Origin: Nonomuraea rubra
Lineage (GTDB): Bacteria > Actinomycetota > Actinomycetes > Streptosporangiales > Streptosporangiaceae
Assembly (NCBI RefSeq): GCF_014207985.1
Contig: NZ_JACHMI010000001.1
Span: forward strand, 5,253,001-5,317,000
Length of the DNA stretch: 64,000 bases
Direction of reading: 5' to 3'
The notes beneath the pieces were generated by a model that searched no databases, was not told the DNA's origin, and saw nothing but the letters and a program-made list of their open reading frames with translations. The translations under genes and the position numbers were made by a program. Below, piece after piece: positions 1-64,000 of this stretch (the stretch's first letter is position 1; every line of letters begins with the position of its first letter).

Positions 1-62
1 CCCCGCCCCGGCTCGGGCAGCATCGTGTCGGCGAAGCGGAAGGCGCCACCGGGCGCGGTCAC
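1..62 (-). CDS. possible start of a truncated unknown gene
   Basis: A GTG at 62 opens a reading frame that runs off the left edge of the window; it begins MTAPGGAFRFADTMLPEPGR. No clear Shine-Dalgarno site is seen. It would be divergent from the MmyB-type regulator at 230, and such regulators often face an oxidoreductase gene. Only about 20 residues are visible, so no function can be assigned and the frame may not be real. Confidence 0.25.
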   Translation of the reverse strand, partial: MTAPGGAFRFADTMLPEPGR

Positions 63-229
63 CTGTGCGGAACGAATCGTGGACATGCTGGACCTCGCTG
101 ATCTGTCATGTGCGGACAGCAACGAGTCTTCACGCGGCCGACGCCTTCGTGGGGGCCATGATCGGCCCTGCGCGACCTAGGACGCGCAGTCCCAGGCACG
201 ACCACCGGTCCGTTCGGCACCATGGAGGG

Positions 230-1105
230 ATGAGTCTCAACCGCGAGCTGGCCGACTTCCTGCGCCGCGCCCGCAGCAAGGCCGACCCGGCGCGGGCCGG
301 GCTGCCGCCCGACGGCCGCATCCGGCGCGTCCCCGGGCTGCGCCGCGAGGAGGTCGCGCTGCTGGCCGGCGTGTCCACCGACTACTACACCCGCCTGGAA
401 CAGGGCCGCCGCATCACCCCGTCGGACCAGGTGCTCGACGCCGTCGCCCGCGCGCTCGGCCTCGACGACGCCGGCCGCACCTACCTGCACGAGCTGGTCG
501 GCACCACCGCACGCCCCGCACGCCGGCGCACCCCGGCCGTCCAGCGGGTCCGGCCGGGGCTGCACCAGCTGCTCGACAGCCTGGACGGGCACCCGGCGCT
601 CATCCTCGGCCGGCGCACCGACGTGCTCGCGGCCAACCGCCTGGCCCGCGCGCTGTTCACCGACTTCGACGCGATGCCGCCCAGGGAGCGGAACTACTCC
701 CGCTGGATGTTCCTCGACTCCGCCGCCCAGCAGCTGTTCCTCGACTGGGACGAGCAGGCCCGCAACTGCGTGGAGAACCTCCGCCTCGACCTGGCCGCCA
801 ACCCCGGCGACCCGCTCGCCCGCGACCTGGTCGCGACCCTGTCCGAACGCAGCTCGCAGTTCCGCACCTGGTGGGACGAGCACGGCGTCTACCAGCGCAC
901 CTTCGGCAGCAAACGCCTGCACCATCCCATCGCCGGCGACCTGACCGTCGCCTACGAGACCCTCACCATGCCCGGCGACCACGACCAGACCCTGTTCCTC
1001 TACACCACCGAACCCGCCAGCACCTCACGCGACGTCCTCAACCTGCTGGCCAGCTGGACCCTGACCAGGCCGAGCACCGGCCCCGGCCACGCGTTCCCGC
1101 CGTGA
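230..1105 (+). CDS. XRE-family regulator with MmyB-like ligand-binding domain
   Basis: This is a 291-residue cytoplasmic transcription factor. Residues about 10-80 form a helix-turn-helix with the signature RRVPGLRREEVALLAGVSTD followed by YYTRLEQGRR, the hallmark of the actinobacterial MmyB group. The remaining ~190 residues match the PAS-like MmyB ligand-binding domain (DVLAANRLARALF, then RNYSRWMFLD). In known members this domain binds a fatty-acid-like ligand and the protein usually controls a neighbouring oxidoreductase. I chose the ATG at 230 because GGAGG lies just before it and the fold begins there; the frame stays open upstream to about 65. The possible gene at 1-62 is divergent. 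The target is unknown. Confidence 0.85.
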   Translation: MSLNRELADFLRRARSKADPARAGLPPDGRIRRVPGLRREEVALLAGVSTDYYTRLEQGRRITPSDQVLDAVARALGLDDAGRTYLHELVGTTARPARRRTPAVQRVRPGLHQLLDSLDGHPALILGRRTDVLAANRLARALFTDFDAMPPRERNYSRWMFLDSAAQQLFLDWDEQARNCVENLRLDLAANPGDPLARDLVATLSERSSQFRTWWDEHGVYQRTFGSKRLHHPIAGDLTVAYETLTMPGDHDQTLFLYTTEPASTSRDVLNLLASWTLTRPSTGPGHAFPP

Positions 1106-1245
1106 GGTGCCCCCTGCCCGTCCACGCCACCGAGAGAGGCGGTGACAGTTCGGCGTGTCGCGGGCGCGCGCCGTCCGGGTGTCTGCGCAGACAGGCATTG
1201 CCGGATCCGTGCTGCCTGCGCAGTCACCTACCGGGGGCGCCCCGA

Positions 1246-1251
1246 TAGTGT
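1246..1251 (+). promoter_or_regulatory. -10 element of a leaderless promoter for the MarR gene
   Basis: TAGTGT ends six bases before the ATG at 1258 and no Shine-Dalgarno site precedes that start. This is the spacing expected when transcription starts at the initiation codon. Confidence 0.45.
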
Positions 1252-1257
1252 GCCGGC

Positions 1258-1722
1258 ATGGCGATACCGCGATTGACCGAGCTCGAGGACGAGGCCTGGC
1301 AGGGCTTCCTGCACGTGCACGACCACATCTGGCGAGAGATCGAGGCCGGCCTGGCCCCGCTGAACGTGAGCATGGCCGAGTACAGCGTCCTGTCCCTGCT
1401 CGGCAGGGCAGGGCGCACCGGCATGCGCATGTCCGAGCTGGCCAAGCGCCGCGTGATGTCCACCGGCGGCTTCACCCGGCTGGCCGACCGGCTCGAACGC
1501 CGCGGGCTCATCGAGCGCAGGCGGGCGGAGGAGGACGGGCGCGGATACGTCGTCGTCCTCACCGCACAGGGGCGGACCGTCCTGCGCAAGGCCTGGCAGC
1601 AGCAGCACGGCGACCTGCGCCGCCTCTTCCTCGACCGGCTGGACGAAGAGGACCTGCGGGACCTGGCTCGGATCTGGTCGCGGCTCGGCCTGGACTCCGG
1701 CGACGCCATGGGCCCGAGGTGA
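1258..1722 (+). CDS. MarR-family winged-helix regulator
   Basis: This 154-residue protein has the MarR fold throughout. The recognition region (about residues 50-95) reads MRMSELAKRRVMSTGGFTRL, then DRLERRGLIERRRAEEDGRG, which is the helix-turn-helix and beta-wing of the family. MarR proteins act as dimers and usually repress nearby genes until a small phenolic or oxidant ligand binds. The start is supported by a TAGTGT -10 six bases upstream, so the mRNA is probably leaderless. It is convergent with the STAND ATPase gene and stands alone in orientation. Its target cannot be named from this window. Confidence 0.88.
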   Translation: MAIPRLTELEDEAWQGFLHVHDHIWREIEAGLAPLNVSMAEYSVLSLLGRAGRTGMRMSELAKRRVMSTGGFTRLADRLERRGLIERRRAEEDGRGYVVVLTAQGRTVLRKAWQQQHGDLRRLFLDRLDEEDLRDLARIWSRLGLDSGDAMGPR

Positions 1723-1742
1723 GCGCCTGACGGGAGACCCGG

Positions 1743-3821
1743 TCACGACGCGTCGGCGCCGTGGAGTTCTCGGTGCCAGAGGTCGGTGCAGATGCGTTCG
1801 ATGCCGGCGGTGAGGTGGCGGCGGTAGGTGGTGAAGGGCAGGCCGAGTTGTTCTGCGGCGAGTTCCTGGGTGGGGGTGCCGTGCAGGTAGGTGATGGACA
1901 GGGCTCGGTGGAGTTTGGCCGAGCGTGGGTCTTCGCGTAGGTCGTCGATGGCTTGGCGGAGCAGGTCGCTGAGTGCCGTGCCAGGGTCTTGGGGGGCTTG
2001 GTCGGCGATGAGCCGGGTGCGGGCCAGCGGAGAGGCGGCCAGGGCACCGGGCCGTGAGAGCTCGCGTAGTGCTATGCGGACGGCTTCGGCGAATTCAGCC
2101 TGTGACAGGACGACCAGATCTGCGAGGGGGGTGTCGGTGGAGCGGCCGAGGAGCAGGCGGTTCATGCGGTCGAGCCAGGTGTGTGCTGGTACTGCGCGCC
2201 AGTCGTGGACGAACAGGGTGTAGGGGTCGTTGTCCAGTCGTGGTTGTGCGGGGATGGTGCGCATGCCGTAGCGCTGGAGGTGTTCGGTCCAGGCTCGGCT
2301 GGGGCGGCGGATGGCGATGTAGGACCAGGCCATGCGTTCGGCGCGGAGGCAGTTGCCGATCAGGCGCCATTGGATGAGGTCGAGGACGGGGGAGTTGCCG
2401 CGGTAGTGCGGTAGCACCCACAGGCGGCTGACGGCCAGGTGTTCGCCGGCGCGCAGCGGGGTGGTGGCGCGTGCGTGCGTCCACGCCGCGGCCACGATGG
2501 GGTCGGCGGTGAGGTGGTGGTCGTCGGGTTCGGTGAGGCGGAGCCAGGTGGAGAAGGCGACGAGTTCGCCGGTTTCGGTGCGCCGGTACAGGCGGAAGGC
2601 TTCGGGGTGGTGTGCGGCCCAGTGGGCGGCGGTGCGGGCGGAGGCGGGGCCTTCGGCTGTTGTGGCGACGCGGAGGAGTGTGCCGAGGTCGTGGGGGTGG
2701 AGGGTGTCTTCCTGGAATTGGCCTTCCTGATGGTGGTCGTGGTCGGGGTGGGTGGGGGTGTGGTGGTTGCGGTGGAGGTAGAGCAGGGAGGCGACGGCGG
2801 GCAGGACGTCGGTGTCGGTGGTGGTGCGGATGGTGTCGGAGAGGTGGGTGTAGATGCGGTTGTGCATGGTGGTGTAGCCGTCGGGGTCGCGCCAGCGTAG
2901 GTCGGTGTCGAGGAGTTCGCGGACGAGGTCGTGGGGGAGGAGGCCGTGGGGGGTGGATTCGATGAAGGGCAGGTGGCGGAGCCAGCGGAACAGGTGGGGG
3001 GCGTCGTGGGGGAGGGCGGCGCGGAGGAGGGTTTCGGTGGTGAGGTGGGCGTGGGCGCAGATTTCGAGGGCGTGCTGGTGGGCGGGGGTGGGGAGTTCGC
3101 CGACGAGTTGGTCCAGGAGGGTGGCGACGACGTTGTGGTGGGGGGTCCAGCGGGTGCTGGCGTGGCCGTCTTTGATGGCGACGGCGGCGCCGAGCAGGAG
3201 GGCGAGGGGGTGGCCGCCGGCGAAGGTGAGGAGGGGGTCGCGTAGGTCGGTGGGGACGGCGCAGGAGTCCAGGAGGGCTTGGGCGTCGGTGGGGGGCAGG
3301 TCGTGCAGGGGGAGGATGGTCAGGGCGGTGGTCCAGCCGGGGTCGGCTTGCCAGCGGATGTCGGGGGGGTTGCGTGCGGCGATGGCGACGAGGGCGGTCA
3401 GGGGGAGGTGGGGCAGGAAGCGTTCGCGCAGCCAGGTTTCGAGGGCTTGGATGCGTTCGAAGTTGTCGATGAGCAGGATGGGGTCGGGGTGGCCGGGTGC
3501 GGGTTGGGCGTGGGTGGCGAAGGCGGTGGCGAAGGCGGTGGCGAAGGCGGTGGCGAAGGCGGTGGGGGAGGGTTCGAGGGTGCGGCCGTCGAGGGTGGTG
3601 ACGGGCCGGCCGGTGAGGGTGGCTTCGTGGGCGAAGCGGCGGAGGAGGGCGGATTTGCCGATGCCGCCGGGGCCGTGGATGTAGAGGACGTTGCAGCCGC
3701 CGCCGTACAGTGCGGCTTTGAACAGTGCGATCTCTTCCTCGCGTCCGACGAAGGCCTGTTCGCGGGCTGCTTCCAGGCGCGATCCCAGCAATTCGGGCTG
3801 GTTACTGCTCCCCGATGACAT
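1743..3821 (-). CDS. STAND-type P-loop ATPase with C-terminal helix-turn-helix
   Basis: This is a 692-residue protein. Residues about 25-60 hold FVGREEEIALF and a Walker A GPGGIGKS (50-57); a Walker B ILLIDNFE lies near 115-122 and a sensor-like AARNPP follows. This is the AfsR/NB-ARC-like (STAND) arrangement of signalling ATPases. The middle is helical with no repeat I can name. The last ~45 residues (ALSITYLHGTPTQELAAEQL, then GLPFTTYRRHLTAGIERI) resemble a sigma-region-4-like HTH, so DNA binding is possible. I chose the ATG at 3821 (GGGGAA upstream) although the frame is open to 4106, because the extra stretch is AT-richer and carries palindromes. A fourfold AFAT repeat sits between Walker A and B. 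The ligand is unknown. Confidence 0.75.
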   Translation of the reverse strand: MSSGSSNQPELLGSRLEAAREQAFVGREEEIALFKAALYGGGCNVLYIHGPGGIGKSALLRRFAHEATLTGRPVTTLDGRTLEPSPTAFATAFATAFATAFATHAQPAPGHPDPILLIDNFERIQALETWLRERFLPHLPLTALVAIAARNPPDIRWQADPGWTTALTILPLHDLPPTDAQALLDSCAVPTDLRDPLLTFAGGHPLALLLGAAVAIKDGHASTRWTPHHNVVATLLDQLVGELPTPAHQHALEICAHAHLTTETLLRAALPHDAPHLFRWLRHLPFIESTPHGLLPHDLVRELLDTDLRWRDPDGYTTMHNRIYTHLSDTIRTTTDTDVLPAVASLLYLHRNHHTPTHPDHDHHQEGQFQEDTLHPHDLGTLLRVATTAEGPASARTAAHWAAHHPEAFRLYRRTETGELVAFSTWLRLTEPDDHHLTADPIVAAAWTHARATTPLRAGEHLAVSRLWVLPHYRGNSPVLDLIQWRLIGNCLRAERMAWSYIAIRRPSRAWTEHLQRYGMRTIPAQPRLDNDPYTLFVHDWRAVPAHTWLDRMNRLLLGRSTDTPLADLVVLSQAEFAEAVRIALRELSRPGALAASPLARTRLIADQAPQDPGTALSDLLRQAIDDLREDPRSAKLHRALSITYLHGTPTQELAAEQLGLPFTTYRRHLTAGIERICTDLWHRELHGADAS
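3514..3561. repeat. four 12-bp tandem repeats inside the STAND ATPase gene
   Basis: Four copies of GTGGCGAAGGCG run head to tail. They encode a repeated AFAT tetrapeptide at about residues 88-103 of the minus-strand ATPase, between Walker A and Walker B. Copy number should be unstable by slippage and stays in frame. Confidence 0.9.
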
Positions 3822-3856
3822 TTCCCCTGATCCCTCTCCGAACACCCGGCATATAC

Positions 3857-3868
3857 CACTCGTGAGTG
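3857..3868. promoter_or_regulatory. palindrome by the STAND ATPase start
   Basis: CACTCGTGAGTG is an inverted repeat with 5-bp arms, 36 bp upstream of the ATG at 3821 and next to GTATAT, a candidate -10 on the minus strand. It is a likely operator; the cognate protein is unknown. Confidence 0.4.
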
Positions 3869-3948
3869 CCGGTCCGCCTCGGACGCTGGCCGGATTCTCG
3901 GTGAACCCTTCACGGATCCGGCCGGCCAAGAATTCAACAGGACGCACC

Positions 3949-3963
3949 ATGGCGTATCGCCAT
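3949..3963. promoter_or_regulatory. inverted repeat in the 3822-4130 gap
   Basis: ATGGCG-TAT-CGCCAT is a perfect 6-bp-arm inverted repeat in the 309-bp gap between the STAND gene and the epoxide hydrolase gene. No gene is supported in this gap, which is AT-richer than its surroundings. The repeat is a possible operator for the STAND gene. Confidence 0.35.
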
Positions 3964-4027
3964 GACGCCCTCTCCACCGTAGGAAAGAGCGATGAGTCGT
4001 GACGATACCGCCCACTGCCCACCACAG

Positions 4028-4043
4028 GTACAGCAGGCTGTAC
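4028..4043. promoter_or_regulatory. 16-bp perfect palindrome in the 3822-4130 gap
   Basis: GTACAGC-AG-GCTGTAC has perfect 7-bp arms. It is the third and best palindrome upstream of the STAND ATPase gene and the likeliest specific protein-binding site in the gap. An RNA hairpin at the end of the epoxide hydrolase transcript is less likely because no T-run follows. Confidence 0.4.
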
Positions 4044-4130
4044 TTTTGCATCTTTGGTCATGGCGGGAAACGAGAAATAAACCCGCTCGATGCGCGGATC
4101 ATTCATTTAACGAATTCGCCGTGCGGAAAT

Positions 4131-5258
4131 TCATCGGGCCGGGGAGCGAAGATCGCGGAAGAATTCGATGATGTCGTGAGCCAGCAGCCCGGGTTCTTCG
4201 TGGGCGGCGAAATGGCCGCCGCGGGGCATGAGCGTGTAGCGCGTGATGTGGTAGGTGCGCTCGGCCCAGCTCCGCGGGGGGCGGCTCAGGTCGGCGGGGA
4301 ACAGGGCGACGGCGGTGGGCACCGTCACCCGTTCCGCCCGTCTGGTCAGGCCGTGGGCGTACTCGTAGTAGGGCCTGAAGGAGGTCGAGATCGTGCCGGT
4401 GAACCAGTAGAGGGACGCCTGGGTGAGGATGAAGTCGTCGCTGAAGCGCTTGGACAGGTCGCCTCCGCTGTCACTCCACGCGCGGTACTTCTCGACGATC
4501 CAGGAGAGCAGGCCGGCGGGCGAGTCGGCCAGGCCGTGGGCCAGGGTGAGGGGGCGGGTGCTCTGCTGGTGCTGGTAGCCGCCTTCCTCGGCCTGCCAGG
4601 CCGCCACCGAGGCGAGGTGGGCCTGCTCCTGCGGGGTGAGGCCGTCCGGGTCGTAGCCGGACGGTGGCGCCACGGCCAGCAGGTGGATGCCTGCCAGCGC
4701 CTCGGGGTGGGCCTCGGCGAGCCGCGAGGTGACGCCGGCGCCCAGGTCGCCGCCGTGGGCCGCGTACCGCTCGAAGCCGAGGTGGTCGCGCATCAGCCGG
4801 TGCCAGAGGTCGTGGGTCTGGTCCGCGTCCGTGAGCGTGGGCCGCTGGGGTGAGAAGGCGAATCCGGGCAGGGAGGGGACGATCACGGTGAAGGCGTCCG
4901 CGGCTGCCCCTCCGTACCGGGACGGGGTGGCCAGCCGTTCGGCGAGCGGGACGAGCTCGAGGAACGAGCTGGGCCAGCCGTGCGTGAGGACGATCGGCAG
5001 GGCGTCCGGATGCTCGCCGTCGAAGCGGAGGTAGTGCACCGGCGTCCCGCCGAGGTCGGCGAGATGGGACGGGAGGGCGTTGATGGCGGCCTCGTGGGCC
5101 CGCCAGTCGTAGCCCGAGGCCCAGTACGCGACCAGGCGGCGCAGCTCCGCGGCGTCGGTACCGGCCTGCCAGCCGCCCACCGGCCACGGCTCGGGCCACC
5201 GCGTGGCCTTCAGCCGGGCGCGGAGCTCGTTCAGTTCTGCGTCGCTGACCGCGATCAT
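4131..5258 (-). CDS. epoxide hydrolase (EHN-type alpha/beta hydrolase)
   Basis: This is a 375-residue enzyme of the microsomal-type epoxide hydrolase family. The N-terminal ~110 residues match the EHN domain (LNELRARLKATRWPEPW). The alpha/beta hydrolase core has the oxyanion-loop motif THGWPSSFLEL, the nucleophile elbow AAHGGDLGAGV (Asp as nucleophile) and a C-terminal MPRGGHFAAHEEP with the catalytic His. It should open epoxides to diols through a covalent ester. A strong AAGGAGA precedes the ATG at 5258. It lies 38 bp downstream of the Dabb gene in the same direction, so the two are probably one operon divergent from the TetR at 5878. The substrate is unknown. Confidence 0.88.
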   Translation of the reverse strand: MIAVSDAELNELRARLKATRWPEPWPVGGWQAGTDAAELRRLVAYWASGYDWRAHEAAINALPSHLADLGGTPVHYLRFDGEHPDALPIVLTHGWPSSFLELVPLAERLATPSRYGGAAADAFTVIVPSLPGFAFSPQRPTLTDADQTHDLWHRLMRDHLGFERYAAHGGDLGAGVTSRLAEAHPEALAGIHLLAVAPPSGYDPDGLTPQEQAHLASVAAWQAEEGGYQHQQSTRPLTLAHGLADSPAGLLSWIVEKYRAWSDSGGDLSKRFSDDFILTQASLYWFTGTISTSFRPYYEYAHGLTRRAERVTVPTAVALFPADLSRPPRSWAERTYHITRYTLMPRGGHFAAHEEPGLLAHDIIEFFRDLRSPAR

Positions 5259-5296
5259 GGAGTCTCCTTGAGGTGCGGGCCCTCGCTTCGCGCGGG

Positions 5297-5722
5297 CTAT
5301 GACTGGGGCTTGGAGTCGTCCGTGGGGACGCCGCTGCCTTCGTAGGCGTCCAGGCTCTCGACCAGGCCGAGGAGCTCGGGGTGGTCGCTGAACCGGTCGG
5401 TGTGCACCTGGGCGATCTTGGCGCCGATCTCGGGGTCGGGGTCGTCGGTGAGGTCCTGGGAGATCATGTTCGCCGTGAGCGGCAGGCCGATGGCGTCGAT
5501 CTGGCGGTGCAGCGGGTCGTACATGTAGGTGCGGAAGGCGTCGATGTCCTTGAGCGCGTACATGGCGCCGTAGTGGAACTCGCCGCCGAAGTCGCGGCCG
5601 ACCATGAAGAACTCGACGACGTCGAGCTTCTCGCCGAGCGTACGCATCAGGTCGAGCGCGTGCTGGACCTGGTCCTCCGGCGCGTCGGGCTTCATGGCGA
5701 GGCGTACCTGGTGGTAGATCAT
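5297..5722 (-). CDS. Dabb-family (dimeric alpha/beta barrel) protein
   Basis: This 141-residue protein begins MIYHQVRLAMKPDAPEDQ and has the Dabb pattern of a short beta-alpha-beta unit ending FMVGRDFGGEFHYGAMYAL and DAFRTYMYDPLHR. The family forms dimeric ferredoxin-like barrels; members range from stress proteins to polyketide cyclases and small-molecule isomerases, so no reaction is claimed. The ATG at 5722 is preceded by GGAGGAGAA, the strongest ribosome binding site around; the frame stays open upstream but enters the operator region. It is the promoter-proximal gene of the pair with the epoxide hydrolase. Confidence 0.8.
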   Translation of the reverse strand: MIYHQVRLAMKPDAPEDQVQHALDLMRTLGEKLDVVEFFMVGRDFGGEFHYGAMYALKDIDAFRTYMYDPLHRQIDAIGLPLTANMISQDLTDDPDPEIGAKIAQVHTDRFSDHPELLGLVESLDAYEGSGVPTDDSKPQS

Positions 5723-5790
5723 GGCGATTCTCCTCCGGGTGAACCTGGATGCAACGGGTTGTCGCTTTGAGGACTCTAGGTTCAGCCTCC

Positions 5791-5833
5791 GCTTAACGCA
5801 ACCAACTGTTGGCTTAATTCCCGGCTTAACGCA
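5791..5833. promoter_or_regulatory. putative TetR operators between the Dabb and tetR genes
   Basis: GCTTAACGCA occurs at 5791-5800 and again at 5824-5833, 33 bp apart (about three helix turns). Between them is CCAAC-T-GTTGG, an inverted repeat. The site lies between the divergent Dabb/epoxide hydrolase operon and the TetR gene, as expected for a self-regulating TetR. Confidence 0.5.
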
Positions 5834-5865
5834 CCCGCAAGTTGTGTCTAGCATCGCCGCACCCC

Positions 5866-5871
5866 TAACCT
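5866..5871 (+). promoter_or_regulatory. -10 element of a leaderless tetR promoter
   Basis: TAACCT lies six bases before the ATG at 5878, and there is no Shine-Dalgarno sequence. A leaderless start is likely. Confidence 0.4.
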
Positions 5872-5877
5872 GGCCAC

Positions 5878-6549
5878 ATGGCAGGAGAACCGCCGGAAGA
5901 CGTCCAGCACCTGCGCGGCGACACCGCCACCGTACGGCCGGGCGGCCGGACGGCCCGCGTCCGCGAAGCGGTCATCGACGCCACCATCGCCGAGCTGAGC
6001 GAGGTCGGCTACGCGGGGCTGCGCGTCGACGCGGTGGCCGAGCGCGCCGGTGTCAACAAGACGACGATCTACCGCCGGTGGGGCAACAAGGTCGGCCTGG
6101 TGTCCACCGCCCTCATCGAGCGCCGCGGCCAGCTCGTGCCGCCCGCCGACACCGGTACCCTGCGCGGGGATCTCATCGAGCTGCTCAAGGAGATCCGGCT
6201 CGGCCTCGGCGTGCCCTGGGTCGTCGCGCTGCAGCGCGAAGCCGGCCCGCGCACCGCCGCCAACGCCGACCTGTACGAACTCCTCGACAGGTTCTGGCCG
6301 GCCAGGTTCAAGGTCTCGGGGGTCATCTTCGAGCGGGCCGTCGAACGCGGCGAACTGCCCGCCGGCACCGACCCCGGCTTCCTGCTGGAGATGGTCTCCG
6401 GGCCGCTCTACTTCCACCTGCTCATGCTCGGCCGCCCCCTGGACGACGACTTCCTCGAGCGCACGGCCGACTTCATCCTTCATGGCGCGCGGGCCCGGAC
6501 CCACGCGCCGCCAGGCTGCGGGGACACCACCACGTCCGCGCCGCGCTAG
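5878..6549 (+). CDS. TetR-family regulator
   Basis: This is a 223-residue TetR-type repressor. The DNA-binding domain (about residues 25-75) reads VREAVIDATIAELSEVGYAG, then VAERAGVNKTTIYRRWGNK, the canonical HTH. The C-terminal domain is the larger type that often follows this HTH (ALQREAGPRTAANADLYEL). It probably represses the divergent Dabb/epoxide hydrolase operon and itself through the repeats at 5791-5833. Its stop overlaps the convergent XRE-cupin gene by four bases (CTAG). The ligand may be an epoxide or aromatic compound, given the neighbour, but that is inference. Confidence 0.87.
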   Translation: MAGEPPEDVQHLRGDTATVRPGGRTARVREAVIDATIAELSEVGYAGLRVDAVAERAGVNKTTIYRRWGNKVGLVSTALIERRGQLVPPADTGTLRGDLIELLKEIRLGLGVPWVVALQREAGPRTAANADLYELLDRFWPARFKVSGVIFERAVERGELPAGTDPGFLLEMVSGPLYFHLLMLGRPLDDDFLERTADFILHGARARTHAPPGCGDTTTSAPR

Positions 6550-7148
6550 GTGCGCCCCGCCGTGCCGTGCGGGCGCGGCCGGGCGCGGACGTGAGCGCGT
6601 TCCCCCTGGGGCCCGAACAGGATGAGCAGCTCGACCGGCGTGGGCCCCGCGTTGCCCATCCAGTGCGGCACCCGCGTGTCGAACTCGGCCACCTCACCAG
6701 GAGCCAGCGTCAGGTCCTGGTCACCGAGCACGAACCGTAGCCGGCCGTTGAGCACGTAGAGCCACTCGTACCCCTCGTGCCGCTGCGGGACGGGCTCGGC
6801 CGGGCCCGCCGCCCCGGGAATGATCAGCTTGTACGCCTGGGTGCCGCCCGCCCGCTGGGTCAGCCGGATGTAGGTCATGCCGTCGCGCCGGATCGGCCGC
6901 AGGTGGACGCGCGGGTCACCGGTCTGCGGCGCCCCGATCAGCTCCTCCAGCGGCATGCCGTGGGCCCTGGCCAGGGGGAGGAGCAGCTCGAGGTTCGGCC
7001 GCCGGCGGCCGCTCTCCAGGCGCGACAGGGTGCTTTCCGAGATGCCGGTCTCCGCGGCCAGGCCGGCCAGGGTCAGGCCCCGATGGCGGCGCAACCGGCG
7101 AAGCCGCGGGCCCATGGCCGCGAGCGCGGCGTCGAGATCGTCGTCCAC
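6546..7148 (-). CDS. XRE-family regulator with C-terminal cupin domain
   Basis: This 200-residue protein has an N-terminal HTH (LRRHRGLTLAGLAAETGISE, then STLSRLESGRRRPNLELLLP) and a C-terminal cupin (HEGYEWLYVLNGRLRFVLGD, then LAPGEVAEFDTRVPHWMGN). Such proteins are small-molecule-responsive repressors. Homologues begin near DDDLDAALAAMGPRLRRLR, so I use the GTG at 7148 rather than the longer open frame. It is divergent from the MFS exporter at 7355, which is its likely target together with the DUF1684 gene. Confidence 0.83.
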   Translation of the reverse strand: MDDDLDAALAAMGPRLRRLRRHRGLTLAGLAAETGISESTLSRLESGRRRPNLELLLPLARAHGMPLEELIGAPQTGDPRVHLRPIRRDGMTYIRLTQRAGGTQAYKLIIPGAAGPAEPVPQRHEGYEWLYVLNGRLRFVLGDQDLTLAPGEVAEFDTRVPHWMGNAGPTPVELLILFGPQGERAHVRARPRPHGTAGRT

Positions 7149-7354
7149 AGTGGCCGCCCATGCTGAATTGGCAACGAGGAACACAAGCACCGGACGTCCG
7201 GCCCCGGCATCAACCGCCCAGGCATGCCTGCGCATTCCCGCAGAGCGCTTCTTGCCGGATCGGCAAGCTTTCGTGTGCCCGCGCCCGGAGGTGACGCAGA
7301 CTCCCAGCAGTGCGCCGGACATCTCGCCGGCCACCGTCAGAAAGGACGCTCACG

Positions 7355-8800
7355 GTGAGCACCCACTCCCTCCGGAACGCCGGGCCCGATCCGGGCGCCG
7401 GCCGTGCCGTCCCGCCCGCGAGCGGCGACGAGCCGCCCTCCGCGCAGCGGCTGCGCTACCCGGCCGTCATCGTGTTGTGCCTGACCCAGCTCATCCTCGT
7501 GATCGACAACAGCGTCGTGAACGTCGCGCTGCCGCAGATCCGGCACGCGCTCGGCTTCTCCGCGACCGGCCTGTCCTGGGTGGTCACCTCCTACGCCCTG
7601 GTCTTCGGCGGGCTCGTCCTGCTCAGCGGCAAGGTGGGCTCGATCATCGGGCCGCGCCGCGCCCTGCTGATCGGCGTGTCCGTCTTCACCGCCGCCTCGG
7701 CGCTGGGCGGCGCGGCCACGACGCCGGCGATGCTCATCGCCGCCCGCGTCCTGCAAGGACTGGGAGCGGCGCTCGCCGCGCCGGGCACGCTCGTGCTGCT
7801 GATGTCGATCACCCGGCCGGGCCCGCAGCGGGCCCGGGCGATGAGCGTGTTCGTGCTGTCCATCGGCATCGGCGCCGGGCTCGGCCTGGTGCTCGGCGGG
7901 CTGCTCACCACGTCCCTGGGCTGGGAATGGGTGATGTACGTCAACGTCCCCATCGGCCTGGTCGTGCTCGCGGGAGTACGCCTGCTGGTGCCGGAGGCGC
8001 CCCGCACGCCGGCCCGGCTCGACGTCGGCGGGGCCGTCGCGTCCACCGTCGGCATGACCGCCCTGGTCCACGGGCTCATCAGCGCCGAGTCGCAGGGCTG
8101 GACCGGCCCGCCGGTCCTGGCCTCGTTCGCGCTGGCGGCGGCCGGGCTGCTCGCGCTGGTCCTCATCGAACGCCGCCACGCCGCCCCCGTCGTGCCGCTG
8201 GAGTTCTTCACGCGGATGCGCAGCGCGGCCCCGTTGCTGGCCATGATGCTGATCCCGGCCGGCCAGGCGGGATTCCTCTACTTCGCCGCGCTGTTCACCC
8301 AGAACGCGCTCGGCTTCACCCCGCTCCAGACGGGGCTGTCCGTACTGCCCTTCAGCGCCGCGCTGCTCGTCACGAACCTGCTGACCGGCCGCCTGGTGCC
8401 GCGGCACGGGGAGCGGATCGTCGGCTCGCTCGGGATGTCCGCCCTGCTGCTCGGGCTGCTGTGGATGTCGCGGATCGACGCCGCCGACACCTACGCCGGC
8501 GGCCTGCTCGGGCCGTTCGTCCTGCTCGGCCTCGGCGCGGGGCTGACCGTCGCCCCGGTCACCGCCGTCATCATGCACCAGGCGCCGCCCGCCCACCTCG
8601 GCGCCGCCTCCAGCCTCAACCAGGGCATGCAGCAACTCGGCGGCGCGCTCGGCCTGGCGGTGATGACCACCGTGTACGGCGGCGCCGGCACCGGCGAGGC
8701 CACGGCGATCGCCACCGCCCTCACCGCCGGGATCGTCTTCCCCCTGCTCGCCCTGACCCTCTTCGCCACCTGGGCCCGCCCCACCACGACCGCACGCTGA
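7355..8800 (+). CDS. DHA2-type MFS drug/metabolite exporter (14 TM)
   Basis: This is a 481-residue inner-membrane permease. The motif LILVIDNSVVNVALPQIRHA marks TM1 of the DHA2 group, LSGKVGSIIGPRRALLIG is MFS motif A, and LGGLLTTSLGWEWVMYVNVP is the motif C/TM5 region. About 14 hydrophobic segments fit the DHA2 length. It should export a drug or metabolite by proton antiport. The GTG at 7355 has GAAAGGA upstream. The DUF1684 gene follows after 25 bp and is probably co-transcribed. The divergent XRE-cupin protein is the likely regulator. Confidence 0.88.
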   Translation: MSTHSLRNAGPDPGAGRAVPPASGDEPPSAQRLRYPAVIVLCLTQLILVIDNSVVNVALPQIRHALGFSATGLSWVVTSYALVFGGLVLLSGKVGSIIGPRRALLIGVSVFTAASALGGAATTPAMLIAARVLQGLGAALAAPGTLVLLMSITRPGPQRARAMSVFVLSIGIGAGLGLVLGGLLTTSLGWEWVMYVNVPIGLVVLAGVRLLVPEAPRTPARLDVGGAVASTVGMTALVHGLISAESQGWTGPPVLASFALAAAGLLALVLIERRHAAPVVPLEFFTRMRSAAPLLAMMLIPAGQAGFLYFAALFTQNALGFTPLQTGLSVLPFSAALLVTNLLTGRLVPRHGERIVGSLGMSALLLGLLWMSRIDAADTYAGGLLGPFVLLGLGAGLTVAPVTAVIMHQAPPAHLGAASSLNQGMQQLGGALGLAVMTTVYGGAGTGEATAIATALTAGIVFPLLALTLFATWARPTTTAR

Positions 8801-8825
8801 CCACGACGACCTGGAGAACCACACC

Positions 8826-9623
8826 ATGAGCAACGCACCCGTGCCCACCGGCCCGCAGGAGTTCACCCGCGCCTGGCAGGAGTGGCGGGCCGGCTGGGAG
8901 CAGTGGCTCAGCCGGCCCCTGGGCTGGCTGGCCGCCACCGCGCACGAATGGCTCGACGACACGCCCAGGAACCGCCCCGGCCTGCCCGGCCTGTGGTGGC
9001 AGGACGGGGACGCCCTCCATCTCGACCCCCAGGGCACCCCGATGACCTTCGACGGCGAGACCTTCACCACCGAACGCCGTCTCACCCTCGCCGGCGCCCC
9101 CGACGACGTCCGGGTCACCGTGGGGGACCTGGAGGTGGGCATCACCTACCGCGGCACGTACCTGATCGTCACCTACGACCCGGGCTCACCGGCGCGGCGC
9201 GACTTCCACGGCGTGCCCGTCCACGAGCCCAGCCCGCGCTGGGTGCTCCAGGGCCGCCTCGAACGGTTCGAAGCGCCGGCGTCCATCACGCTCGACTCCG
9301 TGGGCTGGGGCAGCCACGCCCACGACACACCCGGCCTGATCCGCTTCGAGCACGCGGGCACCGAGCACACCCTCCAGGCGCTCACCTCGAACGGCAGGTT
9401 GCTCACCGTCTTCACCGACGCCACCAGCGGCGTCACCACCTACGGGGCCGGCCGCTCCCTGGACCTGCCCGTCCCGGACGCCGGCGGCAACGTGACGCTC
9501 GACTTCAACCGCGCCGTCAACCTGCCGTGCGCGTTCAGCGAGCACTTCCCCATCTGCCCGCTGCCGCCATCGGGGAACCGGCTGCCCTTCGCGGTCGAAG
9601 CCGGGGAGAAGTCACCCCGCTGA
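8826..9623 (+). CDS. DUF1684 family protein
   Basis: This 265-residue protein carries the family's diagnostic C-terminal block, DFNRAVNLPCAFSEHFPICP followed by LPPSGNRLPFAVEAGEK, with conserved Cys, Asn and Pro residues. The N-terminal part is rich in Trp (AWQEWRAGWEQWLSRPLGWL). No signal peptide is seen. The biochemical role of DUF1684 is not established. It follows the MFS exporter by 25 bp with a translation start at ATG 8826 and shares its promoter, so a link to the exported compound is possible. Confidence 0.85.
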   Translation: MSNAPVPTGPQEFTRAWQEWRAGWEQWLSRPLGWLAATAHEWLDDTPRNRPGLPGLWWQDGDALHLDPQGTPMTFDGETFTTERRLTLAGAPDDVRVTVGDLEVGITYRGTYLIVTYDPGSPARRDFHGVPVHEPSPRWVLQGRLERFEAPASITLDSVGWGSHAHDTPGLIRFEHAGTEHTLQALTSNGRLLTVFTDATSGVTTYGAGRSLDLPVPDAGGNVTLDFNRAVNLPCAFSEHFPICPLPPSGNRLPFAVEAGEKSPR

Positions 9624-9773
9624 CGGGCTCCCGTCGTCCAGCGGCCGGGAACGTCCGTCATCCTGGGAACGATTGCAACGACATCCGGCCGCCGGACGAT
9701 CAGGTGAGTGGGGGTACATCGCCGACGTGGGCCCACGACGTACGGCATCGGCGCCCCCGAGGAAGGTGATCGC

Positions 9774-11201
9774 GTGTCCCAGCCTGTCACGGTGTCCGAT
9801 CCGGGGAGGACTCCCGCGTGGCGCTACGCCATCGGGATGTTCGGCACCTCGATCCCGATCAACATGATCAAGGGGTCGATGATCCTCTACTACGTCGACA
9901 TCCTCGGGCTCGACGTACGCGCCTACGGCGCGGTCATGGTGATCTACGCGATCATCGACGCCCTCGACAACCCGCTCCTCGGTCACCTGTCCGACCGCAC
10001 CCGCACCCGCTTCGGCCGCCGCCGGCCCTGGCTGCTCGTCGGCGCGCCGATGCTGGCCGCCTGCATGATCGCGTTCTTCTCCGCGCCGGCGTCCCTGGAG
10101 GGGGTCGGCCTCGTGCTGTGGTTCGCGGTGTTCGCGATCCTGTGCGAGGCTTTCGACTCGATGCTGAACGCGAACTACGGCGCGCTGCTGCCCGAGCTGT
10201 ACCCGCGCGAGCGCGACCGCGCCGTCGCCAACAGCCTGCGGCAGGGCTTCCAGCTCGTGGCGCTGGTGATCTCGCTCGCGGTCACCCCGCTGCTCACCAC
10301 GAGCGTGTTCGGCACCGAGGAGTCCACGCAGGGCTTCCAGACCACCGCGATCGTCTACGGGGCGGTCGCGGTCGCCGTGATCGTGTTCATGGCGCTCAGC
10401 GCGCGCGAGCGGCCCCGCTACTCCACCCGCGAGCGGCCCCGGCTGCTGCCCAGCATCTGGTCCATCGTGCGCAACCCGATGTTCTGGACGGTCGGCCTCA
10501 CCGGCGCCTGCTACGGGATCGCCATGGCGCTCGTGCTGTCGGGCATCCAGCTCTACGTGCGCTACTCGCTCGGCCTCCCCGTCGGGAACGCGCTCTACCT
10601 CCAGGGCATCGTCATCCTCGTCTCCGCGGCCGGCCTCGCGGTGTGGACGCGCGTCGTGGCCCGCCGCGGCGCCCTGTGGACCTGGCGGCTGGCCTTCGCC
10701 GTCCTCGCGGTCAGCTTCGCCGCCCTGTTCTTCGCCACCGACCTCATCACCGCGATCGCCGCGGGGATCCTCGTCGGGGCCGGCTGGTCGGGCATGCTCG
10801 CCACCAACGACCTCATCGTGGCCCGGGTGCTGGACGCCGACGCCACCCGCAACGGGGAACACCGGGAAGGGCTCTTCCTGTCCGCCTTCGGGTTCTTCAC
10901 CCGGCTCAACGGGATCGTGACCGGGCTCGCGCTCACCTCGCTCGGCGTGTTCTTCGGCTACAACTCGGGGGCCGACCCGGGCGGGGATCCCGGGCTGGCG
11001 TTCCGGGTGTACTTATGCGTGTACCCGTTCGTGCTGACGGCGATCGGCGCGGTCGCGGCGCGCTTCGTCTCGGTGCCGATCGAGACGCCGCCGGAGGCGG
11101 GCGAGCCGGCCGAGCCGCCGCCTCCCGGGCCTGGTGACGGGCCGGTCGGGCCGCAGGCTCCCAGGTCCGGCGACGAGACCGCCGCGGAGCGTCCGCGATG
11201 A
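9774..11201 (+). CDS. GPH-family (MelB-like) sugar:cation symporter
   Basis: This 475-residue membrane protein begins WRYAIGMFGTSIPINMIKGS and has the GPH signature region DALDNPLLGHLSDRTRTRFG followed by RRRPWLL, which in MelB-type carriers contributes acidic cation and sugar residues. Twelve hydrophobic segments fit. It should import a glycoside or oligosaccharide with a cation. GAGGAAGG precedes the GTG at 9774. Its stop overlaps the ATG of the ChbG-type deacetylase (ATGA), so the two are translationally coupled. A single TTA codon occurs at 11013, rare in this DNA, so expression may depend on a bldA-type leucine tRNA. Confidence 0.82.
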   Translation: MSQPVTVSDPGRTPAWRYAIGMFGTSIPINMIKGSMILYYVDILGLDVRAYGAVMVIYAIIDALDNPLLGHLSDRTRTRFGRRRPWLLVGAPMLAACMIAFFSAPASLEGVGLVLWFAVFAILCEAFDSMLNANYGALLPELYPRERDRAVANSLRQGFQLVALVISLAVTPLLTTSVFGTEESTQGFQTTAIVYGAVAVAVIVFMALSARERPRYSTRERPRLLPSIWSIVRNPMFWTVGLTGACYGIAMALVLSGIQLYVRYSLGLPVGNALYLQGIVILVSAAGLAVWTRVVARRGALWTWRLAFAVLAVSFAALFFATDLITAIAAGILVGAGWSGMLATNDLIVARVLDADATRNGEHREGLFLSAFGFFTRLNGIVTGLALTSLGVFFGYNSGADPGGDPGLAFRVYLCVYPFVLTAIGAVAARFVSVPIETPPEAGEPAEPPPPGPGDGPVGPQAPRSGDETAAERPR

Positions 11202-12028
11202 CCCGCCGCGTCGTGATCACCGCCGACGACCTCGGCAGGGAGCCGGGGACGACGGAGGTCATCGTCGAGCTGCTGGCCGAGGGGCAGGTGTCCGCGACGA
11301 CGCTCATCTGCGTCTCGCCGGAGGCGGAGCGGGCCGCGGGCCGGGTGGCGGAGACCGGCGTCGTGCCGCGCCTGCACGTGACGCTCACCAGCGAGCGCGG
11401 GCTGCCGCGCTGGCGGCCGCTCGACGGCCCGGCGAGCCTCGCCGACCCGGACGGGACGCTCAGCGACGATCCGTACGTGCTCGGCGCCCGCGGCGAGGCC
11501 GGCGACGTCATCCGGGAGGCGGACGCGCAGCTGCGGTGGATGCGCGAGCGCGGCCTGGCCCCCGTGGCCGCCGACTCCCACGCCGGCACCCTGTACGGCC
11601 TGCACGGCAGATCCTGGCTGGCCGAGGCGCTCGCCTGGTGCGCCCGCCACGGCCTGGCCTTCCGGCTGCCCCGCGACCCGGAGCCGTACTTCGGCGGCCC
11701 CCTCCCGCCGGCCCTCGCCGCCGCCCACGAACTCGCCGTCGCCCACGCCGACGCGCTCGGCGTCGCCATCCCGCAGACCATCGCGACGAACCGGCGCACG
11801 GCCCGCGAGCTCGGCACCTACGAGCGGCTGCGGGACGATTACCTGCGCCGGCTCGCCGCCCTGCCCGAGGGCACCAGCGAGCTGTTCCTGCACCCGTCCC
11901 GCGAGGACGCGGTCAGGGGCCCCGACGGTGTCGTGCGGGTCTGGGAGGCGCGGCTGCTGCGCGACCCCGTGTGGCACAAGGCCCTGGACAGCGAGGACGT
12001 CGAGGTCGCCGGAGGCTGGTGGGCCTGA
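11198..12028 (+). CDS. YdjC/ChbG-family carbohydrate deacetylase
   Basis: This 276-residue protein has the metal-binding start ITADDLG (DD motif), the strand RLHVTLTSERGLP and a DSHAGTLYGLHG loop that supply Asp/His ligands in the YdjC/ChbG family. ChbG removes one acetyl group from N,N-diacetylchitobiose or chitooligosaccharide phosphates; related enzymes act on other acetylated glycans. Coupling to the upstream GPH symporter points to uptake and deacetylation of an oligosaccharide in the cytoplasm. It is close to the family's usual length. The substrate is not proven. Confidence 0.8.
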   Translation: MTRRVVITADDLGREPGTTEVIVELLAEGQVSATTLICVSPEAERAAGRVAETGVVPRLHVTLTSERGLPRWRPLDGPASLADPDGTLSDDPYVLGARGEAGDVIREADAQLRWMRERGLAPVAADSHAGTLYGLHGRSWLAEALAWCARHGLAFRLPRDPEPYFGGPLPPALAAAHELAVAHADALGVAIPQTIATNRRTARELGTYERLRDDYLRRLAALPEGTSELFLHPSREDAVRGPDGVVRVWEARLLRDPVWHKALDSEDVEVAGGWWA

Positions 12029-12152
12029 CCGGCGCCGCCGAGTGAGGCCGGTGGGTCTGACCTGCGGTGCTGCCAGGCCCCGTGCGGGTCTGACCTGCGG
12101 TGCCAACCGGCCTTGTGAGGGTTTGACGTGCGGTGCTAACCGGCCTCTGTGA
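12021..12152. repeat. 33-bp tandem repeats spanning two convergent gene ends
   Basis: Three near-copies start at 12053, 12086 and 12119 (period 33) and share GGGTCTGACCTGCGGTGC; a diverged copy begins at 12021. The diverged copy holds the deacetylase stop and the last copy holds the aldo/keto reductase stop (12136-12138), so the array replaces a normal intergenic region. Confidence 0.8.
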
Positions 12153-13008
12153 GGTCGACGAGGTCGGCGGGGGTCAACTCCAGCGTGCCCGCGGCGACGT
12201 TCTCCTCCAGGTGCGCCGGGGAGCCGGTGCCCGGGATGAGCAGGATGTTCGGCGACCTGGCCAGCAGCCAGGCCAGGGCCACCTGCGGCACGGTCGCGCC
12301 GTGCCGGGCGGCGACGGCGTCCAGGCGCGCGGCCGTGAGCGGCTGGAAGCCGCCGACCGGGAAGAACGGGACGTAGGCGATCCCGGCCTCCGCGCAGGCG
12401 TCGACCAGCGGGTCGTCCTCGCGCCGTGTCAGGTTGTAGAGGTTCTGCACGCAGGCGATCGGCGCGATCTTCCTGGCCTCGGCGAACTCGGCGGCCGTGA
12501 CGTTGGAGACGCCCAGGTGGCGGATCAGGCCCTCCTCGCGCAGCGCCAGCAGGGTCTCCAGGGGCGCCGCCAGCGATGTTCCGCCGCGGTCGAGGTCGCC
12601 CATCCGCAGGTTCACCACGTCGAGGCGGTCCACGCCGAGCGAGCGCAGGTTCGCCTCGACGCCGCGGCGCAGGCCGTCCGGCGTCAGGCCGGTCTTCCCG
12701 GACGCGGGCAGGTCGATGTCGGAGCCCTCGACCAGCGCCCCCACCTTGGTCACGATGACCAGTCCGTCCGGGTACGGGTGCAGCGCCTCCCGGATCAGCT
12801 CGTTGGCGGCCACGCCGTCGCGCGCGTAGTAGTGCGAGGTGTCGATGTGGTCGACCCCGACCTCCACGGCCCGGCGCAGGACGGCCAGGGCCGTGTCCCG
12901 GCTGGGGCGGTCGCCCCTCGGCCAGCCGGTCAGCTTCATCGCGCCGTAGCCGATCCTGGCGACGCTCAGGTCGCCGCCCAGTGCCCATCGCGCCGTTGCC
13001 ACGATCAT
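12136..13008 (-). CDS. aldo/keto reductase
   Basis: This 290-residue (beta/alpha)8 NADPH-dependent reductase has GYGAMKLTGW near the start, VDHIDTSHYYARDG with the catalytic Asp and Tyr, and VTKVGAL with the catalytic Lys. In the strand where most AKRs have LHRPD, this one reads DVVNLRMGD, so the usual His is replaced; this variant is seen in a subgroup of actinobacterial AKRs. The C-terminal LLIPGTGSPAHLEENVAA binds NADP. The ATG at 13008 starts MIVATARWALGGDLSVARIG. The gene ends in the 33-bp repeat array. The substrate is unknown. Confidence 0.86.
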   Translation of the reverse strand: MIVATARWALGGDLSVARIGYGAMKLTGWPRGDRPSRDTALAVLRRAVEVGVDHIDTSHYYARDGVAANELIREALHPYPDGLVIVTKVGALVEGSDIDLPASGKTGLTPDGLRRGVEANLRSLGVDRLDVVNLRMGDLDRGGTSLAAPLETLLALREEGLIRHLGVSNVTAAEFAEARKIAPIACVQNLYNLTRREDDPLVDACAEAGIAYVPFFPVGGFQPLTAARLDAVAARHGATVPQVALAWLLARSPNILLIPGTGSPAHLEENVAAGTLELTPADLVDLTEAG

Positions 13009-13080
13009 TCACCTTAGAGGCTCGGCGGCGGCCCCGGTAGCAGCCGCGCAGGCGGAGCGCTCCCTGCCGGCCGGGCCGGG

Positions 13081-13476
13081 TCAGGCGGTGCCGGCCACCC
13101 CGACGAGGTTGCCCTCCGGGTCGGTGAACCGGCCGACGACGAGCGTGCCCGGTGTGCCCTCCGGGCCCATCCGGCGCTTGCCGCCCAGGCTCTCGGCCTT
13201 CTTGAGCGCCTCTTCCACGTTCGGTACGCCCACGTAGAACAGCACGTGACCGCCGAAACCAGGGCCGCCGCCGACGCCGCCGTTGATGCCGCCGGTGATC
13301 ACCGTGCCGTCGCCGGTCGTGCTGCCGTCCACGAAGCCGTACTGGCCCGGCGCCGAGACCTGCTCCGTGGCCGCGTCGCCGGTGTGGAACCGCCAGCCGA
13401 ACAGCTCGCCGTAGTACTCGCGCAGCCTCTCCGGGTTCCGGCCGATGATCTCGAAGTGCACCACAGGCTGTCCCAT
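13081..13476 (-). CDS. VOC-family (glyoxalase-like) protein
   Basis: This 131-residue protein starts MGQPVVHFEIIGRNPERLRE and has one babbab vicinal oxygen chelate unit: FEIIGRNPERLREYYGELFG and FTDPEGNLVGV are the two strands that carry metal or substrate residues. It is most like the short actinobacterial glyoxalase/bleomycin-resistance group. A GAGGAGAGG lies upstream of the ATG at 13476; the frame extends further but without a better start. It is divergent from the promoter element of the ole-associated genes and 72 bp upstream of the aldo/keto reductase in the same direction. Confidence 0.8.
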   Translation of the reverse strand: MGQPVVHFEIIGRNPERLREYYGELFGWRFHTGDAATEQVSAPGQYGFVDGSTTGDGTVITGGINGGVGGGPGFGGHVLFYVGVPNVEEALKKAESLGGKRRMGPEGTPGTLVVGRFTDPEGNLVGVAGTA

Positions 13477-13552
13477 GCCGGGTCCTCTCCTCAGATGGGT
13501 GGGTCTGTGGGAAGACCTCGGCGGGCTCCGGAACTCATCGGTGAGGGCGGGC

Positions 13553-13630
13553 AAACTTGATCAATTCCTTAACGGCGTACGTCGCGTCACAAGTGATCAT
13601 CTAATGCCGCATCGGCGACGCTGGGTGACA
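13553..13630 (+). promoter_or_regulatory. 78-bp promoter element, copy A
   Basis: This stretch is 69/78 identical, without gaps, to 15632-15709. Both copies contain the palindrome TTGATCAA (13557-13564) and a TGATCA in CAAGTGATCATCTA (13594-13599), with centres 36 bp apart. CATCTA may be a -10. The element precedes the first Cys-terminated secreted protein by about 50 bp and probably binds a shared regulator. Confidence 0.75.
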
Positions 13631-13678
13631 GACCGCCTCTCAGCACCCGATCACGACCCTTCGCCGCAAGGAGCCATC

Positions 13679-14122
13679 GTGCGCATCCGCGTTCTCGCCA
13701 CCGCCCTCGGCAGCCTCCTGCTCGCCGGGCCCGCCGCCGCCGACACCCCCGACCCGGCCACCGCCCCGCCGGCCGCCGCGCCCGGCGGTGACCCGGGCAA
13801 GCTCTGCTTCAGCATCCCGGTGGGCGCCATGGCCGACGCCTTCAGCACCGTCGTGTCCGGCCTGGCCGCGAGCGCCGCCGCGTCCGCCGGTGTGGCGCCG
13901 GGCGCCGCCGCACCCGCCGGTGGTGTGGCGCCGGGCGCTGCCACGCCCGCCGGCGGTGTCGCGCAGGGTGCTGCCGCGCCTTCGGGTGGCGTGGCGCCGG
14001 GTGCCGCGGCGCCCAGCGCCGGCGCGCCCGCGCAGGGCCAGGCGGGACCGGCGGCACCTCAACCGGCCGCTGGTCCCACCCTGCCCGAGCGGATGCTCGT
14101 CCTACAGGCGGCACCCTGCTGA
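13679..14122 (+). CDS. small secreted protein with Cys-terminated tail (paralogue A)
   Basis: This 147-residue protein starts at GTG 13679 after CAAGGAG. A Sec signal peptide (RVLATALGSLLLAGPAAA) is followed by a short conserved block GKLCFSIPVGAMADAFS (Cys43), a low-complexity centre of repeated GVAPGAAAPAGG units and a conserved tail LPERMLVLQAAPC, ending in Cys147. The block and tail match the 85-residue protein at 17234, so the two are paralogues; here the Ala/Gly/Pro insert makes the length difference. I know no named family. The 78-bp element upstream ties it to the ole operon. It may form a Cys43-Cys147 disulphide outside the cell. Confidence 0.72.
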   Translation: MRIRVLATALGSLLLAGPAAADTPDPATAPPAAAPGGDPGKLCFSIPVGAMADAFSTVVSGLAASAAASAGVAPGAAAPAGGVAPGAATPAGGVAQGAAAPSGGVAPGAAAPSAGAPAQGQAGPAAPQPAAGPTLPERMLVLQAAPC

Positions 14123-14242
14123 GGACCACCCCTCAGCCCGATCCGGCCCGGCGGCGAGCCGAGCCGGGCCGCCTCTCGGCCCGATCCAGGCCGCCGGCGA
14201 GTCGAGCCGGCTCCACCCGTCCAGCGACCGGAAGACCCGCAC

Positions 14243-14971
14243 ATGCACACCATCACCACCGCCCGGGCCGGCACCTGGCGGCTGCCCGTCATCCTGCTCG
14301 GCATCTCCGGCCTGCGGCTGGACCGCGGCACCCGCTACCGCCCCGCGCGCCTGCTCCTGTTCGCCCTGACCGCAGCCCTGTACTACCTGCTCACCCCGAT
14401 CCTGACGACCCCGGCCGTCGCCACCGCCTATGCGGGGACGGTGTGGCTGCTCTACTACGGCGGCCTGTGCCTGACGCTCGGCGGCCCCGTCCGCACGGCA
14501 CTCATCGCCCGCTTCGGCGAGGACCGCGCCTACGCCCTGTACGAGGTCGCCCTGGGCCTGCTCTTCATGAACCAGGGCTTCGCCCAGGCCGTCGTCATCC
14601 ACGCCCACGGCAACAGCCTCCCAGCGGCCATCCCCTCCTGGGCCGCCTACGTCACCGGAGCGGCCCTCATGGCGGTGGGCACGTTCTACAAGGTCTGGGC
14701 GGCCCGCACCGCCGGCCTGGACACCTACTACTGCCGCGACATGTTCACGGGCCGCCCGCTCACGGACGCGAGCGAGCTGGTCGCCGCGGGCCCGTACCGG
14801 CACCTGCGCAACCCCATGTACGGCGCCGGCAACCTGCACGCCTACGGCTGGGCCCTCTGGTCGGGCTCCCTGGCGGGCCTCGCCTTCGCGGCCGCCTTCC
14901 AGGCCGGCATCTACCTCTTCTACCACCTGTGCGAGCGCCCCTTCATCCAGCGCGCCTACGTCAGGAGGTGA
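14243..14971 (+). CDS. ICMT/PEMT-like integral membrane methyltransferase
   Basis: This 242-residue protein has five or six hydrophobic segments and, near its C-terminus, GPYRHLRNPMYGAG followed by a helix ending CERPFIQRAYVRR. The G-P-[YF]-x-x-x-R-[NH]-P-x-Y box with a downstream E-x-x is the S-adenosylmethionine-binding signature of isoprenylcysteine carboxyl and phospholipid methyltransferases. It lies 120 bp after secreted paralogue A on the same strand and probably shares its promoter. It may methylate a lipid or the ole product; ICMT enzymes methylate C-terminal cysteines, and both neighbouring secreted proteins end in Cys, but that link is speculative. Confidence 0.72.
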   Translation: MHTITTARAGTWRLPVILLGISGLRLDRGTRYRPARLLLFALTAALYYLLTPILTTPAVATAYAGTVWLLYYGGLCLTLGGPVRTALIARFGEDRAYALYEVALGLLFMNQGFAQAVVIHAHGNSLPAAIPSWAAYVTGAALMAVGTFYKVWAARTAGLDTYYCRDMFTGRPLTDASELVAAGPYRHLRNPMYGAGNLHAYGWALWSGSLAGLAFAAAFQAGIYLFYHLCERPFIQRAYVRR

Positions 14972-15521
14972 AGGTGATCCTGCCGGTGCCGTGGACGGCG
15001 CCGAGGCCCTTGGTGGCGCAGGAGTTCACGCCGGAGGTCGGGGTGGCGGTGCCGACGAGGTTCGATCCGGCCAGCGTGCCCTTGGTGACCCGCCCGCCGA
15101 GGAGCATGTCGCCGGGGTTGTAGCCGGCCACCTTCTCCACCGAGGGCCGCACGGTGGACACGCCCGTCTGACGGCCGTCGGCCCCGTACCAGGTGATCGT
15201 GCCCTTGCCGCGGACGTCCCGCACGCCGGCGCACGAGGCGCGGCCGGTGCTGTGCACGGTCATGATGCCCGAGCGCAGGCCGGCCGCCGACGGCGCCGAG
15301 GAGGTGCAGCCGGTCAGCACGATGGAGGCCTTGGCCGTCACGTTGCGGGGCAGCAGCCCGACCGGCGGCTCGAACGTGATCGGCCGTTCCGAGGTGGTGG
15401 AGACCTGGCAGGTGAGCAGCGTCTGCTGGACGGTCGCCGCCGCGGCCGGGGCGGTGGTCAGGGCGGCCGCCACGGCTACGGGCACGAGCGACCGGAAGCG
15501 GATGGGCGGGTGAAAGGGCAT
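14961..15521 (-). CDS. secreted protein of unknown function with four cysteines
   Basis: This 186-residue protein has a Sec signal peptide (FRSLVPVAVAAALTTAPAAA) and a mature beta-rich region with four Cys (LTCQV, LTGCTSS, ASCAGV, NSCATKG), spaced for two disulphides. CAAGGAGA precedes the ATG at 15521. No named family is recognised, but similar small secreted actinobacterial proteins are common. It is divergent from the ACP operon and sits against copy B of the 78-bp element. Its 3' end overlaps the methyltransferase gene by 11 bases on the other strand. Confidence 0.75.
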   Translation of the reverse strand: MPFHPPIRFRSLVPVAVAAALTTAPAAAATVQQTLLTCQVSTTSERPITFEPPVGLLPRNVTAKASIVLTGCTSSAPSAAGLRSGIMTVHSTGRASCAGVRDVRGKGTITWYGADGRQTGVSTVRPSVEKVAGYNPGDMLLGGRVTKGTLAGSNLVGTATPTSGVNSCATKGLGAVHGTGRITFTS

Positions 15522-15631
15522 GTCGTCTCCTTGTACGGGCCGTGATCGGTGCGCGGCCGATCCCCGCCGGCGCGCGTCCGCGACAGAAGCGAGCATGATC
15601 TGCGGCCGCACGGGCCAACCGCCTCGCGGCA

Positions 15632-15709
15632 AAACTTGATCAACTCCTTAACGGCGGACGACGTGCCACAAGTGATCATCTATCGCCCCATCGGGGACGC
15701 TGGGTGACA
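15632..15709 (+). promoter_or_regulatory. 78-bp promoter element, copy B
   Basis: This is the second copy of the element at 13553-13630 (9 mismatches, no gaps). It has TTGATCAA at 15636-15643 and TGATCA at 15673-15678, again 36 bp centre to centre. It lies 36 bp before the ACP start and probably drives the ACP-KASII-oleCDB operon; the divergent secreted-protein gene may share it. Confidence 0.75.
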
Positions 15710-15745
15710 CGAGGCGTACGACGCCCTCGGAGGAAGGAGCTCGCC

Positions 15746-15994
15746 GTGAGCGACGAAGACATCGTGACCGTGGTCCGCGAGCACTGCGCGAGGATCCTCA
15801 AGGTCGATCCCGGCCGGGTCACCGAGGACGCGCTGCTGCGCGAGGACCTGGAGGCCGACAGCCTGGACCTGGCCGAGCTCCACGTCGCCCTGGAGGACAC
15901 GTGGGGGCCGCTGCCCCGCGAGACCCTCGCCGACGTCCGGACGGTCGGCGACGTGCTGGCCAAGGCCCGCCTGCTGCTCAGCGAGCGCGCGTGA
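15746..15994 (+). CDS. acyl carrier protein
   Basis: This 82-residue acidic four-helix protein has the phosphopantetheine site DLEADSLDLAELHVALE with Ser39. GAGGAAGGAG lies before the GTG at 15746. Its stop overlaps the GTG of the KAS II by four bases. It is divergent from housekeeping AcpP in sequence and sits first in the ole operon, so it probably carries a dedicated acyl chain to OleA or extends one with the neighbouring KAS. A 4'-phosphopantetheinyl transferase is not in the window. Confidence 0.88.
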   Translation: MSDEDIVTVVREHCARILKVDPGRVTEDALLREDLEADSLDLAELHVALEDTWGPLPRETLADVRTVGDVLAKARLLLSERA

Positions 15995-17220
15995 CGGCCT
16001 CGCGGGTCCGGGTCGCGGTGACCGGGCTGGGGGTCCGCACGCCGGCGGGCGCCCAGCCCAAGGAGCTGTGGAACGCGCTGCTGGCCGGACGGTCCACCGC
16101 CCGCCCGATCACCTCGTTCGACACCGGGGGGCTGGGCGTCGGCTTCGCCTGCCAGGTCACCGACCTGGACGTCTCGGCGTACCTGACGCCCAAGCAGGCG
16201 TCCAGGCTCGACCGGATGGCCCAGCTCGCGCTGTGCGCCGCCACCGACGCCCTCGCCGACGCCGGAGCGCCGCGGACGCCGCCGCACCGGCGGGCGGTGG
16301 TGACCGGCTCCGGCTTCGGCGGCAGGATGACCGACGAGTCCGGCATGCTCACCGGGCGGCACCCCGGGCGCGGCAATCCCGGCCCGCTGCACGTACCGAT
16401 GATCATGCACAACTCCGCGGCCGCGGCCATCAGCATCCAGCACCGCGTCCAGGGCCCCAGCCTGGGGGTGGAGACGGCCTGCGCGTCCGGCTCCCACGCG
16501 ATCGGCGAGGCGGCCCGTCTGCTGCGCGACGGCTCCGCCGACCTGGTGATCGCCGGTGGGGCCGAAGCCTGCGTCACGCCGAGCGTGCTGCTCGCCTTCC
16601 ACCGCTGCCAGGCCCTGTCGGAGCGCAACGACGCGCCCGAGCGGGCCAGCAGGCCCTTCGACCGGGACCGCGACGGGTTCGTGCTGGCCGAGGGCGCAGC
16701 CTTCCTCGTCCTGGAGAACCTCGACCACGCCCTGCGCCGCGACGCCCGCATCCACGCCGAGCTCGTCGGCTACGCCGCCACCTCCGACGCCCACCACCTG
16801 ACCGCGCCGCCGCCGCGCGGCGAGGGAGCCGCGCGCTGCATGCGGGCCGCTCTCGCCGACGCCCGCCTGGCCCCCGAAGAGATCACGCACGTGAACGCCC
16901 ACGGCACCGGTACGCCGCTCAACGACGTCGCCGAGGCCCAGGCGATCAACGAGGCGTTCGGCGCCACCAGGGTTCCCGTCACCTCGATCAAGGGGGTCAC
17001 CGGGCACGCCATCGCCGCCGCCGGCGCCATCGAGGCCGTGGCCGCCGTCCTGTCGCTCAACGAACGGGCCATCCCGCCCACCGCCAACCTCGACCACCTG
17101 GACCCTCGATGCGACCTCGACGTCGTCGGCCGGGTCCGGCCCATGCCGCCGGGGCCGGTGATGTCCAACTCGTTCGGCTTCGGCGGCCACAACGCCACGC
17201 TGATCTTCTCGCCGCACTGA
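15991..17220 (+). CDS. beta-ketoacyl-ACP synthase II (FabF-like)
   Basis: This 409-residue condensing enzyme has all active-site residues: VETACASGSHAIG (Cys164), VNAHGTGTPLND (His304), and KGVTGHAIAAAGAIEAV (Lys334, His339). It is a full-length KAS I/II fold with no added domains. It starts at GTG 15991, overlapping the ACP stop. With the ACP it could extend an acyl chain before OleA condensation. No ketoreductase, dehydratase or enoyl reductase is in the operon, so chain processing would use the primary FAS or yield a beta-keto unit. It could also recruit a special starter. Confidence 0.88.
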   Translation: MTASRVRVAVTGLGVRTPAGAQPKELWNALLAGRSTARPITSFDTGGLGVGFACQVTDLDVSAYLTPKQASRLDRMAQLALCAATDALADAGAPRTPPHRRAVVTGSGFGGRMTDESGMLTGRHPGRGNPGPLHVPMIMHNSAAAAISIQHRVQGPSLGVETACASGSHAIGEAARLLRDGSADLVIAGGAEACVTPSVLLAFHRCQALSERNDAPERASRPFDRDRDGFVLAEGAAFLVLENLDHALRRDARIHAELVGYAATSDAHHLTAPPPRGEGAARCMRAALADARLAPEEITHVNAHGTGTPLNDVAEAQAINEAFGATRVPVTSIKGVTGHAIAAAGAIEAVAAVLSLNERAIPPTANLDHLDPRCDLDVVGRVRPMPPGPVMSNSFGFGGHNATLIFSPH

Positions 17221-17233
17221 CCAAGGACCTGAC

Positions 17234-17491
17234 ATGCGTATCTCCGCCGCCCTGCTCGCCACCACCCTGATCGCCTGCGCACCGGCCGCCCCGGCGGCGG
17301 CCGACGTGCCGTTCGCGGACCCGGACAGGGTGTGCGTCACCGTGCCCGTGCAGTCCCTCGCCCAGGCCTTCACGAACTTCTTCACCTCCGGCACCACCGC
17401 CGGGACGACGCCCGCGACCGCACCACCGGTGCGGCTCTTCGGCTTGGAGCTGCCCAGGGAGGTGCGCGTCCTGGAGGCCGCGTCCTGCTGA
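17234..17491 (+). CDS. small secreted protein with Cys-terminated tail (paralogue B)
   Basis: This 85-residue protein starts at ATG 17234, 13 bp after the KAS II stop. The N-terminus is a signal peptide; LIAC at residues 12-15 fits a lipobox, so it could be a lipoprotein, although paralogue A lacks this. The mature part carries DRVCVTVPVQSLAQAFTNFF (Cys34) and the tail LELPREVRVLEAASC, ending in Cys85, matching the block and tail of the protein at 13679. It is embedded in the ACP-KASII-oleCDB operon, so a role in product handling outside the membrane is likely. No family name is known. Confidence 0.75.
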   Translation: MRISAALLATTLIACAPAAPAAADVPFADPDRVCVTVPVQSLAQAFTNFFTSGTTAGTTPATAPPVRLFGLELPREVRVLEAASC

Positions 17492-17537
17492 GCCCCGCCC
17501 ACCAGGGCACTCCCGGAGCTGTGAGAGGTGATGCGGT

Positions 17538-19139
17538 GTGACCACCCCGCTCTTCGACGTCGTGGCCATGACCGAGCACTGGATGCACGCCCATCCCGAC
17601 ACGGTCGCGTGCCGCGTCGAGCGGCGCCGCCACGCCGAGACGCTGACCTACGGCCGGCTCGACGAGCTCATCACCCTGGCCGCGACCAGGCTGGCGCGCG
17701 CCGGCGTGACGGCGGGGACGCGGGCCGCCGTGCTCGTCCCGCCGGGCAGGGAGCTGGTCGCCGTGATCCTGGCTCTGTTGCGGCTGCGGGCCGTGCCGGT
17801 GCTGATCGATCCGGGGCTCGGCGCGCGCGCCATCGGCGCCTGCCTCGACCAGGCCGCGCCCGGCGCGTTCATCGCGGTCCCGCGCGCCCACCTGGCGCGC
17901 GTCGTGCTGGGCTGGGCGCGCGACAGCGTGCACACCACCGTCACGCTCGCCACGAGCACCCTGTGGTTCGCCCGCACCCACCATCGAAGCGAGCCTGCCC
18001 TGAAGCCGGAGGCCGGGGATCCGGCGCTGATCGTCTTCACCTCGGGCTCCACCGGCCCGCCCAAGGGGGTGCCCTACCGCCACCGGCACCTGGCCGGGCA
18101 GACCGGCCTGCTGGCGCACGTCGGCGCGTTCGAGCCGGGCGCCACCCTGTACTCGACGTTCCTGCCGTTCGCGGTGGCGGCGCCGTCGATGGGGTGCGCC
18201 GCCGTCATCCCGCAGCTCGACCTGCGCCATCCCGAACGCACCGACCCGGCCGCCATGGCCCGCTCCATCACCGCCCACGGCGTGCGCGCCCTGTTCGCCG
18301 CGCCCGCCCTGCTGGACCGGCTCGCCCGCCACTGCCTGCGCCACGGCCTGGTCCTGCACGGTGTCGAGACCGTGCTCACCGCCGGCGCGCCCCTGCCGTT
18401 CCCGGTGCTGCGGCGCGCCCAGCGGTGCCTGCCCGCGCACGCCGGCGTGCGCTCGGTGTACGGCGCGACCGAATGCCTGCTGGTCAGCATGGCGGACGCG
18501 GCCGACCTCACCGCCACGGCCGAGGCCACCGCCCGCGGCGCCGGCACCTGCCTGGGCGGCGTCCTGCCTGGCAACCGGGTCCGCGTCATCAGGATCACCG
18601 ACGAGCCGATCCCGCGCTGGTCGGACGACCTGCTGGCACCGCCCGGCACCGTCGGGGAGATCACCGTGGCGGGCCCGGCGGTCGGCGACCCGTACCTCGC
18701 CCGCCCGTACGACAGCGCCCTGGCCCGCATCGACGACCACGGCGAGCCCGTGCACCGCATGGGCGACCTCGGCCGTCAGGACGAGCAGGGGCGGCTGTGG
18801 TTCGCCGGACGCAAGAGCGAGCGCGTGCGCACCGCCGGCGGCGAGCTGTACACCGACCACGTCGAGCCGGTCGCCGACGCGGTGCCGGGCGTGCGGCGCA
18901 GCGCGCTGGTGGGGGTGGGGCCGCCGGGCGACCAGCACCCCGTCCTGTGCGTGGAGTGCGAGCCGGGCACCTCACGGCGCGAACGCCGCGAGACCGTCGA
19001 ACGGGTGCGTGCGCTCGGCGGCATCACGCACGTGCTGGCCCACCCGGGCTTCCCGATGGACGTCCGGCACGCCAGCAAGATCTGCCGCCCGCTGCTGGCC
19101 CGCTGGGCCGCCGGGAAGCTCGGCCGGGAGGAACGGTGA
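17538..19139 (+). CDS. oleC: OleC-type beta-lactone synthetase (AMP-ligase superfamily)
   Basis: This 533-residue ANL-superfamily enzyme has the P-loop FTSGSTGPPKG (167-177), YGATECLL (A5-like) near 315 and FAGRKSERVRTAGG near the C-terminus. OleC converts a 2-alkyl-3-hydroxy acid to a cis-beta-lactone with ATP, rather than making a thioester. The assignment rests on the fold plus direct coupling to OleD and OleB. The GTG at 17538 follows GAGAGGTG. The stop overlaps the oleD start. A fatty-acyl-AMP ligase loading the ACP is the main alternative, but the OleABD neighbours make OleC more likely. Confidence 0.82.
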   Translation: MTTPLFDVVAMTEHWMHAHPDTVACRVERRRHAETLTYGRLDELITLAATRLARAGVTAGTRAAVLVPPGRELVAVILALLRLRAVPVLIDPGLGARAIGACLDQAAPGAFIAVPRAHLARVVLGWARDSVHTTVTLATSTLWFARTHHRSEPALKPEAGDPALIVFTSGSTGPPKGVPYRHRHLAGQTGLLAHVGAFEPGATLYSTFLPFAVAAPSMGCAAVIPQLDLRHPERTDPAAMARSITAHGVRALFAAPALLDRLARHCLRHGLVLHGVETVLTAGAPLPFPVLRRAQRCLPAHAGVRSVYGATECLLVSMADAADLTATAEATARGAGTCLGGVLPGNRVRVIRITDEPIPRWSDDLLAPPGTVGEITVAGPAVGDPYLARPYDSALARIDDHGEPVHRMGDLGRQDEQGRLWFAGRKSERVRTAGGELYTDHVEPVADAVPGVRRSALVGVGPPGDQHPVLCVECEPGTSRRERRETVERVRALGGITHVLAHPGFPMDVRHASKICRPLLARWAAGKLGREER

Positions 19140-20137
19140 AGGTCCTGGTCACCGGCGGCGGCGGGTTCCTCGGACAGGCCGTGTGCCGGCTGCTGGCCGA
19201 GCGGGGCGACCACGTCTCCGCGCTGAACCGCCGCCGCCACCCGGCGCTGGCCGGCCTCGGCGTCGTCCAGCACGCCACCGACCTCCGCGACCCGGACGGC
19301 GTACGGGCCGCCGTGGCGGGCTGCGACGCCGTCGTGCACTGCGCCGCCCTGGCCGGCCTGTGGGGACCGGCCGGCGACTACCGCTCCGTCAACGTGCGGG
19401 GCACGGCGAACGTGATCAACGCCTGCCTGCATGCCGGCGTCCCGCGCCTGGTGCACACCTCCTCGCCGAGCGTCGTCCACGGCGGGCGCGACCTGGAGGG
19501 CGTGGACGAGTCGGCCCCGCACGCCCGCCGGTTCCTGGCCCCCTACCCGGCGAGCAAGGCGGTCGCGGAACGGCTCGTCCTGGCCGCCGACGGCGACCGG
19601 CTCGCCACGGTCGCGCTGCGCCCGCACCTCATCTGGGGCCCGGGGGACCCGCACTTCCTGCCGCACCTCGCTGCCCGGGCACGCCGCGGGCGGCTCGTCC
19701 TGCCGCACGCTCCAGGCAAGCTCATCGACACGGTGTACGTCGACAACGCCGCCCGGGCCCACCTGCTGGCCCTGGACGCGCTCGCGCCGGGCTCGCCGCC
19801 CGCGGGCCGGGCCTACTTCATCACCCAGGGCGAGCCCCTCCCGCTCACCCACTGGGTCAACGCCCTGCTGGACGCCGCGGGCCTGCCACCGGTCACCCGG
19901 CACGTGCCGGCCCGCCTGGCCCGCCTGGGCGCCGCGGCCATCGAGTACGGCTACCGGCTCGCCCGCGTCCGGGCCCGGCCGCCCCTCACCCGCCTGGCCG
20001 CCGTCCAGGCCACGACCTCCCACTGGTTCGACATCTCCGCCGCCCGCCGCGACCTCGGCTACGAGCCGCGCATCAGCATGGCGGACGGTCTCGCCAGGCT
20101 CGCCGCCCACCTCTCCGCGAACCCCGTGGCGCCCTGA
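19136..20137 (+). CDS. oleD: OleD-type NADP-dependent 2-alkyl-3-ketoacid reductase
   Basis: This 333-residue extended short-chain dehydrogenase has the Rossmann motif TGGGGFLG (6-13), VNVRGTANVI, HTSSPSVVHGG and the catalytic pair in YPASK (Tyr137, Lys141). HLIWGPGDPHFLPHL is typical of OleD/3-beta-HSD-like enzymes. OleD reduces the beta-keto acid made by OleA to the 3-hydroxy acid used by OleC. The start GTG 19136 overlaps the oleC stop, and its own stop overlaps the oleB ATG (TGATG), so oleC-oleD-oleB are translated in a coupled series. Confidence 0.85.
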   Translation: MKVLVTGGGGFLGQAVCRLLAERGDHVSALNRRRHPALAGLGVVQHATDLRDPDGVRAAVAGCDAVVHCAALAGLWGPAGDYRSVNVRGTANVINACLHAGVPRLVHTSSPSVVHGGRDLEGVDESAPHARRFLAPYPASKAVAERLVLAADGDRLATVALRPHLIWGPGDPHFLPHLAARARRGRLVLPHAPGKLIDTVYVDNAARAHLLALDALAPGSPPAGRAYFITQGEPLPLTHWVNALLDAAGLPPVTRHVPARLARLGAAAIEYGYRLARVRARPPLTRLAAVQATTSHWFDISAARRDLGYEPRISMADGLARLAAHLSANPVAP

Positions 20138-21057
20138 TGTCCGGGCACACCCGGCCGCGCCTGCCCGGCTACCCGTTCCGCTCCCGCTGGTTCACCCGCG
20201 ACGGGCTGCGCCGGCACTACCTGGACGAGGGCGGCGGCGCCCCCGTTCTGATGCTGCACGGCAACCCCTCGTGGAGCTACCTGTGGCGGCGGCTGATCGT
20301 GGCGCTGCGCGGCGAGCACCGCTGCGTCGCGCCCGACCACCTCGGCATGGGCCTGTCGGACAAACCCGGCGCCGACCGCTACCCCTTCACCCTGGCCTCC
20401 CGCGTGGACGACCTCGACGCGCTCACCGGCCACCTCATCGCCGAACGCGCCGCCCCCGACCGCGGCTGGACGCTCGTGGTGCACGACTGGGGCGGCCCCA
20501 TCGGCCTGGCCTGGGCCGCCCGCCACCCCGGCCGGGTGTCCCGGCTGGTCGTGCTCAACACCGCCGCCTTCCCCGACCCGCACGGCCCGCGCGTCCGCCC
20601 GGCGCTGCGGCCGCCGCTGTGGCTGCTGCGCGAGACCCGGCTGGGGGAGCGGCTGTTCCTGCGCCACCACGCGTTCGCCCGGCTGGCCACGCTGCCGCCG
20701 TTCGGAGTCCGCCGCCGGCTGCCGGCGGACGTGCGGGCCGCCTTCCTGGCCCCGGACGACCGCGCGGGGCACCGGCTGGCCGTCCAGCGGTTCGTGCACG
20801 ACATCCCGCTCCGGCCCGGCCACCCGTCCTGGCCGCTGCTGCTCCAGGCGGAGGAGACCTTGGCCGCCTTCGCCGACCGGCCCGTCCTGATCGGCTGGGG
20901 GCTGCGCGACCCGGTCTTCGACCCGCTCATGCTGCGCGAATGGCGACACCGCCTGCCTCGCGCCCAGGCGCACGTCTTCCCCCGCGCCGGGCACTACGTG
21001 CTGGAGGACGCCCACGACGAACTCGTACCGGCCATCACCGGCTTCCTACGGAACTGA
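20137..21057 (+). CDS. oleB: OleB-type alpha/beta hydrolase (beta-lactone decarboxylase)
   Basis: This 306-residue enzyme is of the haloalkane dehalogenase-like group. It has MLHGNPSWSYLWR (oxyanion loop and the Trp), VVHDWGGPIGL with nucleophile Asp117, and RAGHYVLED with the catalytic His near residue 286. In characterised systems OleB opens the beta-lactone and releases CO2 to give a cis-olefin. A working OleB favours an olefin; if it is inactive or absent in the complex, the beta-lactone remains. The 3' end overlaps the convergent MMPL gene by 12 bases. Confidence 0.83.
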   Translation: MSGHTRPRLPGYPFRSRWFTRDGLRRHYLDEGGGAPVLMLHGNPSWSYLWRRLIVALRGEHRCVAPDHLGMGLSDKPGADRYPFTLASRVDDLDALTGHLIAERAAPDRGWTLVVHDWGGPIGLAWAARHPGRVSRLVVLNTAAFPDPHGPRVRPALRPPLWLLRETRLGERLFLRHHAFARLATLPPFGVRRRLPADVRAAFLAPDDRAGHRLAVQRFVHDIPLRPGHPSWPLLLQAEETLAAFADRPVLIGWGLRDPVFDPLMLREWRHRLPRAQAHVFPRAGHYVLEDAHDELVPAITGFLRN

Positions 21058-23301
21058 GCCCCGCCCGCTCCCGAAGCCGGGCAGCCACCAGTTCCGATGC
21101 CCCAGCAGCCGCATCAGGCACGGCACCAGCACCATCCGGATGATCGTCGCGTCCAGGATGATCGCCGCCGCCACCGCGAACCCGCCCTGCTGGAAGTCCA
21201 GCCGCCGGGTGAGCATCAGCCCGCCGAACGTGACGGCCATGATGGCGGCCGCCAGCGTGATGGGACGCGCGGTGTGCCTCAGCCCGTGGAGCACGGCGGC
21301 GGTGTTGTCGCCGGTGCGGCGGTAGTGCTCGGCGATGCGGTGGACGAGGAAGACCTCGTAGTCCAGGGACAGGCCGAAGACGATGGTGAAGACGATCAGC
21401 GGCAGCAGGGCGTTGATGTCGGCGCCGTCCCCGCCGAGGTCCTGGAAGGCGACGGTGAGCAGCCCGAAGGCGGCGCAGACGCACAGCAGGTTCATGGCGA
21501 CCGCCTTGACCGGGATGAGCAGGCTGCGGAAGGTCAGCAACAGCAGCACGAACGACGCCAGCAGCACCACCCCCAGCACCCGCCACAACCCGCCGGCGGC
21601 GCCCGCCGCCAGGTCGCCGAGCCGCGCCGCCGGCCCGACGGCCAGCAGCGGCTGACCGGCGGGCAGCAGGCGGGCGCCGAGCGCGTGCAGGTCCCGCTGG
21701 AAGGCGGCCGCCGCGGCCCCGTCCGGCGGGCACCGGTCGGCGATCAGCATCACGGTCAGGTCCCTGCCGTTGTCCATCACGGTGGCCATGGACACCCTCG
21801 GGTCGGCCCGCAACGCCTGCTGGAACGCGAACGTGTCCACGGGGACGGGCCTGCCCGGGTGCGGCAGCGCCACGGTGGTCAGGCCGGCCACCGCGTCCCG
21901 TTCCAGCTCCGCCAGCCCGGCGCCGAGGTCGGTCCCGGCGAGCGCCGGACGGTCGTAGTGCAGCCCCATCCGCAGATGCAGCACCGGGACGGCGGCCAGG
22001 ACCAGCACGGCGGTGGCGGCCACGGCGTACCGGCCGGGCCGCTCCATCATGTGCCCGGCCGCGCGCACCCACGCGGGCTGCCCGGCACCCCGCGAGGCCC
22101 GCGCGGGCCGCCTCCCACCTCGTGCTGCCCGCGGCCAGGCCGGACGTGGCGTGTCCCGGCCGGGCCGCCGCCACGGCAGCGTGGCCCACTCCAGGTGGCG
22201 ATCCATCCGGGACAGCAGCGCGGGGCCGAGCGTCAGCGCCGCCGCCAGGGTGACGAGGGCCGCCAGCATGCCGGCCAGCGCCAGGGAGTGCGCCCACGGC
22301 ACCTCGACGACCAGCAGCGCGCACGAGGTGACGACGATGGCGGCCCCGCACCAGGTCACCGTCCCGCCCGCGGTGGCCGCCGCACGCCCGGCGGCCACCC
22401 GGGGCGGCAGCCCCGCCCGCCGGGCCTGCCGGTAACGCAGCAGGATCAGCAGCGTGTAGTCGAGCCCCAGCCCCAGCGACATGGTGACGGTGTAGGTCAG
22501 CATGGTCGAATCGACCGGCACGAACGCGGCCGCCGACGCGAGCGCGCCCACGCCGGTCAGGATCGCCACGCCCCCCACCGCCAGCGGCACCGCCGCCGCG
22601 CCCACCGCCCCCAGCCCGAGCACCAGCAGCACCGCCGCCACCGGAACCGTCATGGCCTCCATCGACCGCAGATCCGCCAGGTCGGCATGGGCGAGCTGCG
22701 CGAACGCACGGCTCACCCCCAGGATCGTCACGGTGACCGCCCCGGCCGACGCCTCCCGGGCCGCCTGCCGGGCGCTCGCGAGCTGGGCGGGCAGGTTCCG
22801 CTGCCGGGCCGGCTCGTCGCCGTGCACGCCCACCAGCACGTACGCGTGCCGGGGATGCCTGCCGTCGGTCTCCGGCAGCGGCAACATCGCACCCACGTCG
22901 GGCCTGGCGGCCAGCCTGTTCACCGTGGCGGCGATCGCCTGCTCGTAGCGCGGCTCGTCCGCGTTCAGCGTCGCCGAGCCGAAGGCCAGCATCATCTGCT
23001 CGCCGCCCAGCTCCGGGAACCCGCGCGCGACCAGCGCGGCGGCCGCCGCGGACGGCGAGCCGGGCACTTCCAGCGAGGGCGGGGCCAGCCGGTGCGTGAG
23101 CCCGGGCAGCGACATCACGGCTCCGGCGGCCAGCAGCAGCCACACCGCGATGACGAACAGGCCGCCCGTGCCCGCCGCCGCCCGGCCCAGCCGGTCGAGG
23201 ACGCCGGAGCCACCGGCGAGCCCGTCCCGCCGCCCGCCGATCCCCGAGGGCGGCAGGACGGCGCCGCGACGGAGCCGGCGGCCACGCAGATCGACCGGCA
23301 T
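21046..23301 (-). CDS. MMPL-family (RND superfamily) lipid exporter
   Basis: This 751-residue membrane protein has two matching halves, each with one TM, a large periplasmic loop and about five clustered TMs (TYTVTMSLGLGLDYTLLILL in half one, VFTIVFGLSLDYEVFLVHRI in half two). The GxxxDY motifs hold the proton-relay Asp-Tyr pairs of MmpL proteins. MMPLs export mycolates, glycolipids and other large lipids. GGAGGGAGG precedes the ATG at 23301. It is 70 bp from oleA on the same strand, and with it forms the convergent arm of the cluster, so it likely exports the ole product or its precursor lipid. Confidence 0.86.
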   Translation of the reverse strand: MPVDLRGRRLRRGAVLPPSGIGGRRDGLAGGSGVLDRLGRAAAGTGGLFVIAVWLLLAAGAVMSLPGLTHRLAPPSLEVPGSPSAAAAALVARGFPELGGEQMMLAFGSATLNADEPRYEQAIAATVNRLAARPDVGAMLPLPETDGRHPRHAYVLVGVHGDEPARQRNLPAQLASARQAAREASAGAVTVTILGVSRAFAQLAHADLADLRSMEAMTVPVAAVLLVLGLGAVGAAAVPLAVGGVAILTGVGALASAAAFVPVDSTMLTYTVTMSLGLGLDYTLLILLRYRQARRAGLPPRVAAGRAAATAGGTVTWCGAAIVVTSCALLVVEVPWAHSLALAGMLAALVTLAAALTLGPALLSRMDRHLEWATLPWRRPGRDTPRPAWPRAARGGRRPARASRGAGQPAWVRAAGHMMERPGRYAVAATAVLVLAAVPVLHLRMGLHYDRPALAGTDLGAGLAELERDAVAGLTTVALPHPGRPVPVDTFAFQQALRADPRVSMATVMDNGRDLTVMLIADRCPPDGAAAAAFQRDLHALGARLLPAGQPLLAVGPAARLGDLAAGAAGGLWRVLGVVLLASFVLLLLTFRSLLIPVKAVAMNLLCVCAAFGLLTVAFQDLGGDGADINALLPLIVFTIVFGLSLDYEVFLVHRIAEHYRRTGDNTAAVLHGLRHTARPITLAAAIMAVTFGGLMLTRRLDFQQGGFAVAAAIILDATIIRMVLVPCLMRLLGHRNWWLPGFGSGRGSVP

Positions 23302-23371
23302 GGTCAAGCCTCCCTCCGCCCCTGATGGCGAGGCGATCGGGCCGTCCCGCAGGCAGCCCGGCCGTCCCCTG

Positions 23372-24382
23372 TCACCAGCGCAGCAGCATCGTGCCCGAGC
23401 TGAGCCCGCTGGCCACGCCCACCAGCGCGACGAGGTCACCCCGCCGCAGCCGTCCCGCCCGCTCGGCCTGGTGCAGCTGCATCGGCAACGTGGAGGCGGC
23501 GAGGTTCCCGTGCTCGGCGATCGTCACCTCGGCCCTGTCCCGGGGCAGCTCGATCAGCTCGCACAGCCAGTGCAGCGCCGCCAGCGACGGCTGGTGCGCG
23601 CACACCACGGCCAGGTCCTCCCAGCCGAGCCCGCGCTCGGCCAGCGGCTGCCGCAGCACGCCGAGGTCCAGCTTCTGCACCCCGATGGCCAGCGCGATGG
23701 GATCGATGGCGAACTCGCCGCCGCGGAAACCACCGGCGGCCTCCCGTACGAACGGCAGAATCGACGCCTCCCAGTACGCGGAGTTCGCCCCGAACCGGTG
23801 CCCGAGCACCCCGGGAGTGCCGCTGGACTCCAGCAGCAGCGCCGACCCCGAGTCGGACACCGTGTAGGACGGGATCGCGGCCTCGAAGTCCTCCTGCGAC
23901 TCCACCCGCCACCGGATGCTGGAGGTGACGACCTCGCCGCAGGCGACGAGCACCGTACGGTGATGGCCGCCGGTGATGAGCGCGTCGGCCAGGTGGATCG
24001 CCCGCAGGACGCTGTTGCAGGCGTCCCGCACGTCGAAGACCGGGCAGGAGGCCCCCAGCTTGGCCGCCACCATGTGCCCCGTCGCGGGTTCGACGGCGTC
24101 GCCGGACACGCCCGCGTAGATGATCAGGTCGATCGACGGCGGCGTGTGCCCGGTCCGCCGCAGCAGCTCGCGGGCCGCCTCCACCGCCAGGTCCGACGCC
24201 ATGCGATCCGGCGGGGCGACGTGCCGCCGCCGTACGCCGCTGTGCCGCTCGATCAGGCCGCGCGGCACGCGGAACCCGGGGTTGCGCTCGGCCAGCAGGT
24301 CTTCCAGCTGCGGCGTCGTCAGCTCATCGTCCGGCACGTGCACCGCCACCCCGGTCACCCTGGAGTACCGTGACCGGCTCAT
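23372..24382 (-). CDS. oleA: OleA-type thiolase (KAS III-like acyl-CoA/ACP condensing enzyme)
   Basis: This 336-residue thiolase-fold enzyme has the active-site Cys122 in FDVRDACNSVLRA, the His in VVCAHQPSLAALH and the Asn in AEHGNLAASTLPMQL. Glu98 in GDAVEPATGH is a candidate for the extra OleA base. OleA joins two fatty acyl thioesters head to head to a beta-keto acid. FabH itself is the alternative, but the presence of OleB, OleC and OleD argues against it. GGGAGGAG precedes the ATG at 24382. The gene faces away from the ACP operon and starts the MMPL transcript. Confidence 0.83.
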   Translation of the reverse strand: MSRSRYSRVTGVAVHVPDDELTTPQLEDLLAERNPGFRVPRGLIERHSGVRRRHVAPPDRMASDLAVEAARELLRRTGHTPPSIDLIIYAGVSGDAVEPATGHMVAAKLGASCPVFDVRDACNSVLRAIHLADALITGGHHRTVLVACGEVVTSSIRWRVESQEDFEAAIPSYTVSDSGSALLLESSGTPGVLGHRFGANSAYWEASILPFVREAAGGFRGGEFAIDPIALAIGVQKLDLGVLRQPLAERGLGWEDLAVVCAHQPSLAALHWLCELIELPRDRAEVTIAEHGNLAASTLPMQLHQAERAGRLRRGDLVALVGVASGLSSGTMLLRW

Positions 24383-24623
24383 GCCGGCTCCTCCCGCACG
24401 GGCCGCGCGGCCAGCCGATGGAGCATCCTGAATCCACCTTTCCTGGACAACAGGCGCTCACGATAAGCAACACCAGGCGGCGAACCCAGCCGAACCGCCG
24501 AGGGCACGACCTGGCTTGCCGCGGCCTTGACCGGCAGGGCGGAACTGTGTCCGCGGCGCGCCTGTGCGACGCCGCCGCCCCGTTCTATGGTGACGCTCTC
24601 CCGACTTCCGCTGGAGGGGCGCC

Positions 24624-26012
24624 ATGATCGACCCGCAGACCGTCGAGCAGTACGACCTCCCCGGCCACCTCGAAGCCGTGCCCGACGAGATCGACGCCGT
24701 GAACCTGCCCGTGACCGGCGCCCTGCCGCCCGAGCTGGACGGCCGCTACCTCCGCAACGGCCCGAACCCCCTGCCCGGCCGGCGCAGCGGCCACCTGCAG
24801 ACGGGCCACGGCATGCTGCACGGCGTACGGCTGAGCGGCGGCCGCGCCGAGTGGTACCGCAACCGGTGGGTGCGGACCGGAGCCTTCCACGGCAGGCCGT
24901 TCGTCACGCCCGACGGCCGCGTGGACCTGGCCTCCACCTCGGCCAACACCCACGTGATGGCCCACGCCGACCGCATCTACGCCCTGGTCGAGGTGGGCCT
25001 GCCGTACGAGGTGACGCCCGAGCTCGGCACCGTCGGCCCCTGCGACTTCGGCGGCCGGCTCACCACCGCCATGACCGCCCACCCCAAGCGCGACCCGGAC
25101 ACCGGCGAGCTGCACTTCTTCGGCTACGGCTTCCGCCCGCCGTTCCTCACCTACCACCGGCTGGACGCCAAGGGCGAGCTCGTCCACAGCCGGGAGGTGC
25201 CGGTGCGGGCGGGCACGATGATGCACGACTTCGCCGTCACCGAGCACCACGTCGTCTGGCTCGACCTGCCCATGACCTTCCAGCTCGCGCTCGCCGGCCA
25301 GGGCATGCCGTACGGGTGGGACGACTCCCACGGCGCCCGCCTCGGCCTGATGCGGCACGACCGGCCGGACCCCGAGGTGACCTGGTTCGAGATCGAGCCG
25401 TGCTGGGTCTTCCACGTCGGCAACGCCCATGAGGACGCCGCCGGGCGGGTGGTCGTGGACGCGGTCCGCTACTCGCCGGCCGAGTGGAACGCGCTGTGGG
25501 CGCTGCTGTCGCGGGCCGACGCCGCGCGCGGCTTCGTCCCGACGGACCCGGCGGTCGGCCGCGCCCGCCTGCACCGCTGGACCCTCGACCCGGCCACCGG
25601 CACCGCTGCCGAGCAGCGGCTCGACGACCGGGTGGTGGAGTTCCCGACGATCGACGACGACCTCACCGGGCGGCACTCCCGCTACCTCTACACCGTCACC
25701 GGCGGCGAGCCGCGCAGCCGCGACCGCTGCGCGATCGTCAAGTACGACCTGCACGACGGGACGTGCGCCGTCCACCAGCTGGACGGCGACACGATGATCG
25801 GCGAGGCGGTGTTCGTGCCGGCGGCGCAGGGGCCGCGCCGGGAGGACGACGGCTGGCTGATGGCCGTCGCCACCCGCCGCGACGGCTCCGCCTCGCAGCT
25901 CCTGGTCCTCGACGCCGGCCGCGTGGCGGGCGGGCCGGTGGCGTCGGTGGAGCTGCCGCGCGGCGTGCCGACCGGCTTCCACGGCTCCTGGATCCCCGAC
26001 CGTCGTCCCTGA
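24624..26012 (+). CDS. carotenoid cleavage-type dioxygenase (RPE65 family)
   Basis: This 462-residue enzyme has the seven-bladed propeller pattern and the four iron-binding His motifs: MTAHPKRDPDTGELHFFGYG, MMHDFAVTEHH, CWVFHVGNAHEDA and GFHGSWIPD. The start DGRYLRNGPNPLPGRRSGHL is also typical. Members cleave carotenoid or stilbene double bonds with O2. GGAGGGGCGCC precedes the ATG at 24624. It is divergent from oleA across 241 bp and convergent with nothing. Its link to the ole pathway is uncertain; a carotenoid or unsaturated chain is the likely substrate. Confidence 0.88.
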   Translation: MIDPQTVEQYDLPGHLEAVPDEIDAVNLPVTGALPPELDGRYLRNGPNPLPGRRSGHLQTGHGMLHGVRLSGGRAEWYRNRWVRTGAFHGRPFVTPDGRVDLASTSANTHVMAHADRIYALVEVGLPYEVTPELGTVGPCDFGGRLTTAMTAHPKRDPDTGELHFFGYGFRPPFLTYHRLDAKGELVHSREVPVRAGTMMHDFAVTEHHVVWLDLPMTFQLALAGQGMPYGWDDSHGARLGLMRHDRPDPEVTWFEIEPCWVFHVGNAHEDAAGRVVVDAVRYSPAEWNALWALLSRADAARGFVPTDPAVGRARLHRWTLDPATGTAAEQRLDDRVVEFPTIDDDLTGRHSRYLYTVTGGEPRSRDRCAIVKYDLHDGTCAVHQLDGDTMIGEAVFVPAAQGPRREDDGWLMAVATRRDGSASQLLVLDAGRVAGGPVASVELPRGVPTGFHGSWIPDRRP

Positions 26013-26088
26013 GGGGTGGTACCCGGGTCCCGTCGCACCCCGACCAAGATCGACCTTTTGGCCGACGCCGTGCGGGGGGCCGCGTTCC

Positions 26089-26094
26089 TAATCT
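26089..26094 (+). promoter_or_regulatory. -10 element of a leaderless promoter
   Basis: TAATCT lies six bases before the ATG at 26101, with no Shine-Dalgarno site. Leaderless initiation of the secreted hydrolase gene is likely. Confidence 0.5.
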
Positions 26095-26100
26095 GCACGC

Positions 26101-26922
26101 ATGAGATTGCCGCGCAGTGTCCCGGCCGCCGTCCTGCTCGCCGCGCTGGCGGCTGCGGCCGGCCGGCCGCAGGTGGACGCGCTGCCCCCGCTGCCGCCGC
26201 TCACCGAGCGGGCGCTGGCGGAGCGGTACGCGGCCTCCGGATGGCCGGGGCGGCAGTTCCTGGCGATCAGCCGCAAGGGGGACGGGCAGGCGATCGAGGT
26301 GGTGGGCGACCTGGCGAGCGCCCGCACGATCGTCGTCTACGTGCCGGGCTCCGGGCAGAGCCTGCGGTCGTTCGACGGCTCGTACGAGGGGCCGGGCCTG
26401 GCCGCGCGCGCCCTCCATGGCGAGGCGGCCGCCATCGAGCCCCGCACCGCGGTGATCGGCTGGCTGGGCTACGACCCGCCCGACCTCATCAACCCCGAGA
26501 TCCTCACGACCTGGCCGGCCGAGCGGGGCGCCGGGCGGTTGCGCGCGTTCGTACGGGCGCTGCCGGGGCGGGCGAGGATCGGCCTGGTGTGCCACAGCTA
26601 CGGCTCCGTCGTCTGCGGCCGGGCGGTGGCGGGGCTGCGCGTGTCCGACCTCGTCGTGACCGGCAGCCCGGGGCTCGGCGCCGGGACGGCCGGTGAGCTG
26701 GGCACGCGGGCCAGGGTGTGGGCGGGGCTGGGCAGCCGGGACGACGTGTGGCGGCCTGGGGTGTCGCTGGGGCCGTTCGGGTTCGGCGCGGATCCGGTGA
26801 GCCCGGGCTTCGGCGCCCGCGTGTTCGACGCGGGGGACGCGCGGCACGGGACGTACCTGCGGCCGGGGAGCGCCACGCTGAAACGCATCGCCCGCATCGC
26901 CGTCACGGGAAGCGCCGGATGA
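26101..26922 (+). CDS. secreted DUF1023-like serine alpha/beta hydrolase
   Basis: This 273-residue protein has an N-terminal hydrophobic signal (SVPAAVLLAALAAAAG), a strand TIVVYVPGSGQSL, and the Ser nucleophile elbow LVCHSYGSVVCG; HGTYLRPGS near the end may hold the catalytic His. It resembles the DUF1023 hydrolases that are often beside acyltransferase genes in actinomycetes. The start is leaderless, with a TAATCT -10. The stop overlaps the next gene's ATG (ATGA), so an acyl-ester substrate made or modified by the neighbour is possible. Confidence 0.78.
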   Translation: MRLPRSVPAAVLLAALAAAAGRPQVDALPPLPPLTERALAERYAASGWPGRQFLAISRKGDGQAIEVVGDLASARTIVVYVPGSGQSLRSFDGSYEGPGLAARALHGEAAAIEPRTAVIGWLGYDPPDLINPEILTTWPAERGAGRLRAFVRALPGRARIGLVCHSYGSVVCGRAVAGLRVSDLVVTGSPGLGAGTAGELGTRARVWAGLGSRDDVWRPGVSLGPFGFGADPVSPGFGARVFDAGDARHGTYLRPGSATLKRIARIAVTGSAG

Positions 26923-27626
26923 CCGGGCGGATCGCGGGGCTTGATGGGCGGGCGGGTGGCGGGCGGGCGTCTCGCCGGATCGAGCCGCGGGTCGCCGTCG
27001 CGGTGCTGGTCCTGGTGGGGATGGTGCTGGTGCACTGGCTCGCCACGGTGTTCGTCAGCACGCCCCAGGTCCGTGTGGCGGGCGAGCCTGCCGGCCTGCC
27101 GTCGTGGCTGACCTGGCCGGTGCAGCTCGCCGCCCTGACGGTGCTGGCCGGCGGGCACGCGAGCGACAGGCGGGTGCCGCGGTCCGTGGTGACGTTCCTG
27201 CTGGCCTGGGTGGCCGGGCTCGTCGTCCTGCTGGCGAACGGCTACTCGCGGGACGTGGTCTGGCAGGTCCTGCTCGTGGTTCTCGAACCGCTGCCGTACG
27301 TGGCCGCGTACCTGTTCATCGTCGCCGGCAGGCCCGGAGGCGGGTTCGGCGTCGCCGGCGGGACCGATGGCGACGGCAGGGTGGCGGGGCGGCCGGCCCG
27401 GCTGGGCGGGCGGTTCGCGCTGCCCGTCTTCCTCTGGCACCAGACGGTTCCCGTGATCGTCGCCCTGGCCACGACCAGGCTCGGCCCCCTCCCCGGGCTC
27501 AACGCCGTCCCCACGGCCTCCGGATGGTGGCCGGCCCGGCTCGCGTGGCTCCCGGTGCTCGCCGCCGTGCTGGCCGGGCTGGTGGCACTGGCGGAAGGAG
27601 CGGGGCGGGGGAGACCGGCGCGCTGA
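26919..27626 (+). CDS. integral membrane protein, shortened acyltransferase-3-like
   Basis: This 235-residue protein has five or six TM segments and the C-terminal motif RFALPVFLWHQTVPVIVALA, which matches the FLxHxP/FLWHQ helix near the end of acyltransferase-3 family proteins. The N-terminal half of that family (about 350-400 residues, with the catalytic His in TM1) is missing, so it is either a truncated member or a related short form. It is translationally coupled to the DUF1023-like hydrolase, the usual partner of a full-length acyltransferase in related genomes, which makes reduction of a full gene plausible. Confidence 0.6.
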   Translation: MTGRIAGLDGRAGGGRASRRIEPRVAVAVLVLVGMVLVHWLATVFVSTPQVRVAGEPAGLPSWLTWPVQLAALTVLAGGHASDRRVPRSVVTFLLAWVAGLVVLLANGYSRDVVWQVLLVVLEPLPYVAAYLFIVAGRPGGGFGVAGGTDGDGRVAGRPARLGGRFALPVFLWHQTVPVIVALATTRLGPLPGLNAVPTASGWWPARLAWLPVLAAVLAGLVALAEGAGRGRPAR

Positions 27627-27648
27627 TCTTCGCACGGGCTCCCGGCGG

Positions 27649-28347
27649 TCAGGACCAGGCGACCTCCCCGTGCCGGTCGACGAGCCGTCCCGAGCCCGCG
27701 CCGGGCCGCTCCGTCGCGAGGCCGACGATGGCGTCCGTCCCCTCGGTGACCGTCTGGGGGCCGGTGTGGCCGTTGAGGTCGGTCGCCGTGTAGCCGGGGT
27801 CGGCGGCGTTGACGCGGATGCCCGGCAGCGCCTTGGCGTACTGGGTGGTCAGCATCGTCAGCGCCGCCTTCGAGGCGGTGTAGAGCGGCGCGACGACCCT
27901 GGACTCGGGCCTGGACGGGTCATGGGTGTGGGCGAGCGAGCCCATGCCGCTGCTGACGTTCACGATGACCGGGTCCGCCGATCGGCGCAGCAGCGGCAGG
28001 AACGCGGTGGTCGTCCGGACCACGCCGGCGAGGTTGACGTCGAGGACGGTCAGGGCGTCGGCGCCGGTGAGGGCGCTGGGATCGCCGGAGGGGCCGTGGA
28101 CACCGGCGTTGTTGATCAGAACGTCGATCGAGCCCTCGTGCCCGGCCACGTCCGCCGCCGCGGCGGCCACGGACGCGTCGTCGGTCACGTCGATCGGGAC
28201 GAAGCGTGCGCCGAGTGCGGCGGCGGCCTCCGCGCCCCGCTCGGGGTCGCGGGCGCCGAGCAGCACGGTGTGGCCGAGTTCGATGAGGCGGCGGGCGGTC
28301 TCCCGGCCGAGGCCCTTGTTCGCTCCGGTGATGAAAGTGATCGTCAT
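27649..28347 (-). CDS. short-chain dehydrogenase/reductase
   Basis: This 232-residue classical SDR has TGANKGLGRE (residues 7-16), a DVTDD loop, NNAGVHG and the catalytic YTASKAALTM (Tyr-x-x-x-Lys) with DPGYTATDLNGH. It should be NADP(H)-dependent. The ATG at 28347 has no good ribosome binding site. It is divergent from an MmyB-type regulator across a 172-bp region with a 49-bp direct repeat, the usual arrangement in which the regulator controls the oxidoreductase. The substrate is unknown. Confidence 0.87.
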   Translation of the reverse strand: MTITFITGANKGLGRETARRLIELGHTVLLGARDPERGAEAAAALGARFVPIDVTDDASVAAAAADVAGHEGSIDVLINNAGVHGPSGDPSALTGADALTVLDVNLAGVVRTTTAFLPLLRRSADPVIVNVSSGMGSLAHTHDPSRPESRVVAPLYTASKAALTMLTTQYAKALPGIRVNAADPGYTATDLNGHTGPQTVTEGTDAIVGLATERPGAGSGRLVDRHGEVAWS

Positions 28348-28373
28348 GTAAGGAATGTTCGTCCGGCCGCGAG

Positions 28374-28478
28374 CAGCTCCGCCAGGGACGGCTCGACGGT
28401 AGGAATAGCAGTACCACCTCCGGACCGCGACAGCTCGCCGGGGACGGCTCGACGGTAGGAACAGCAGTACCACCTCCG
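28374..28478. repeat. 49-bp direct repeat in the SDR-MmyB divergent promoter
   Basis: 28374-28422 and 28431-28478 are near-identical; each ends in GTAGGAAtAGCAGTACCACC (the second has c for the lower-case t). Copies are 57 bp apart. On the minus strand the core reads TGGTACTGCTATTCCTACC. They are probably duplicated operator/promoter sites for the regulator at 28519. Confidence 0.8.
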
Positions 28479-28518
28479 CGTCGCCGCTGATGGGCGGGCA
28501 TGCCAGAGGATGGAGGGC

Positions 28519-29382
28519 ATGGAGACGACACCTCCCGGGGCCGGGCTGGGCGCGACGATCCGCGCGTGGCGCGACCGCCTGCCGCCGTCCGCCGTGGCGC
28601 TGCCCGTGCGTCCGGCGCGGCGCGCGACGGGGCTGCGCCGCGAGGAGCTCGCCGAGCTCGCCGGCGTGTCGGTCGACTACGTCGTACGCCTGGAGCAGGG
28701 GCGTGCCACGACCCCCTCGGCGCAGGTGGTGGCGTCCCTGGCCCGCGCCCTGCAACTGTCCGCCGCCGAACGCGACCACCTCTACCGGCTGGCCCGCCTC
28801 GTCCCGCCGGCGGACGGCACCGTCCGCGACCACATCCCGCCCGGCGTGCACCGCGTGCTCACCCGGCTCGGGGACGTGGCGGTCGCCGTGTTCGCGGCGG
28901 ACTGGCAGCTCATCTGGTGGAACCACGGCTGGGCCGCGCTGCTGGGCGACCCCTCCTCCTCGCCGCCGCACCTGCGTAACTTCGCCCGCGACAGGTTCCC
29001 GCTCGACGGCGGCCCCGCCCGCCTCGCGCTCTGGCCCGTCACCGAGTCCGACCGCGACGGCACGGACGCCGCCGTCGTGTCCGACCTGCGCCGCGCGACC
29101 GGCCGCTTCCCCCGCGACGCGCGCCTGGCCGAGCTGATCCGCGTGCTGAACGCGGGCAACCCGCGCTTCGCCGAGCTCTGGGCGACCGGCGCGGTGGCCG
29201 CCCACCGCGAGGACCACAAGACGATCAGGCACCCCTCGGTGGGCCCGGTCACGGTGGACTGCGACGTGCTGACCGACGGCGACTCCGAGCTCAAGATCGT
29301 GATCATGACGGCCGCGCCCGGCAGCCAGGACGAGACGAAGCTGCGGCTCGCGGCGGTCGCCGGCCAGCCCGCCGGCCACTGA
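28519..29382 (+). CDS. XRE-family regulator with MmyB-like ligand-binding domain
   Basis: This 287-residue regulator has an N-terminal HTH (ATGLRREELAELAGVSVDYV, then VRLEQGRATTPSAQ) and the MmyB C-terminal domain (VAVFAADWQLIWWNHGWAAL). It is a second member of the same group as the gene at 230. AGAGG sits eight bases before the ATG at 28519; an ATG at 28510 is also in frame but has poorer spacing. The paired direct repeats upstream and the divergent SDR suggest autoregulation and control of the SDR. Its stop lies inside a small tandem repeat. Confidence 0.85.
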   Translation: METTPPGAGLGATIRAWRDRLPPSAVALPVRPARRATGLRREELAELAGVSVDYVVRLEQGRATTPSAQVVASLARALQLSAAERDHLYRLARLVPPADGTVRDHIPPGVHRVLTRLGDVAVAVFAADWQLIWWNHGWAALLGDPSSSPPHLRNFARDRFPLDGGPARLALWPVTESDRDGTDAAVVSDLRRATGRFPRDARLAELIRVLNAGNPRFAELWATGAVAAHREDHKTIRHPSVGPVTVDCDVLTDGDSELKIVIMTAAPGSQDETKLRLAAVAGQPAGH

Positions 29383-29442
29383 CCTGCCCAACACTGCTGT
29401 GCCCAACACTGCTGACCTGCCCAACACTGCTGACCTGTGCAG
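29379..29442. repeat. 15/18-bp tandem repeats at a gene end
   Basis: The unit CTGACCTGCCCAACACTG starts at 29379 and 29412, with a 15-bp version at 29397 and a partial copy at 29430. The first copy contains the stop codon of the MmyB gene. The 29383-29783 gap also holds a pseudogene fragment and further repeats; no intact gene is seen there. Confidence 0.85.
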
Positions 29443-29496
29443 AGGTGCGGGACCAGCCGGAGGCCGCCAGGAGCGCGTGCTGGAAGTCCGTCGCCG

Positions 29497-29640
29497 TCAT
29501 GTGGAGATCCCTTCACCGCCCGCGACCGACAGCTCCCAGTCGAAGCCCACACCCGCAGCGCGCCGTCCCGGTCGGTGACCAGCACCGACGTGCCGTCGGG
29601 CTGATCGTGACCGCGACGGTACGTCCCACATGCGGATCCG
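29497..29640 (-). pseudogene. decayed C-terminal WD40 repeat fragment
   Basis: Reading the minus strand with two frame corrections gives GRTVAVTISPDGTSVLVTDR, then DGALRVWAFDWELS and a stop. This is a typical last blade of actinobacterial WD40 proteins. In single frames the text breaks after SP and after LRVWA, so at least two single-base losses are needed. The stop overlaps a following ATG (ATGA) that opens MTATDFQHALLAASGWSRTS, itself cut short by the tandem repeats. No upstream blades are present, so it is a remnant. Confidence 0.55.
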
Positions 29641-29693
29641 GCTCTTCCTGAAGTCCGAGCGCGTGCCCTCTTCCGCCATGTCAGCGGCCGGCC

Positions 29694-29733
29694 CCTTGAT
29701 CACATGGCCTTGATCACATGGCCTTGATCGCGG
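29694..29733. repeat. 14-bp tandem repeats
   Basis: CCTTGATCACATGG occurs at 29694 and 29708, and a third partial copy starts at 29722. The array lies at the upstream edge of the WD40 remnant. Confidence 0.85.
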
Positions 29734-29783
29734 TCATTGTCGACATGCCAGGTGAACAGCCCTCGGGCAAGTCCGCCGGGGTG

Positions 29784-30551
29784 TCAGGCGGGCCTGCCCA
29801 GGCCGCGCAGCTGGTCGGGGCTGAGCGCGGAGACGTTCTGGTCGATCGGCGAGTCGGTGTACTGGTGGATCGTCCAGGACTTCCAGTCGGCGGGCGGGGT
29901 GACCGCGCCCTTGGCCCTGCCGTAGTGCGCGACCCAGAGCGGGTACTCGGCCAGGCCCTTGCCGTAGGTGTCGGCGAAGTTCCAGCCGCTGTAGAACATC
30001 GGCGTGACCCCGGTCTTGGCCTTCACGTGCGACAGCCAGGCCCTGGCCCAGGCGTTGACCTGCTCGACGGACCGGCCGTCGGACGTCTCCAGGTCCAGCA
30101 CCAGCAGGTCGCCGGGCTTGGCGGGCTGCGCGTTCAGCACGGACAGGAAGTGGTCGGCCTCGGCGATGGGGTCGTTGCCGGGGTGGCCGTAGTGGTAGGC
30201 GCCGCGGACGATGCCCTTGTCGCCCAGCTCGCGCCAGTGCCTGGCGAACGACGCGTCGCGGAACCCGGTGCCCTCGGTGGCCTTGACGATGCCGAACTGG
30301 GCCGAGCTGGCGCTCCAGTCGTAGAGCGGCTCGTAGTTGGAGATGTCCAGGCCGTAGGAGAGCTGGTGGGCTTCCTGCCGGGTCTCGTGCTGGACCTCGG
30401 GTGCGGCGACGTGGCCGGCGGGCGAGGCCGGCGCCGTGCCGGCCACCCCGGTGAGCGCGGCGGCACTCGCCAGGATCGCGCCGCCGACGGCCAGGCCGAA
30501 GCGCTCGGAAATCTGGTTCTTGAGGGTCGCGGCGAGCTTGGGCTTGAGCAT
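29784..30551 (-). CDS. secreted GH25 (muramidase-type) lysozyme
   Basis: This 255-residue protein has an N-terminal signal/anchor region (LAVGGAILASAAALTGVAGT) and a GH25 domain: YGLDISNYEP (Asp69), KATEGTGFRD, GAYHYGHPGND, and LLVLDLETSDG (Asp153, Glu155) as catalytic acids. It should cut the MurNAc-GlcNAc bond of peptidoglycan outside the membrane. The ATG at 30551 follows AAGGAG by 13 bases, just downstream of a cyclic di-AMP riboswitch. The riboswitch fits a cell-wall hydrolase, as in other actinomycetes. Confidence 0.87.
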   Translation of the reverse strand: MLKPKLAATLKNQISERFGLAVGGAILASAAALTGVAGTAPASPAGHVAAPEVQHETRQEAHQLSYGLDISNYEPLYDWSASSAQFGIVKATEGTGFRDASFARHWRELGDKGIVRGAYHYGHPGNDPIAEADHFLSVLNAQPAKPGDLLVLDLETSDGRSVEQVNAWARAWLSHVKAKTGVTPMFYSGWNFADTYGKGLAEYPLWVAHYGRAKGAVTPPADWKSWTIHQYTDSPIDQNVSALSPDQLRGLGRPA

Positions 30552-30575
30552 GAGGTGATGACTCCTTGCTTCCAT

Positions 30576-30701
30576 GCCGCCTACCGGGTTAGCTGACGGG
30601 TTCGGGCTGGGAAGTGCCCTACGGGCGCGGCGTGGGCCGGCGTCCGATTCACCCCGGGAAGATTGGGTCCCCGGCTCCGCTCATGGTGCGGATTCGGCGG
30701 C
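30576..30701 (-). ncRNA. cyclic di-AMP (ydaO-type) riboswitch
   Basis: On the minus strand this 126-nt element starts GCCGCCGAATCC and ends GTCAGCTAACCCGG-TAGGCGGC; the end arms GCCGCC/GGCGGC pair as P1. Inside are AGCGGAGCCGGGGACCCAA, GGGGTGAATC and AGGGCACTTCCCAGCCCGAA, all matching the ydaO consensus. It lies 24 nt before the GH25 lysozyme start, with the ribosome binding site just after P1. High c-di-AMP usually switches such genes off, so lysozyme output should fall when c-di-AMP is high. Confidence 0.85.
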
Positions 30702-30849
30702 CGGGCGTCGTCCTCGAACAGCCCAGAGGCTGGGAGAACGGCGTCCGGTCCGGTCAACAGCGCGGGCGACGACACGACAGCAAGGCGTCAGTACGTGCAC
30801 CGCTACCTACAGAAGGTACATATCACCCCAAAGACGGTGCAAATATGGC

Positions 30850-30888
30850 AAAAAGGATCCCCGTCCGTGAGGCCACGAACGGGGCTCC
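30850..30888 (-). terminator. intrinsic terminator after the DUF4383 gene
   Basis: On the minus strand a near-perfect hairpin (30855-30888; arms with CCCCGT...ACGGGG and CGTG...CACG) is followed by TTTTT. It lies 67 bp downstream of the stop at 30955 and separates that transcript from the lysozyme riboswitch. Confidence 0.8.
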
Positions 30889-30954
30889 AATGCCGTGCCG
30901 GCCGGGGATTTGCGGCCGGGTAAATTTTCCGCTCTCGCCGGCGGGACGGTGCCC

Positions 30955-31401
30955 TCAGCCGCCGGCGGCCACCCGGCGGCGGCTCAGGAGCAGGCCCAGG
31001 GCGATCATGCCGATGCCCAGCACCAGGTGCAGCCAGTTGTCGGCGGCGTTGAGCGGGACGAAGTTGGCCGGGCTGTCGTGGCCCGCCAGCATGCCGTAGA
31101 TCCAGAGCACCAGGTAGACCGCCCCGGCGCCGACGAGGAAGTTGCGCGCGCCGGCCCACGTACGGGCGAGCAGCACGCCGGCGACGCCGAACAGCAGGTG
31201 GACGAGGTTGTGCAGGATGGAGATCTGGAAGACGCCGAGCAGGTACGCATCGGACTCGTGACCCGCGAACCGCAGGTCGTCGTAGCCGGTGGTGACGCCG
31301 GGGATGAAGCCGAGCACGCCGACGAGCAGGAAGACGACGCCGACGCCGAGGGCGGCGACCTGCACGGGGGAGCGGGTGGCCGGAGTACGGGGGGTGTCCA
31401 T
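30955..31401 (-). CDS. DUF4383 membrane protein
   Basis: This 148-residue protein has four TM segments. GVTTGYDDLRFAGHES between TM1 and TM2, then ISILHNLVHLLFGVAG and NAADNWLHLVLGIGM, are the conserved loops and His-containing helices of DUF4383. The function of the family is unknown. GGGAGG precedes the ATG at 31401. It is followed by an intrinsic terminator and preceded by a 34-residue membrane ORF in the same direction, possibly in one transcript. Confidence 0.85.
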   Translation of the reverse strand: MDTPRTPATRSPVQVAALGVGVVFLLVGVLGFIPGVTTGYDDLRFAGHESDAYLLGVFQISILHNLVHLLFGVAGVLLARTWAGARNFLVGAGAVYLVLWIYGMLAGHDSPANFVPLNAADNWLHLVLGIGMIALGLLLSRRRVAAGG

Positions 31402-31463
31402 CGGACCTCCCTGTTCAGGTGGGCCCTCCTCCTACCCCGTGGGCCGGGGTCATGCCGGGCGGG

Positions 31464-31568
31464 TCAGTGCGAGTCCCATGGCGCGCCCACGGTGTAGATC
31501 AGTGTCGCGAGGGCGAACAGCGCGCACACCGCCTGGGCGATCCTGGGCCAGTTCTTGATGCGGTTCAT
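31464..31568 (-). CDS. 34-residue single-TM peptide
   Basis: This short frame reads MNRIKNWPRIAQAVCALFAL followed by ATLIYTVGAPWDSH. It has a basic start, one clear TM helix and a soluble tail, and lies 62 bp upstream of the DUF4383 gene on the same strand. Codon third positions are G/C-rich. There is no strong Shine-Dalgarno site. It may be a real small membrane protein; no family is known. Confidence 0.5.
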   Translation of the reverse strand: MNRIKNWPRIAQAVCALFALATLIYTVGAPWDSH

Positions 31569-31679
31569 GACAGATGATCCAAGCAGATGGCGGTGTCATG
31601 ACGGCTTCAGAACAGCTTCACCGCAGGCGATCGCCCCTCGTAGCGAAAGTGTCAGTGCCCTCGGGCAGGATGGCGGCCC

Positions 31680-33815
31680 ATGGACGAGGCCCTTGATCCG
31701 TTCGCCGGGCTCGACGAGGTTCGCTGGAGCCGCATGCGGCACGCCTACGGCTCCGCGGGCGACGTGCCGGAGCTGCTGCGCGGGCTGGCGCACCCCGACC
31801 CCGCCGTTCGCGAGACCGCGCTCGACGGCATGTACGCGGCCGTGCATCACCAGGGTGACATCTACCCCTGCACGATCGCGGCTATCCCGTTCCTGCTGCG
31901 CCTCGCCGCCCATCCGGGGCTGCCCGGGCGGCCGGAGGTGGTGCGGCTGCTGGCCGGCATCGGCTCCGCTGAGGATCCCGGTGAGCTGACGGGGGCGTAC
32001 CGGAAGGCCAACCAGGCGGTCGCGATGGCGTACCCGCTGTGGGAGCGGCTGCTGGAGGACGCCGACCCGCGGGTGCGGGAGGCGGCGGCCGAGGTCCTGC
32101 CCGCCTGCGCGGACCAGAGCCGCACGGCCCTCACCCGCCTGACGGCCCTGCTGGCGGGCGAGGGTGGCACGGCCGTGCGGGTGGTCGAGGGTGACCCAGG
32201 GGTGCGGGCGGTTGAGGGTGACTCCGGGGTGCGGGCGGCGTTCGTACGTGCGCTGGGCACGCTGGCGCGGCGCGTCGGGGAGCCGGACGCGGCGCTCCGT
32301 GACCTGCTGGCCGGCATCGTCGCCGCCGATCCGGACCCGGGGCTGCGGCTGGTGACTCTGGCCGAGCTCGCCTCGTTGCCCGGCGCGGCGGACGGCCCGC
32401 CGGTGGCCGAGGTCGAGGACGTGCTGCAGGTGGTCGCCGCCGTCTACCGTTCGGGCACGGCCGGCGTCCCGCCCGCGGGTTTCGAGACCGGCACCCTCGT
32501 CGGGGCCGTACGCCGGTTACGCGAGCAGGAGGACGAGGGCCGGCGCGCGCCCCGAGCGGCCGAGCTGGTGCGCAGCGTGAGCTCCTCCTTCGGGGACCGG
32601 GTGGCCGACCGCGTGCGCCTGCTGACGGCCCTGCTGCGCGTACCGGATGGGGAGTGCCGCCTGGACGCGTTGTGGCCGGCGGCCCTGCTCATCGAGGGCT
32701 GGCGGGGCGACTACGGTGAGCTCGTCGGCGAGATCGGCGAGCAGGTCCGCGACGGGCACGCGCGTACGCGCCCGCGCGCCGTCAGCGTGCTGCAGCGGCT
32801 GGGCCCGCTGGCCGCGCCGGCCGCCGACGCGCTGGTGGGGGCGCTGACGGCCGCTCCCGAACGTGTGCTGCCGCATCCGAGCACCGACGAAGGGCGCGTG
32901 GCCTGGGTCGTCGAATGGCCCAGCGACCTGCCGACCGTCGGCCCCGCGCTGGAAGCACTCGGCCGCACCGGGGATGAGCGGGTCCTGCCGATGCTGGGCT
33001 GGGTCCTCGACCATGAGCCGATGCCGCGCCACACCGGCTCACTCGTGGTCGCCTTCGGCTCGCGCGCCGCCCCGCTGGTGCCCCTCCTGCGCAGCCGCCT
33101 GCGCGACCTGCCCTGTGGCGACCGGCATGACGATCGCCGCGATGGGATGGCCTACGCGCTGGCCGCCATCGGCCCTGCCGCCGCCGAGGCGCTGCCCGAC
33201 CTGCTCGACGGGCCGGTCACCCCGGCCGTGCTGCGCGCGCTCGTGGCCGTCGCGCCGGACGCGCCCGCCTGCCTGCCGATCCTGCGCGAGGCCGCCGCCG
33301 GGCAGGATCGGCGGCTGGCGGTGCAGGCTGCGGCGGCGTTGTGGCGGATCGGCCAGGACGACGGCGCCGCGCTGGCGGTGGCCGGGCGCTGCCTCGACGA
33401 CGACAGCACGTACGCCTGGCGGGACGGGACGGAACTGCTCGCCGAGCTCGGCCCGGCCGCTGGGCCGTACGTGGTGCGGCTGCGACGCCTGGCCAGGCGC
33501 AAGGACCCGCACCACTGGCTGCCGCTGTCGGCGGCCCGCGCGCTGTGGCGGGCGACCGGCGACCCCAAGCCGGTGCTGCCGGTGCTGGAGCGGGCCTGGG
33601 CGGCAAACGTGCACACCCGGCGCGAGGCCGCCGCGCTCTGGGCCGAGATCGGTCCGCCCGCGGCGGACGCCGCCGGGCTCCTGTCCGCCGAGCTGGCCCG
33701 GTCGCGCCGGCACAACGCGAGCGACGACAGCTACCACAGCGCGGCGGTCGGCGAGGACGAAAAGCTGCTCGGCCTCTGCCGGACCGCCCTCGCCGCCGTA
33801 GGCGGGCACGCCTGA
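31680..33815 (+). CDS. HEAT-repeat protein
   Basis: This 711-residue protein is built of helical pairs with HEAT-like spacing: LLRGLAHPDPAVRETALDGM, DADPRVREAAAEVLPACADQ, RRLAVQAAAALWRIGQDDGA and similar blocks are spread along it. It has no signal peptide or enzyme motif. Such proteins are scaffolds or recognise partners. A TTA codon (Leu280, at 32517) is rare here and could place it under bldA. It is monocistronic and convergent with the alpha-rhamnosidase gene. The partner is unknown. Confidence 0.78.
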   Translation: MDEALDPFAGLDEVRWSRMRHAYGSAGDVPELLRGLAHPDPAVRETALDGMYAAVHHQGDIYPCTIAAIPFLLRLAAHPGLPGRPEVVRLLAGIGSAEDPGELTGAYRKANQAVAMAYPLWERLLEDADPRVREAAAEVLPACADQSRTALTRLTALLAGEGGTAVRVVEGDPGVRAVEGDSGVRAAFVRALGTLARRVGEPDAALRDLLAGIVAADPDPGLRLVTLAELASLPGAADGPPVAEVEDVLQVVAAVYRSGTAGVPPAGFETGTLVGAVRRLREQEDEGRRAPRAAELVRSVSSSFGDRVADRVRLLTALLRVPDGECRLDALWPAALLIEGWRGDYGELVGEIGEQVRDGHARTRPRAVSVLQRLGPLAAPAADALVGALTAAPERVLPHPSTDEGRVAWVVEWPSDLPTVGPALEALGRTGDERVLPMLGWVLDHEPMPRHTGSLVVAFGSRAAPLVPLLRSRLRDLPCGDRHDDRRDGMAYALAAIGPAAAEALPDLLDGPVTPAVLRALVAVAPDAPACLPILREAAAGQDRRLAVQAAAALWRIGQDDGAALAVAGRCLDDDSTYAWRDGTELLAELGPAAGPYVVRLRRLARRKDPHHWLPLSAARALWRATGDPKPVLPVLERAWAANVHTRREAAALWAEIGPPAADAAGLLSAELARSRRHNASDDSYHSAAVGEDEKLLGLCRTALAAVGGHA

Positions 33816-33821
33816 GGCCGA

Positions 33822-33867
33822 TGCCCGCACGGCGCTTGCAGCCGCGTCGTGGGCGGGGCTGCGGGCA
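33822..33867. terminator. hairpin between convergent HEAT and GH78 genes
   Basis: TGCCCGCA (33822-33829) and TGCGGGCA (33860-33867) form 8-bp arms in the 63-bp space between the two convergent stops. A bidirectional terminator is likely, although no T-run is present. Confidence 0.4.
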
Positions 33868-33878
33868 CACGGATGCGC

Positions 33879-36800
33879 CTACGCGGCCTGGCCGGTGGGG
33901 GGTGCCACGAACGTGTAGGAGCCGGAGGCGACCCGGTAGACGGCATGATCGCCGTCCATCCGCAGGAACGTGGCCCGGTGCGGTGCCGCCACGAGGTGGC
34001 GGTCCTTGGCCGGCATCCATACCTCGGCGCTGGTGTTCGGCGGGACCTCGACCGTCAGCTCGAAGCGCTGATCGGTCCTGGTCCACTCCGATCGGGCGGT
34101 GCCGTGGGGGGTTTCGTAGCCGCCCTTGACGGAGGTGAGGTCGCCGACCGGTTTGGGCTGGATGATGAGCTTGCGGTAGGCGATCGTGCCGGGGGCCGGG
34201 CGGATGCCGGCCAGGCCGGTGTGGAACCACTCCTCGATCTGGGCGAGGATCATGTGGTTCTTGGAGTCGCCGCGGTTCCACCGCTCGCCGATGGTGGTCA
34301 TGCCGCCGGGGTTGGCGGGGGTGGAGGCCATGAAGTAGCCGTAGCCGGGCTGGGTGTCGCTCTGCAGCAGCTCCCACAGGACGTCGTCGCGGCCGCCGTC
34401 GGCCAGGGCGCGGACGGTGGGGGCCATGCCGATGGTGCCGCCGCTGAAGTGCGGGCCTTCGCCGTTGGGGTGGAAGGCGTAGACGAGCTCGACGAGGGCG
34501 TCGAGGACGGCCTGGCGTTCGCCGTCGGGGACGAGGCCGGCGTCCAGGGCGAGCGCCTGGGCGGTCTGGGTGGCGCCGGTGGCGCCGGCGTTGCCGTCGG
34601 TGGTGTAGCGGCGGAGCTGCTGGTTGTAGAAGTGGGCGTTGAAGGCGGTCTTGATGTCGGCGGCCAGGGCCTGGTAGCGGGTGGCGTCGTCGGCGTGGCC
34701 GGTGAGTTCGGCCATCTTGGCCAGTTTGGTGATCATGGTGTAGTAGCCCCAGGTGCCGGTGATGCGGCCGGAGGTCTGGTCGGCGGCGACCCAGTCGGCC
34801 AGGGCGGCGTCCACGATGTGCGCGTTGTCGCCGGTGCCGGCCTTCTGGCGCTGGATGTAGTCGGCGAAGTCCACCATCTGGTCGTAGTGACGCGCCATGG
34901 TCTCGGTGTCGCCGTACAGCTCGTACAGCATGGCCGGGACGAGGATGATGGCGTTGCCCCAGTTGATCTCGTCGCCGAAGCGGCCGCTGTAGCCCCAGTC
35001 GTAGACGGGCGTCTTCAGGGCCACGTTGCCGCGCATCGGGGTGTCGGCGACCGACTGGCCTTCGACGAGGTGCCGCATGGTGGTCTTCAGGTACGCGGCG
35101 AGGTCGTGGTTACGGTGGATGGCGCCCATCGGCATGGTGTAGTCGGCCGGGTAGGACAGCTTCTCGCGGCCTGGGCAGTCGGTGAACACCGACATGATGT
35201 TGGACGCGAAGGAGTAGCGGGCCATCTTGTGGATCCGGTTGACCCGCGCGTTGGAGGTGGTCACCTGGCCGGCGACGGGGGTGTCGGCCTGCAGCCGGAC
35301 GCCCTTGATCAGGTCCTTGTCCGGGGTGTGGCCCTCGGGCAGGCCGGTCACCTGGACCCATTGCATGCCGAAGTAGGTGAAGTCCGGGCGCCAGCGCTCG
35401 CCGCCGCGTAGCCCGGCCGTGGTGTAGGTGTTGAACAGGTCGCGGCCCCTGTTGCCGCCGCCGCCCATCAGGGAGGCCTGGTCGACGGTGCCGTCGGCGG
35501 CCAGGGATTCGGCGGGGGACATGCGGATGACGGTGCCGGCGGGCACGGTGCCCTTGAGGTTCAGCTGCGGCCAGCCGACGATGTTCTGCCCGAAGTCGAA
35601 CACCCAGGTGCCGGGTGCCGGGTTCGTCATCGACACCGGTCTGAAGGTCTCGACCACCTTGATGGGTTCTGCGGTGCGCGCGACCAGCTGGGTGGCGAGG
35701 TTCGGCGGTGGAGCGATGCCGGCGGAGGTCCACTCCATGGCCGAGCCGTCGCGGCGCTTGGCGGCGGGGGAGAGGTCGGCGCCGGGGGAGTCCCAGCCGG
35801 GTTGCTCGCGGCGGGCGTCGTGGTCGGAGCCGGAGTACCAGGCGTCGGTGACCAGGGGGCCGAGGGCGGTGCGCCAGCTCCGGTCGGAGACGATGACGTC
35901 AGAGGAGCCAGTGGTGTAGGAGATCTCCAGGCGGGCGATCAGGCGTGGGGTGACCGCCGCGCCGGCGCTCGGGTCGCTGGCGGCGAGGTTGTTGCCGGAG
36001 CCGGTCACCGTCGCGCCTGCGGAGTGGGGACGGGACAGGGCGGGGGTGAAGGTGATGCCGGAGGTGCCGATCGCGGTGATGGTGCGGGATTCGAGGTTGT
36101 CGCCGCCGTCGCCGGTGTCGATGTTGATGGTGCCGCCGACGTGGTAGCCGGTGACGTTGTCCAGGGGCACGGCGGTGGCGCCGGGGTCGGTGGCGGCGGT
36201 CAGGGTGCCGGTGCCCTTGAGCTGGCTCTGCCACCAGGAGTAGGGGGAGGTGCGGCCGACGGCCGGGTTGGTGACGCTGCGCCGCACGTAGGCGGGGCCG
36301 TTGCCGAGCCGGACGCCCAGGGTGTTGGCGCCGGCGCGCAGGGCACGGGTGAGGTCGTAGGTGCGGTACTCGCTGGAGAGCTGGTAGTTGGAGTTGCCGG
36401 GGGCGAGCACCTCGTCGGTGAGCTCGCGGCCGTTGAGCGTGGGCAGGTGCAGGCCGACGCCCGACACGTAGAGGCGGGCGCTGGCCACCCGCTTGCGGCG
36501 GTCGAGGTCGAAGGCGCGGGCGAAGATCGGCATCGGCTGCGCTTCCGTGCGGCCGGGGTACTCGATCCAGCGGGCCTGCCCCCAGTCGCTCTGCTGGAGC
36601 AGGCCCATCTCCCAGGAGGACGGCCTGCTCCAGGCCGAGGGCTGCTCGCCGGCGTCCCAGACACGTACGCGCCAGCTGACCTGCTGCCGCGAACCCAGGG
36701 CCCGGCCGCCGTAGCGGACGCCGGACTGGATGGCGGAGCGCACCTTGCCGGAGTCCCACAGCAGCCGCCCGCGCCCGAGGTCGCCGTCGCTCGCGGCCAC

Positions 36801-37076
36801 CTGGATCTGGTACGCGGTCTGCGCGTCCGCCGGGCAGGCGGCCCGGGAGGCGGGACGGTGGCACGGATGGCCGGCGGAGCGCCGGGCCGGGGCCATCCGC
36901 CATCCCAGCGAGGGGGCCGGGTTGTCGATGCCGAGCGGCTGGTCGCGGCGGCCGTCCACGCGCAGGTCCACGACGTCGACGTTGGGCTGTGCGGCGGCGG
37001 TGGCCGGTGAGGGGTTGACCAGGACGAGGGTGAACGTCAGTCCCAGGCCTGGCAACAAGCGGCGTAATGAGGACAT
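33879..37076 (-). CDS. secreted GH78 alpha-L-rhamnosidase
   Basis: This 1065-residue protein has a signal peptide (LLPGLGLTFTLVLVNPSPAT), an N-terminal beta domain (residues ~40-180), an insert with beta repeats, the GH78 block TDCPGREKLSYPADYTMPMG and the (alpha/alpha)6 catalytic domain (GRFGDEINWGNAIILVPAML). The acidic residues in these two blocks correspond to the GH78 acid and base. It removes terminal L-rhamnose from plant glycans or flavonoid glycosides outside the cell. AGGGAG lies eight bases before the ATG at 37076; a GTG at 37085 is less likely. A LacI-type site is upstream. Confidence 0.88.
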   Translation of the reverse strand: MSSLRRLLPGLGLTFTLVLVNPSPATAAAQPNVDVVDLRVDGRRDQPLGIDNPAPSLGWRMAPARRSAGHPCHRPASRAACPADAQTAYQIQVAASDGDLGRGRLLWDSGKVRSAIQSGVRYGGRALGSRQQVSWRVRVWDAGEQPSAWSRPSSWEMGLLQQSDWGQARWIEYPGRTEAQPMPIFARAFDLDRRKRVASARLYVSGVGLHLPTLNGRELTDEVLAPGNSNYQLSSEYRTYDLTRALRAGANTLGVRLGNGPAYVRRSVTNPAVGRTSPYSWWQSQLKGTGTLTAATDPGATAVPLDNVTGYHVGGTINIDTGDGGDNLESRTITAIGTSGITFTPALSRPHSAGATVTGSGNNLAASDPSAGAAVTPRLIARLEISYTTGSSDVIVSDRSWRTALGPLVTDAWYSGSDHDARREQPGWDSPGADLSPAAKRRDGSAMEWTSAGIAPPPNLATQLVARTAEPIKVVETFRPVSMTNPAPGTWVFDFGQNIVGWPQLNLKGTVPAGTVIRMSPAESLAADGTVDQASLMGGGGNRGRDLFNTYTTAGLRGGERWRPDFTYFGMQWVQVTGLPEGHTPDKDLIKGVRLQADTPVAGQVTTSNARVNRIHKMARYSFASNIMSVFTDCPGREKLSYPADYTMPMGAIHRNHDLAAYLKTTMRHLVEGQSVADTPMRGNVALKTPVYDWGYSGRFGDEINWGNAIILVPAMLYELYGDTETMARHYDQMVDFADYIQRQKAGTGDNAHIVDAALADWVAADQTSGRITGTWGYYTMITKLAKMAELTGHADDATRYQALAADIKTAFNAHFYNQQLRRYTTDGNAGATGATQTAQALALDAGLVPDGERQAVLDALVELVYAFHPNGEGPHFSGGTIGMAPTVRALADGGRDDVLWELLQSDTQPGYGYFMASTPANPGGMTTIGERWNRGDSKNHMILAQIEEWFHTGLAGIRPAPGTIAYRKLIIQPKPVGDLTSVKGGYETPHGTARSEWTRTDQRFELTVEVPPNTSAEVWMPAKDRHLVAAPHRATFLRMDGDHAVYRVASGSYTFVAPPTGQAA

Positions 37077-37097
37077 GAGAGTCACTCCCTGCGGCTC

Positions 37098-37109
37098 TAA
37101 AACGATTTA
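37098..37109 (-). promoter_or_regulatory. LacI-type operator upstream of the rhamnosidase
   Basis: TAAAACGATTTA has the form TAAAnCGnTTTA, a LacI-family operator with central CG, 22 bp upstream of the ATG at 37076 in an AT-rich patch. A rhamnose- or glycoside-responsive LacI regulator is likely; none is adjacent. Confidence 0.55.
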
Positions 37110-37245
37110 AGAACCTTGCAGATGCCGTTAACGTAAGCGCGCCGTAGGAGATCGTCAAGGCCGGTCTGGGTAACGGTTCACACGGATGCCCCACGTCAAA
37201 TCGTCAGCGCCTGAGAATTTCGGGAATCGATACGCACCCTCCTCC

Positions 37246-37653
37246 TCAGGCGGCCTGCTGGGTGAAGCGCAGCAGGTTGCCGGACGGGTCGAGGAAGGCG
37301 CAGTCGCGGGTGCCGTCCGCCCGGGTCTTCGGCTCCTGCATCACCTCGGCGCCCGCCGACTCAAGGCGCCGGAACGTGGCGTCGCAGTCGCCTGTGACGA
37401 AGACGAGGCGGCCCAGCAGGCCCTTGGCCAGCAGGTCCTCGATCACCCGGCGGTCCGCTTGCGGGACCCCCGGGTCCGCGCCGGACGATCGGAGGAGGAT
37501 CCGTACGTCCGGCTGCGAGGGCGGGCAGACGCTCACCCATCGGGTCCCCTCGGTCTCGGCGTCGTCGCGCACCTCGAAGCCGAGCACGTCCCGGTAGAAG
37601 CCGAGCGCCTGGTCCACGTCGTGGACGGCGAGCGCGCAGTGCGAGAGTTTCAA
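37246..37653 (-). CDS. VOC-family protein
   Basis: This 135-residue protein starts MKLSHCALAVHDVDQALGFY and ends DPSGNLLRFTQQA, with a HCALAVHDVD strand and DCAFLDPSGN as the paired metal/substrate strands of a glyoxalase fold. The ATG at 37653 overlaps the upstream sigma-factor stop (ATGA), so the pair is translationally coupled. In related genomes SnoaL-type ECF sigma factors often control small enzymes like this one. Confidence 0.83.
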   Translation of the reverse strand: MKLSHCALAVHDVDQALGFYRDVLGFEVRDDAETEGTRWVSVCPPSQPDVRILLRSSGADPGVPQADRRVIEDLLAKGLLGRLVFVTGDCDATFRRLESAGAEVMQEPKTRADGTRDCAFLDPSGNLLRFTQQAA

Positions 37654-38516
37654 GGCCGCTCCTTGGTGGCGGGGAGAAGGAGGATGTCGAGGTCGCGGAG
37701 CCGGTCCTGATCGGTGTCGATGGCGATCCGGGTGATCCTCCCGCCGGTGACGGTGAACGCGAAGACCGCCCTCGGCCGGCCCCTGTGCAGCCAGACGGCC
37801 GCGGGAACACCGTCCACCAGGGCGAGCCGGGCCGCCTTGGCCCCGCCGGCGAAGAAGGCCGCCACCGCCCGATCGCCGTGGATCTCGCCGACCACGACGT
37901 CCGGGTCGAGGATCTCGATCAGGGCGGCGAAGTCCCCGTTCCTGGAGGCGGACAGGAACGCCTCGACGATGTCCCGCTTCACCGACCGCGCGGCCTCGGA
38001 CTCGCCGGCCGCTCCCCGCACCCGGCGCCGCGCCCGGCTGGCGAGCTGCCTGGCCGCTGCGGGGGAGCGGTCGATGATGCCGCCGATCTCGCCGAACGAC
38101 ACGGCGAAGACGTCGTGCAGGACGAACGCGAGCCGTTCCACGGGCGCCAGCGTGTCCAGCACCACCATCAGCGCGACACCGACCGAATCGGCCAGCACCA
38201 CCTCTTCCTCAGGGCCTGTCGCGCTCGACCGGACATCCGCGTGCGTCGTGACAGGCTCGGCCGGCAGCGCTCCGGCCGCGTCCTCGCGCCGGTTGCGGCG
38301 GGCCTCCAGCATGTTCAGGCAGACGCGGGCGACGACCGTGGTCAGCCAGCCGGCCGGGTTCTCCACCTGCCCGGTGTCGGCGCGGCTGACCCGCAGCCAC
38401 GCCTCCTGTACGGCGTCCTCGGCCTCGCCGGGCGAGCCGAGCATCCGGTAGGCCACCGCGTGCAAGCGGTCCTGGTGCTCGGCGAACCGCTCGCTGACCC
38501 AGTCATGCTCGGCCAT
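37650..38516 (-). CDS. ECF sigma factor with C-terminal SnoaL-like domain (SigJ/ECF41-like)
   Basis: This 288-residue sigma factor has region 2 (DRLHAVAYRMLGSPGEAEDA, VQEAWLRVSRAD) and region 4 (LAPVERLAFVLHDVFAVSFG, EIGGIIDRSPAAARQLASRA). From about residue 180 a SnoaL-like domain (FLSASRNGDFAALIEILDPD) follows. Such domains switch activity without a separate anti-sigma factor. The ECF41 DGGGK motif is not seen, so it may be a related group. It is coupled to the VOC gene and divergent from another VOC at 38632; TGTCACA motifs lie between. Confidence 0.84.
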   Translation of the reverse strand: MAEHDWVSERFAEHQDRLHAVAYRMLGSPGEAEDAVQEAWLRVSRADTGQVENPAGWLTTVVARVCLNMLEARRNRREDAAGALPAEPVTTHADVRSSATGPEEEVVLADSVGVALMVVLDTLAPVERLAFVLHDVFAVSFGEIGGIIDRSPAAARQLASRARRRVRGAAGESEAARSVKRDIVEAFLSASRNGDFAALIEILDPDVVVGEIHGDRAVAAFFAGGAKAARLALVDGVPAAVWLHRGRPRAVFAFTVTGGRITRIAIDTDQDRLRDLDILLLPATKERP

Positions 38517-38517
38517 C

Positions 38518-38578
38518 TGTCACATTCCTCCGTTTCGCCGGTCATTCAGATTGACCGACGCAAGGGAGAAATGTGACA
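38518..38578. promoter_or_regulatory. divergent promoters with TGTCACA motifs
   Basis: TGTCACA occurs on the plus strand at 38518-38524 and on the minus strand at 38572-38578 (TGTGACA on plus). TGTCACA is the -35 reported for ECF41 promoters, with CGTC as -10; a minus-strand CGTC lies at 38557-38560, though the 11-bp gap is short. The pair fits autoregulation by the sigma factor at 38516 and activation of the VOC at 38632. Confidence 0.5.
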
Positions 38579-38631
38579 CCGGGGCCCGTCCCCGGTGCCG
38601 CACCTGTCAGTACAGATAGAGGAGACACACC

Positions 38632-39045
38632 ATGAAAGCGCACGTGAGCTCGATCCTGCTCGGCGTCCGGGACATGGAGCGGGCCAAGCGGTTCTACACC
38701 GACGGGCTCGGCTGGAAGGTCAAGAACGACTGGGGCATCTCGGTGTTCTTCGAGTCGGACGGCGCCTCGCCCGTCGGCTTCTACCGCCGCGACGGCCTGG
38801 CCGAGCAGGTGGGCACCAGCCCGGAGGGCAGCGGGTTCAGCGGGCTGGTGCTGACGTACGTCGTCCGCAGCGAGGCACGGGTGGACGAGGTCATGGCGGA
38901 GGCCGGGAAGGCCGGCGCCACGATACTCAAGCCCGCCGGCGCGCTGCCCTGGGGCGGGTACGGTGGCACGTTCGCCGACCCGGACGGCTACATCTGGAGC
39001 CTCGGCTACAGCGCCCAGGGGGCGGACCAGCCGTACGCGGAGTAA
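38632..39045 (+). CDS. VOC-family protein
   Basis: This 137-residue protein starts MKAHVSSILLGVRDMERAKR and ends GTFADPDGYIWSLGYS. It is a single VOC unit of the YcfH/glyoxalase-like type with no strict metal triad visible. GAGGAGAC precedes the ATG at 38632. It is divergent from the ECF sigma factor and behind a TGTCACA motif, so it is a likely target of that sigma factor, with the VOC at 37653. Confidence 0.82.
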   Translation: MKAHVSSILLGVRDMERAKRFYTDGLGWKVKNDWGISVFFESDGASPVGFYRRDGLAEQVGTSPEGSGFSGLVLTYVVRSEARVDEVMAEAGKAGATILKPAGALPWGGYGGTFADPDGYIWSLGYSAQGADQPYAE

Positions 39046-39084
39046 GGGCCGGGCGCGGTACGGGTCGTTCGTCCTGGAAGGCCG

Positions 39085-39099
39085 GGGACTTTCGGCCCT
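39085..39099 (+). promoter_or_regulatory. DosR/DevR-type box
   Basis: GGGACTTTCGGCCCT matches the DosR/DevR consensus GGGACNNNNGNCCC. It is 40 bp after the VOC stop and about 470 bp before the UspA-like gene; no convincing gene starts just downstream. Confidence 0.55.
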
Positions 39100-39558
39100 G
39101 CCGTGGCACGGCCCGTACGGTGATCATGGGAGCAGACACCCGCCGAGGTGGGAGATCCCCATCCCCGAGGCGGCCCCCGGCCCGGCAGCGGATCGGTGGC
39201 GGTGACCGGCAGTCACAGTGGCGAGCCCGGCCCGCCGGGCAGGGCCGCGTCCCTCCTGCCCGGCGGGTGTCCTCACGCGCGGCCCTTCAGCGGCCGGTGA
39301 CCTCACGATGCCGAACGAACACGCCGCAACCGCTGCGCTGCAGCCGCCAAGCCGCAGCCGCCAAGCCGCCGTGCCGCGCCAGTCGTGCCGCGCCAGTCGT
39401 GCCGCGACCGTCGTGCCGCGACCGCCGCGCCATAGGCGGCGCGTCGTACCCGGCGGGCGGTGCATGCGTCGCCCCTCTCAGGGCATGCGTCGGCGACGGC
39501 AGGCCCTGCCGCGACGGGCCCGCGCGTGATGCGATGAGAGGTGACGAAGGAGGAAATC
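39100..39558. other. gap without a convincing gene before the UspA-like gene
   Basis: This 459-bp stretch holds a run of 14-bp repeats and several frames with no codon bias or family match. An ATG near 39126 opens a low-complexity Arg/Ala/Pro frame that I do not support. It may be a long leader or an untranslated RNA expressed from the DosR-like site at 39085. Confidence 0.5.
39340..39426. repeat. 14-bp tandem repeats
   Basis: GCAGCCGCCAAGCC occurs twice from 39340, then after a 3-bp shift GTGCCGCGCCAGTC or the close GTGCCGCGACCGTC occurs four times from 39371 to 39426. The 3-bp offset breaks the register. Confidence 0.85.
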
Positions 39559-40401
39559 GTGATCATCGTTGGAGTGGACGGATCCGTGGCCTCGCGAGCC
39601 GCCGTGGAGTGGGCGGCGGGCGACGCCGCCCTCAGGCATGTGCCGCTGCGCATCGTGCACGTGGTGGACACCTCGTGGTACCAGGTCGGCAAGCCCCCCG
39701 GCGCCGCGCTCCCGGACACGCTGCTGCGAGGCGGGCGCCAGGTGCTGACCGAGGCGGAGGCCCTGGCCCGCGAGCGGCAGCCGGCCGTCGAGGCCACCAC
39801 GGAGCTGGTGACGGGCAGCCCCGCCGACGTGCTGCGCGAGCGGGCCGGGGACGCCGCGGAGCTGGTGACCGGCAGCCGCGGGCTCGGCGGGTTCGCCGGC
39901 GCGCTGGTGGGCTCGGTGAGCATGCACCTGGCCGGGCACGTGCACTGCCCCGTCGTGGTGGTGCACGCCGCGCACCTGCCCGCCCAGGGTGAGGTGGTGG
40001 TGGGGGTGGACGACTCGCCGGAGTGCGAGCCCGCCCTGGCGTTCGCGTACGAGGAGGCGGAGCTGCGCGGCGCGACGCTCAGGGCCGTGCACGCCTGGCA
40101 GCTCCCGGTGCACGCCTACGCCCCGGATCTCGACTTCGACATGGACGAGGTCCGCGCCGCGCGGCTCCAGGTCGTCCGCGACCGGTTGAAGACGCTCGGT
40201 CGCGACCACCCGGGGGTGAGCGTGGTCGAGGACGTGCGGAGCGCGCATCCGGTGGACGCGCTGATCGCGGCGGCCGAACGGGCCGACCTGGTCGTCGTCG
40301 GCTCGCACGGGCGCGGCGCCCTCGGATCGGCGCTGCTCGGCTCGGTCAGCCGGAACGTGCTGCAGCACGCCCGCTGCCCGGTGGCCGTGGTCCGCGCCTG
40401 A
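39559..40401 (+). CDS. tandem universal stress protein (two UspA domains)
   Basis: This 280-residue protein has two UspA domains. The first starts MIIVGVDGSVASRAAVEWAA; both have the ATP-loop near VTGSRGLGG/VVGSHGRGALGS (G-2x-G-9x-GS). GAAGGAGGAAATC precedes the GTG at 39559; a GTG at 39541 lacks good spacing. Tandem UspA proteins are members of the DosR dormancy regulon in mycobacteria. It is followed by a CBS-BON gene, and DosR-like boxes lie nearby. Its 3' end is duplicated in a 35-bp repeat. Confidence 0.88.
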   Translation: MIIVGVDGSVASRAAVEWAAGDAALRHVPLRIVHVVDTSWYQVGKPPGAALPDTLLRGGRQVLTEAEALARERQPAVEATTELVTGSPADVLRERAGDAAELVTGSRGLGGFAGALVGSVSMHLAGHVHCPVVVVHAAHLPAQGEVVVGVDDSPECEPALAFAYEEAELRGATLRAVHAWQLPVHAYAPDLDFDMDEVRAARLQVVRDRLKTLGRDHPGVSVVEDVRSAHPVDALIAAAERADLVVVGSHGRGALGSALLGSVSRNVLQHARCPVAVVRA

Positions 40402-40446
40402 CGGCACGGAGCCCGGTGGCCGTGGCCCGCGCCTGACGGGACGGGA
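40377..40446. repeat. 35-bp direct duplication of the uspA 3' end
   Basis: The last codons and stop of the UspA gene (from 40377) are repeated from 40412 with a few differences; the shared core is GGTGGCCGTGG and CGCGCCTGACGG. The second copy is after the stop and not translated. Confidence 0.8.
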
Positions 40447-40479
40447 CCTTCGTCATGGTCATCGGGGACGTTCGCCGCT
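40443..40479 (+). promoter_or_regulatory. two DosR-like boxes 22 bp apart
   Basis: GGGACCTTCGTCATG (40443) and GGGACGTTCGCCGCT (40465) each match the left GGGAC half and part of the right half of the DosR site. Tandem sites one or two helix turns apart are typical of DosR promoters. They lie 54-90 bp before the CBS-BON start. Confidence 0.5.
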
Positions 40480-40532
40480 GACCGCGCGCGCCACGATGCG
40501 GGAGCGTGGCAGCGGAAGCGAGGTGGATGTTC

Positions 40533-41177
40533 ATGCCGATCGAAGTCAAGGACGTCATGGGACGGGTGGCCATCGCGGTGCCGGCGGACGCGTCGTTCGC
40601 CGACATCGTGGCCGCGATGAAGCGGTTCGCGGTCGGCGCGGTCACCGTGATCGACGCCGACCGCCGCCCGATAGGCGTGGTCTCCGAGGACGACCTGCTG
40701 CTCAAGGAGATCGACCACAGCGGGCCGGGGTTCGGGCCCCGCAGGCGGCGCGACCGCGAGAAGGCCGCGGGCGTCACGGCGGCGCAGCTCATGACCGCTC
40801 CGGCGATCACCGTCACCCCCGGCACCGGCGTGCGGGAGGCCGCCCGGCTGATGCACGACCGGCGCGTCAAGCAGCTCCCCGTGATCGACGTGGTGACCGG
40901 GCGCATCGCGGGCACCCTGCACCAGCGGGACGTGCTGCGCGTCTTCACCCGCCCGGCCGCCGACCTGGAGGCCGACGTCCGGGCGGTGCTGCCGGAGCCG
41001 GGGCCGTTCACGGTCGAGATCGAGGCGGGCGTGGTGAAGGTCGGCGGGCGGGTGCGGTGGCGGTCGCAGGCCGTCGCGCTCACCGAGGCCGTCCGCGCCG
41101 TCGAGGGCGTCGTGGACGTGGTGTGCGAGGTGGCCTGCGACTCGGACGACCTGATCGTCGTCCCGCCACTGCTGTAG
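40533..41177 (+). CDS. CBS-pair protein with C-terminal BON domain
   Basis: This 214-residue protein has two CBS domains (VKDVMGRVAIAVPADASFAD; MTAPAITVTPGTGVREAARL) and a BON domain (residues ~150-205, VEIEAGVVKVGGRVRWRSQA). CBS pairs bind adenine nucleotides; BON domains bind membranes or partners. GAGG lies nine bases before the ATG at 40533. Such proteins sit with UspA in the dormancy regulons of actinobacteria, and the two DosR-like boxes upstream fit. Its stop falls in a 28-bp tandem repeat. Confidence 0.84.
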   Translation: MPIEVKDVMGRVAIAVPADASFADIVAAMKRFAVGAVTVIDADRRPIGVVSEDDLLLKEIDHSGPGFGPRRRRDREKAAGVTAAQLMTAPAITVTPGTGVREAARLMHDRRVKQLPVIDVVTGRIAGTLHQRDVLRVFTRPAADLEADVRAVLPEPGPFTVEIEAGVVKVGGRVRWRSQAVALTEAVRAVEGVVDVVCEVACDSDDLIVVPPLL

Positions 41178-41243
41178 ATCAGCGGAAGTCCCGCCACTGC
41201 CGAAGGTCGGCGGAAGTTCCGCCGCCGCTGCGGGTCAGCGGAA
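41160..41243. repeat. three 28-bp tandem repeats covering two convergent stops
   Basis: Units start at 41160, 41188 and 41216, each beginning GTCCCGCC or GTTCCGCC and ending CAGCGGAA or CGGCGGAA. The first unit holds the CBS gene stop (TAG), the last holds the stop of the minus-strand secreted protein. A short GGCGGAA-G-TTCCGCC hairpin crosses the second junction. Confidence 0.85.
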
Positions 41244-42257
41244 GTCGGACAGGCGGAAGACGGCCAGCATGTCCGCCGCCCGCGACGAGCCGGTCGAGAA
41301 GGAGGCTTCCGCGCCGACCCAGCCGCGGAAGGCCCCGCTGTCGTCGATGATCTGCATGAGCGGCTTGACGTGCGAGTTACCCGTGTAGCAGAACTCGCCC
41401 CGCTCCATCGCCAGGCAGGTGCACCAGTGCCACATCGTGTCGCGGCGGTCGGAGTTGGAGATCTTCGTCAGGTAGTACTGGATGGAGCTGACCCCCGCCT
41501 TCGTGCCGCCGCCGTAGCGGGGGCAGCCGCCCGACTTCTGGCAGGCGCCACGCGAGGACGGCTGCAGGTACGTCAGGCACGAGGTCGTGGTCGTGCAGGC
41601 GCGGAAGGCGGAGTGGCTGAACGGCTGGTTGTTCGAGGTGACCAGCTTGCCGCCCGCCCAGCTCGTCAGGTCCTGCCTGAGCGAGCCGCGGAACGCCTTC
41701 ACCGAGCTCATCTCGCGCCGGGTGCCGATCGCGGCGTTGCTGCCGTAGCCGTACCCGTGCGTGGCCAGGGTGCTCCGCTTGAGGTCGAGGCGGGCCAGCT
41801 TGCCGTCCGGCGAGCGGCGGACGTACCACTGCTCCGTCCAGGTCTGGGCGATCTTCCAGCGGATGGTGAGCACGTTGCCCGCCATGCTGTACGTCCCGGT
41901 GCGGCTCTCGTCGGGGGCGCCGGTGAAACCGCCGGCGGTGAGCACCCGGCAGGTCCTGGCACGCGAGGCGGAACCGCCCGCCTTGGTGGAGCAGCCCTTG
42001 TCGGGGACCATGCCGGTGCGCTGCCTGGCCTCGGGGTTGCGCTGCCACCACAGGTACAGCGAGGCGCTGACCGTGCCGTTCGCGGCGAAGCGGTAGCTGC
42101 CCAGGCGGAGCCAGTTCTGCTGGGAGGCCGCCTTCAGGTGACCTTGCGAGACGACGAAGGTGGACTTGCCGCCGGGCAGTGCCGCGGCGGCCGCCGGTTG
42201 GACGGGGAGGAGGGTGATGGCGAGGACGAAGGAGAGGATCGCCGCTGCGGTTCGCAT
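41235..42257 (-). CDS. secreted Cys-rich protein of unknown function
   Basis: This 340-residue protein has a signal peptide (AAAILSFVLAITLLPVQPAA) and a mature region with about ten Cys (GCSTKAG, RTCRVL, RACTTTTSCLTY, GACQKSGGCPRYGG, WHWCTCLAMERGEFC). The alternation of YLWWQRNPEA, WYVRRSPDGKLARLDLKRST and GAFRGWVGAEASFS suggests beta-rich repeats. No family is recognised. GGAGCC lies before the ATG at 42257. Its C-terminal codons are in the 28-bp repeat. It is likely extracellular, disulphide-bonded and monocistronic. Confidence 0.75.
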   Translation of the reverse strand: MRTAAAILSFVLAITLLPVQPAAAAALPGGKSTFVVSQGHLKAASQQNWLRLGSYRFAANGTVSASLYLWWQRNPEARQRTGMVPDKGCSTKAGGSASRARTCRVLTAGGFTGAPDESRTGTYSMAGNVLTIRWKIAQTWTEQWYVRRSPDGKLARLDLKRSTLATHGYGYGSNAAIGTRREMSSVKAFRGSLRQDLTSWAGGKLVTSNNQPFSHSAFRACTTTTSCLTYLQPSSRGACQKSGGCPRYGGGTKAGVSSIQYYLTKISNSDRRDTMWHWCTCLAMERGEFCYTGNSHVKPLMQIIDDSGAFRGWVGAEASFSTGSSRAADMLAVFRLSDFR

Positions 42258-42352
42258 GAAACAGGCTCCGGGTGGCTTACTGGCTCGGTCGGTCATCAAC
42301 CGGTCACCGTACGCGATCTCTCCCGGATCTGTCCCGGAAACGGCCACAGCAC

Positions 42353-43138
42353 TCACGTGAGGGCCTCGGCGGCGTACAGGCAGGCCAGGGCGATGGCCAG
42401 GGTGCCCAGCAGCAGCCGCAGGCCGTTCTCCGGCAGGCGGGGCTGCAGGTGGGCGCCGGCGTAGCCGCCGATCAGGCCGCCCGCGCCGCACGACAGGCCC
42501 AGCGCCCACTCGGGCGCGATGGCGCCGGGGGTGGTCAGCGCCAGGACGGCGTAGGTGAGCGCGCCGGCGACCGAGGTGACGAACGTAGAGGCGAGCGCGG
42601 CGGGTGCCACCCTGGAGACCGGCAGGCCGCGGCCGGCCAGGATCGGGCCCAGGATCGACCCGCCGCCGATGCCGTAGATCCCGCCGGCGACGCCGACGGC
42701 GAACGCGAGCGCGGCGATGGCACGGTGGCCGGGGCCGCCGGACGGGGCGGGGCGGTGGCGCGGGCGCAGCGTGCGTACCCACAGCCACAGCCCCAGCGGC
42801 AGGAGCAGGCAGGCGACCAGCAGGCGGAACACCTGCGTGCCCGGCAGCAGGAACACGCGCACCAGCGCGCCGATGACCACGCCCGGCAGGGTGCCGGCCA
42901 CCAGCAGGCGGGTCAGCGGGCCGCCGAGCCGCCCCCGCTCGCGATAGCGCAGGAGCGCGCCGGGGGTGGCCACCACGTTGAACAGCAGGTTGGTGGGGGT
43001 CACCGCCGGGCTCGGCACGTTGAGCACGCTGAGCTGGACCGGCAGGAGGAACACGGCTCCCGACACCCCCACGGGCGCGGTCACCAGCGCGATCAGCAGC
43101 CCGGATGCGAAGCCGAGCGACGCCTGCCACCAGCTCAT
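42353..43138 (-). CDS. TauE/SafE-family sulfite/sulfonate permease
   Basis: This 261-residue protein has eight TM helices in two halves. GVSGAVFLLPVQLSVLNVPS and GIYGIGGGSILGPILAGRGL are the paired TauE repeats, with PTNLLFNVVATPGALLRYRE between. Members export or import sulfonates or sulfite; the substrate here is not shown. It is followed by the secreted Cys-rich gene in the same direction, and preceded by the SDR at 43195, also in the same direction. Confidence 0.85.
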   Translation of the reverse strand: MSWWQASLGFASGLLIALVTAPVGVSGAVFLLPVQLSVLNVPSPAVTPTNLLFNVVATPGALLRYRERGRLGGPLTRLLVAGTLPGVVIGALVRVFLLPGTQVFRLLVACLLLPLGLWLWVRTLRPRHRPAPSGGPGHRAIAALAFAVGVAGGIYGIGGGSILGPILAGRGLPVSRVAPAALASTFVTSVAGALTYAVLALTTPGAIAPEWALGLSCGAGGLIGGYAGAHLQPRLPENGLRLLLGTLAIALACLYAAEALT

Positions 43139-43194
43139 CGGTTCACCGCGCGCGCTCCGTTCTCCAGGTGGTCCCGATCATGGCACGGCGGAGG

Positions 43195-44040
43195 CTACGC
43201 GTCCTGTCCCCGGCCGTGCGCCTCCGCCGACAGGTCCTGCCAGTCGTCCCACGTCTTGAGCCGGTCGGCGTAGGCCTGCTGGATCATCGGGTAGAAGCCC
43301 TGGCCGAACAGCACCCGCAGCGGCGGGTTGTCCAGGTCGGCGAGCTTGAGGAGCGCCTGCGCGGCGGCGGCCGGGTCGCCGGCGGGCTGCTTGCCCGCGA
43401 CCGCGCCCAGGCGGCGGCGGAGGTCGTCGTAGGCCGGGTCGGGCTGTGCCATGTGGCCGTTGGCGAGCGGGTCGGGGTTCTTGCCGTCGCGGGTGGCGAA
43501 GCCGCCGGGCTCGACGATGGTCACCTTGACGCCGAACCCGGCGACCTCGCCGGCGAGCGCCTCGTTCAAGCCCTCCAGCGCCCACTTGGAGGCGTGGTAC
43601 GCGCCGCCGAGCGGCATGGCGATCACCCCGGCCGCCGAGGACAGCTGCACGATGTGGCCCGAGCGCTGCTCGCGCAGGTACGGCAGCGCGGCCTGGACCA
43701 CCCACACCGCGCCGAACAGGTTGGTCTCCATCTGGTCGCGCAGCTGCTGCTCGGTCAGCTCCTCGACCGCGCCGATCTGGGCGAAGCCGGCGTTGTTCAC
43801 GATGACGTCCAGGCGGCCGAAGTGCTCCCGGGCCCGCTTGACGCCATCGAAGACGGCGGCCCTGTCGGTCACGTCCATCGCGAGCGGGAGCACCGCGTCG
43901 CCGTGGGCGGCCACCAGGTCGTCCAGGCTCGCGATGGAGCGGGCGGCCGCGGCCACCCTGTCGCCGCGCGAGAGCGCGGCCTGCACGAACTGGCGGCCCA
44001 GGCCGCGCGACGAACCGGTGACGAACCAGACCTTGCTCAT
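43195..44040 (-). CDS. short-chain dehydrogenase/reductase (ECF41-type partner)
   Basis: This 281-residue classical SDR has TGSSRGLGRQ (residues 8-17), DVTDRAAV, NNAGFAQIG and the catalytic YHASKWALEG. The length and the C-terminal extension (DPAAAAQALLKLADLDNPPL) fit the NAD(P)-binding oxidoreductases that often accompany ECF41 sigma factors. GGGAGAG precedes the ATG at 44040. On the minus strand a TGTCACA (at 44099-44105) and a CGTC (at 44081-44084), 14 bp apart, precede it. Confidence 0.87.
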   Translation of the reverse strand: MSKVWFVTGSSRGLGRQFVQAALSRGDRVAAAARSIASLDDLVAAHGDAVLPLAMDVTDRAAVFDGVKRAREHFGRLDVIVNNAGFAQIGAVEELTEQQLRDQMETNLFGAVWVVQAALPYLREQRSGHIVQLSSAAGVIAMPLGGAYHASKWALEGLNEALAGEVAGFGVKVTIVEPGGFATRDGKNPDPLANGHMAQPDPAYDDLRRRLGAVAGKQPAGDPAAAAQALLKLADLDNPPLRVLFGQGFYPMIQQAYADRLKTWDDWQDLSAEAHGRGQDA

Positions 44041-44080
44041 GATGTCTCTCCCTACGGATGCGTCTTGACACCCATGAGGC

Positions 44081-44146
44081 GACGCGGACCCCGGCTCCTG
44101 TGACAGTGCGGCGGTGTGACATGTGCCACCCGTCACGGATGTCACA
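44081..44146. promoter_or_regulatory. ECF41-type promoter elements between the SDR and sigma gene
   Basis: The minus strand has TGTCACA at 44099-44105 with CGTC at 44081-44084 (14-bp gap), matching the ECF41 -35/-10 pattern, plus another TGTCACA at 44115-44121. The plus strand has TGTCACA at 44140-44146. The SDR is the likely target; the plus-strand site could allow autoregulation. Confidence 0.6.
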
Positions 44147-44210
44147 TCGCGGCGGCGGGCGGCGACTCGTGAATGGAGCACACTTGGTAGCGGACAGGCA
44201 GGAGCGGGAC

Positions 44211-45152
44211 ATGAACGAGCGCGGCGAGCCGACGGCGGCCACGGGCGGGGCACCGGCCGGCGGCGGGCGGGTGGACGCCGCCACCGAGGCGTTCGTCACC
44301 CACCGCAACCTGCTGTTCACCGTCGCCTACGAGATGCTCGGCTCGGTGGCGGACGCCGAGGACGTCCTTCAGGAGACCTGGCTGGGGTGGATGAAGGTCG
44401 AGGTGGAGCAGGTGCTCGACCCGCGCGCCTACCTGGTCAGGATCGCGACCAGGCGGGCGCTGGACCGGCTGCGCTCGGTGAAGCGCCGCAGGGAGGAGTA
44501 CGTCGGCCCCTGGCTGCCGGAGCCGCTGCTCACCACGCCGGACGTGGCCGAGAACGCCGAGCTCGCCGAAAGCGTGTCGATGGCGCTCATGCTCGTCCTG
44601 GAGACGCTGTCGCCGACCGAGCGGGCCGTGTTCGTGCTGCGCGAGGTGTTCGACGTCGGCTACGAGGAGATCGCCGCGGCCGTGGGCAAGAGCCCGGCGG
44701 CCGTCCGGCAGATCGCGCACCGCGCCCGGCGGCACGTCGATGCCCGCCGCCCGCGCGAGGTCGTTCCGCCGGGCGTGGCCAGGGCGGCGCTGGAGTCGTT
44801 CCAGCGCGCGTTCGAGACCGGGGACCTGCAGGGGCTGCTGGACGTGCTCGCCCCCGAGGTCGTGCTGATCAGTGACGGCGGCGGCATCAAGCAGGCCGCG
44901 CCGCGGCCGATCGTCGGCGCCGGCAAGGTGGCCCGCTTCATCGTCGGCGGGATCGGCAAGGCCCAGGTCACCCTCAGCGGCGAGCCCACCGTGGTCAACG
45001 GCAACCCGGCACTGGTGCTCCGCGTGAACGGTGAGGTCGACGGCGTCGTCGCGGTCAGGATCGAGGACGCCCGCATCACCGGCCTCTACTACGTCCGCAA
45101 CCCGCGGAAGCTGACCGGCCTCGCCTCGGAGGTGCCGCTGGCGCTGCGGTGA
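44211..45152 (+). CDS. ECF41-type sigma factor with C-terminal SnoaL-like domain
   Basis: This 313-residue sigma factor has region 2 (NLLFTVAYEMLGSVADAEDV, LQETWLGWMKVE), region 4 (LSPTERAVFVLREVFDVGYE, EIAAAVGKSPAAVRQIAHRA) and a SnoaL-like tail with the ECF41 signatures VLISDGGGIKQAAPRPI and YYVRNPRKL. The tail is known to act as a built-in anti-sigma. GGAGCGGGAC precedes the ATG at 44211. It is divergent from the SDR at 44040 and is its likely activator. Confidence 0.87.
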   Translation: MNERGEPTAATGGAPAGGGRVDAATEAFVTHRNLLFTVAYEMLGSVADAEDVLQETWLGWMKVEVEQVLDPRAYLVRIATRRALDRLRSVKRRREEYVGPWLPEPLLTTPDVAENAELAESVSMALMLVLETLSPTERAVFVLREVFDVGYEEIAAAVGKSPAAVRQIAHRARRHVDARRPREVVPPGVARAALESFQRAFETGDLQGLLDVLAPEVVLISDGGGIKQAAPRPIVGAGKVARFIVGGIGKAQVTLSGEPTVVNGNPALVLRVNGEVDGVVAVRIEDARITGLYYVRNPRKLTGLASEVPLALR

Positions 45153-45174
45153 ACGCGAGCGGCGATTCGGTGGG

Positions 45175-45180
45175 TAGAGT
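45175..45180 (+). promoter_or_regulatory. -10 element of a leaderless promoter
   Basis: TAGAGT lies eight bases before the GTG at 45189; no Shine-Dalgarno site is present. Confidence 0.5.
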
Positions 45181-45188
45181 CCAGACTT

Positions 45189-46169
45189 GTGGATGTCTAC
45201 CTGCTGATCCTCGGGGATCACCTGCCGGACCCACGCACCGGGCGAGCCTCTTCCGAGCCGGATCGCGTCCGCGCCATCGTCGACCAGGCCGTCGCGGCCG
45301 AGCAGGCCGGATTCACCGGCGTCGCCATCGGCGAGCACCACTTCACCCGCTACATCGTCTCCGCGCCGGAGCTGCTGCTCGCCGCCATCGCGGCCCGCAC
45401 CAGCACCCTGCGGCTGTCCACCGGCGTCACCCTGCTGGCCCACCACGACCCGGTGCGCGTCGCGGAGGAGCTCGCCACCCTCGACGTGCTGTCCAGCGGG
45501 CGTGCCGAGCTCATCGTGGCCCGCGGGGTGTCGAAGGAGACCGACGTCGCCTTCGGCATCGCCCCATCGGACCTGCGGCCGCGCTTCCACGAGTACCTGC
45601 GCCTGCTGCTGAAACTGCTGCAGGAGGAGAACGTCACCTGGCGGGGCACGTTCCGCAGCCCGCTGGAGGGCGTGACCACCACCCCGCGCCCGGTCCAGCG
45701 GCCGCACCCGACGTTGTGGGTCGGCAGCGGCTCGGCGGCGTCCGCCGACTTCGCCGCCGAGCTGGGCATGCCGCTCATGCTGCCCAGCACCCTGCGCGAC
45801 CCCGCCGTCCACCTGGACGTCGTCACCGGCTACCGGCGCGACCATCCCGGCCGGGTCGCGCTGCCCAGCCACGTGTTCGTCGCCGAGCGCGGCGCGCGCG
45901 AGCGGTGGCGGCCCTACCTGGAGGCGTACGCCGCGTTCGCCAGCCCGTGGCGGGGCGACGGCAGGGCGATCGACCTCGACACGTTGATGGAGGGCGCGGC
46001 GATCTGCGGCGACCCCAGCGAGGTCGCCGACCGGCTCAACGCGCAGCAGGACCTGCTCGGGCTGGACGCGCACCTGGTGCTGATCGACATCGGCGGCCTG
46101 CCGCGGGAGGAGGTGCTGGCCGCGATCCGGCTGTTCGGCGACCAGGTCATCCCCAAACTCACCTGCTGA
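45189..46169 (+). CDS. LLM-class flavin/F420-dependent oxidoreductase
   Basis: This 326-residue (beta/alpha)8 protein has AAEQAGFTGVAIGEHHFTRY (flavin-site strand 2), LSTGVTLLAHHDPVRVAEEL and DVLSSGRAELIVARG, and PHPTLWVGSGSAASA near the phosphate site. It belongs to the bacterial luciferase-like group, using FMNH2 or F420. In actinomycetes F420 use is common. It starts at a leaderless GTG. It is 36 bp after the ECF41 gene on the same strand but has its own promoter. The substrate is unknown. Confidence 0.85.
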   Translation: MDVYLLILGDHLPDPRTGRASSEPDRVRAIVDQAVAAEQAGFTGVAIGEHHFTRYIVSAPELLLAAIAARTSTLRLSTGVTLLAHHDPVRVAEELATLDVLSSGRAELIVARGVSKETDVAFGIAPSDLRPRFHEYLRLLLKLLQEENVTWRGTFRSPLEGVTTTPRPVQRPHPTLWVGSGSAASADFAAELGMPLMLPSTLRDPAVHLDVVTGYRRDHPGRVALPSHVFVAERGARERWRPYLEAYAAFASPWRGDGRAIDLDTLMEGAAICGDPSEVADRLNAQQDLLGLDAHLVLIDIGGLPREEVLAAIRLFGDQVIPKLTC

Positions 46170-46252
46170 CGGTGGCCACCGATGAGTTCCGCGGCCGGGA
46201 CGGGTCTACCTCTGCGCACCATGACACGCGCAACCCGATCAGTGAGGGACCC

Positions 46253-46942
46253 ATGAGCACGAACGCACTACCGCCCGTCGTCGACGCGGAGACCTGGCAG
46301 CGCCACCTCGACGAACTGCGCGCCCGGGAGAAGGCCGCCACCCGGGAGCTCGACGCCATCGCCGCCCAGCGCCGCCGCCTGCCCATGGTGCGGATGCCGG
46401 ACTACACCCTGGAGGGAGAGAACGGCCCCGTCCGGCTGGCGGACGTCTTCGAGGGCAGACGGCAGCTGATCGTCTACAACCACATGTGGTTCGAGGGCAA
46501 GGAGTGGCAGTGCCCCGGCTGCACGGGGTTCACCTCGCAGTACACCCGGCTGGAGTTCCTGGACGGCTACGACGCCCGGTTCGTCGTCGTCACCCAGGGC
46601 CCGATCGAGGAGGCGCTGGCCTACAAGCGGCGGGTCGGCAACCGGATGACCTGGTACTCCACCGCGAACAGCCCCTTCGGGACCGACGTCGGCGCACCGC
46701 CCGGCGGCGGCTTCGCCGTCAACGTGTTCCTGCGCGACGGCGACACCGTGTACCGCACCTGGCACACCAACGGCCGGGGCACCGAGCAGCTCAGCCACAG
46801 CTTCGCGCTGATCGACCTGCTGCCGTACGGGCGGCAGGAGGAGTGGCAGGACTCGCCGGAAGGCTGGCCGCAGTCGCCCACCTACAGCCGGTGGACCGGC
46901 TCCAAGGAGATCGCCGCGCTCTACGGGCCCGGCACCGCCTAG
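46253..46942 (+). CDS. DUF899 (thioredoxin-like fold) protein
   Basis: This 229-residue protein has the DUF899 start EKAATRELDAIAAQRRRLPM, then YNHMWFEGKEWQCPGCTGFT with a CPGC pair in the thioredoxin position, and VYRTWHTNGRGTEQLSHSFA. The family is thioredoxin-like but the redox partner is not defined. GTGAGGGA precedes the ATG at 46253. It follows the LLM oxidoreductase on the same strand with an 83-bp gap. A strong terminator follows. Confidence 0.85.
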   Translation: MSTNALPPVVDAETWQRHLDELRAREKAATRELDAIAAQRRRLPMVRMPDYTLEGENGPVRLADVFEGRRQLIVYNHMWFEGKEWQCPGCTGFTSQYTRLEFLDGYDARFVVVTQGPIEEALAYKRRVGNRMTWYSTANSPFGTDVGAPPGGGFAVNVFLRDGDTVYRTWHTNGRGTEQLSHSFALIDLLPYGRQEEWQDSPEGWPQSPTYSRWTGSKEIAALYGPGTA

Positions 46943-46966
46943 GGAAACGGCACCGTCCAGGGACAC

Positions 46967-46994
46967 GGGTGGCCGGCGGACCTGCCGGCCACCC
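46967..46994. terminator. strong hairpin between convergent genes
   Basis: GGGTGGCCGGC (46967-46977) and GCCGGCCACCC (46984-46994) make a perfect 11-bp stem with a 6-base loop between the DUF899 and S9-peptidase stops. A bidirectional terminator is likely although no T-run follows. Confidence 0.6.
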
Positions 46995-47001
46995 GTCCAC
47001 G

Positions 47002-48915
47002 TCAACGCGGGACCCGCAGGTGGTGTGCCAGCCAGTCCGTCACCTTGGTCACGTAGCTGATCCGGTTGCCGATCCGCCGGATCTCGTGGCCTTCGTCCTG
47101 GAAGATGAGGTGATCGCAGGGCCTGCCCAGGGCGGTGGCCGCCTCGATGACCTGCTCGGCCTCGTGCAGCGGGACGTTGGTGTCCTGGGCTCCGTGCACG
47201 ACCAGGAGGGGCGCGGCCAGCCGGTCGAGGGCGTGCAGCGGTGACAGGGCGTGCAGGAGCTCCCGGTCGGTGTCCGGGTGGCCGTACTCGCCGACCGCGG
47301 CGGCGGCGATCCAGGGCTCGGCGCGGGCGTAGAAGGTGGCGAAGTCGGCGATGCCGCTGACGGTGACGCCGGCGCGGAAGAGGCGCGGGTGGGCGACGAG
47401 GGTGGCGAGGGTGAGATAGCCGCCGTACGACCAGCCCATGCAGGCCAGCCGGGACGGGTCGGCGGCGCCGAGGCGGACCAGCTCCGCCGCGCAGTCGGCC
47501 ACGTCGTGGACCGCGTCGAAGCGCCGTTCGCGGTCGTCGGCCTGGCGGAAGGCACGGCCGTACCCGCCGGAGCCGCGCACGTTCGGGGCGAACACCCCGA
47601 TCCCGGCGGCGAGCAGGTTCTGGTAGAGGGGGTTGAAGGTGGGACGTTCCTGGTCTTCCGGGCCGCCGTGCAGGAACAGCACGTACGGTGCCGGGCCGCG
47701 CGTGTGCGGTGGCCGGTGGAGCCAGGCCGCCAGTTCCAGGCCGTCACGGGCGCGGAAGCGCACCAGCTCGGCGCCGGCCGCCGTGGGCAGGGGGCCCGCA
47801 CCGGCGGCGTGAAGGTAGCCGGCCCAGTGGTCGCCCGGGTCCAGGTCGCACAGCAGGACGTGCGAGGGCTCCCGCGGGCTCTCGGCGGCCAGGGCGGCCA
47901 GCGTGCCGTCCCAGCCGATCCGGGCCGAGGTGATCACGGTGGCGGGCGGCGGCGGGAGGTGCCGGAGCTCGCCGCTCTCCAGCTCCATGACGTCCAGCTC
48001 GGAGCGGCCGTGCACGTTCCAGACCAGCAGCGCGCGGCGGCCGTCGGCGCTGAGCGCGAGCCGGTCCAGCTCGGCGTCCCGCCGCTCGGCCAGGACGACG
48101 GGCTCGGCTCCATCGCGTACGGCCAGCAGCGCGGCCCGGTCGCGGCCGGCGTCCGACACCAGGTAGGCGATGCGGCCGTCGGGGGAGAGGGCGCCGTCGT
48201 CGGTGGTTCCCGGCAGGCCGGGCAGCAGCGGCCGTTCGCCGCTCGGGACGTGCGCGCCGAGCGCCTCGGCGGCCAGGTCGGCCACGAACATGCGCCGGCG
48301 GCCGCGCGGGCCCCGCCGCAGCAGCATCGTCACGTGGTCCCGGCTGATCGCCACCGGCCTCAGCAGCGGGCCGGCCGCGATGACCTGGCGGCCGCCGGTG
48401 ACCGCGTCGATGAGGACGGCCTGGGCCAGGCCGGTGGACGAGGTCTCGGTGATCAGCAGCGTCTCGCCCCGGCCCGTCCAGCGGACCACCCCGGCGGAGC
48501 CGCCGGCCGGGGCGGACAGCAGGCGCAGGTCGCCGCCGTGCGGCTGCACGGTCCACACCTGGGTGTGCTCGCCGCCGCCCGGCGCCACCAGCACGGCCAG
48601 GTGCGTGCCCGTCGGCGCCCAGCTCACGTCGACCGCCGGCTGCGGCCCGGTGTCGACGGCCCACGTCTCGGCGTCGCCCTGGAGGGACTGGATCCACACC
48701 CGCGGGGAGCCGTCGTGGTCGCTGATGAAGGCCACGGCGCTGTTGCCGGGGGCCAGGGCGGGGGCGAGGCAGCTCCACGCGGTCAGGCTCTCGGCCGCGG
48801 GCAGGTGCGGCCGGCCACCGGCGAGCCCTCCGAACGCGAACACGCGCGGCGGCCCGCCGTCCGGGCGGGCGGTCGCGGGCACGTGCGGCGGGGCGGCGGC
48901 GGGGCGCGGCGTCAC
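47002..48915 (-). CDS. S9 prolyl-oligopeptidase-type peptidase
   Basis: This 637-residue protein has a beta-propeller (residues ~60-390) and a C-terminal alpha/beta hydrolase with GWSYGGYLTL (Ser nucleophile), HGAQDTNVPLHEAEQ (Asp) and FQDEGHEIRR (His). It matches the acylaminoacyl/dipeptidyl peptidase group. The GTG at 48915 overlaps the stop of the upstream amidotransferase gene (GTGA), so it is translationally coupled. In the operon it probably hydrolyses the dipeptide product, as peptidases do in the NAGGN osmolyte clusters. No signal peptide is seen. Confidence 0.83.
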   Translation of the reverse strand: MTPRPAAAPPHVPATARPDGGPPRVFAFGGLAGGRPHLPAAESLTAWSCLAPALAPGNSAVAFISDHDGSPRVWIQSLQGDAETWAVDTGPQPAVDVSWAPTGTHLAVLVAPGGGEHTQVWTVQPHGGDLRLLSAPAGGSAGVVRWTGRGETLLITETSSTGLAQAVLIDAVTGGRQVIAAGPLLRPVAISRDHVTMLLRRGPRGRRRMFVADLAAEALGAHVPSGERPLLPGLPGTTDDGALSPDGRIAYLVSDAGRDRAALLAVRDGAEPVVLAERRDAELDRLALSADGRRALLVWNVHGRSELDVMELESGELRHLPPPPATVITSARIGWDGTLAALAAESPREPSHVLLCDLDPGDHWAGYLHAAGAGPLPTAAGAELVRFRARDGLELAAWLHRPPHTRGPAPYVLFLHGGPEDQERPTFNPLYQNLLAAGIGVFAPNVRGSGGYGRAFRQADDRERRFDAVHDVADCAAELVRLGAADPSRLACMGWSYGGYLTLATLVAHPRLFRAGVTVSGIADFATFYARAEPWIAAAAVGEYGHPDTDRELLHALSPLHALDRLAAPLLVVHGAQDTNVPLHEAEQVIEAATALGRPCDHLIFQDEGHEIRRIGNRISYVTKVTDWLAHHLRVPR

Positions 48916-50699
48916 GCGCCGTGGGTCTGCAGCCACAGCTCCAGCAGCCCGAGCTGCCACAACGTGTTCACGCCGGTCGTCGCCCTGTCCCGCCCGGGAT
49001 CGGCGAGCAGCCGATCCACGTAGTCCCGGCGGAACAGCCCCCGTTCACGGGCGGCCCTGCTGGTCAGCGCGTCGCGGACGAGTTCGAGCAGCGTCCCGTC
49101 CACGTGCCGGACGGCGGGGACGGGAAAGTACCCCTTCGGCCGGTCGACGACCTCGGCCGGCAGCAGCCGCCGGGCGGCGTCCTTGAGCACGCCCTTGCCG
49201 CCGTGGGCCAGCTTGAGCTCGGCCGGGCAGGCGGCGGCCAGCTCGACCAGCTCGTGGTCGAGGAACGGCGTGCGCGCCTCCAGCCCGTGCGCCATCGTCA
49301 TGTTGTCCACCCGCTTGACCGGGTCGTCCACCAGCATGGCGGTGGTCTCCAGCCGCAGCACGGCGTCCAGCGCGGTCTCCGCGCCCGGCCTGGCCAGGTG
49401 GGCGCGGACGAAGTCGCCGCTGGCGTCGTGCTCCAGCAGCCGGTCGGGCGACAGGATCGCGGCCAGCCCGTCGTGGGGCCGGTCGAAGAACGCGCGCGCG
49501 TAGACGCCGCCCGCGTCCTGGCGCGGCACGCCGGCCAGGGGCGGGAACCAGCTGTAGCCGGCGAACACCTCGTCGGCCCCCTGCCCCGACTGCACGACCT
49601 TGACGTGCCGGGCGACCTCCTGCGCCAGCAGGTAGAACGCGACGCAGTCGTGGCTGACCATCGGCTCGCTCATCGCCCGCACCGCCCCCTGCAGCCCCTC
49701 CAGCAGGCGCGCGTCCGGGATGCGGATGCGGTGGTGGTCGGTGCCGAACCGCCGGGCCACCAGGTCGGAGTAGGCGAACTCCTCGCCCGGCTCGCCGCCG
49801 GCCGGCTCGAAGCCGATGCTGAACGTGGCCAGGTCCTGCTGCCCCTGCTCCGCCAGCAGCGCCACGATGAGGCTGGAGTCCAGGCCGCCGGACAGCAGGA
49901 CGCCGACCGGCACGTCGGCGACCATCCGGCGGCGCACCGCCACGCGCAGCGCGTCCAGCACGGCCCGGCACCACTCCGCGCCGCTCAGCCCGGCGTGCTC
50001 CGGCAGGGCGCTCCGCGTGTGGGACGGCTCCCAGTACCGGTGCTCGGTGCCGCCGCCGTCCGGCTCGATCACCCGTACGGTGGCGGGCGGCAGCTTGCGT
50101 ACCCCGGACAGGATGGTGCGCTCGCCGGGCACCAGCGAGTGGAAGGTCATGTAGTGGTGCAGCGCCACCAGGTCGATGCCGGTGTCCACCTCGCCGGCCG
50201 CCAGCAGGGCGGGCAGCGAGGAGGCGAAGCGCAGCCGCCGGGCGTTCTCGGACACGTACATCGGCTTGACGCCGAGCCGGTCCCTGCCCAGGATCAGCCG
50301 CCCCGTGTCACGCTCGTGCACGGCGAAGGCGAACATGCCCTTGAACCGGCGGACGCAGGCGGGCCCCCACCGGTGGAAGGCCTTCAGCAGCACCTCGGTG
50401 TCGGAGGCGGAGAAGAACCGGTAGCCGGCGCCGCGCAGCTCGGCCCGCAGCTCGCCGTAGTTGTAGAGGCAGCCGTTGAACACCACCGCCAGCCCCAGCT
50501 CGCCGTCCACCATCGGCTGGGCCGCCTTGTCCGACAGGTCGATGATCTTCAGCCTGCGGTGGCCCAGCGCGACCGGCCCCTGCGACCAGAGCCCGGAGCC
50601 GTCAGGGCCGCGCTCATGCATCGTCTCCGCCATCCGGCCGACGGCGCCGATGTCCGCCTCCGCGCCGTCGAAGCGCAGCTCTCCGCTCAGTCCGCACAT
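48912..50699 (-). CDS. asparagine-synthase-type amidotransferase (NAGGN-like)
   Basis: This 595-residue enzyme has the N-terminal glutaminase with Cys2 in MCGLSGELRF and the synthetase with the ATP PP-loop SGGLDSSLIVAL. The length and the conserved FNGCLYNYGELRAELR and GRDRLGVKPMY fit AsnB. It resembles the amidotransferase that amidates N-acetylglutaminylglutamine in NAGGN clusters. GGAGGCC precedes the ATG at 50699, 11 bp after the ligase gene. With that ligase it probably makes an amidated dipeptide. Plain asparagine synthetase is possible but the context argues against it. Confidence 0.83.
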   Translation of the reverse strand: MCGLSGELRFDGAEADIGAVGRMAETMHERGPDGSGLWSQGPVALGHRRLKIIDLSDKAAQPMVDGELGLAVVFNGCLYNYGELRAELRGAGYRFFSASDTEVLLKAFHRWGPACVRRFKGMFAFAVHERDTGRLILGRDRLGVKPMYVSENARRLRFASSLPALLAAGEVDTGIDLVALHHYMTFHSLVPGERTILSGVRKLPPATVRVIEPDGGGTEHRYWEPSHTRSALPEHAGLSGAEWCRAVLDALRVAVRRRMVADVPVGVLLSGGLDSSLIVALLAEQGQQDLATFSIGFEPAGGEPGEEFAYSDLVARRFGTDHHRIRIPDARLLEGLQGAVRAMSEPMVSHDCVAFYLLAQEVARHVKVVQSGQGADEVFAGYSWFPPLAGVPRQDAGGVYARAFFDRPHDGLAAILSPDRLLEHDASGDFVRAHLARPGAETALDAVLRLETTAMLVDDPVKRVDNMTMAHGLEARTPFLDHELVELAAACPAELKLAHGGKGVLKDAARRLLPAEVVDRPKGYFPVPAVRHVDGTLLELVRDALTSRAARERGLFRRDYVDRLLADPGRDRATTGVNTLWQLGLLELWLQTHGA

Positions 50700-50710
50700 C
50701 CCCGGCCTCC

Positions 50711-51865
50711 TCAGGACGCCGCGGACCGGTAGGGCGGGGGGCCGTCCGCCGGCCGGTCCCACTGGCAGTCCCTGGTCTCGGCCAGCAGCAGGTCCACCAC
50801 GTCGGCCAGCCGTCCCCGCCGGGCGAACGCGTCCCGCTGGCGCCGCGCGGAGCTGCCCCTGGCCAGCGCCTCCTCGGCCAGCTCGGGGACGAGCCTCGCG
50901 TCGGCGGAGCCCTCCAGCTGCGGCCGCAGCCCCTCGACCAGGCGCCGGATCACCACGGGCGCGGGCCGGGGCACCCCGCCCACCGGGTCGATCAGCTCCC
51001 CCTCCAGCCCCGAGCGGGCCGCCTGCCAGGTCGCCGCCCGTACGGCCTCCAGGTGCACGTCCCGCTCCACGCCCTGGCGCACCGCCTCCAGCTCCCTGGT
51101 CACCAGCGCCCGGAACAGCCCGGCGATCAGCACCACGTCCCGGACCCTCGGGCAGGAGTCGCAGATGCGCAGCTCGACCGTGGGGACGTGCTGCGACGGC
51201 CGGATGTCGGAGTAGATCATCCCGGGATCGGCGATCACTCCGGAACGGATCAACTCCTTGATCATCGCCTCGTACGCGGCGGCGGAGTCGTACTTGGCGA
51301 TCGGGCCCGCGGTGGGCCAGCGCTGCCACACCAGGCTGCGGTAGCTGGCGTAGCCGGTGTCGCCGCCGTCCCAGTACGGCGAGCTGGACGACAGCGCAAG
51401 CAGCGGCGGCAGCCACGGCGTCAGCCGGTGCGCCACCACGACGGCCAGATCGGGGTCGCGCACCTCGGCGTGCACGTGCGTGCCGCAGATCAGCTGCTCC
51501 CGGGTGAGCTGCTGGTAGTCGTTCAGCATCTGCTCGTAGCGCGGCTCGGGGGAGACCTTCACCTCCCCCATCTCGACCAGCGGGGCGCTGCCCGCCGCGC
51601 TGATCCCCAGCCCCACCTCGTCGGCCTGCCGGATCAGCCGCCTGCGCAGCCCGCACAGGTCGCGCGCCAGATCCTCCAGCCGCCGGAACGGCCTGCTGTT
51701 GGACTCCACCGTCGAACGCTGCAGCTCCCGCGCGAAACTGCTCCCAGGCAACGCCTCCAGCAGCAACTCGGCCCCCGAGGCCAGGCGGCGGGTGCGTACG
51801 TCGACGACGTGGAACTCCTCCTCCACCCCCACCCGGATCGCCTCGTCCTCTCCCTGCACGACCAT
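50711..51865 (-). CDS. YbdK-like carboxylate-amine ligase (GCS2 family)
   Basis: This 384-residue ligase has GVEEEFHVVDVRTRRLASGA near its start, CGTHVHAEVRDPDLAVVVAH and TVELRICDSCPRVRDVVLIA; these match the glutamate-cysteine-ligase-2 fold of YbdK. YbdK joins glutamate to an amine. It is first in the operon before the amidotransferase and the S9 peptidase. I use the ATG at 51865; an earlier ATG at 51907 is in frame but lies in a less-conserved stretch. The amine partner is unknown. Confidence 0.82.
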   Translation of the reverse strand: MVVQGEDEAIRVGVEEEFHVVDVRTRRLASGAELLLEALPGSSFARELQRSTVESNSRPFRRLEDLARDLCGLRRRLIRQADEVGLGISAAGSAPLVEMGEVKVSPEPRYEQMLNDYQQLTREQLICGTHVHAEVRDPDLAVVVAHRLTPWLPPLLALSSSSPYWDGGDTGYASYRSLVWQRWPTAGPIAKYDSAAAYEAMIKELIRSGVIADPGMIYSDIRPSQHVPTVELRICDSCPRVRDVVLIAGLFRALVTRELEAVRQGVERDVHLEAVRAATWQAARSGLEGELIDPVGGVPRPAPVVIRRLVEGLRPQLEGSADARLVPELAEEALARGSSARRQRDAFARRGRLADVVDLLLAETRDCQWDRPADGPPPYRSAAS

Positions 51866-51949
51866 CACCCCCGGCCTGTCTACTCCCCCGAGAACGGCCT
51901 GATGCACGTGCTGATTCTCCGCGCCGGCCAGGTTCCACGTGCGGAAACG

Positions 51950-52921
51950 TCAGCGGAAGGAGCGGCGGTAGGCGGCAGGGGTGGTGCGCAGGGCGGTGTG
52001 GAAGCGGCGGCGGAGGTTGACCGCCGAGGACAGGCCGACGCGGGTGGCGATGGTCTCGACGGGCAGGTCGGTCTCCTCCAGCAGCGCGCGGGTGGCGGCC
52101 AGGCGGCGTTCCAGCAGCCAGCGGGCGGGCGGCACGCCGAGCTGGGCGGCGAACTGGCGGGAGAGGGTGCGCGCGGAGACGCCCGAGAAGGCGGCCATGT
52201 CCTCCACGGTGATCTGGTCAGGCAGGCGGCCGAGGAGCCATTCGAGCAGGGGTGCCAGCGAGTCCGGCATGGGGCCGGCGGTGGGCAGGGGTGGGTACTG
52301 CCGCTGGCAGCCCTCGCGGTGCGGGCCGGCGGCGAGCTGGCGGCCGATGCGCATGGCGTGGGCGGCGCCGTGCTGCTGGAGCACCTGGTGCAGGCAGAGG
52401 TCGATGGTCGCGGCCGAGGCTCCGGCGGTGGCGACGTCGCCATGGTCGACGTAGATGACGGTGTCGTCGAGGACGACGCGGGGGTGGCGGGCGGCGAGCT
52501 CGCCGGACAGCTCCCAGTGGACGGAGGCGCGGCGGCCGTCCAGGAGGCCCAGGGCGGCGGGGATGAAGATGCCGGCGCAGACGGCGATGATGCGGGCACC
52601 CCGGGCGTGGGCGCGGGACACCGCGTGCAGCACGGCGGGGGAGGGGGCGATGGTCCAGCCCGCGATGAGCACGGTGTCGGCGTCGCCGAGGGCTTCGAGG
52701 CCGTCGTCCACCTGGATGGGGACGCCGAGGGTGGTGGGCAGGGAGCCGGGGCGCTCCGCGCAGAGCCTGAAGCTGTAGTGCTGGGGGATGTCGGGGCCGT
52801 GGTAGCCGAAGACGGCCGAGGCGGAGGTGACCGGGTAGAGCTCCTGGTCCGGGGCGACCAGGGCGACCACCCGATGCGGGCGCAGGGGCGGCGGAGGCGG
52901 TTCCTGGCATTCCACGGGCAT
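51950..52921 (-). CDS. GlxA-like regulator (DJ-1/PfpI domain plus AraC HTH)
   Basis: This 323-residue protein has an N-terminal DJ-1/PfpI-like domain (RVVALVAPDQELYPVTSASA; IIAVCAGIFIPAALGLLDGR, with the elbow Cys) and a C-terminal AraC DNA-binding domain (ITVEDMAAFSGVSARTLSRQ, LPVETIATRVGLSSAVNLRR). GlxA-type regulators respond to small ligands. The ATG at 52921 is divergent from the MFS permease at 52994 across 72 bp with two palindromes, so it probably regulates that gene. Confidence 0.85.
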   Translation of the reverse strand: MPVECQEPPPPPLRPHRVVALVAPDQELYPVTSASAVFGYHGPDIPQHYSFRLCAERPGSLPTTLGVPIQVDDGLEALGDADTVLIAGWTIAPSPAVLHAVSRAHARGARIIAVCAGIFIPAALGLLDGRRASVHWELSGELAARHPRVVLDDTVIYVDHGDVATAGASAATIDLCLHQVLQQHGAAHAMRIGRQLAAGPHREGCQRQYPPLPTAGPMPDSLAPLLEWLLGRLPDQITVEDMAAFSGVSARTLSRQFAAQLGVPPARWLLERRLAATRALLEETDLPVETIATRVGLSSAVNLRRRFHTALRTTPAAYRRSFR

Positions 52922-52936
52922 GGCGCGAATGTACCT

Positions 52937-52982
52937 AATGATGTCATTTGGGACACCGGTGGGGTGATCTGGAAAAATCCAG
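52937..52982. promoter_or_regulatory. two palindromes between the glxA-like and MFS genes
   Basis: AATGA-TG-TCATT (52937-52948) and CTGGA-AAAA-TCCAG (52969-52982) lie in the 72-bp divergent promoter. They are the likely operators of the GlxA-like protein. Confidence 0.5.
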
Positions 52983-52993
52983 AATTGGGGCTC

Positions 52994-54193
52994 ATGTGGA
53001 CGAGGAACTTCACCCTCTACTTCGGCGCCCGCACCATCTCGCTGCTCGGTGACGCCATGATGCCCGTCGCCTCGGCGCTGGCGATCGGCAAGGTCTACGG
53101 GATCGCGGGCGTCGGCTACGTGCTCGCGCTCTGGACCGCCTCGGCCGTGCTGGTCATGCTGTTCGGCGGGGTCGTCGCCGACCGGATCGGCGCCAGGCGC
53201 CTGATGATCGGCGCGGACGTGGTCAGGGTCGTCACCCAGGGGGCCGTGGCCGTCGCCTTCCTGGACGGCACCCCGCCGTACGCCCTCCTGCTGGTGACGG
53301 CGGTCCTGTCGGGCGCGGCCGCCGGGATGTTCGAACCCGGCGTGAACGGCATGGTCCCCCTGGTCGCCGCGGATCCGCAGCGGGCCAACGCGACGCTGAA
53401 GCTCGCCGAGGCGGTCACCCAGCTCGCGGGCCCCGCGCTGGCGGGCGTGCTCGTCGTCGCCGGCGGGCCGGTCTTCGTCTACACGGCGGACGCCGCGACG
53501 TTCCTGGTCAGCGGGGTGTGCCTGCTGCTGATCCGGGTCGCCGTGCCCAGGCCGGAACCCTCCGACGTGCTGAGCGACCTGCGCAGGGGCTGGGAGGAGT
53601 TCAAGGCCAGGAGCTGGATGTGGTCGGTCATCCTGGTGTGGGTGTTCTGGGGCGTTCTCGTGGTCGGGCCGTACGTGCCGCTGTCGTCGCAGGTCATCGG
53701 GGCCGACTACGGCTGGGTGATGGCGGCGCTCGGCCTCGGCACCGTGCTGGGCGGGCTGGTGGCGATCAGGTTCAGGCCGCGCAGGCCGCTGGCTGCCGGG
53801 GCGGTGGCGCTGAGCGGATACGTGGCGGTCCCGCTGACGGTCGCGCTCGGGCTGCCGTTGCCGCTGCTGATGGCCGGGCACCTGCTCGGGGGGTGCGCGT
53901 GGGCGTTCTGGTCGGTGATGTGGTCGACCAGCGTGCAGACGCGCGTCGCGCCGGACGTGCTCAACCGGGTCAACGCCTACCAGGTGGCCGGGTCGGTCGC
54001 GGGCATGGCGGCCGGGCAGGCGCTGGCCGGTCCGGTCAGCACGCTGGTCGAGCCGCGCGCCTTCCTGCTGGGCTCGGCCCTGGTGGCGGCCGGGGTGGTG
54101 GCGGCCCTGCTGCTGATCAGGCCGGTCAGGAGGCTGGGCGGGGAACCCCGGCGGGCGGGTGACCGGCCGGTCCCGGCGGGCGCGCCGGCGTAG
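52994..54193 (+). CDS. MFS permease (transmembrane secretion effector type)
   Basis: This 399-residue protein has 12 hydrophobic segments, MFS motif A at GGVVADRIGARRLMIGADVV and a VLSGAAAGMFEPGVNGMVPL loop that fits the MFS_3 family. Such permeases export small molecules. The ATG at 52994 has only a weak TTGGGG before it. It is divergent from the GlxA-like regulator and shares its operators. The substrate is unknown. Confidence 0.83.
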   Translation: MWTRNFTLYFGARTISLLGDAMMPVASALAIGKVYGIAGVGYVLALWTASAVLVMLFGGVVADRIGARRLMIGADVVRVVTQGAVAVAFLDGTPPYALLLVTAVLSGAAAGMFEPGVNGMVPLVAADPQRANATLKLAEAVTQLAGPALAGVLVVAGGPVFVYTADAATFLVSGVCLLLIRVAVPRPEPSDVLSDLRRGWEEFKARSWMWSVILVWVFWGVLVVGPYVPLSSQVIGADYGWVMAALGLGTVLGGLVAIRFRPRRPLAAGAVALSGYVAVPLTVALGLPLPLLMAGHLLGGCAWAFWSVMWSTSVQTRVAPDVLNRVNAYQVAGSVAGMAAGQALAGPVSTLVEPRAFLLGSALVAAGVVAALLLIRPVRRLGGEPRRAGDRPVPAGAPA

Positions 54194-54274
54194 CCGGGCA
54201 CCGCGCGATCGACCTGTGGCGGGGCGATCACCGGGGGCGTACCGTGGGCACACCACAAGATCGAAAGGTGTGCC

Positions 54275-55057
54275 GTGCCCTTCCCTCTCGCCGCGTTACT
54301 GCTGACCTCGTTACTCACCTCGCCGTCCGCCGCGCTGCCCGCGTGCCCGCAGATCTTCGGGCACGGCGGCTACCCCACCGGCGCCAACGCCTGGGAACGG
54401 GACCAGATCCGCCAGCCCAACAACCCCACCGCCATCCGCCAGCACAAGGCCTGGGGCGCGGCGGGCGTCGAGGCCGACCTGCAGCTCACCAGGAACGGCA
54501 CCAAGGCCGTCATGTGGCACAACACCTCCACCTGGGGGCTGACGGGCACGAAGAAGAACGTCACCGAGATCTGGTGGGCGACCGGCGACACCAAGCTCGA
54601 CGGCCGGACCATCACCCGCGGCCCCTTCCAGGGCGAGACCGTCTACACCTTCCGCGAATGGCTGGCCGCGATGAGGTCGGCCGGGATGATCGGGCTGGTG
54701 GAGATCAAGCCCGAGGCCAAGCAGTCGCTGTTCAGCACGGACGCCGCGATCAAGGCGCGGGCCTGGGCGGAGGTCCTCGACCCCGTCAGGGAGAACCATC
54801 AGTCGCAGGAGATCATGCTGTACTCCCACGACAGCGCGATCACCACCGAGCTCAGGAGCCGGGTGACGGCCGCGGGCATGACCCAGGTCCTCAGCGGCCG
54901 CCCGATCTGGCCGGACGTCACCAAGTGGGAGGAGCCGCCACCCTCGTGGACGCTGAACCAGAACGCCTGGCAGACGGCGCTCCAGAGCGGCGCCAAGCGG
55001 ATCGCCACCGACTACCCGTCCCAGCTGCGGTCCTGGCTGGCAGGCAAGTGCCAGTGA
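54275..55057 (+). CDS. secreted glycerophosphodiester phosphodiesterase-like protein
   Basis: This 260-residue protein has a signal peptide and a GDPD domain: FGHGGYPTGANAWERDQIRQ with the HG pair, AGVEADLQLTRNGTKAVMWH with the E-x-D pair and second His, and LVEIKPEA. It should hydrolyse glycerophosphodiesters outside the cell, or be a related secreted lipase. AAGGTGTGCC precedes the GTG at 54275. Two TTA codons (54296, 54311) fall in the signal peptide, so bldA-dependent expression is plausible. Confidence 0.82.
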   Translation: MPFPLAALLLTSLLTSPSAALPACPQIFGHGGYPTGANAWERDQIRQPNNPTAIRQHKAWGAAGVEADLQLTRNGTKAVMWHNTSTWGLTGTKKNVTEIWWATGDTKLDGRTITRGPFQGETVYTFREWLAAMRSAGMIGLVEIKPEAKQSLFSTDAAIKARAWAEVLDPVRENHQSQEIMLYSHDSAITTELRSRVTAAGMTQVLSGRPIWPDVTKWEEPPPSWTLNQNAWQTALQSGAKRIATDYPSQLRSWLAGKCQ

Positions 55058-55111
55058 GCACACCGCCTCGGTTTCGGGCCCCAGCAGGCAGCCCGAATCC
55101 CTGTATTTCCG

Positions 55112-55117
55112 TATCAT
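55112..55117 (+). promoter_or_regulatory. -10 element of a leaderless promoter
   Basis: TATCAT lies six bases before the ATG at 55124 with no Shine-Dalgarno site. Confidence 0.55.
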
Positions 55118-55123
55118 TGGGGC

Positions 55124-55720
55124 ATGACTGCTGGGCTTCCGGAACCCGTCCGCCACGGTGACTTGCGCGTCTCGCACGACGAGCGCGAAGCGGTGGTGGA
55201 ACGACTGAACACGGCGGCGGCCGAGGGCCGGATCGACCTGGGCGAGCTGGACGTGCGGCTGGAGCTGGCGCTGAACGCCAGGACCTACGCCGACCTGGCA
55301 CCTCTCACCGCCGACCTGCCGCCGGACGTCCCGCTGAACCAGGAGCCGCTGGTCCTCAAGGGCGGCATGCACGGTGAGAGCCGTACCGGGCGCTGGGAGG
55401 TGCCCGGGCGCATCACCGTGTACGGCGGGATGGGCTCCGTCAAGCTCGACTTCACCCAGACCGACTGCCGGCTGCCCGAGATCCAGATCGAGGCGCAGGG
55501 CCAGATGGGCGGCATCACGATCATCATCCCCGACGGGTGGGCCGCCGAGACCTCCCGGATGGACTCGGGGCTCGGGGGCTTCACGAACAAGACCACGCCG
55601 CAGCGGCTCCCCAGGACGCCGCTGGTCCGCCTCACCGGCAGCGGCGGCACGGGCGGCGTGGTCATCCGGCACCCCAACAGCTGGGAACGGCGCAAGCAGC
55701 GGCGCCTCCAGGAGCGTTGA
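55124..55720 (+). CDS. DUF1707 protein with LiaF-like C-terminal domain
   Basis: This 198-residue protein begins with DUF1707 (RVSHDEREAVVERLNTAAAE, then GRIDLGELDVRLELALNART), followed by a beta-rich domain (ITVYGGMGSVKLDFTQTDCR; GGITIIIPDGWAAETSRMDS) like the cell-wall-active-antibiotics response proteins. No TM is seen. The start is leaderless. It probably takes part in an envelope stress response; the exact role of DUF1707 is not known. Confidence 0.82.
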   Translation: MTAGLPEPVRHGDLRVSHDEREAVVERLNTAAAEGRIDLGELDVRLELALNARTYADLAPLTADLPPDVPLNQEPLVLKGGMHGESRTGRWEVPGRITVYGGMGSVKLDFTQTDCRLPEIQIEAQGQMGGITIIIPDGWAAETSRMDSGLGGFTNKTTPQRLPRTPLVRLTGSGGTGGVVIRHPNSWERRKQRRLQER

Positions 55721-55826
55721 CGGGCGGCGAGCCCCGCTGACCGGCAAACCTCGCACCTCATGACATCCGCGGTCACAACCCGACATTGGAGGCGGCGGAG
55801 GGCCGTGCCGTGAGAAGATCGAGATC

Positions 55827-55985
55827 ATGATTGCACTGCCTGGCTCAGGCCGCCGCGGCGTTCCCGCCTGCTCGCCGGCCGCCGACACGTCGGTGACGTC
55901 CATGACGTTCATGGCACGGCCGGAGCCGCTCGGTCACGCCGGGCTTGCCGTCGCGGCCGCGAGGATGGGGACGGTCGAGTGCTGA
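55827..55985 (+). CDS. possible 52-residue small protein
   Basis: A short frame reads MIALPGSGRRGVPACSPAAD and ends ARMGTVEC. It overlaps the start of the integrase-like gene by 7 bases in another frame. Codon bias is weak and no family is known; it may be a leader ORF for translational coupling. Confidence 0.3.
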   Translation: MIALPGSGRRGVPACSPAADTSVTSMTFMARPEPLGHAGLAVAAARMGTVEC

Positions 55986-57142
55986 GCATGCCCCGGACAG
56001 ACGCCGCCACTCCGGCCGCCAGCTCAGCCGCCGGCCCGGAACAGGGCAGCACGGAACAGGGCAGCACGGAGCAGGGCGGCACGGAGCAGGGCAGGGGGCC
56101 TCGTGTGGGCGCTGTGCCCGGCGGGCCGCGCACGGCGCCGGTCGCGGACGAGTGGCGCCTGGCGGCGATGGTGGAGGAGCGAGGTGAGACCGGGGTGGCG
56201 CAGGCCGTTCCGGAAGGGGCCGAGACGGACCTGGCCGCGCTCAGCGTGGGCCGGATCGGCGGGTTGCGGCCGCGCCGCCGTCCCGGTGACGGAGGCGAGG
56301 CGTCGGGCGCCGACGTCGATCTGGTGGACTCCCTGGCCCCGGCCACCCGGCGCACGGTGGCCGCCTGGCTGCTGGACAAGCAGTCCGCGGCCACCCGGCA
56401 GACCCGGCTGCAGGTGGTGGCCGCGTTCGTGCGCTGGCTGCGCAGCGTGGACCCGGCGATCGAGCTGCTCGCGGTCACCGGCGCCCACCTGGACGCCTAC
56501 TGCGACGCCGCGCGCGCAGGGAAGCTGACCATCGGCGTGCGCAACCCGGGCAGGCCGCTGTCGAGGGCGACCGTGTCCAGGAAGCGGGCCGTGCTGTGGT
56601 CGTTCTACACCTTCGCCTGGCGCAGCGGCGTCGTGCGGCACGACCTCGCCGCAGCCAGGCCGCGCCCGGTGCCGGCCCGCGACGGCGAACTGCTGAGCCG
56701 CGGGGAGCGGCGGCTGCTGCGGCAGGGTGCCGCCCGGCTGGCCGCCGAGGGCAGGTCCGCCGAGGCCGTGGCCGTGGCGCTGCTGGACGCGACGGGCGCG
56801 CCCGTGTCCGCCCTGGCCGGGCTGACCGTGCAGGACCTGCGGTCGGTGACGGGCGGCGAGCCCGCTGTCGTGACCGTGCACGACGGACGGGGCGACCTGG
56901 TGGCCTTCCCGGTCCCGCCGCTGGCCCGCCCGCTGCTGCGTGCCCTGGCGGACGCTCGTACGGCAGGTGAGCCGCTGCTCAGGCAGGCCGGCGGCCATCC
57001 GGTGGACGTACGGTGGCTCGGGCAGGCGCTCACCGACGCGGCTCTGGCGGGCGGCGTCCCGCGCGAGCGGGCGGAGCTGCTGGAGCCGCACATGCTGCGC
57101 GCCACCACCGTGACGGAGCTGATGCGCGACCAGGCGAGCTGA
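55979..57142 (+). CDS. degenerate tyrosine recombinase/integrase-like protein
   Basis: This 387-residue protein has an N-terminal SAM-like core-binding domain (ATRQTRLQVVAAFVRWLRSV) and a catalytic-like domain. ATGAPVSALAGLTVQDL matches the box-I region ATGLRVSELLGLRVEDL but the catalytic Arg is replaced (GAPVSAL). EPHMLRATTVTEL retains the box-II H-x-L-R, but the protein ends seven residues later, so the Tyr nucleophile is missing. The first ~55 residues include EQGST repeats. It is likely inactive for recombination; a DNA-binding role or a dying gene is possible. It begins at GTG 55979. Confidence 0.7.
   Translation: MLSMPRTDAATPAASSAAGPEQGSTEQGSTEQGGTEQGRGPRVGAVPGGPRTAPVADEWRLAAMVEERGETGVAQAVPEGAETDLAALSVGRIGGLRPRRRPGDGGEASGADVDLVDSLAPATRRTVAAWLLDKQSAATRQTRLQVVAAFVRWLRSVDPAIELLAVTGAHLDAYCDAARAGKLTIGVRNPGRPLSRATVSRKRAVLWSFYTFAWRSGVVRHDLAAARPRPVPARDGELLSRGERRLLRQGAARLAAEGRSAEAVAVALLDATGAPVSALAGLTVQDLRSVTGGEPAVVTVHDGRGDLVAFPVPPLARPLLRALADARTAGEPLLRQAGGHPVDVRWLGQALTDAALAGGVPRERAELLEPHMLRATTVTELMRDQAS
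56038..56095. repeat. four 15-bp tandem repeats in the integrase-like gene
   Basis: GGAACAGGGCAGCAC and close variants occur at 56038, 56053, 56068 and 56083, in frame, coding for repeated EQGST-like units near the N-terminus. Confidence 0.9.
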
Positions 57143-57191
57143 CCGGCCAGGCCAGGTGACCGGCCCAGCGAGGATGACCCGCTGGGCGGTC

Positions 57192-57257
57192 TGACCCGCC
57201 GGCGCCCACGCGGGTGCCCCCGCGCCCCGCGAGGGCACCTGCGGCGGTGGCGGGTCA
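57192..57257. terminator. long stem-loop between convergent genes
   Basis: TGACCCGCC (57192-57200) pairs with GGCGGGTCA (57249-57257), and the inner GGTGCCC (57213-57219) with GGGCACC (57233-57239). It spans the space between the integrase-like and TolB-like genes and includes the latter's stop. Confidence 0.5.
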
Positions 57258-58355
57258 GGGCAGGACGCCCGCCGCCTCGCCGGGCAGGGTCAGGCTCAGG
57301 ACCTTGCCATACCTCTTCAGCAGCCGGGCCTTCCCCGTCCCGACGTCCACGGCGTAGAGGTCCCAGCCGCCCTTGCCGGAGTACCTGACCTCGACCTCGC
57401 GCGCGTCGCGCCAGGCGGTGGGGTGGACCATGCCGCGGTCGGAGGGCAGCCCGGTGACCGCGACCTGCCGCACGGTCCGTCCGGTCTTGACGTCGAGCAC
57501 GGTGATCACCGGCTCCGCGTCCCGGACGTCCTCGCTGTCGAGCGCGACCACCGTGCGCCCGTCCGGGGCGAGCTCGCTGGGGGCGATGAACTTGCCGTCG
57601 AACCGCACCGGCTTGCCGCCCCCGGTGACCGGCATGAACCACAGGTCCGTCTTGATGTAGCGGATCCACTGGACCACGCCGTCCTTGATGGTGACCGGCT
57701 CGTACTTGCCGTTGATCGTCGTCCGCTTCCCGGTCCGGGTGTCGATGAGCCGCCCCGGGTACCTGGTGCCCTCCCGCGGGTCGAAGACCAGGTAACGGCC
57801 GCCGTCGGACACCGCCAGCATGGAGCCGATCTCGATCTCCTCCTCCGGCAGCGGCACGGTCACCTCCGCCCCGGTCACCATGTCGCGCACCACGTGCCCC
57901 TGGGCCTGCCTGCTGTAGTAGGCGAAGGTGCGCCCGTCCCGGCTGAGCGCGACGGGAGCGTCGTGGTCCTCGGCGGTGCTGACGAGCGCCTGCGGCACCC
58001 GGTACGTCTTCCCCGCGCCCGTGACCACCCGCCACTCCACGTCGTCGCAGTCGATGCCACGCGGCTCGGCCACCCGCTTGCACGGCGTGTGGTAGGCGTG
58101 GCTCAGCACCCCCACGCCGCCCTCGGGCAGCTCGGGCACCACGACGGACTGCTGCGGCACGGCGGGGGCGGCGCTCCGCTGCCACGGCAACGTCACGGCG
58201 GCACTTGTCACCCCCACCACGGCCGCCGTCGCGGCGGCGGCCAGCGCCGTGGCGGTCCGCCGCCGGCGCCGGTGCCCGGCGATGGCCGCGTCCAGCAGGT
58301 CCACCAGGGGCGCTTCGGCGGCGATGCCGTCGAGAGCCTCGCGCAGCCGCGTCAT
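57255..58355 (-). CDS. membrane-anchored TolB-like beta-propeller protein
   Basis: This 366-residue protein has one TM near residues 35-55 (TATALAAAATAAVVGVTSAA) preceded by basic residues, and then a beta-propeller with WD/TolB-like strands (ALSRDGRTFAYYSRQ, AVSDGGRYLVFDPREG, ELAPDGRTVVALDSED). Its start ATG 58355 overlaps the sigma-factor stop (ATGA). It may sense the exterior and act with the sigma factor; it has no zinc-binding anti-sigma motif in its short cytoplasmic part. Confidence 0.75.
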   Translation of the reverse strand: MTRLREALDGIAAEAPLVDLLDAAIAGHRRRRRTATALAAAATAAVVGVTSAAVTLPWQRSAAPAVPQQSVVVPELPEGGVGVLSHAYHTPCKRVAEPRGIDCDDVEWRVVTGAGKTYRVPQALVSTAEDHDAPVALSRDGRTFAYYSRQAQGHVVRDMVTGAEVTVPLPEEEIEIGSMLAVSDGGRYLVFDPREGTRYPGRLIDTRTGKRTTINGKYEPVTIKDGVVQWIRYIKTDLWFMPVTGGGKPVRFDGKFIAPSELAPDGRTVVALDSEDVRDAEPVITVLDVKTGRTVRQVAVTGLPSDRGMVHPTAWRDAREVEVRYSGKGGWDLYAVDVGTGKARLLKRYGKVLSLTLPGEAAGVLP

Positions 58356-58870
58356 CGGGTCACCTCCGCGATCTGGGGGTCGTTCAGCAGGTGCGCCAGC
58401 TCGGGCGCGATCGTCCGCAGCCTGGCCAGCGCGTGGTGGGTCTGGCTCTTGACGTTGCCGATGGAGCAGCCCAGCACCTCCGCCGTCTGCGCCTCGGTCA
58501 GGTCCTCCCAGAACCGCAGCACGATCACGGCGCGCTGCCTGGGGCCCAGCTTGGCCAGCGCCTGCCGCAGCACGATGCGGTCGAGCGCGGCCTCGTCGCA
58601 GGAGGTGCCCCGCTCGGGCACCTCGGCGCTCGGCAGCTCGGGCCGCGGCCTGCGCCGCCAGGAGATGTACTGGTTGACCAGGGCCTTGCGGGTGTACGCC
58701 TCGGGGTTGCCGTCCCTGGACAGCCTGGCCCACTGGCCCACGACCTTGACCAGGACGCTCTGCAGCAGGTCCTCGGCGAGATGGGCGTCTCCCGTGAGCA
58801 GGTACGCCGTCCGCATCAGCGCTTGCTGGCGGGCGAGCACGAACTCGCGGAAGCCGTCGTGACGGTCCAA
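58352..58870 (-). CDS. SigE-family ECF sigma factor
   Basis: This 172-residue protein has region 2 (FREFVLARQQALMRTAYLLT, then GDAHLAEDLLQSVLVKV) and region 4 (LGPRQRAVIVLRFWEDLTEA, QTAEVLGCSIGNVKSQTHHA), typical of the actinobacterial SigE group. The TTG at 58870 is preceded by GAGAGGAG, the only good ribosome binding site, so TTG is the likely start. Its stop overlaps the TolB-like gene start, so the two are coupled. Confidence 0.84.
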   Translation of the reverse strand: MDRHDGFREFVLARQQALMRTAYLLTGDAHLAEDLLQSVLVKVVGQWARLSRDGNPEAYTRKALVNQYISWRRRPRPELPSAEVPERGTSCDEAALDRIVLRQALAKLGPRQRAVIVLRFWEDLTEAQTAEVLGCSIGNVKSQTHHALARLRTIAPELAHLLNDPQIAEVTR

Positions 58871-58933
58871 TGTGATCTCCTCTCGCCCGTTCCCAACGCC
58901 ACCCACCGGACGAAAGGTTGCACCCGGCAGCGA

Positions 58934-58967
58934 AAAAGGGGCCTGGCCGGGCGGCCAGGCCCCTTTT
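58934..58967 (-). terminator. intrinsic terminator after the aldo/keto reductase
   Basis: A 15-bp perfect stem (arms GGGGCCTGGCC/GGCCAGGCCCC) is flanked by A and T runs, so on the minus strand the hairpin ends in TTTTT. It lies just after the aldo/keto reductase stop at 58978 and before the sigma gene. Confidence 0.85.
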
Positions 58968-58977
58968 CCGCGCGCCG

Positions 58978-59844
58978 TCACCCGAGGCGGGAGAGCTCCT
59001 CCGGGGTCAGCTCCAGGGACGCGGCGGCGGCGGAGTCCACGATCGTCTCCGGGCGGCTGGCACCCGGGATGGGGATGACGACCGGGCTGCGGGCCAGCTC
59101 CCAGGCCAGGCAGACCTGCTGCGGGGTGACGCCGTGGGCGGCGGCGATCTCGGTGAAGGCGGCGTTGAGCTCGCGCAGCTCGCCGGTGCGGCCGATGCCG
59201 CCGAGCGGCGACCACGGCAGGAAGGCCAGCCCGAGCTCGGCGCACACGTCGATCTCCGGCTCGCTGGAGCGGAACCGCGGCGAGTACTCGTTCTGCACGC
59301 TCACCAGGCGGTCGCCCAGGATGGCGTGGGCGAGCCTGATCTGCTCCGGGTTCGCGTTCGAGATGCCCGCGAACCGGATCTTGCCCGCGTCGTGCAGCTC
59401 CTTCAGCGCCCCGATCGTCTCCTCGTACGGCACCTTCGGGTCGGGCCGGTGGTGCTGGTAGAGGCCGATGCTGTCCACCCCGAGCGCCTTCAGCGAGCGG
59501 TCGCAGGCCGCCCGCAGGTACGCCGGGCTGCCGTCCACGTCCCAGCCGGCGGGCGTGCGGGTGTGCCCGCCCTTGGTCGCGACCAGCACCGCGTCGGCGT
59601 CGCCGCCCCACAGGGACAGCGCCCGGGCCACCAGCCGCTCGTTGTGGCCGACATCCTCGTGGGACGGAGTGTAGGCGTCGGCCGTGTCGATCAAGGTGAT
59701 GCCGGCGTCGAGGGCGGCGTGGATCGTCCTGATCGACTGCTCCTCGTCCGGCATGTGACCGGCCACCGACATGGGCATGGCGCCGAGCCCGATGGCTCCT
59801 ACCCGCCGGTCGCCGATGGTGCGCGTTGTCATGGTGTTGTGCAT
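58978..59844 (-). CDS. aldo/keto reductase
   Basis: This 288-residue enzyme has IGLGAMPMSVAGHM, FDTADAY-type ITLIDTADAYTPSHE (Asp/Tyr), VATKGGHTR (Lys) and IGLYQHHRPDP (His), with IPGASRPETIVDSAAAA for NADPH. It has the full catalytic tetrad, unlike the AKR at 12136. A 19-bp-spaced MerR-type promoter lies upstream. The ATG at 59844 is used; an ATG at 59832 is possible. The substrate is unknown. Confidence 0.87.
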   Translation of the reverse strand: MHNTMTTRTIGDRRVGAIGLGAMPMSVAGHMPDEEQSIRTIHAALDAGITLIDTADAYTPSHEDVGHNERLVARALSLWGGDADAVLVATKGGHTRTPAGWDVDGSPAYLRAACDRSLKALGVDSIGLYQHHRPDPKVPYEETIGALKELHDAGKIRFAGISNANPEQIRLAHAILGDRLVSVQNEYSPRFRSSEPEIDVCAELGLAFLPWSPLGGIGRTGELRELNAAFTEIAAAHGVTPQQVCLAWELARSPVVIPIPGASRPETIVDSAAAASLELTPEELSRLG

Positions 59845-59861
59845 GGGGACCAGCTTGGCTC

Positions 59862-59877
59862 CTGGAGCGCACTCCAG
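59862..59877 (-). promoter_or_regulatory. MerR-type operator/promoter of the aldo/keto reductase
   Basis: CTGGAG-CGCA-CTCCAG is a perfect inverted repeat. On the minus strand it sits between TTGACC (-35) and CAAGCT (-10) with a 19-bp spacer, as in MerR-regulated promoters. No MerR gene is in the window. Confidence 0.6.
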
Positions 59878-59932
59878 GTCAACCGCCTCAGCCGCGACCC
59901 ATTGGAACAGGTGAGGGGCGGTGGGTGGATCG

Positions 59933-61267
59933 TCACATGCCGCCCGAGGTGTGCTCGTCGGCGCCACGATAGGTGTACAGGTCGTCGACGAACTTGCGCT
60001 TCAGCGCCGGGACCCGGCCGGTCACCCCGAAGAAGGCGCGCGTCATCGCCAGCGCCGCGCGGCCGATGACCGGCTTGTGGATGGCGGCGTCGCCGTTCAT
60101 GCGGGCCAGCGAGTCCTTCACGCGGGCGAAGCCGTACGGGATCATCTCCCGCTCGTACGCGGCCACGGCGTCCAGGACCTGCTTGCCGCTGGTGAGCTGC
60201 CGGCACAGCAGCATGGCGTCGCGCAGCGCGGTGTTGGCGCCGACACCCTGGCCGGGCGTCATGGTGTGGATGGCGTCGCCGAGCAGGGTCACGTTCGTGC
60301 TCCGCCACGGCTCGACGGGCACGGAGGTGCGGATGTTGACGGGGAAGCAGGTCTCCGGCTCCGCCAGCGCGAACAGCCTGCGCAGGTCGGGGTGCCAGCT
60401 TCCGGTCATGCCGAGGGCCACCTCGACCAGCTCCTTGCCGTCCATCCGCATGACGTCTGCGGGGAACCTGCGTGCCGCCGCCGAAAGGCCCCAGTTGATG
60501 TAGTCGCGGGTGTTGTCGTAGAGCAGGCCGGGCCAGCGCTCGATCAGCTCCCGCTCGTTGCCGCCCACGCCGTGCTTGAGCCCGCCGTCCCGGTCCCACT
60601 TGAACTCCATGACGTGCCAGATGCAGAACAGGCCGCCGGGGGCGAACACCGAGGAGATGCCGTGGAACATCTCCGGCGTGAGCAGGGCCCTGGTCTCCTC
60701 GGTGACCGGCACCTTGGCGGAGATGGCCACGATGCCGGAGTCCTTGATCCCGGCGTGCGGCAGGTACTGGCGGCGTACGCGGGAGCCGGTGCCGTCGGCG
60801 GCCACCAGCAGGTCGCCCGTCGCGCTGGTGCCGTCGGCGAAGTGCGCGGTGACGGTGCCGTCGCCGTGCTGCTCGTAGCGGGTGAACTCCTTGCCGAAGT
60901 GCACCACGTCCTCCATCCCCGTCAGCAGGACCTGGCGCAGCGTCATCCGGGAGACCGAGCGCTCGCTGTTGACGGGGTCGTCGTCGGGCCGCAGCGGGAA
61001 CGAGGCGGTGACGCGGCGCTTCTCGGTCAGGACGTTGAAGTAGCGGGGAGCGCGGGCGCAGGTGGCGAGGAAGGTGCCGAACAGCTCGGGCGGCAGGCAC
61101 TCGCGCAGTGCCCGGTTGCCCGCGGAGTCGATGCCGACGCGGTAGCCGTACAGGTTGTCGGTCCTGGTGCGGTCGCGCTCGTAGACGGCGACGGACACGC
61201 CGGCCCGCCGCAGGCCGTGCGCCAGGCACATGCCGCCGGTCCCGGCGCCGATCACGATGACGTGCAT
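59933..61267 (-). CDS. FAD-dependent monooxygenase (TetX/PHBH-like)
   Basis: This 444-residue flavoprotein has GAGTGGMCLAHGLRRAGV (dinucleotide motif), the GD motif LLGDAIHTMTPGQGVGANTA and DLLVAADGTGSRVR (DG motif). It belongs to the class A flavin monooxygenases that oxidise aromatics or tetracyclines. CAAGGAGAC precedes the ATG at 61267. It is divergent from the MarR gene at 61337, which probably represses it through operators between them. The substrate is unknown. Confidence 0.85.
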   Translation of the reverse strand: MHVIVIGAGTGGMCLAHGLRRAGVSVAVYERDRTRTDNLYGYRVGIDSAGNRALRECLPPELFGTFLATCARAPRYFNVLTEKRRVTASFPLRPDDDPVNSERSVSRMTLRQVLLTGMEDVVHFGKEFTRYEQHGDGTVTAHFADGTSATGDLLVAADGTGSRVRRQYLPHAGIKDSGIVAISAKVPVTEETRALLTPEMFHGISSVFAPGGLFCIWHVMEFKWDRDGGLKHGVGGNERELIERWPGLLYDNTRDYINWGLSAAARRFPADVMRMDGKELVEVALGMTGSWHPDLRRLFALAEPETCFPVNIRTSVPVEPWRSTNVTLLGDAIHTMTPGQGVGANTALRDAMLLCRQLTSGKQVLDAVAAYEREMIPYGFARVKDSLARMNGDAAIHKPVIGRAALAMTRAFFGVTGRVPALKRKFVDDLYTYRGADEHTSGGM

Positions 61268-61290
61268 GGAAGTCTCCTTGGAGGTCATGT

Positions 61291-61344
61291 ATCTTGATGT
61301 TCGAGACATATTTATCTTGAGAGGCAAGAAGCTTGAATGTCAAG
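61291..61344. promoter_or_regulatory. three MarR-type operators, the last across the start codon
   Basis: ATCTTGATGTTCGAGAC (61291-61307), ATCTTGAGAGGCAAGAA (61314-61330) and CTTGA-ATG-TCAAG (61332-61344) are inverted repeats of the MarR type. The last contains the ATG at 61337. They should repress both the monooxygenase and marR. Confidence 0.7.
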
Positions 61345-61834
61345 TGAAAAGCTGGACGAGCTGAGAGCCGCCGTCGCCCAGGAGATGCAGCACATGCAGG
61401 CGGCGGTGGACGCCTACGACGAGGCCGCCGCGAACTTCCTCGGCGTGAACCGCACCGACCTGCGCTGCCTGGAGATCCTCGGGAGCCAGGGCCCGGTCAC
61501 GCCCAGCGTCCTCGGCCCCGCGCTCGGCCTGACCACGGGCAGCGTCACCGCGATGCTCGACAGGCTGGAGAAGCTGGGCTACCTCACCCGCTCGCCGGAC
61601 CCGTCCGACCGGCGCAAGGTCGTCGTACGGATCACCGAGGAGGCCGCCACGAAGGCGTGGGAGCTGTACGGGCCCATCGCCACCGAGGGGGAGGCGGTGA
61701 TGGCCGAGTTCGGCGCCGCCGAGCTGGAACGCGTGCGGCTCTTCCTGAGCCGTTCCCGTGAGCTGTACGAACGGCACCTCGAACGCGTCCGCGCGGAGCC
61801 GGCGAAGCAGGGGCGGCGGCGGGCGCGCGGCTGA
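61337..61834 (+). CDS. MarR-family regulator
   Basis: This 165-residue protein has the MarR fold with DLRCLEILGSQGPVTPSVLG, then LTTGSVTAMLDRLEKLGYLT, and the wing RSPDPSDRRKVVVR. It is divergent from the FAD monooxygenase and has three operators in the 69-bp gap, the last covering its own start codon, so autorepression and repression of the monooxygenase are likely. The ligand is unknown. Confidence 0.87.
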   Translation: MSSEKLDELRAAVAQEMQHMQAAVDAYDEAAANFLGVNRTDLRCLEILGSQGPVTPSVLGPALGLTTGSVTAMLDRLEKLGYLTRSPDPSDRRKVVVRITEEAATKAWELYGPIATEGEAVMAEFGAAELERVRLFLSRSRELYERHLERVRAEPAKQGRRRARG

Positions 61835-61983
61835 GGGCCCGTCGTACCGCGATCGGCGGAGCCTTTCGTTTTCCGGACGAACGGCGGCGTAACGGTTCGC
61901 CGCGTGACCTGACCGGCGCGGCCGGGCGAGGCGATCGTGGAGGTGGCTCCAGCGAGTCCCTGGCGAGGGAAGGGCGAGGTGCG

Positions 61984-62265
61984 ATGCAGGCCGCGGGCTG
62001 TGATCCGACCGCTCGGCACGTTGCGGGTCCCCCTCCCGCGGAGCAGGCGGCGCAGGTGCGCGCCGCCGCGGAGAAGGCCATGCTCCGGGCACGCGAGATC
62101 AGGGCCGACTCCAGGCGCATCGCGGCCGAGGGGCGGCGGATCCGGGGCGAGCTCGCCGCGCAGCGCGAACGCCTCAGCGCCGGCTTCCTCGCGATCCGCC
62201 TGCGGAGGGCCGAGCGGGACTGGGGCGAGGCCGGATGGCCCCTGACCGATGAGGTCAGGTGGTGA
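61984..62265 (+). CDS. hypothetical 93-residue coiled-coil protein
   Basis: This small protein is rich in Arg, Ala and Glu in heptad-like order (AAQVRAAAEKAMLRAREIRA, then EGRRIRGELAAQRERLSA). Codon third positions are strongly G/C after residue 30. CGAGG precedes the ATG at 61984. It overlaps the convergent AraC gene by 11 bases. A GCGGCG...CGCCGC hairpin lies upstream near 61887. No family is known. Confidence 0.55.
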   Translation: MQAAGCDPTARHVAGPPPAEQAAQVRAAAEKAMLRAREIRADSRRIAAEGRRIRGELAAQRERLSAGFLAIRLRRAERDWGEAGWPLTDEVRW

Positions 62266-63235
62266 GGGTGGCGCGGGGCGGACGGCCGTAGACGCTGCGG
62301 TAGTAGGCGGAGAACCGGCCCGGATGGTAGAAGCCCCACCGGGCGGCGATGGCGCCGACGGTGGCGCCGCCGGCGGGATCGGCGGCCAGCAGGTCGGCGT
62401 GGGCCGCGGCCAGCCGCAGCCGGCGCACGTACCCCATCGGCGTGGTGCCGTGGTGGCGGCGGAAGGCGTACTGCACGGCCCGGGGAGTGGCGCAGGCGGC
62501 CGCCGCGATGCCGGCCAGCGACAGGTCGGGCTCCGCGAAGTGCGCGTCGATGTAGCCGACGGCCAGGCGCAGCACGGCAGGGGTGCCGTCGGCGCGGTCG
62601 GCCGGAATCTCGTCCTGCAGCGTCAGGGTGGTGGGGAACGCGGCCAGGACGGCGGCCGCCAGCAGCCGTGCCGCGTTGCCGACGACGAGGGGATGCTCGG
62701 CCGCGGGGCCGGTCAGCAGCCCGTCGGTGAGGGCGATCGTGTCGGCGACCATCCGGGAGGCGGCGGGGCCGAGTGCCGAGCGCGACAGCAGCCGCGGCGG
62801 TTCGGCGGAGCCGTTCGCACGGGTGCCGGCGACGTCGGCGAGCAGGCCGAGGGGCAGCGTCACGGTACGGATGCGCAGGTCCTCGGCGCGCGAGACGAGG
62901 CTGTCCCGGGGGAAGGTGGCCATCAGCGCGTCGCCGGGGCCGTAGTGGCTGACGGCGTCCCCGTCGTCGATCGTGACCCTGCCGCTCACGACGACGCCGG
63001 CCCGGACGGTGTCGATGTTCTGGTTACGGCAGGAGAAGGAGCCCGGGATGGACAGGTCGGTGGTCTGGAAGGACCCGGCATCCGCGGTGGACACCGCCAG
63101 CCGGGCCGGGCCGTCGCTGATCGAGCCCATCAGCAAGCGGCTGCCGTAGACCCGGCTCAGCCACTCGCGGACCTCCTGCGGGTCATCGGTGACGTACCGG
63201 GCCAGGGCCGACACGGTGGATCGCGGTGCGCTCAC
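62255..63235 (-). CDS. AraC-family regulator
   Basis: This 326-residue protein has an N-terminal ligand domain of the AraC-binding-domain type (VSGRVTIDDGDAVSHYGPGD) and a C-terminal AraC HTH pair (LSLAGIAAAACATPRAVQYA, ATVGAIAARWGFYHPGRFSA). GGAGGGGGG precedes the GTG at 63235, with alternative GTGs at 63241 and 63244. Its target is not clear; it is convergent with the small coiled-coil gene and divergent from the LacI promoter region. Confidence 0.83.
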   Translation of the reverse strand: MSAPRSTVSALARYVTDDPQEVREWLSRVYGSRLLMGSISDGPARLAVSTADAGSFQTTDLSIPGSFSCRNQNIDTVRAGVVVSGRVTIDDGDAVSHYGPGDALMATFPRDSLVSRAEDLRIRTVTLPLGLLADVAGTRANGSAEPPRLLSRSALGPAASRMVADTIALTDGLLTGPAAEHPLVVGNAARLLAAAVLAAFPTTLTLQDEIPADRADGTPAVLRLAVGYIDAHFAEPDLSLAGIAAAACATPRAVQYAFRRHHGTTPMGYVRRLRLAAAHADLLAADPAGGATVGAIAARWGFYHPGRFSAYYRSVYGRPPRATLTT

Positions 63236-63394
63236 GGGCACCACCCCCCTCCGCGGGGGCGGCGCCCGTCACGGAGCAGACGAGCCGCGCGTACCCGCTC
63301 GAACACCCTTCGTGCCCGTGAGAGTACTGCGGATCGATCGCGAAACGAAGGGCTCCGCCGCCATGTTCGCGCTCGGGTGAGGGCGGGCGTGCCC

Positions 63395-63448
63395 TTGACA
63401 AGGGTGTCGCCGGGCACGCACAGTACTAGCCACTGACTACGTAGTCAG
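63395..63448 (+). promoter_or_regulatory. LacI gene promoter and 16-bp palindromic operator
   Basis: TTGACA (63395-63400) is a perfect -35. CTGACTAC-GTAGTCAG (63433-63448) is a perfect palindrome 16 bp before the start codon, and is the likely autoregulatory operator. TACTAG at 63424 could be the -10, although the spacer is long. Confidence 0.6.
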
Positions 63449-63464
63449 ACGCGAGGAGCTGCGC

Positions 63465-64000
63465 ATGTCCGAGACCCGCCGCAGGCCTCCCGGCAGTACG
63501 GACGTCGCCAGGCTGGCCGGGGTGTCGCAGAAGACGGTCTCGCGGGTGATGAACGGCGAGCCGTACGTGAGCGACGAGATCCGCGAGCGCGTCCTCGCGG
63601 CGGCGCGCGAGCTCGGCTACCGCCGCAACACCGCGGCCCGCGCGCTCAACCTGGGCCGCTTCCACCGCATCGGCGTGGTCTCGCTCGGCAGCGCCCTGTA
63701 CGGCCCGGCCTCGCAGCTCATCGAGCTGGAGCGGCGGACCAGGGCGATCGGCTACGCGTTCAGCGTGGTGAACACCCTCGAGGGCGACGACGGCGGCGTG
63801 GCCAGGGCCGTGGAGTCCCTGCTGGAGCAGGGCGTGGACGGCATCGTGCTGTCCGAGCCGATCGACGTCGGCGAGGAACTGCGCATCGAGCCCGGCGTGC
63901 CGGTGCTCAGCCTGGGGCCGCTGCCCGGGCTCGCCGGCCCCGACGTGATCATCAACAGCCCGTCCAACGTGGACGCGGGCCGCGAGGCCACCGCGCACCT
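63465..64000 (+). CDS. LacI-family regulator, truncated by the window
   Basis: The visible ~178 residues have the LacI HTH (STDVARLAGVSQKTVSRVMN, then NTAARALNLGR) and the start of the periplasmic-binding-protein-like domain (RIGVVSLGSALYGPASQLIE). GCGAGGAGCTGCGC precedes the ATG at 63465. It should bind the 63433-63448 palindrome and sugars. It continues past 64000. Confidence 0.85.
   Translation, partial: MSETRRRPPGSTDVARLAGVSQKTVSRVMNGEPYVSDEIRERVLAAARELGYRRNTAARALNLGRFHRIGVVSLGSALYGPASQLIELERRTRAIGYAFSVVNTLEGDDGGVARAVESLLEQGVDGIVLSEPIDVGEELRIEPGVPVLSLGPLPGLAGPDVIINSPSNVDAGREATAH

What the first reader, a model, noticed from the sequence alone, without database searches (positions are those of the whole stretch)
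13553..24382. A complete OleABCD cluster with its own ACP, KAS II, MMPL and secreted Cys-ended proteins
OleA, B, C and D are all present with intact active-site residues, so the cells can probably make long-chain cis-olefins or a beta-lactone intermediate. The added ACP and KAS II suggest a dedicated acyl chain, and the MMPL next to oleA suggests export of a large lipid. Known ole and nocardiolactone clusters carry OleABCD-type genes; the combination with ACP, KAS II, MMPL, an ICMT-like methyltransferase and two secreted paralogues is not one I know.
Basis: partly seen in the sequence, partly recalled or inferred. Interest (0 to 1): 0.85.

Follow-up and report, generated by a model that had tools for sequence, protein, structure and literature searches.

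The report
Actinomycete olefin cluster with own ACP
This soil bacterium carries a complete, probably working gene set for joining two fatty chains head to head into a long hydrocarbon; it belongs to a distinct branch of that pathway in filamentous actinomycetes, often paired with a polyketide synthase that this strain seems to have lost while keeping its own carrier protein, chain-extending enzyme, putative lipid pump and small secreted proteins.

Summary
OleA, B, C and D, an ACP, a KAS II, an MMPL, a PEMT-family methyltransferase and two secreted paralogues ending in Cys are intact in a Nonomuraea-like genome. OleA has the OleA-defining Glu-Pro plus Cys, His and Asn (26 of 26 aligned), although HMM scores and fold cannot tell it from FabH. 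It lies in a clade (54 rows, SH-aLRT 96) that a published OleA search pattern does not match (0 of 66 clade rows, 9 of 9 canonical). Among 52 OleABCD loci found with this clade's OleC, 41 also hold a reducing type I PKS without thioesterase. N. candida has OleA-PKS-MMPL in a row; the window and two relatives have OleA beside MMPL without it. ACP plus KAS joined ole genes separately in Nonomuraea and Streptomyces. Best reading: an olefin pathway fed by ACP-bound chains, with export by MMPL; the product is predicted, not shown. An 84-bp element heads both plus-strand units. The Cys-ended proteins are probably disulfide-closed; modification of that Cys by the methyltransferase is weakened. New variant of a known kind.

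The parts
13547..13630 (+). 84-bp conserved upstream element, copy 1, before S1 and the methyltransferase gene
   Evidence: 87% identical to copy 2; 96% identical in L057 and L058
13679..14122 (+). S1, secreted protein with two Cys in the mature part, the second being the last residue
   Evidence: orthologues seen in L057 and L058 only among the 7 Nonomuraea relatives (L060's contig is short on that side)
14243..14971 (+). PEMT/ICMT superfamily membrane methyltransferase
   Evidence: PF04191 2.6e-20; in 3 of 12 genomes searched
14961..15521 (-). S0, secreted protein of unknown family; neighbour, membership in the system uncertain
   Evidence: no Pfam; 15 homologues, the named ones in Nonomuraea or Actinomadura; in 6 of 7 relatives
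15626..15709 (+). 84-bp conserved upstream element, copy 2, before the ACP-KAS-S2-OleC-OleD-OleB unit
   Evidence: present upstream of ACP in all 7 relatives L057-L063
15746..15994 (+). free-standing acyl carrier protein (DSL serine present)
   Evidence: PF00550 1.7e-8
15991..17220 (+). KAS II (FabF-type ketosynthase), Cys-His-His intact
   Evidence: TIGR03150 3.7e-142
17234..17491 (+). S2, secreted paralogue of S1 ending in Cys
17538..19139 (+). OleC, beta-lactone synthetase
19136..20137 (+). OleD, 2-alkyl-3-oxoalkanoate reductase
   Evidence: NF042422 2.3e-121
20137..21057 (+). OleB, beta-lactone decarboxylase type hydrolase
21046..23301 (-). MMPL-family membrane protein, proposed lipid exporter
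   Evidence: PF03176 2.1e-60; downstream of OleB, convergent, in 6 of 7 Nonomuraea relatives
23302..23371 (.). 70-bp gap between oleA and the MMPL gene, where N. candida carries an 8-kb iterative PKS gene
23372..24382 (-). OleA, non-decarboxylative Claisen thiolase (by homology) of a distinct clade

Best explanation
A working OleABCD pathway of a distinct actinomycete branch. Two plus-strand units, each headed by a copy of one 84-bp element, encode S1 and a methyltransferase, and ACP, KAS, S2, OleC, OleD and OleB; OleA and the MMPL are encoded on the opposite strand. Proposed course: KAS and ACP, using the reductive enzymes of the general fatty acid synthase, supply a dedicated long acyl chain on ACP (inferred). 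OleA loads one chain on C122 and joins a second to it by Claisen condensation with E98 as base (residues shown, chemistry by homology). OleD reduces the beta-keto acid, OleC closes the beta-lactone, OleB removes CO2 to leave a cis-olefin (homology). The MMPL moves the hydrocarbon or a derivative out (inferred), and the disulfide-closed S1 and S2 act at the surface, perhaps with the lipid (guess). In many relatives the special chain would come from a thioesterase-less, C-methylating, reducing iterative PKS encoded beside oleA, with OleA as the releasing enzyme (inferred); the window's lineage appears to have lost that PKS.
For: All four Ole enzymes with intact catalytic residues. OleA Glu-Pro, which PMC7064751 reports in all but two of its aligned OleA proteins; it calls the Glu mechanism unique to OleA homologues (passages). 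OleA clade separate from 7 KAS III rows and from canonical OleA. Conserved layout in Nonomuraea and the element in 8 of 8 loci, window included; its core occurs in the window's genome only at these two places. PKS domains within the locus in 41 of 52 OleABCD loci; in the one PKS read by Pfam in full the domains end at the ACP without a thioesterase. Intact OleA-PKS-MMPL in N. candida, OleA followed by PKS in N. longispora and N. deserti; OleA next to MMPL in the window, L057 and L058; no PKS match at E 1e-120 in the window's genome. Two separate KAS lineages beside ole genes, with an ACP visible in 12 of 14 Streptomycetaceae loci. Precedent: PMC6463001 concludes that OleA takes acyl-ACP from the multidomain Pfa synthase (abstract and passages).
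Confidence: 0.6

Rival explanations
1. The end product is a beta-lactone natural product (lipstatin or nocardiolactone type); OleB acts slowly or on something else.
For: OleA, C and D without OleB make beta-lactones in Streptomyces toxytricini and Nocardia brasiliensis (PMC7064751 section 11). S1, S2, MMPL and a dedicated ACP look like a secreted-metabolite cluster.
Against: OleB is seen in 57 of 62 annotated loci, and its Asp and His do not vary in 75 rows; the beta-lactone producers named lack oleB.
Confidence: 0.15
2. 'OleA' is a FabH-like priming synthase that starts a chain for KAS and ACP by decarboxylative condensation, and the Ole products are something else.
For: HMM scores, sequence and fold place it as near to FabH as to OleA.
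Against: Glu-Pro, in 26 of 26 aligned clade and canonical OleA, is absent from the two FabH-like proteins of the same genome (by eye); OleA lies with OleB, C and D in 52 of 62 loci.
Confidence: 0.1
3. The pathway is decaying: the PKS loss removed the proper substrate and what is left makes little or uses bulk fatty acids only.
For: PKS absent at the locus in the window, L057 and L058; the KAS of L057 matches in two frames.
Against: In the window all genes are open; orthologues in L057 and L058 are 70-95% identical apart from S1 and S2 (38-55%), and the element is 96-99% identical. Ole loci with KAS and no PKS also occur in Streptomycetaceae (8 of 52 loci in all, 4 of them there).
Confidence: 0.1
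4. S1 and S2 are modified (lipidated or methylated) on the last Cys, with the ICMT-like methyltransferase taking part.
For: C-terminal Cys in 10 of 10 and 8 of 8 database homologues (which overlap the ten); the methyltransferase is next to S1 under the same element.
Against: No match to the methyltransferase in the genomes of N. longispora, N. deserti, N. fuscirosea and N. candida, which keep a Cys-ended S2; each protein has exactly one other Cys outside the signal region, which favours a disulfide; the enzyme would have to act before export (reasoning).
Confidence: 0.08

Closest known systems
OleABCD olefin pathway (Xanthomonas, Shewanella, Micrococcus)
   Same: Same four enzyme types with the same catalytic residues where compared; OleA Glu-Pro, Cys, His, Asn
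   Different: Distinct OleA clade with NACN or DACN instead of NACL and a shorter loop before it; OleB and OleC not fused as in many Micrococcales; added ACP, KAS, MMPL and secreted proteins
Pfa synthase-Ole coupling in Shewanella and Photobacterium (PMC6463001, PMC3098273; passages seen)
   Same: A multidomain type I synthase feeds ACP-bound chains to OleA; ole genes are often linked to such synthases
   Different: The synthase of the relatives is a KS-AT-DH-MT-ER-KR-ACP reducing PKS, not a PfaABCD set, and is missing from the window's cluster, which has a free ACP and KAS
Lipstatin and nocardiolactone beta-lactone clusters
   Same: OleA-, OleC- and OleD-type enzymes in actinomycetes
   Different: They lack OleB. 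The rows that I labelled lipstatin-type from motif and lack of OleB (not compared with the lipstatin genes themselves) fall outside the clade
MxnB and CorB ketosynthases
   Different: No OleBCD partners (recalled); the Glu-Pro site was not compared
Mycobacterial PKS-MmpL lipid loci (PDIM, sulfolipid; recalled)
   Same: Iterative reducing PKS beside an MMPL; the N. maritima PKS scores 1081 bits on the Pks2 model, below its cut-off of 2400
   Different: No Ole enzymes there (recalled); here a methyltransferase domain sits inside the PKS

Membership tests
OleABCD olefin pathway | All of OleA, OleB, OleC, OleD encoded together | tested here: met
OleABCD olefin pathway | OleA Glu followed by Pro (Glu117 of X. 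campestris OleA) with Cys, His, Asn | tested here: met
   E98-P99, C122, H263, N293 in 26 of 26 (21 clade, 5 canonical); meaning of the Glu from passages of PMC7064751
OleABCD olefin pathway | Published OleA search pattern EPxx[AS]x(14,18)DxxNACL (PMC7158056, passage) | tested here: not met
   0 of 66 clade rows, 9 of 9 canonical rows; the window protein fails by inspection (EPATG, DACN). A search pattern, not a catalytic requirement
OleABCD olefin pathway | Curated HMM cut-off for PRK09258, the model that canonical OleA passes | tested here: not met
   138 bits against 285; one canonical OleA (L158) 393, one other clade member (L087) 149
OleABCD olefin pathway | Fold closer to OleA than to FabH | tested here: inconclusive
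OleABCD olefin pathway | Production of a head-to-head olefin | not testable with these tools
   needs lipid analysis
Beta-lactone (OleACD) clusters | Absence of OleB | tested here: not met
   OleB 20137-21057 intact
FabH (KAS III) | Groups with the genome's own FabH in a tree | tested here: not met
   clade of 54 rows apart from 7 KAS III rows, 6 of them from the window's genome (quick method)
ICMT | Specific relation to isoprenylcysteine methyltransferase | tested here: inconclusive
   only PF04191, no NCBIfam, no PDB relative

The most novel reading that the evidence does not exclude
Filamentous actinomycetes hold an undescribed branch of the Ole pathway in which OleA is the off-loading enzyme of a thioesterase-less, C-methylating reducing PKS and works on carrier-protein-bound chains, giving methyl-branched PKS-fatty acid hybrid hydrocarbons; a carrier protein plus ketosynthase was added separately at least twice, and in the window's lineage replaced the PKS. 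The hydrocarbon is exported by MMPL and held at the cell or spore surface with two-Cys secreted peptides.
Probability: 0.35. Interest if true: 0.8.

Novelty: new variant of a known kind. Interest (0 to 1): 0.62.

Why it matters
A published survey (PMC7158056, sections 5 and 9 seen) names Micrococcales as the only Gram-positive order with oleABCD; its search pattern cannot see this branch. If these clusters work as inferred, olefin biosynthesis reaches species of Streptomyces, Nonomuraea, Microbispora, Actinomadura and others, and a reducing PKS ends in a hydrocarbon through OleA. It also makes the question of whether OleA uses acyl-CoA or acyl-ACP directly testable, since a free ACP and a ketosynthase sit in the operon.

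Tried and rejected
Pfam and NCBIfam gave nothing for S1 and S2, Pfam nothing for S0 (in one search the S0 reference was one base off frame and was repeated correctly). PDB search with the methyltransferase gave only antibody chance hits. Fold comparison could not separate OleA from FabH. A genome search with S2 found no S2 in N. deserti although one is there, so short-protein searches miss divergent members and S1's absence elsewhere is not proven. Paper searches naming Nonomuraea listed only papers that look unrelated by title. Pfam found no domain in L100:12590-12838 taken as ACP; a frame scan shows a DSL-type ACP before KAS in 12 of 14 loci, none recognised in L106 and L111.

Considered and rejected: that the ole-linked KAS of Nonomuraea and Streptomyces share one origin (AU p 7.5e-68, 7 and 13 rows; L174, a KAS of N. 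fuscirosea outside the cluster, lies next to the Nonomuraea group and was outside the held group, as were L087, L113 and L116). That the 84-bp element is a widespread promoter. That S2 is a lipoprotein: its signal-region Cys is not conserved. That the same PKS lies elsewhere in the window's genome (150 and 143 of 169 candidates scored).

Rows dropped: L119 (Prevotella, weak) before the layout count; L114, L115 (broken or partial) and L027-L037 (in part the same strains as named loci) before the OleA tree; L114, L115, L117, L118 and short or low-scoring rows, where L027-L042 were kept, so some strains count twice; the type I KS, second ketosynthases of pairs, L127, L129, L057 and duplicates. 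Of the 62 loci the ten not counted as OleABCD are L059, L060, L063 (oleA beyond the locus), L076, L082, L084, L090, L115, L117 and L118.

Full report
What is there. The window is position 5253001-5317000 of a 12.9-Mb genome whose nearest named relatives by OleC are [Actinomadura] parvosata and Nonomuraea species. From 13547 to 24382 it holds, in order: an 84-bp element, the secreted S1, a PEMT-family methyltransferase, the secreted S0 (minus strand), a second copy of the 84-bp element, ACP, KAS II, secreted S2, OleC, OleD, OleB, and on the minus strand MMPL and OleA. ACP/KAS, OleC/OleD and OleD/OleB overlap by 1-4 bases, so ACP to OleB looks like one operon. A carotenoid oxygenase gene follows at 24624.

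Relatives. OleC matches were found in 18 of 150 genomes of the family (own included, E 1e-60) and in 19 of 396 of a phylum sample (own included, E 1e-55). All 17 other family loci were fetched and annotated: 11 have OleA-OleC-OleD-OleB in a row with a ketosynthase match 6-7 kb away. In the two of these read in full it is the KS of one protein of about 2550 residues, which Pfam resolves in one of them as KS-AT-DH-MT-ER-KR-ACP without thioesterase. A scan of the named genome collection gave 63 loci. It used two peptide motifs of this clade's OleC, so it favours this clade. Of these, 62 were annotated. OleABCD is complete in 52 of 62. Of the 52, 41 have at least three of five PKS domains within the locus, 20 a KAS, 12 both, 8 only the KAS, and 3 neither (L075 shows two PKS domains at a contig end, L081 ends at oleA, L078 has none). 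In most Streptomyces loci the PKS is divergent from oleA-oleB-oleC-oleD; in 12 the row is followed by a KAS. A DSL-type ACP is visible before the KAS in 12 of 14 Streptomycetaceae loci examined.

Loss of the PKS. In N. candida one contig carries OleA, PKS (2651 residues), MMPL, then OleB-OleD-OleC in convergent orientation. In N. deserti OleA is followed by the PKS start at a contig end, and another contig starts inside the PKS and goes on to MMPL; in N. longispora OleA is followed by the PKS up to a contig end. In the window OleA and MMPL are 70 bp apart, and under 100 bp in [Actinomadura] parvosata (L057) and N. sp. PA05 (L058). The window's genome has no PKS match at E 1e-120; its best is 37% over part of the query. 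As these three form the inner group of the OleA tree with N. deserti outside (supports 87, 92 and 100), loss in their ancestor is the simplest account. N. fuscirosea and N. wenchangensis also show no PKS at the cluster. Against a clean picture: [Actinomadura] parvosata and N. candida each have a second, PKS-OleA-OleC-OleD-OleB cluster (L083, L077), and N. sp. PA05 and N. wenchangensis have a 47% identical PKS on another contig, not examined further.

Carrier protein and KAS. The Nonomuraea and the Streptomyces ole-linked KAS lie in different parts of the KAS tree, and a common clade is rejected (7 and 13 rows, AU p 7.5e-68). So the KAS joined ole genes at least twice, which speaks for a functional tie to OleABCD. 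The nearest precedent is PMC6463001 (abstract and passages seen): in E. [quoted passage not shown] So a synthase feeding OleA is a known idea. I saw no mention of the reducing C-methylating PKS with OleABCD, this OleA clade or the free ACP-KAS form in the listings, abstract starts and passages (open-licence papers only; most listed papers were not opened).

Why it was missed. PMC7158056 (abstract, sections 5 and 9 and passages seen) searched with EPxx[AS]x(14,18)DxxNACL and reports Micrococcales as the only Gram-positive order with oleABCD. The pattern matches 9 of 9 canonical OleA in my set and 0 of 66 clade rows (53 of them in the tree), because the clade reads NACN or DACN.

Control element. 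Eleven copies align over about 80 bp: upstream of ACP in the window and all 7 Nonomuraea relatives, and upstream of S1 in the window, L057 and L058. Most copies hold TTGATCAA, CCTTAACGG and GTGATCA. A 22-base core with up to 3 mismatches occurs twice in the window's genome (both here), once in N. deserti and not in four other genomes of the genus; the reversed control pattern gives none. In N. fuscirosea and N. wenchangensis oleA diverges from ACP across this element.

Secreted proteins. Ten S proteins from seven loci (window included) have a signal-like start, a variable low-complexity middle, C-x-x-V/I-P-V and a final Cys; outside the signal region these are the only two Cys (signal regions judged by eye). 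A profile search found 8 proteins (only the 7996 best-sharing candidates were scored), all with a final Cys; the six with an organism name are Nonomuraea. A disulfide that closes the protein is the simplest reading. The methyltransferase occurs in 3 of 12 genomes, those of the three loci with S1, and was not found in four genomes whose S2 also ends in Cys.

Judgement. The wider picture is the more interesting part: a branch of the Ole pathway in filamentous actinomycetes, tied to a reducing PKS or an ACP-KAS pair. No product has been shown.

Noticed in passing
window 24624-26012: Carotenoid oxygenase (RPE65 family) gene next to oleA, kept at the same place in L057 and L058 (90 and 80% identical); may be only a neighbour.
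   Followed up: partly
window 14961-15521: S0, a secreted protein without a Pfam model; 15 homologues, named ones only in Nonomuraea and Actinomadura, present in 6 of 7 Nonomuraea relatives at the cluster.
   Followed up: partly
L215 9672-11221: A second ACP-KAS pair (42 and 59% identical to the window's) in N. fuscirosea with no ole genes within the 20 kb read.
   Followed up: partly
L098: Streptomyces fulvorobeus locus with two clade OleA, two KAS and a FabH-like protein around one OleB, OleC, OleD set, and several small ACP-like proteins by eye.
   Followed up: no
L028 12737-14243: DUF6230 and DUF6114 genes directly after the PKS-OleA-OleC-OleD-OleB row; the same contig as N. maritima L086.
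   Followed up: no
L087 1273-6788: Streptantibioticus ole cluster preceded by a 1029-residue protein, an ACP-like and an acyl-AMP ligase-like protein (by eye), perhaps another way of supplying chains.
   Followed up: no
window 12053-12145: Three 27-nt repeats at 33-nt spacing at the ends of a YdjC-family gene and a convergent oxidoreductase-like gene.
   Followed up: no
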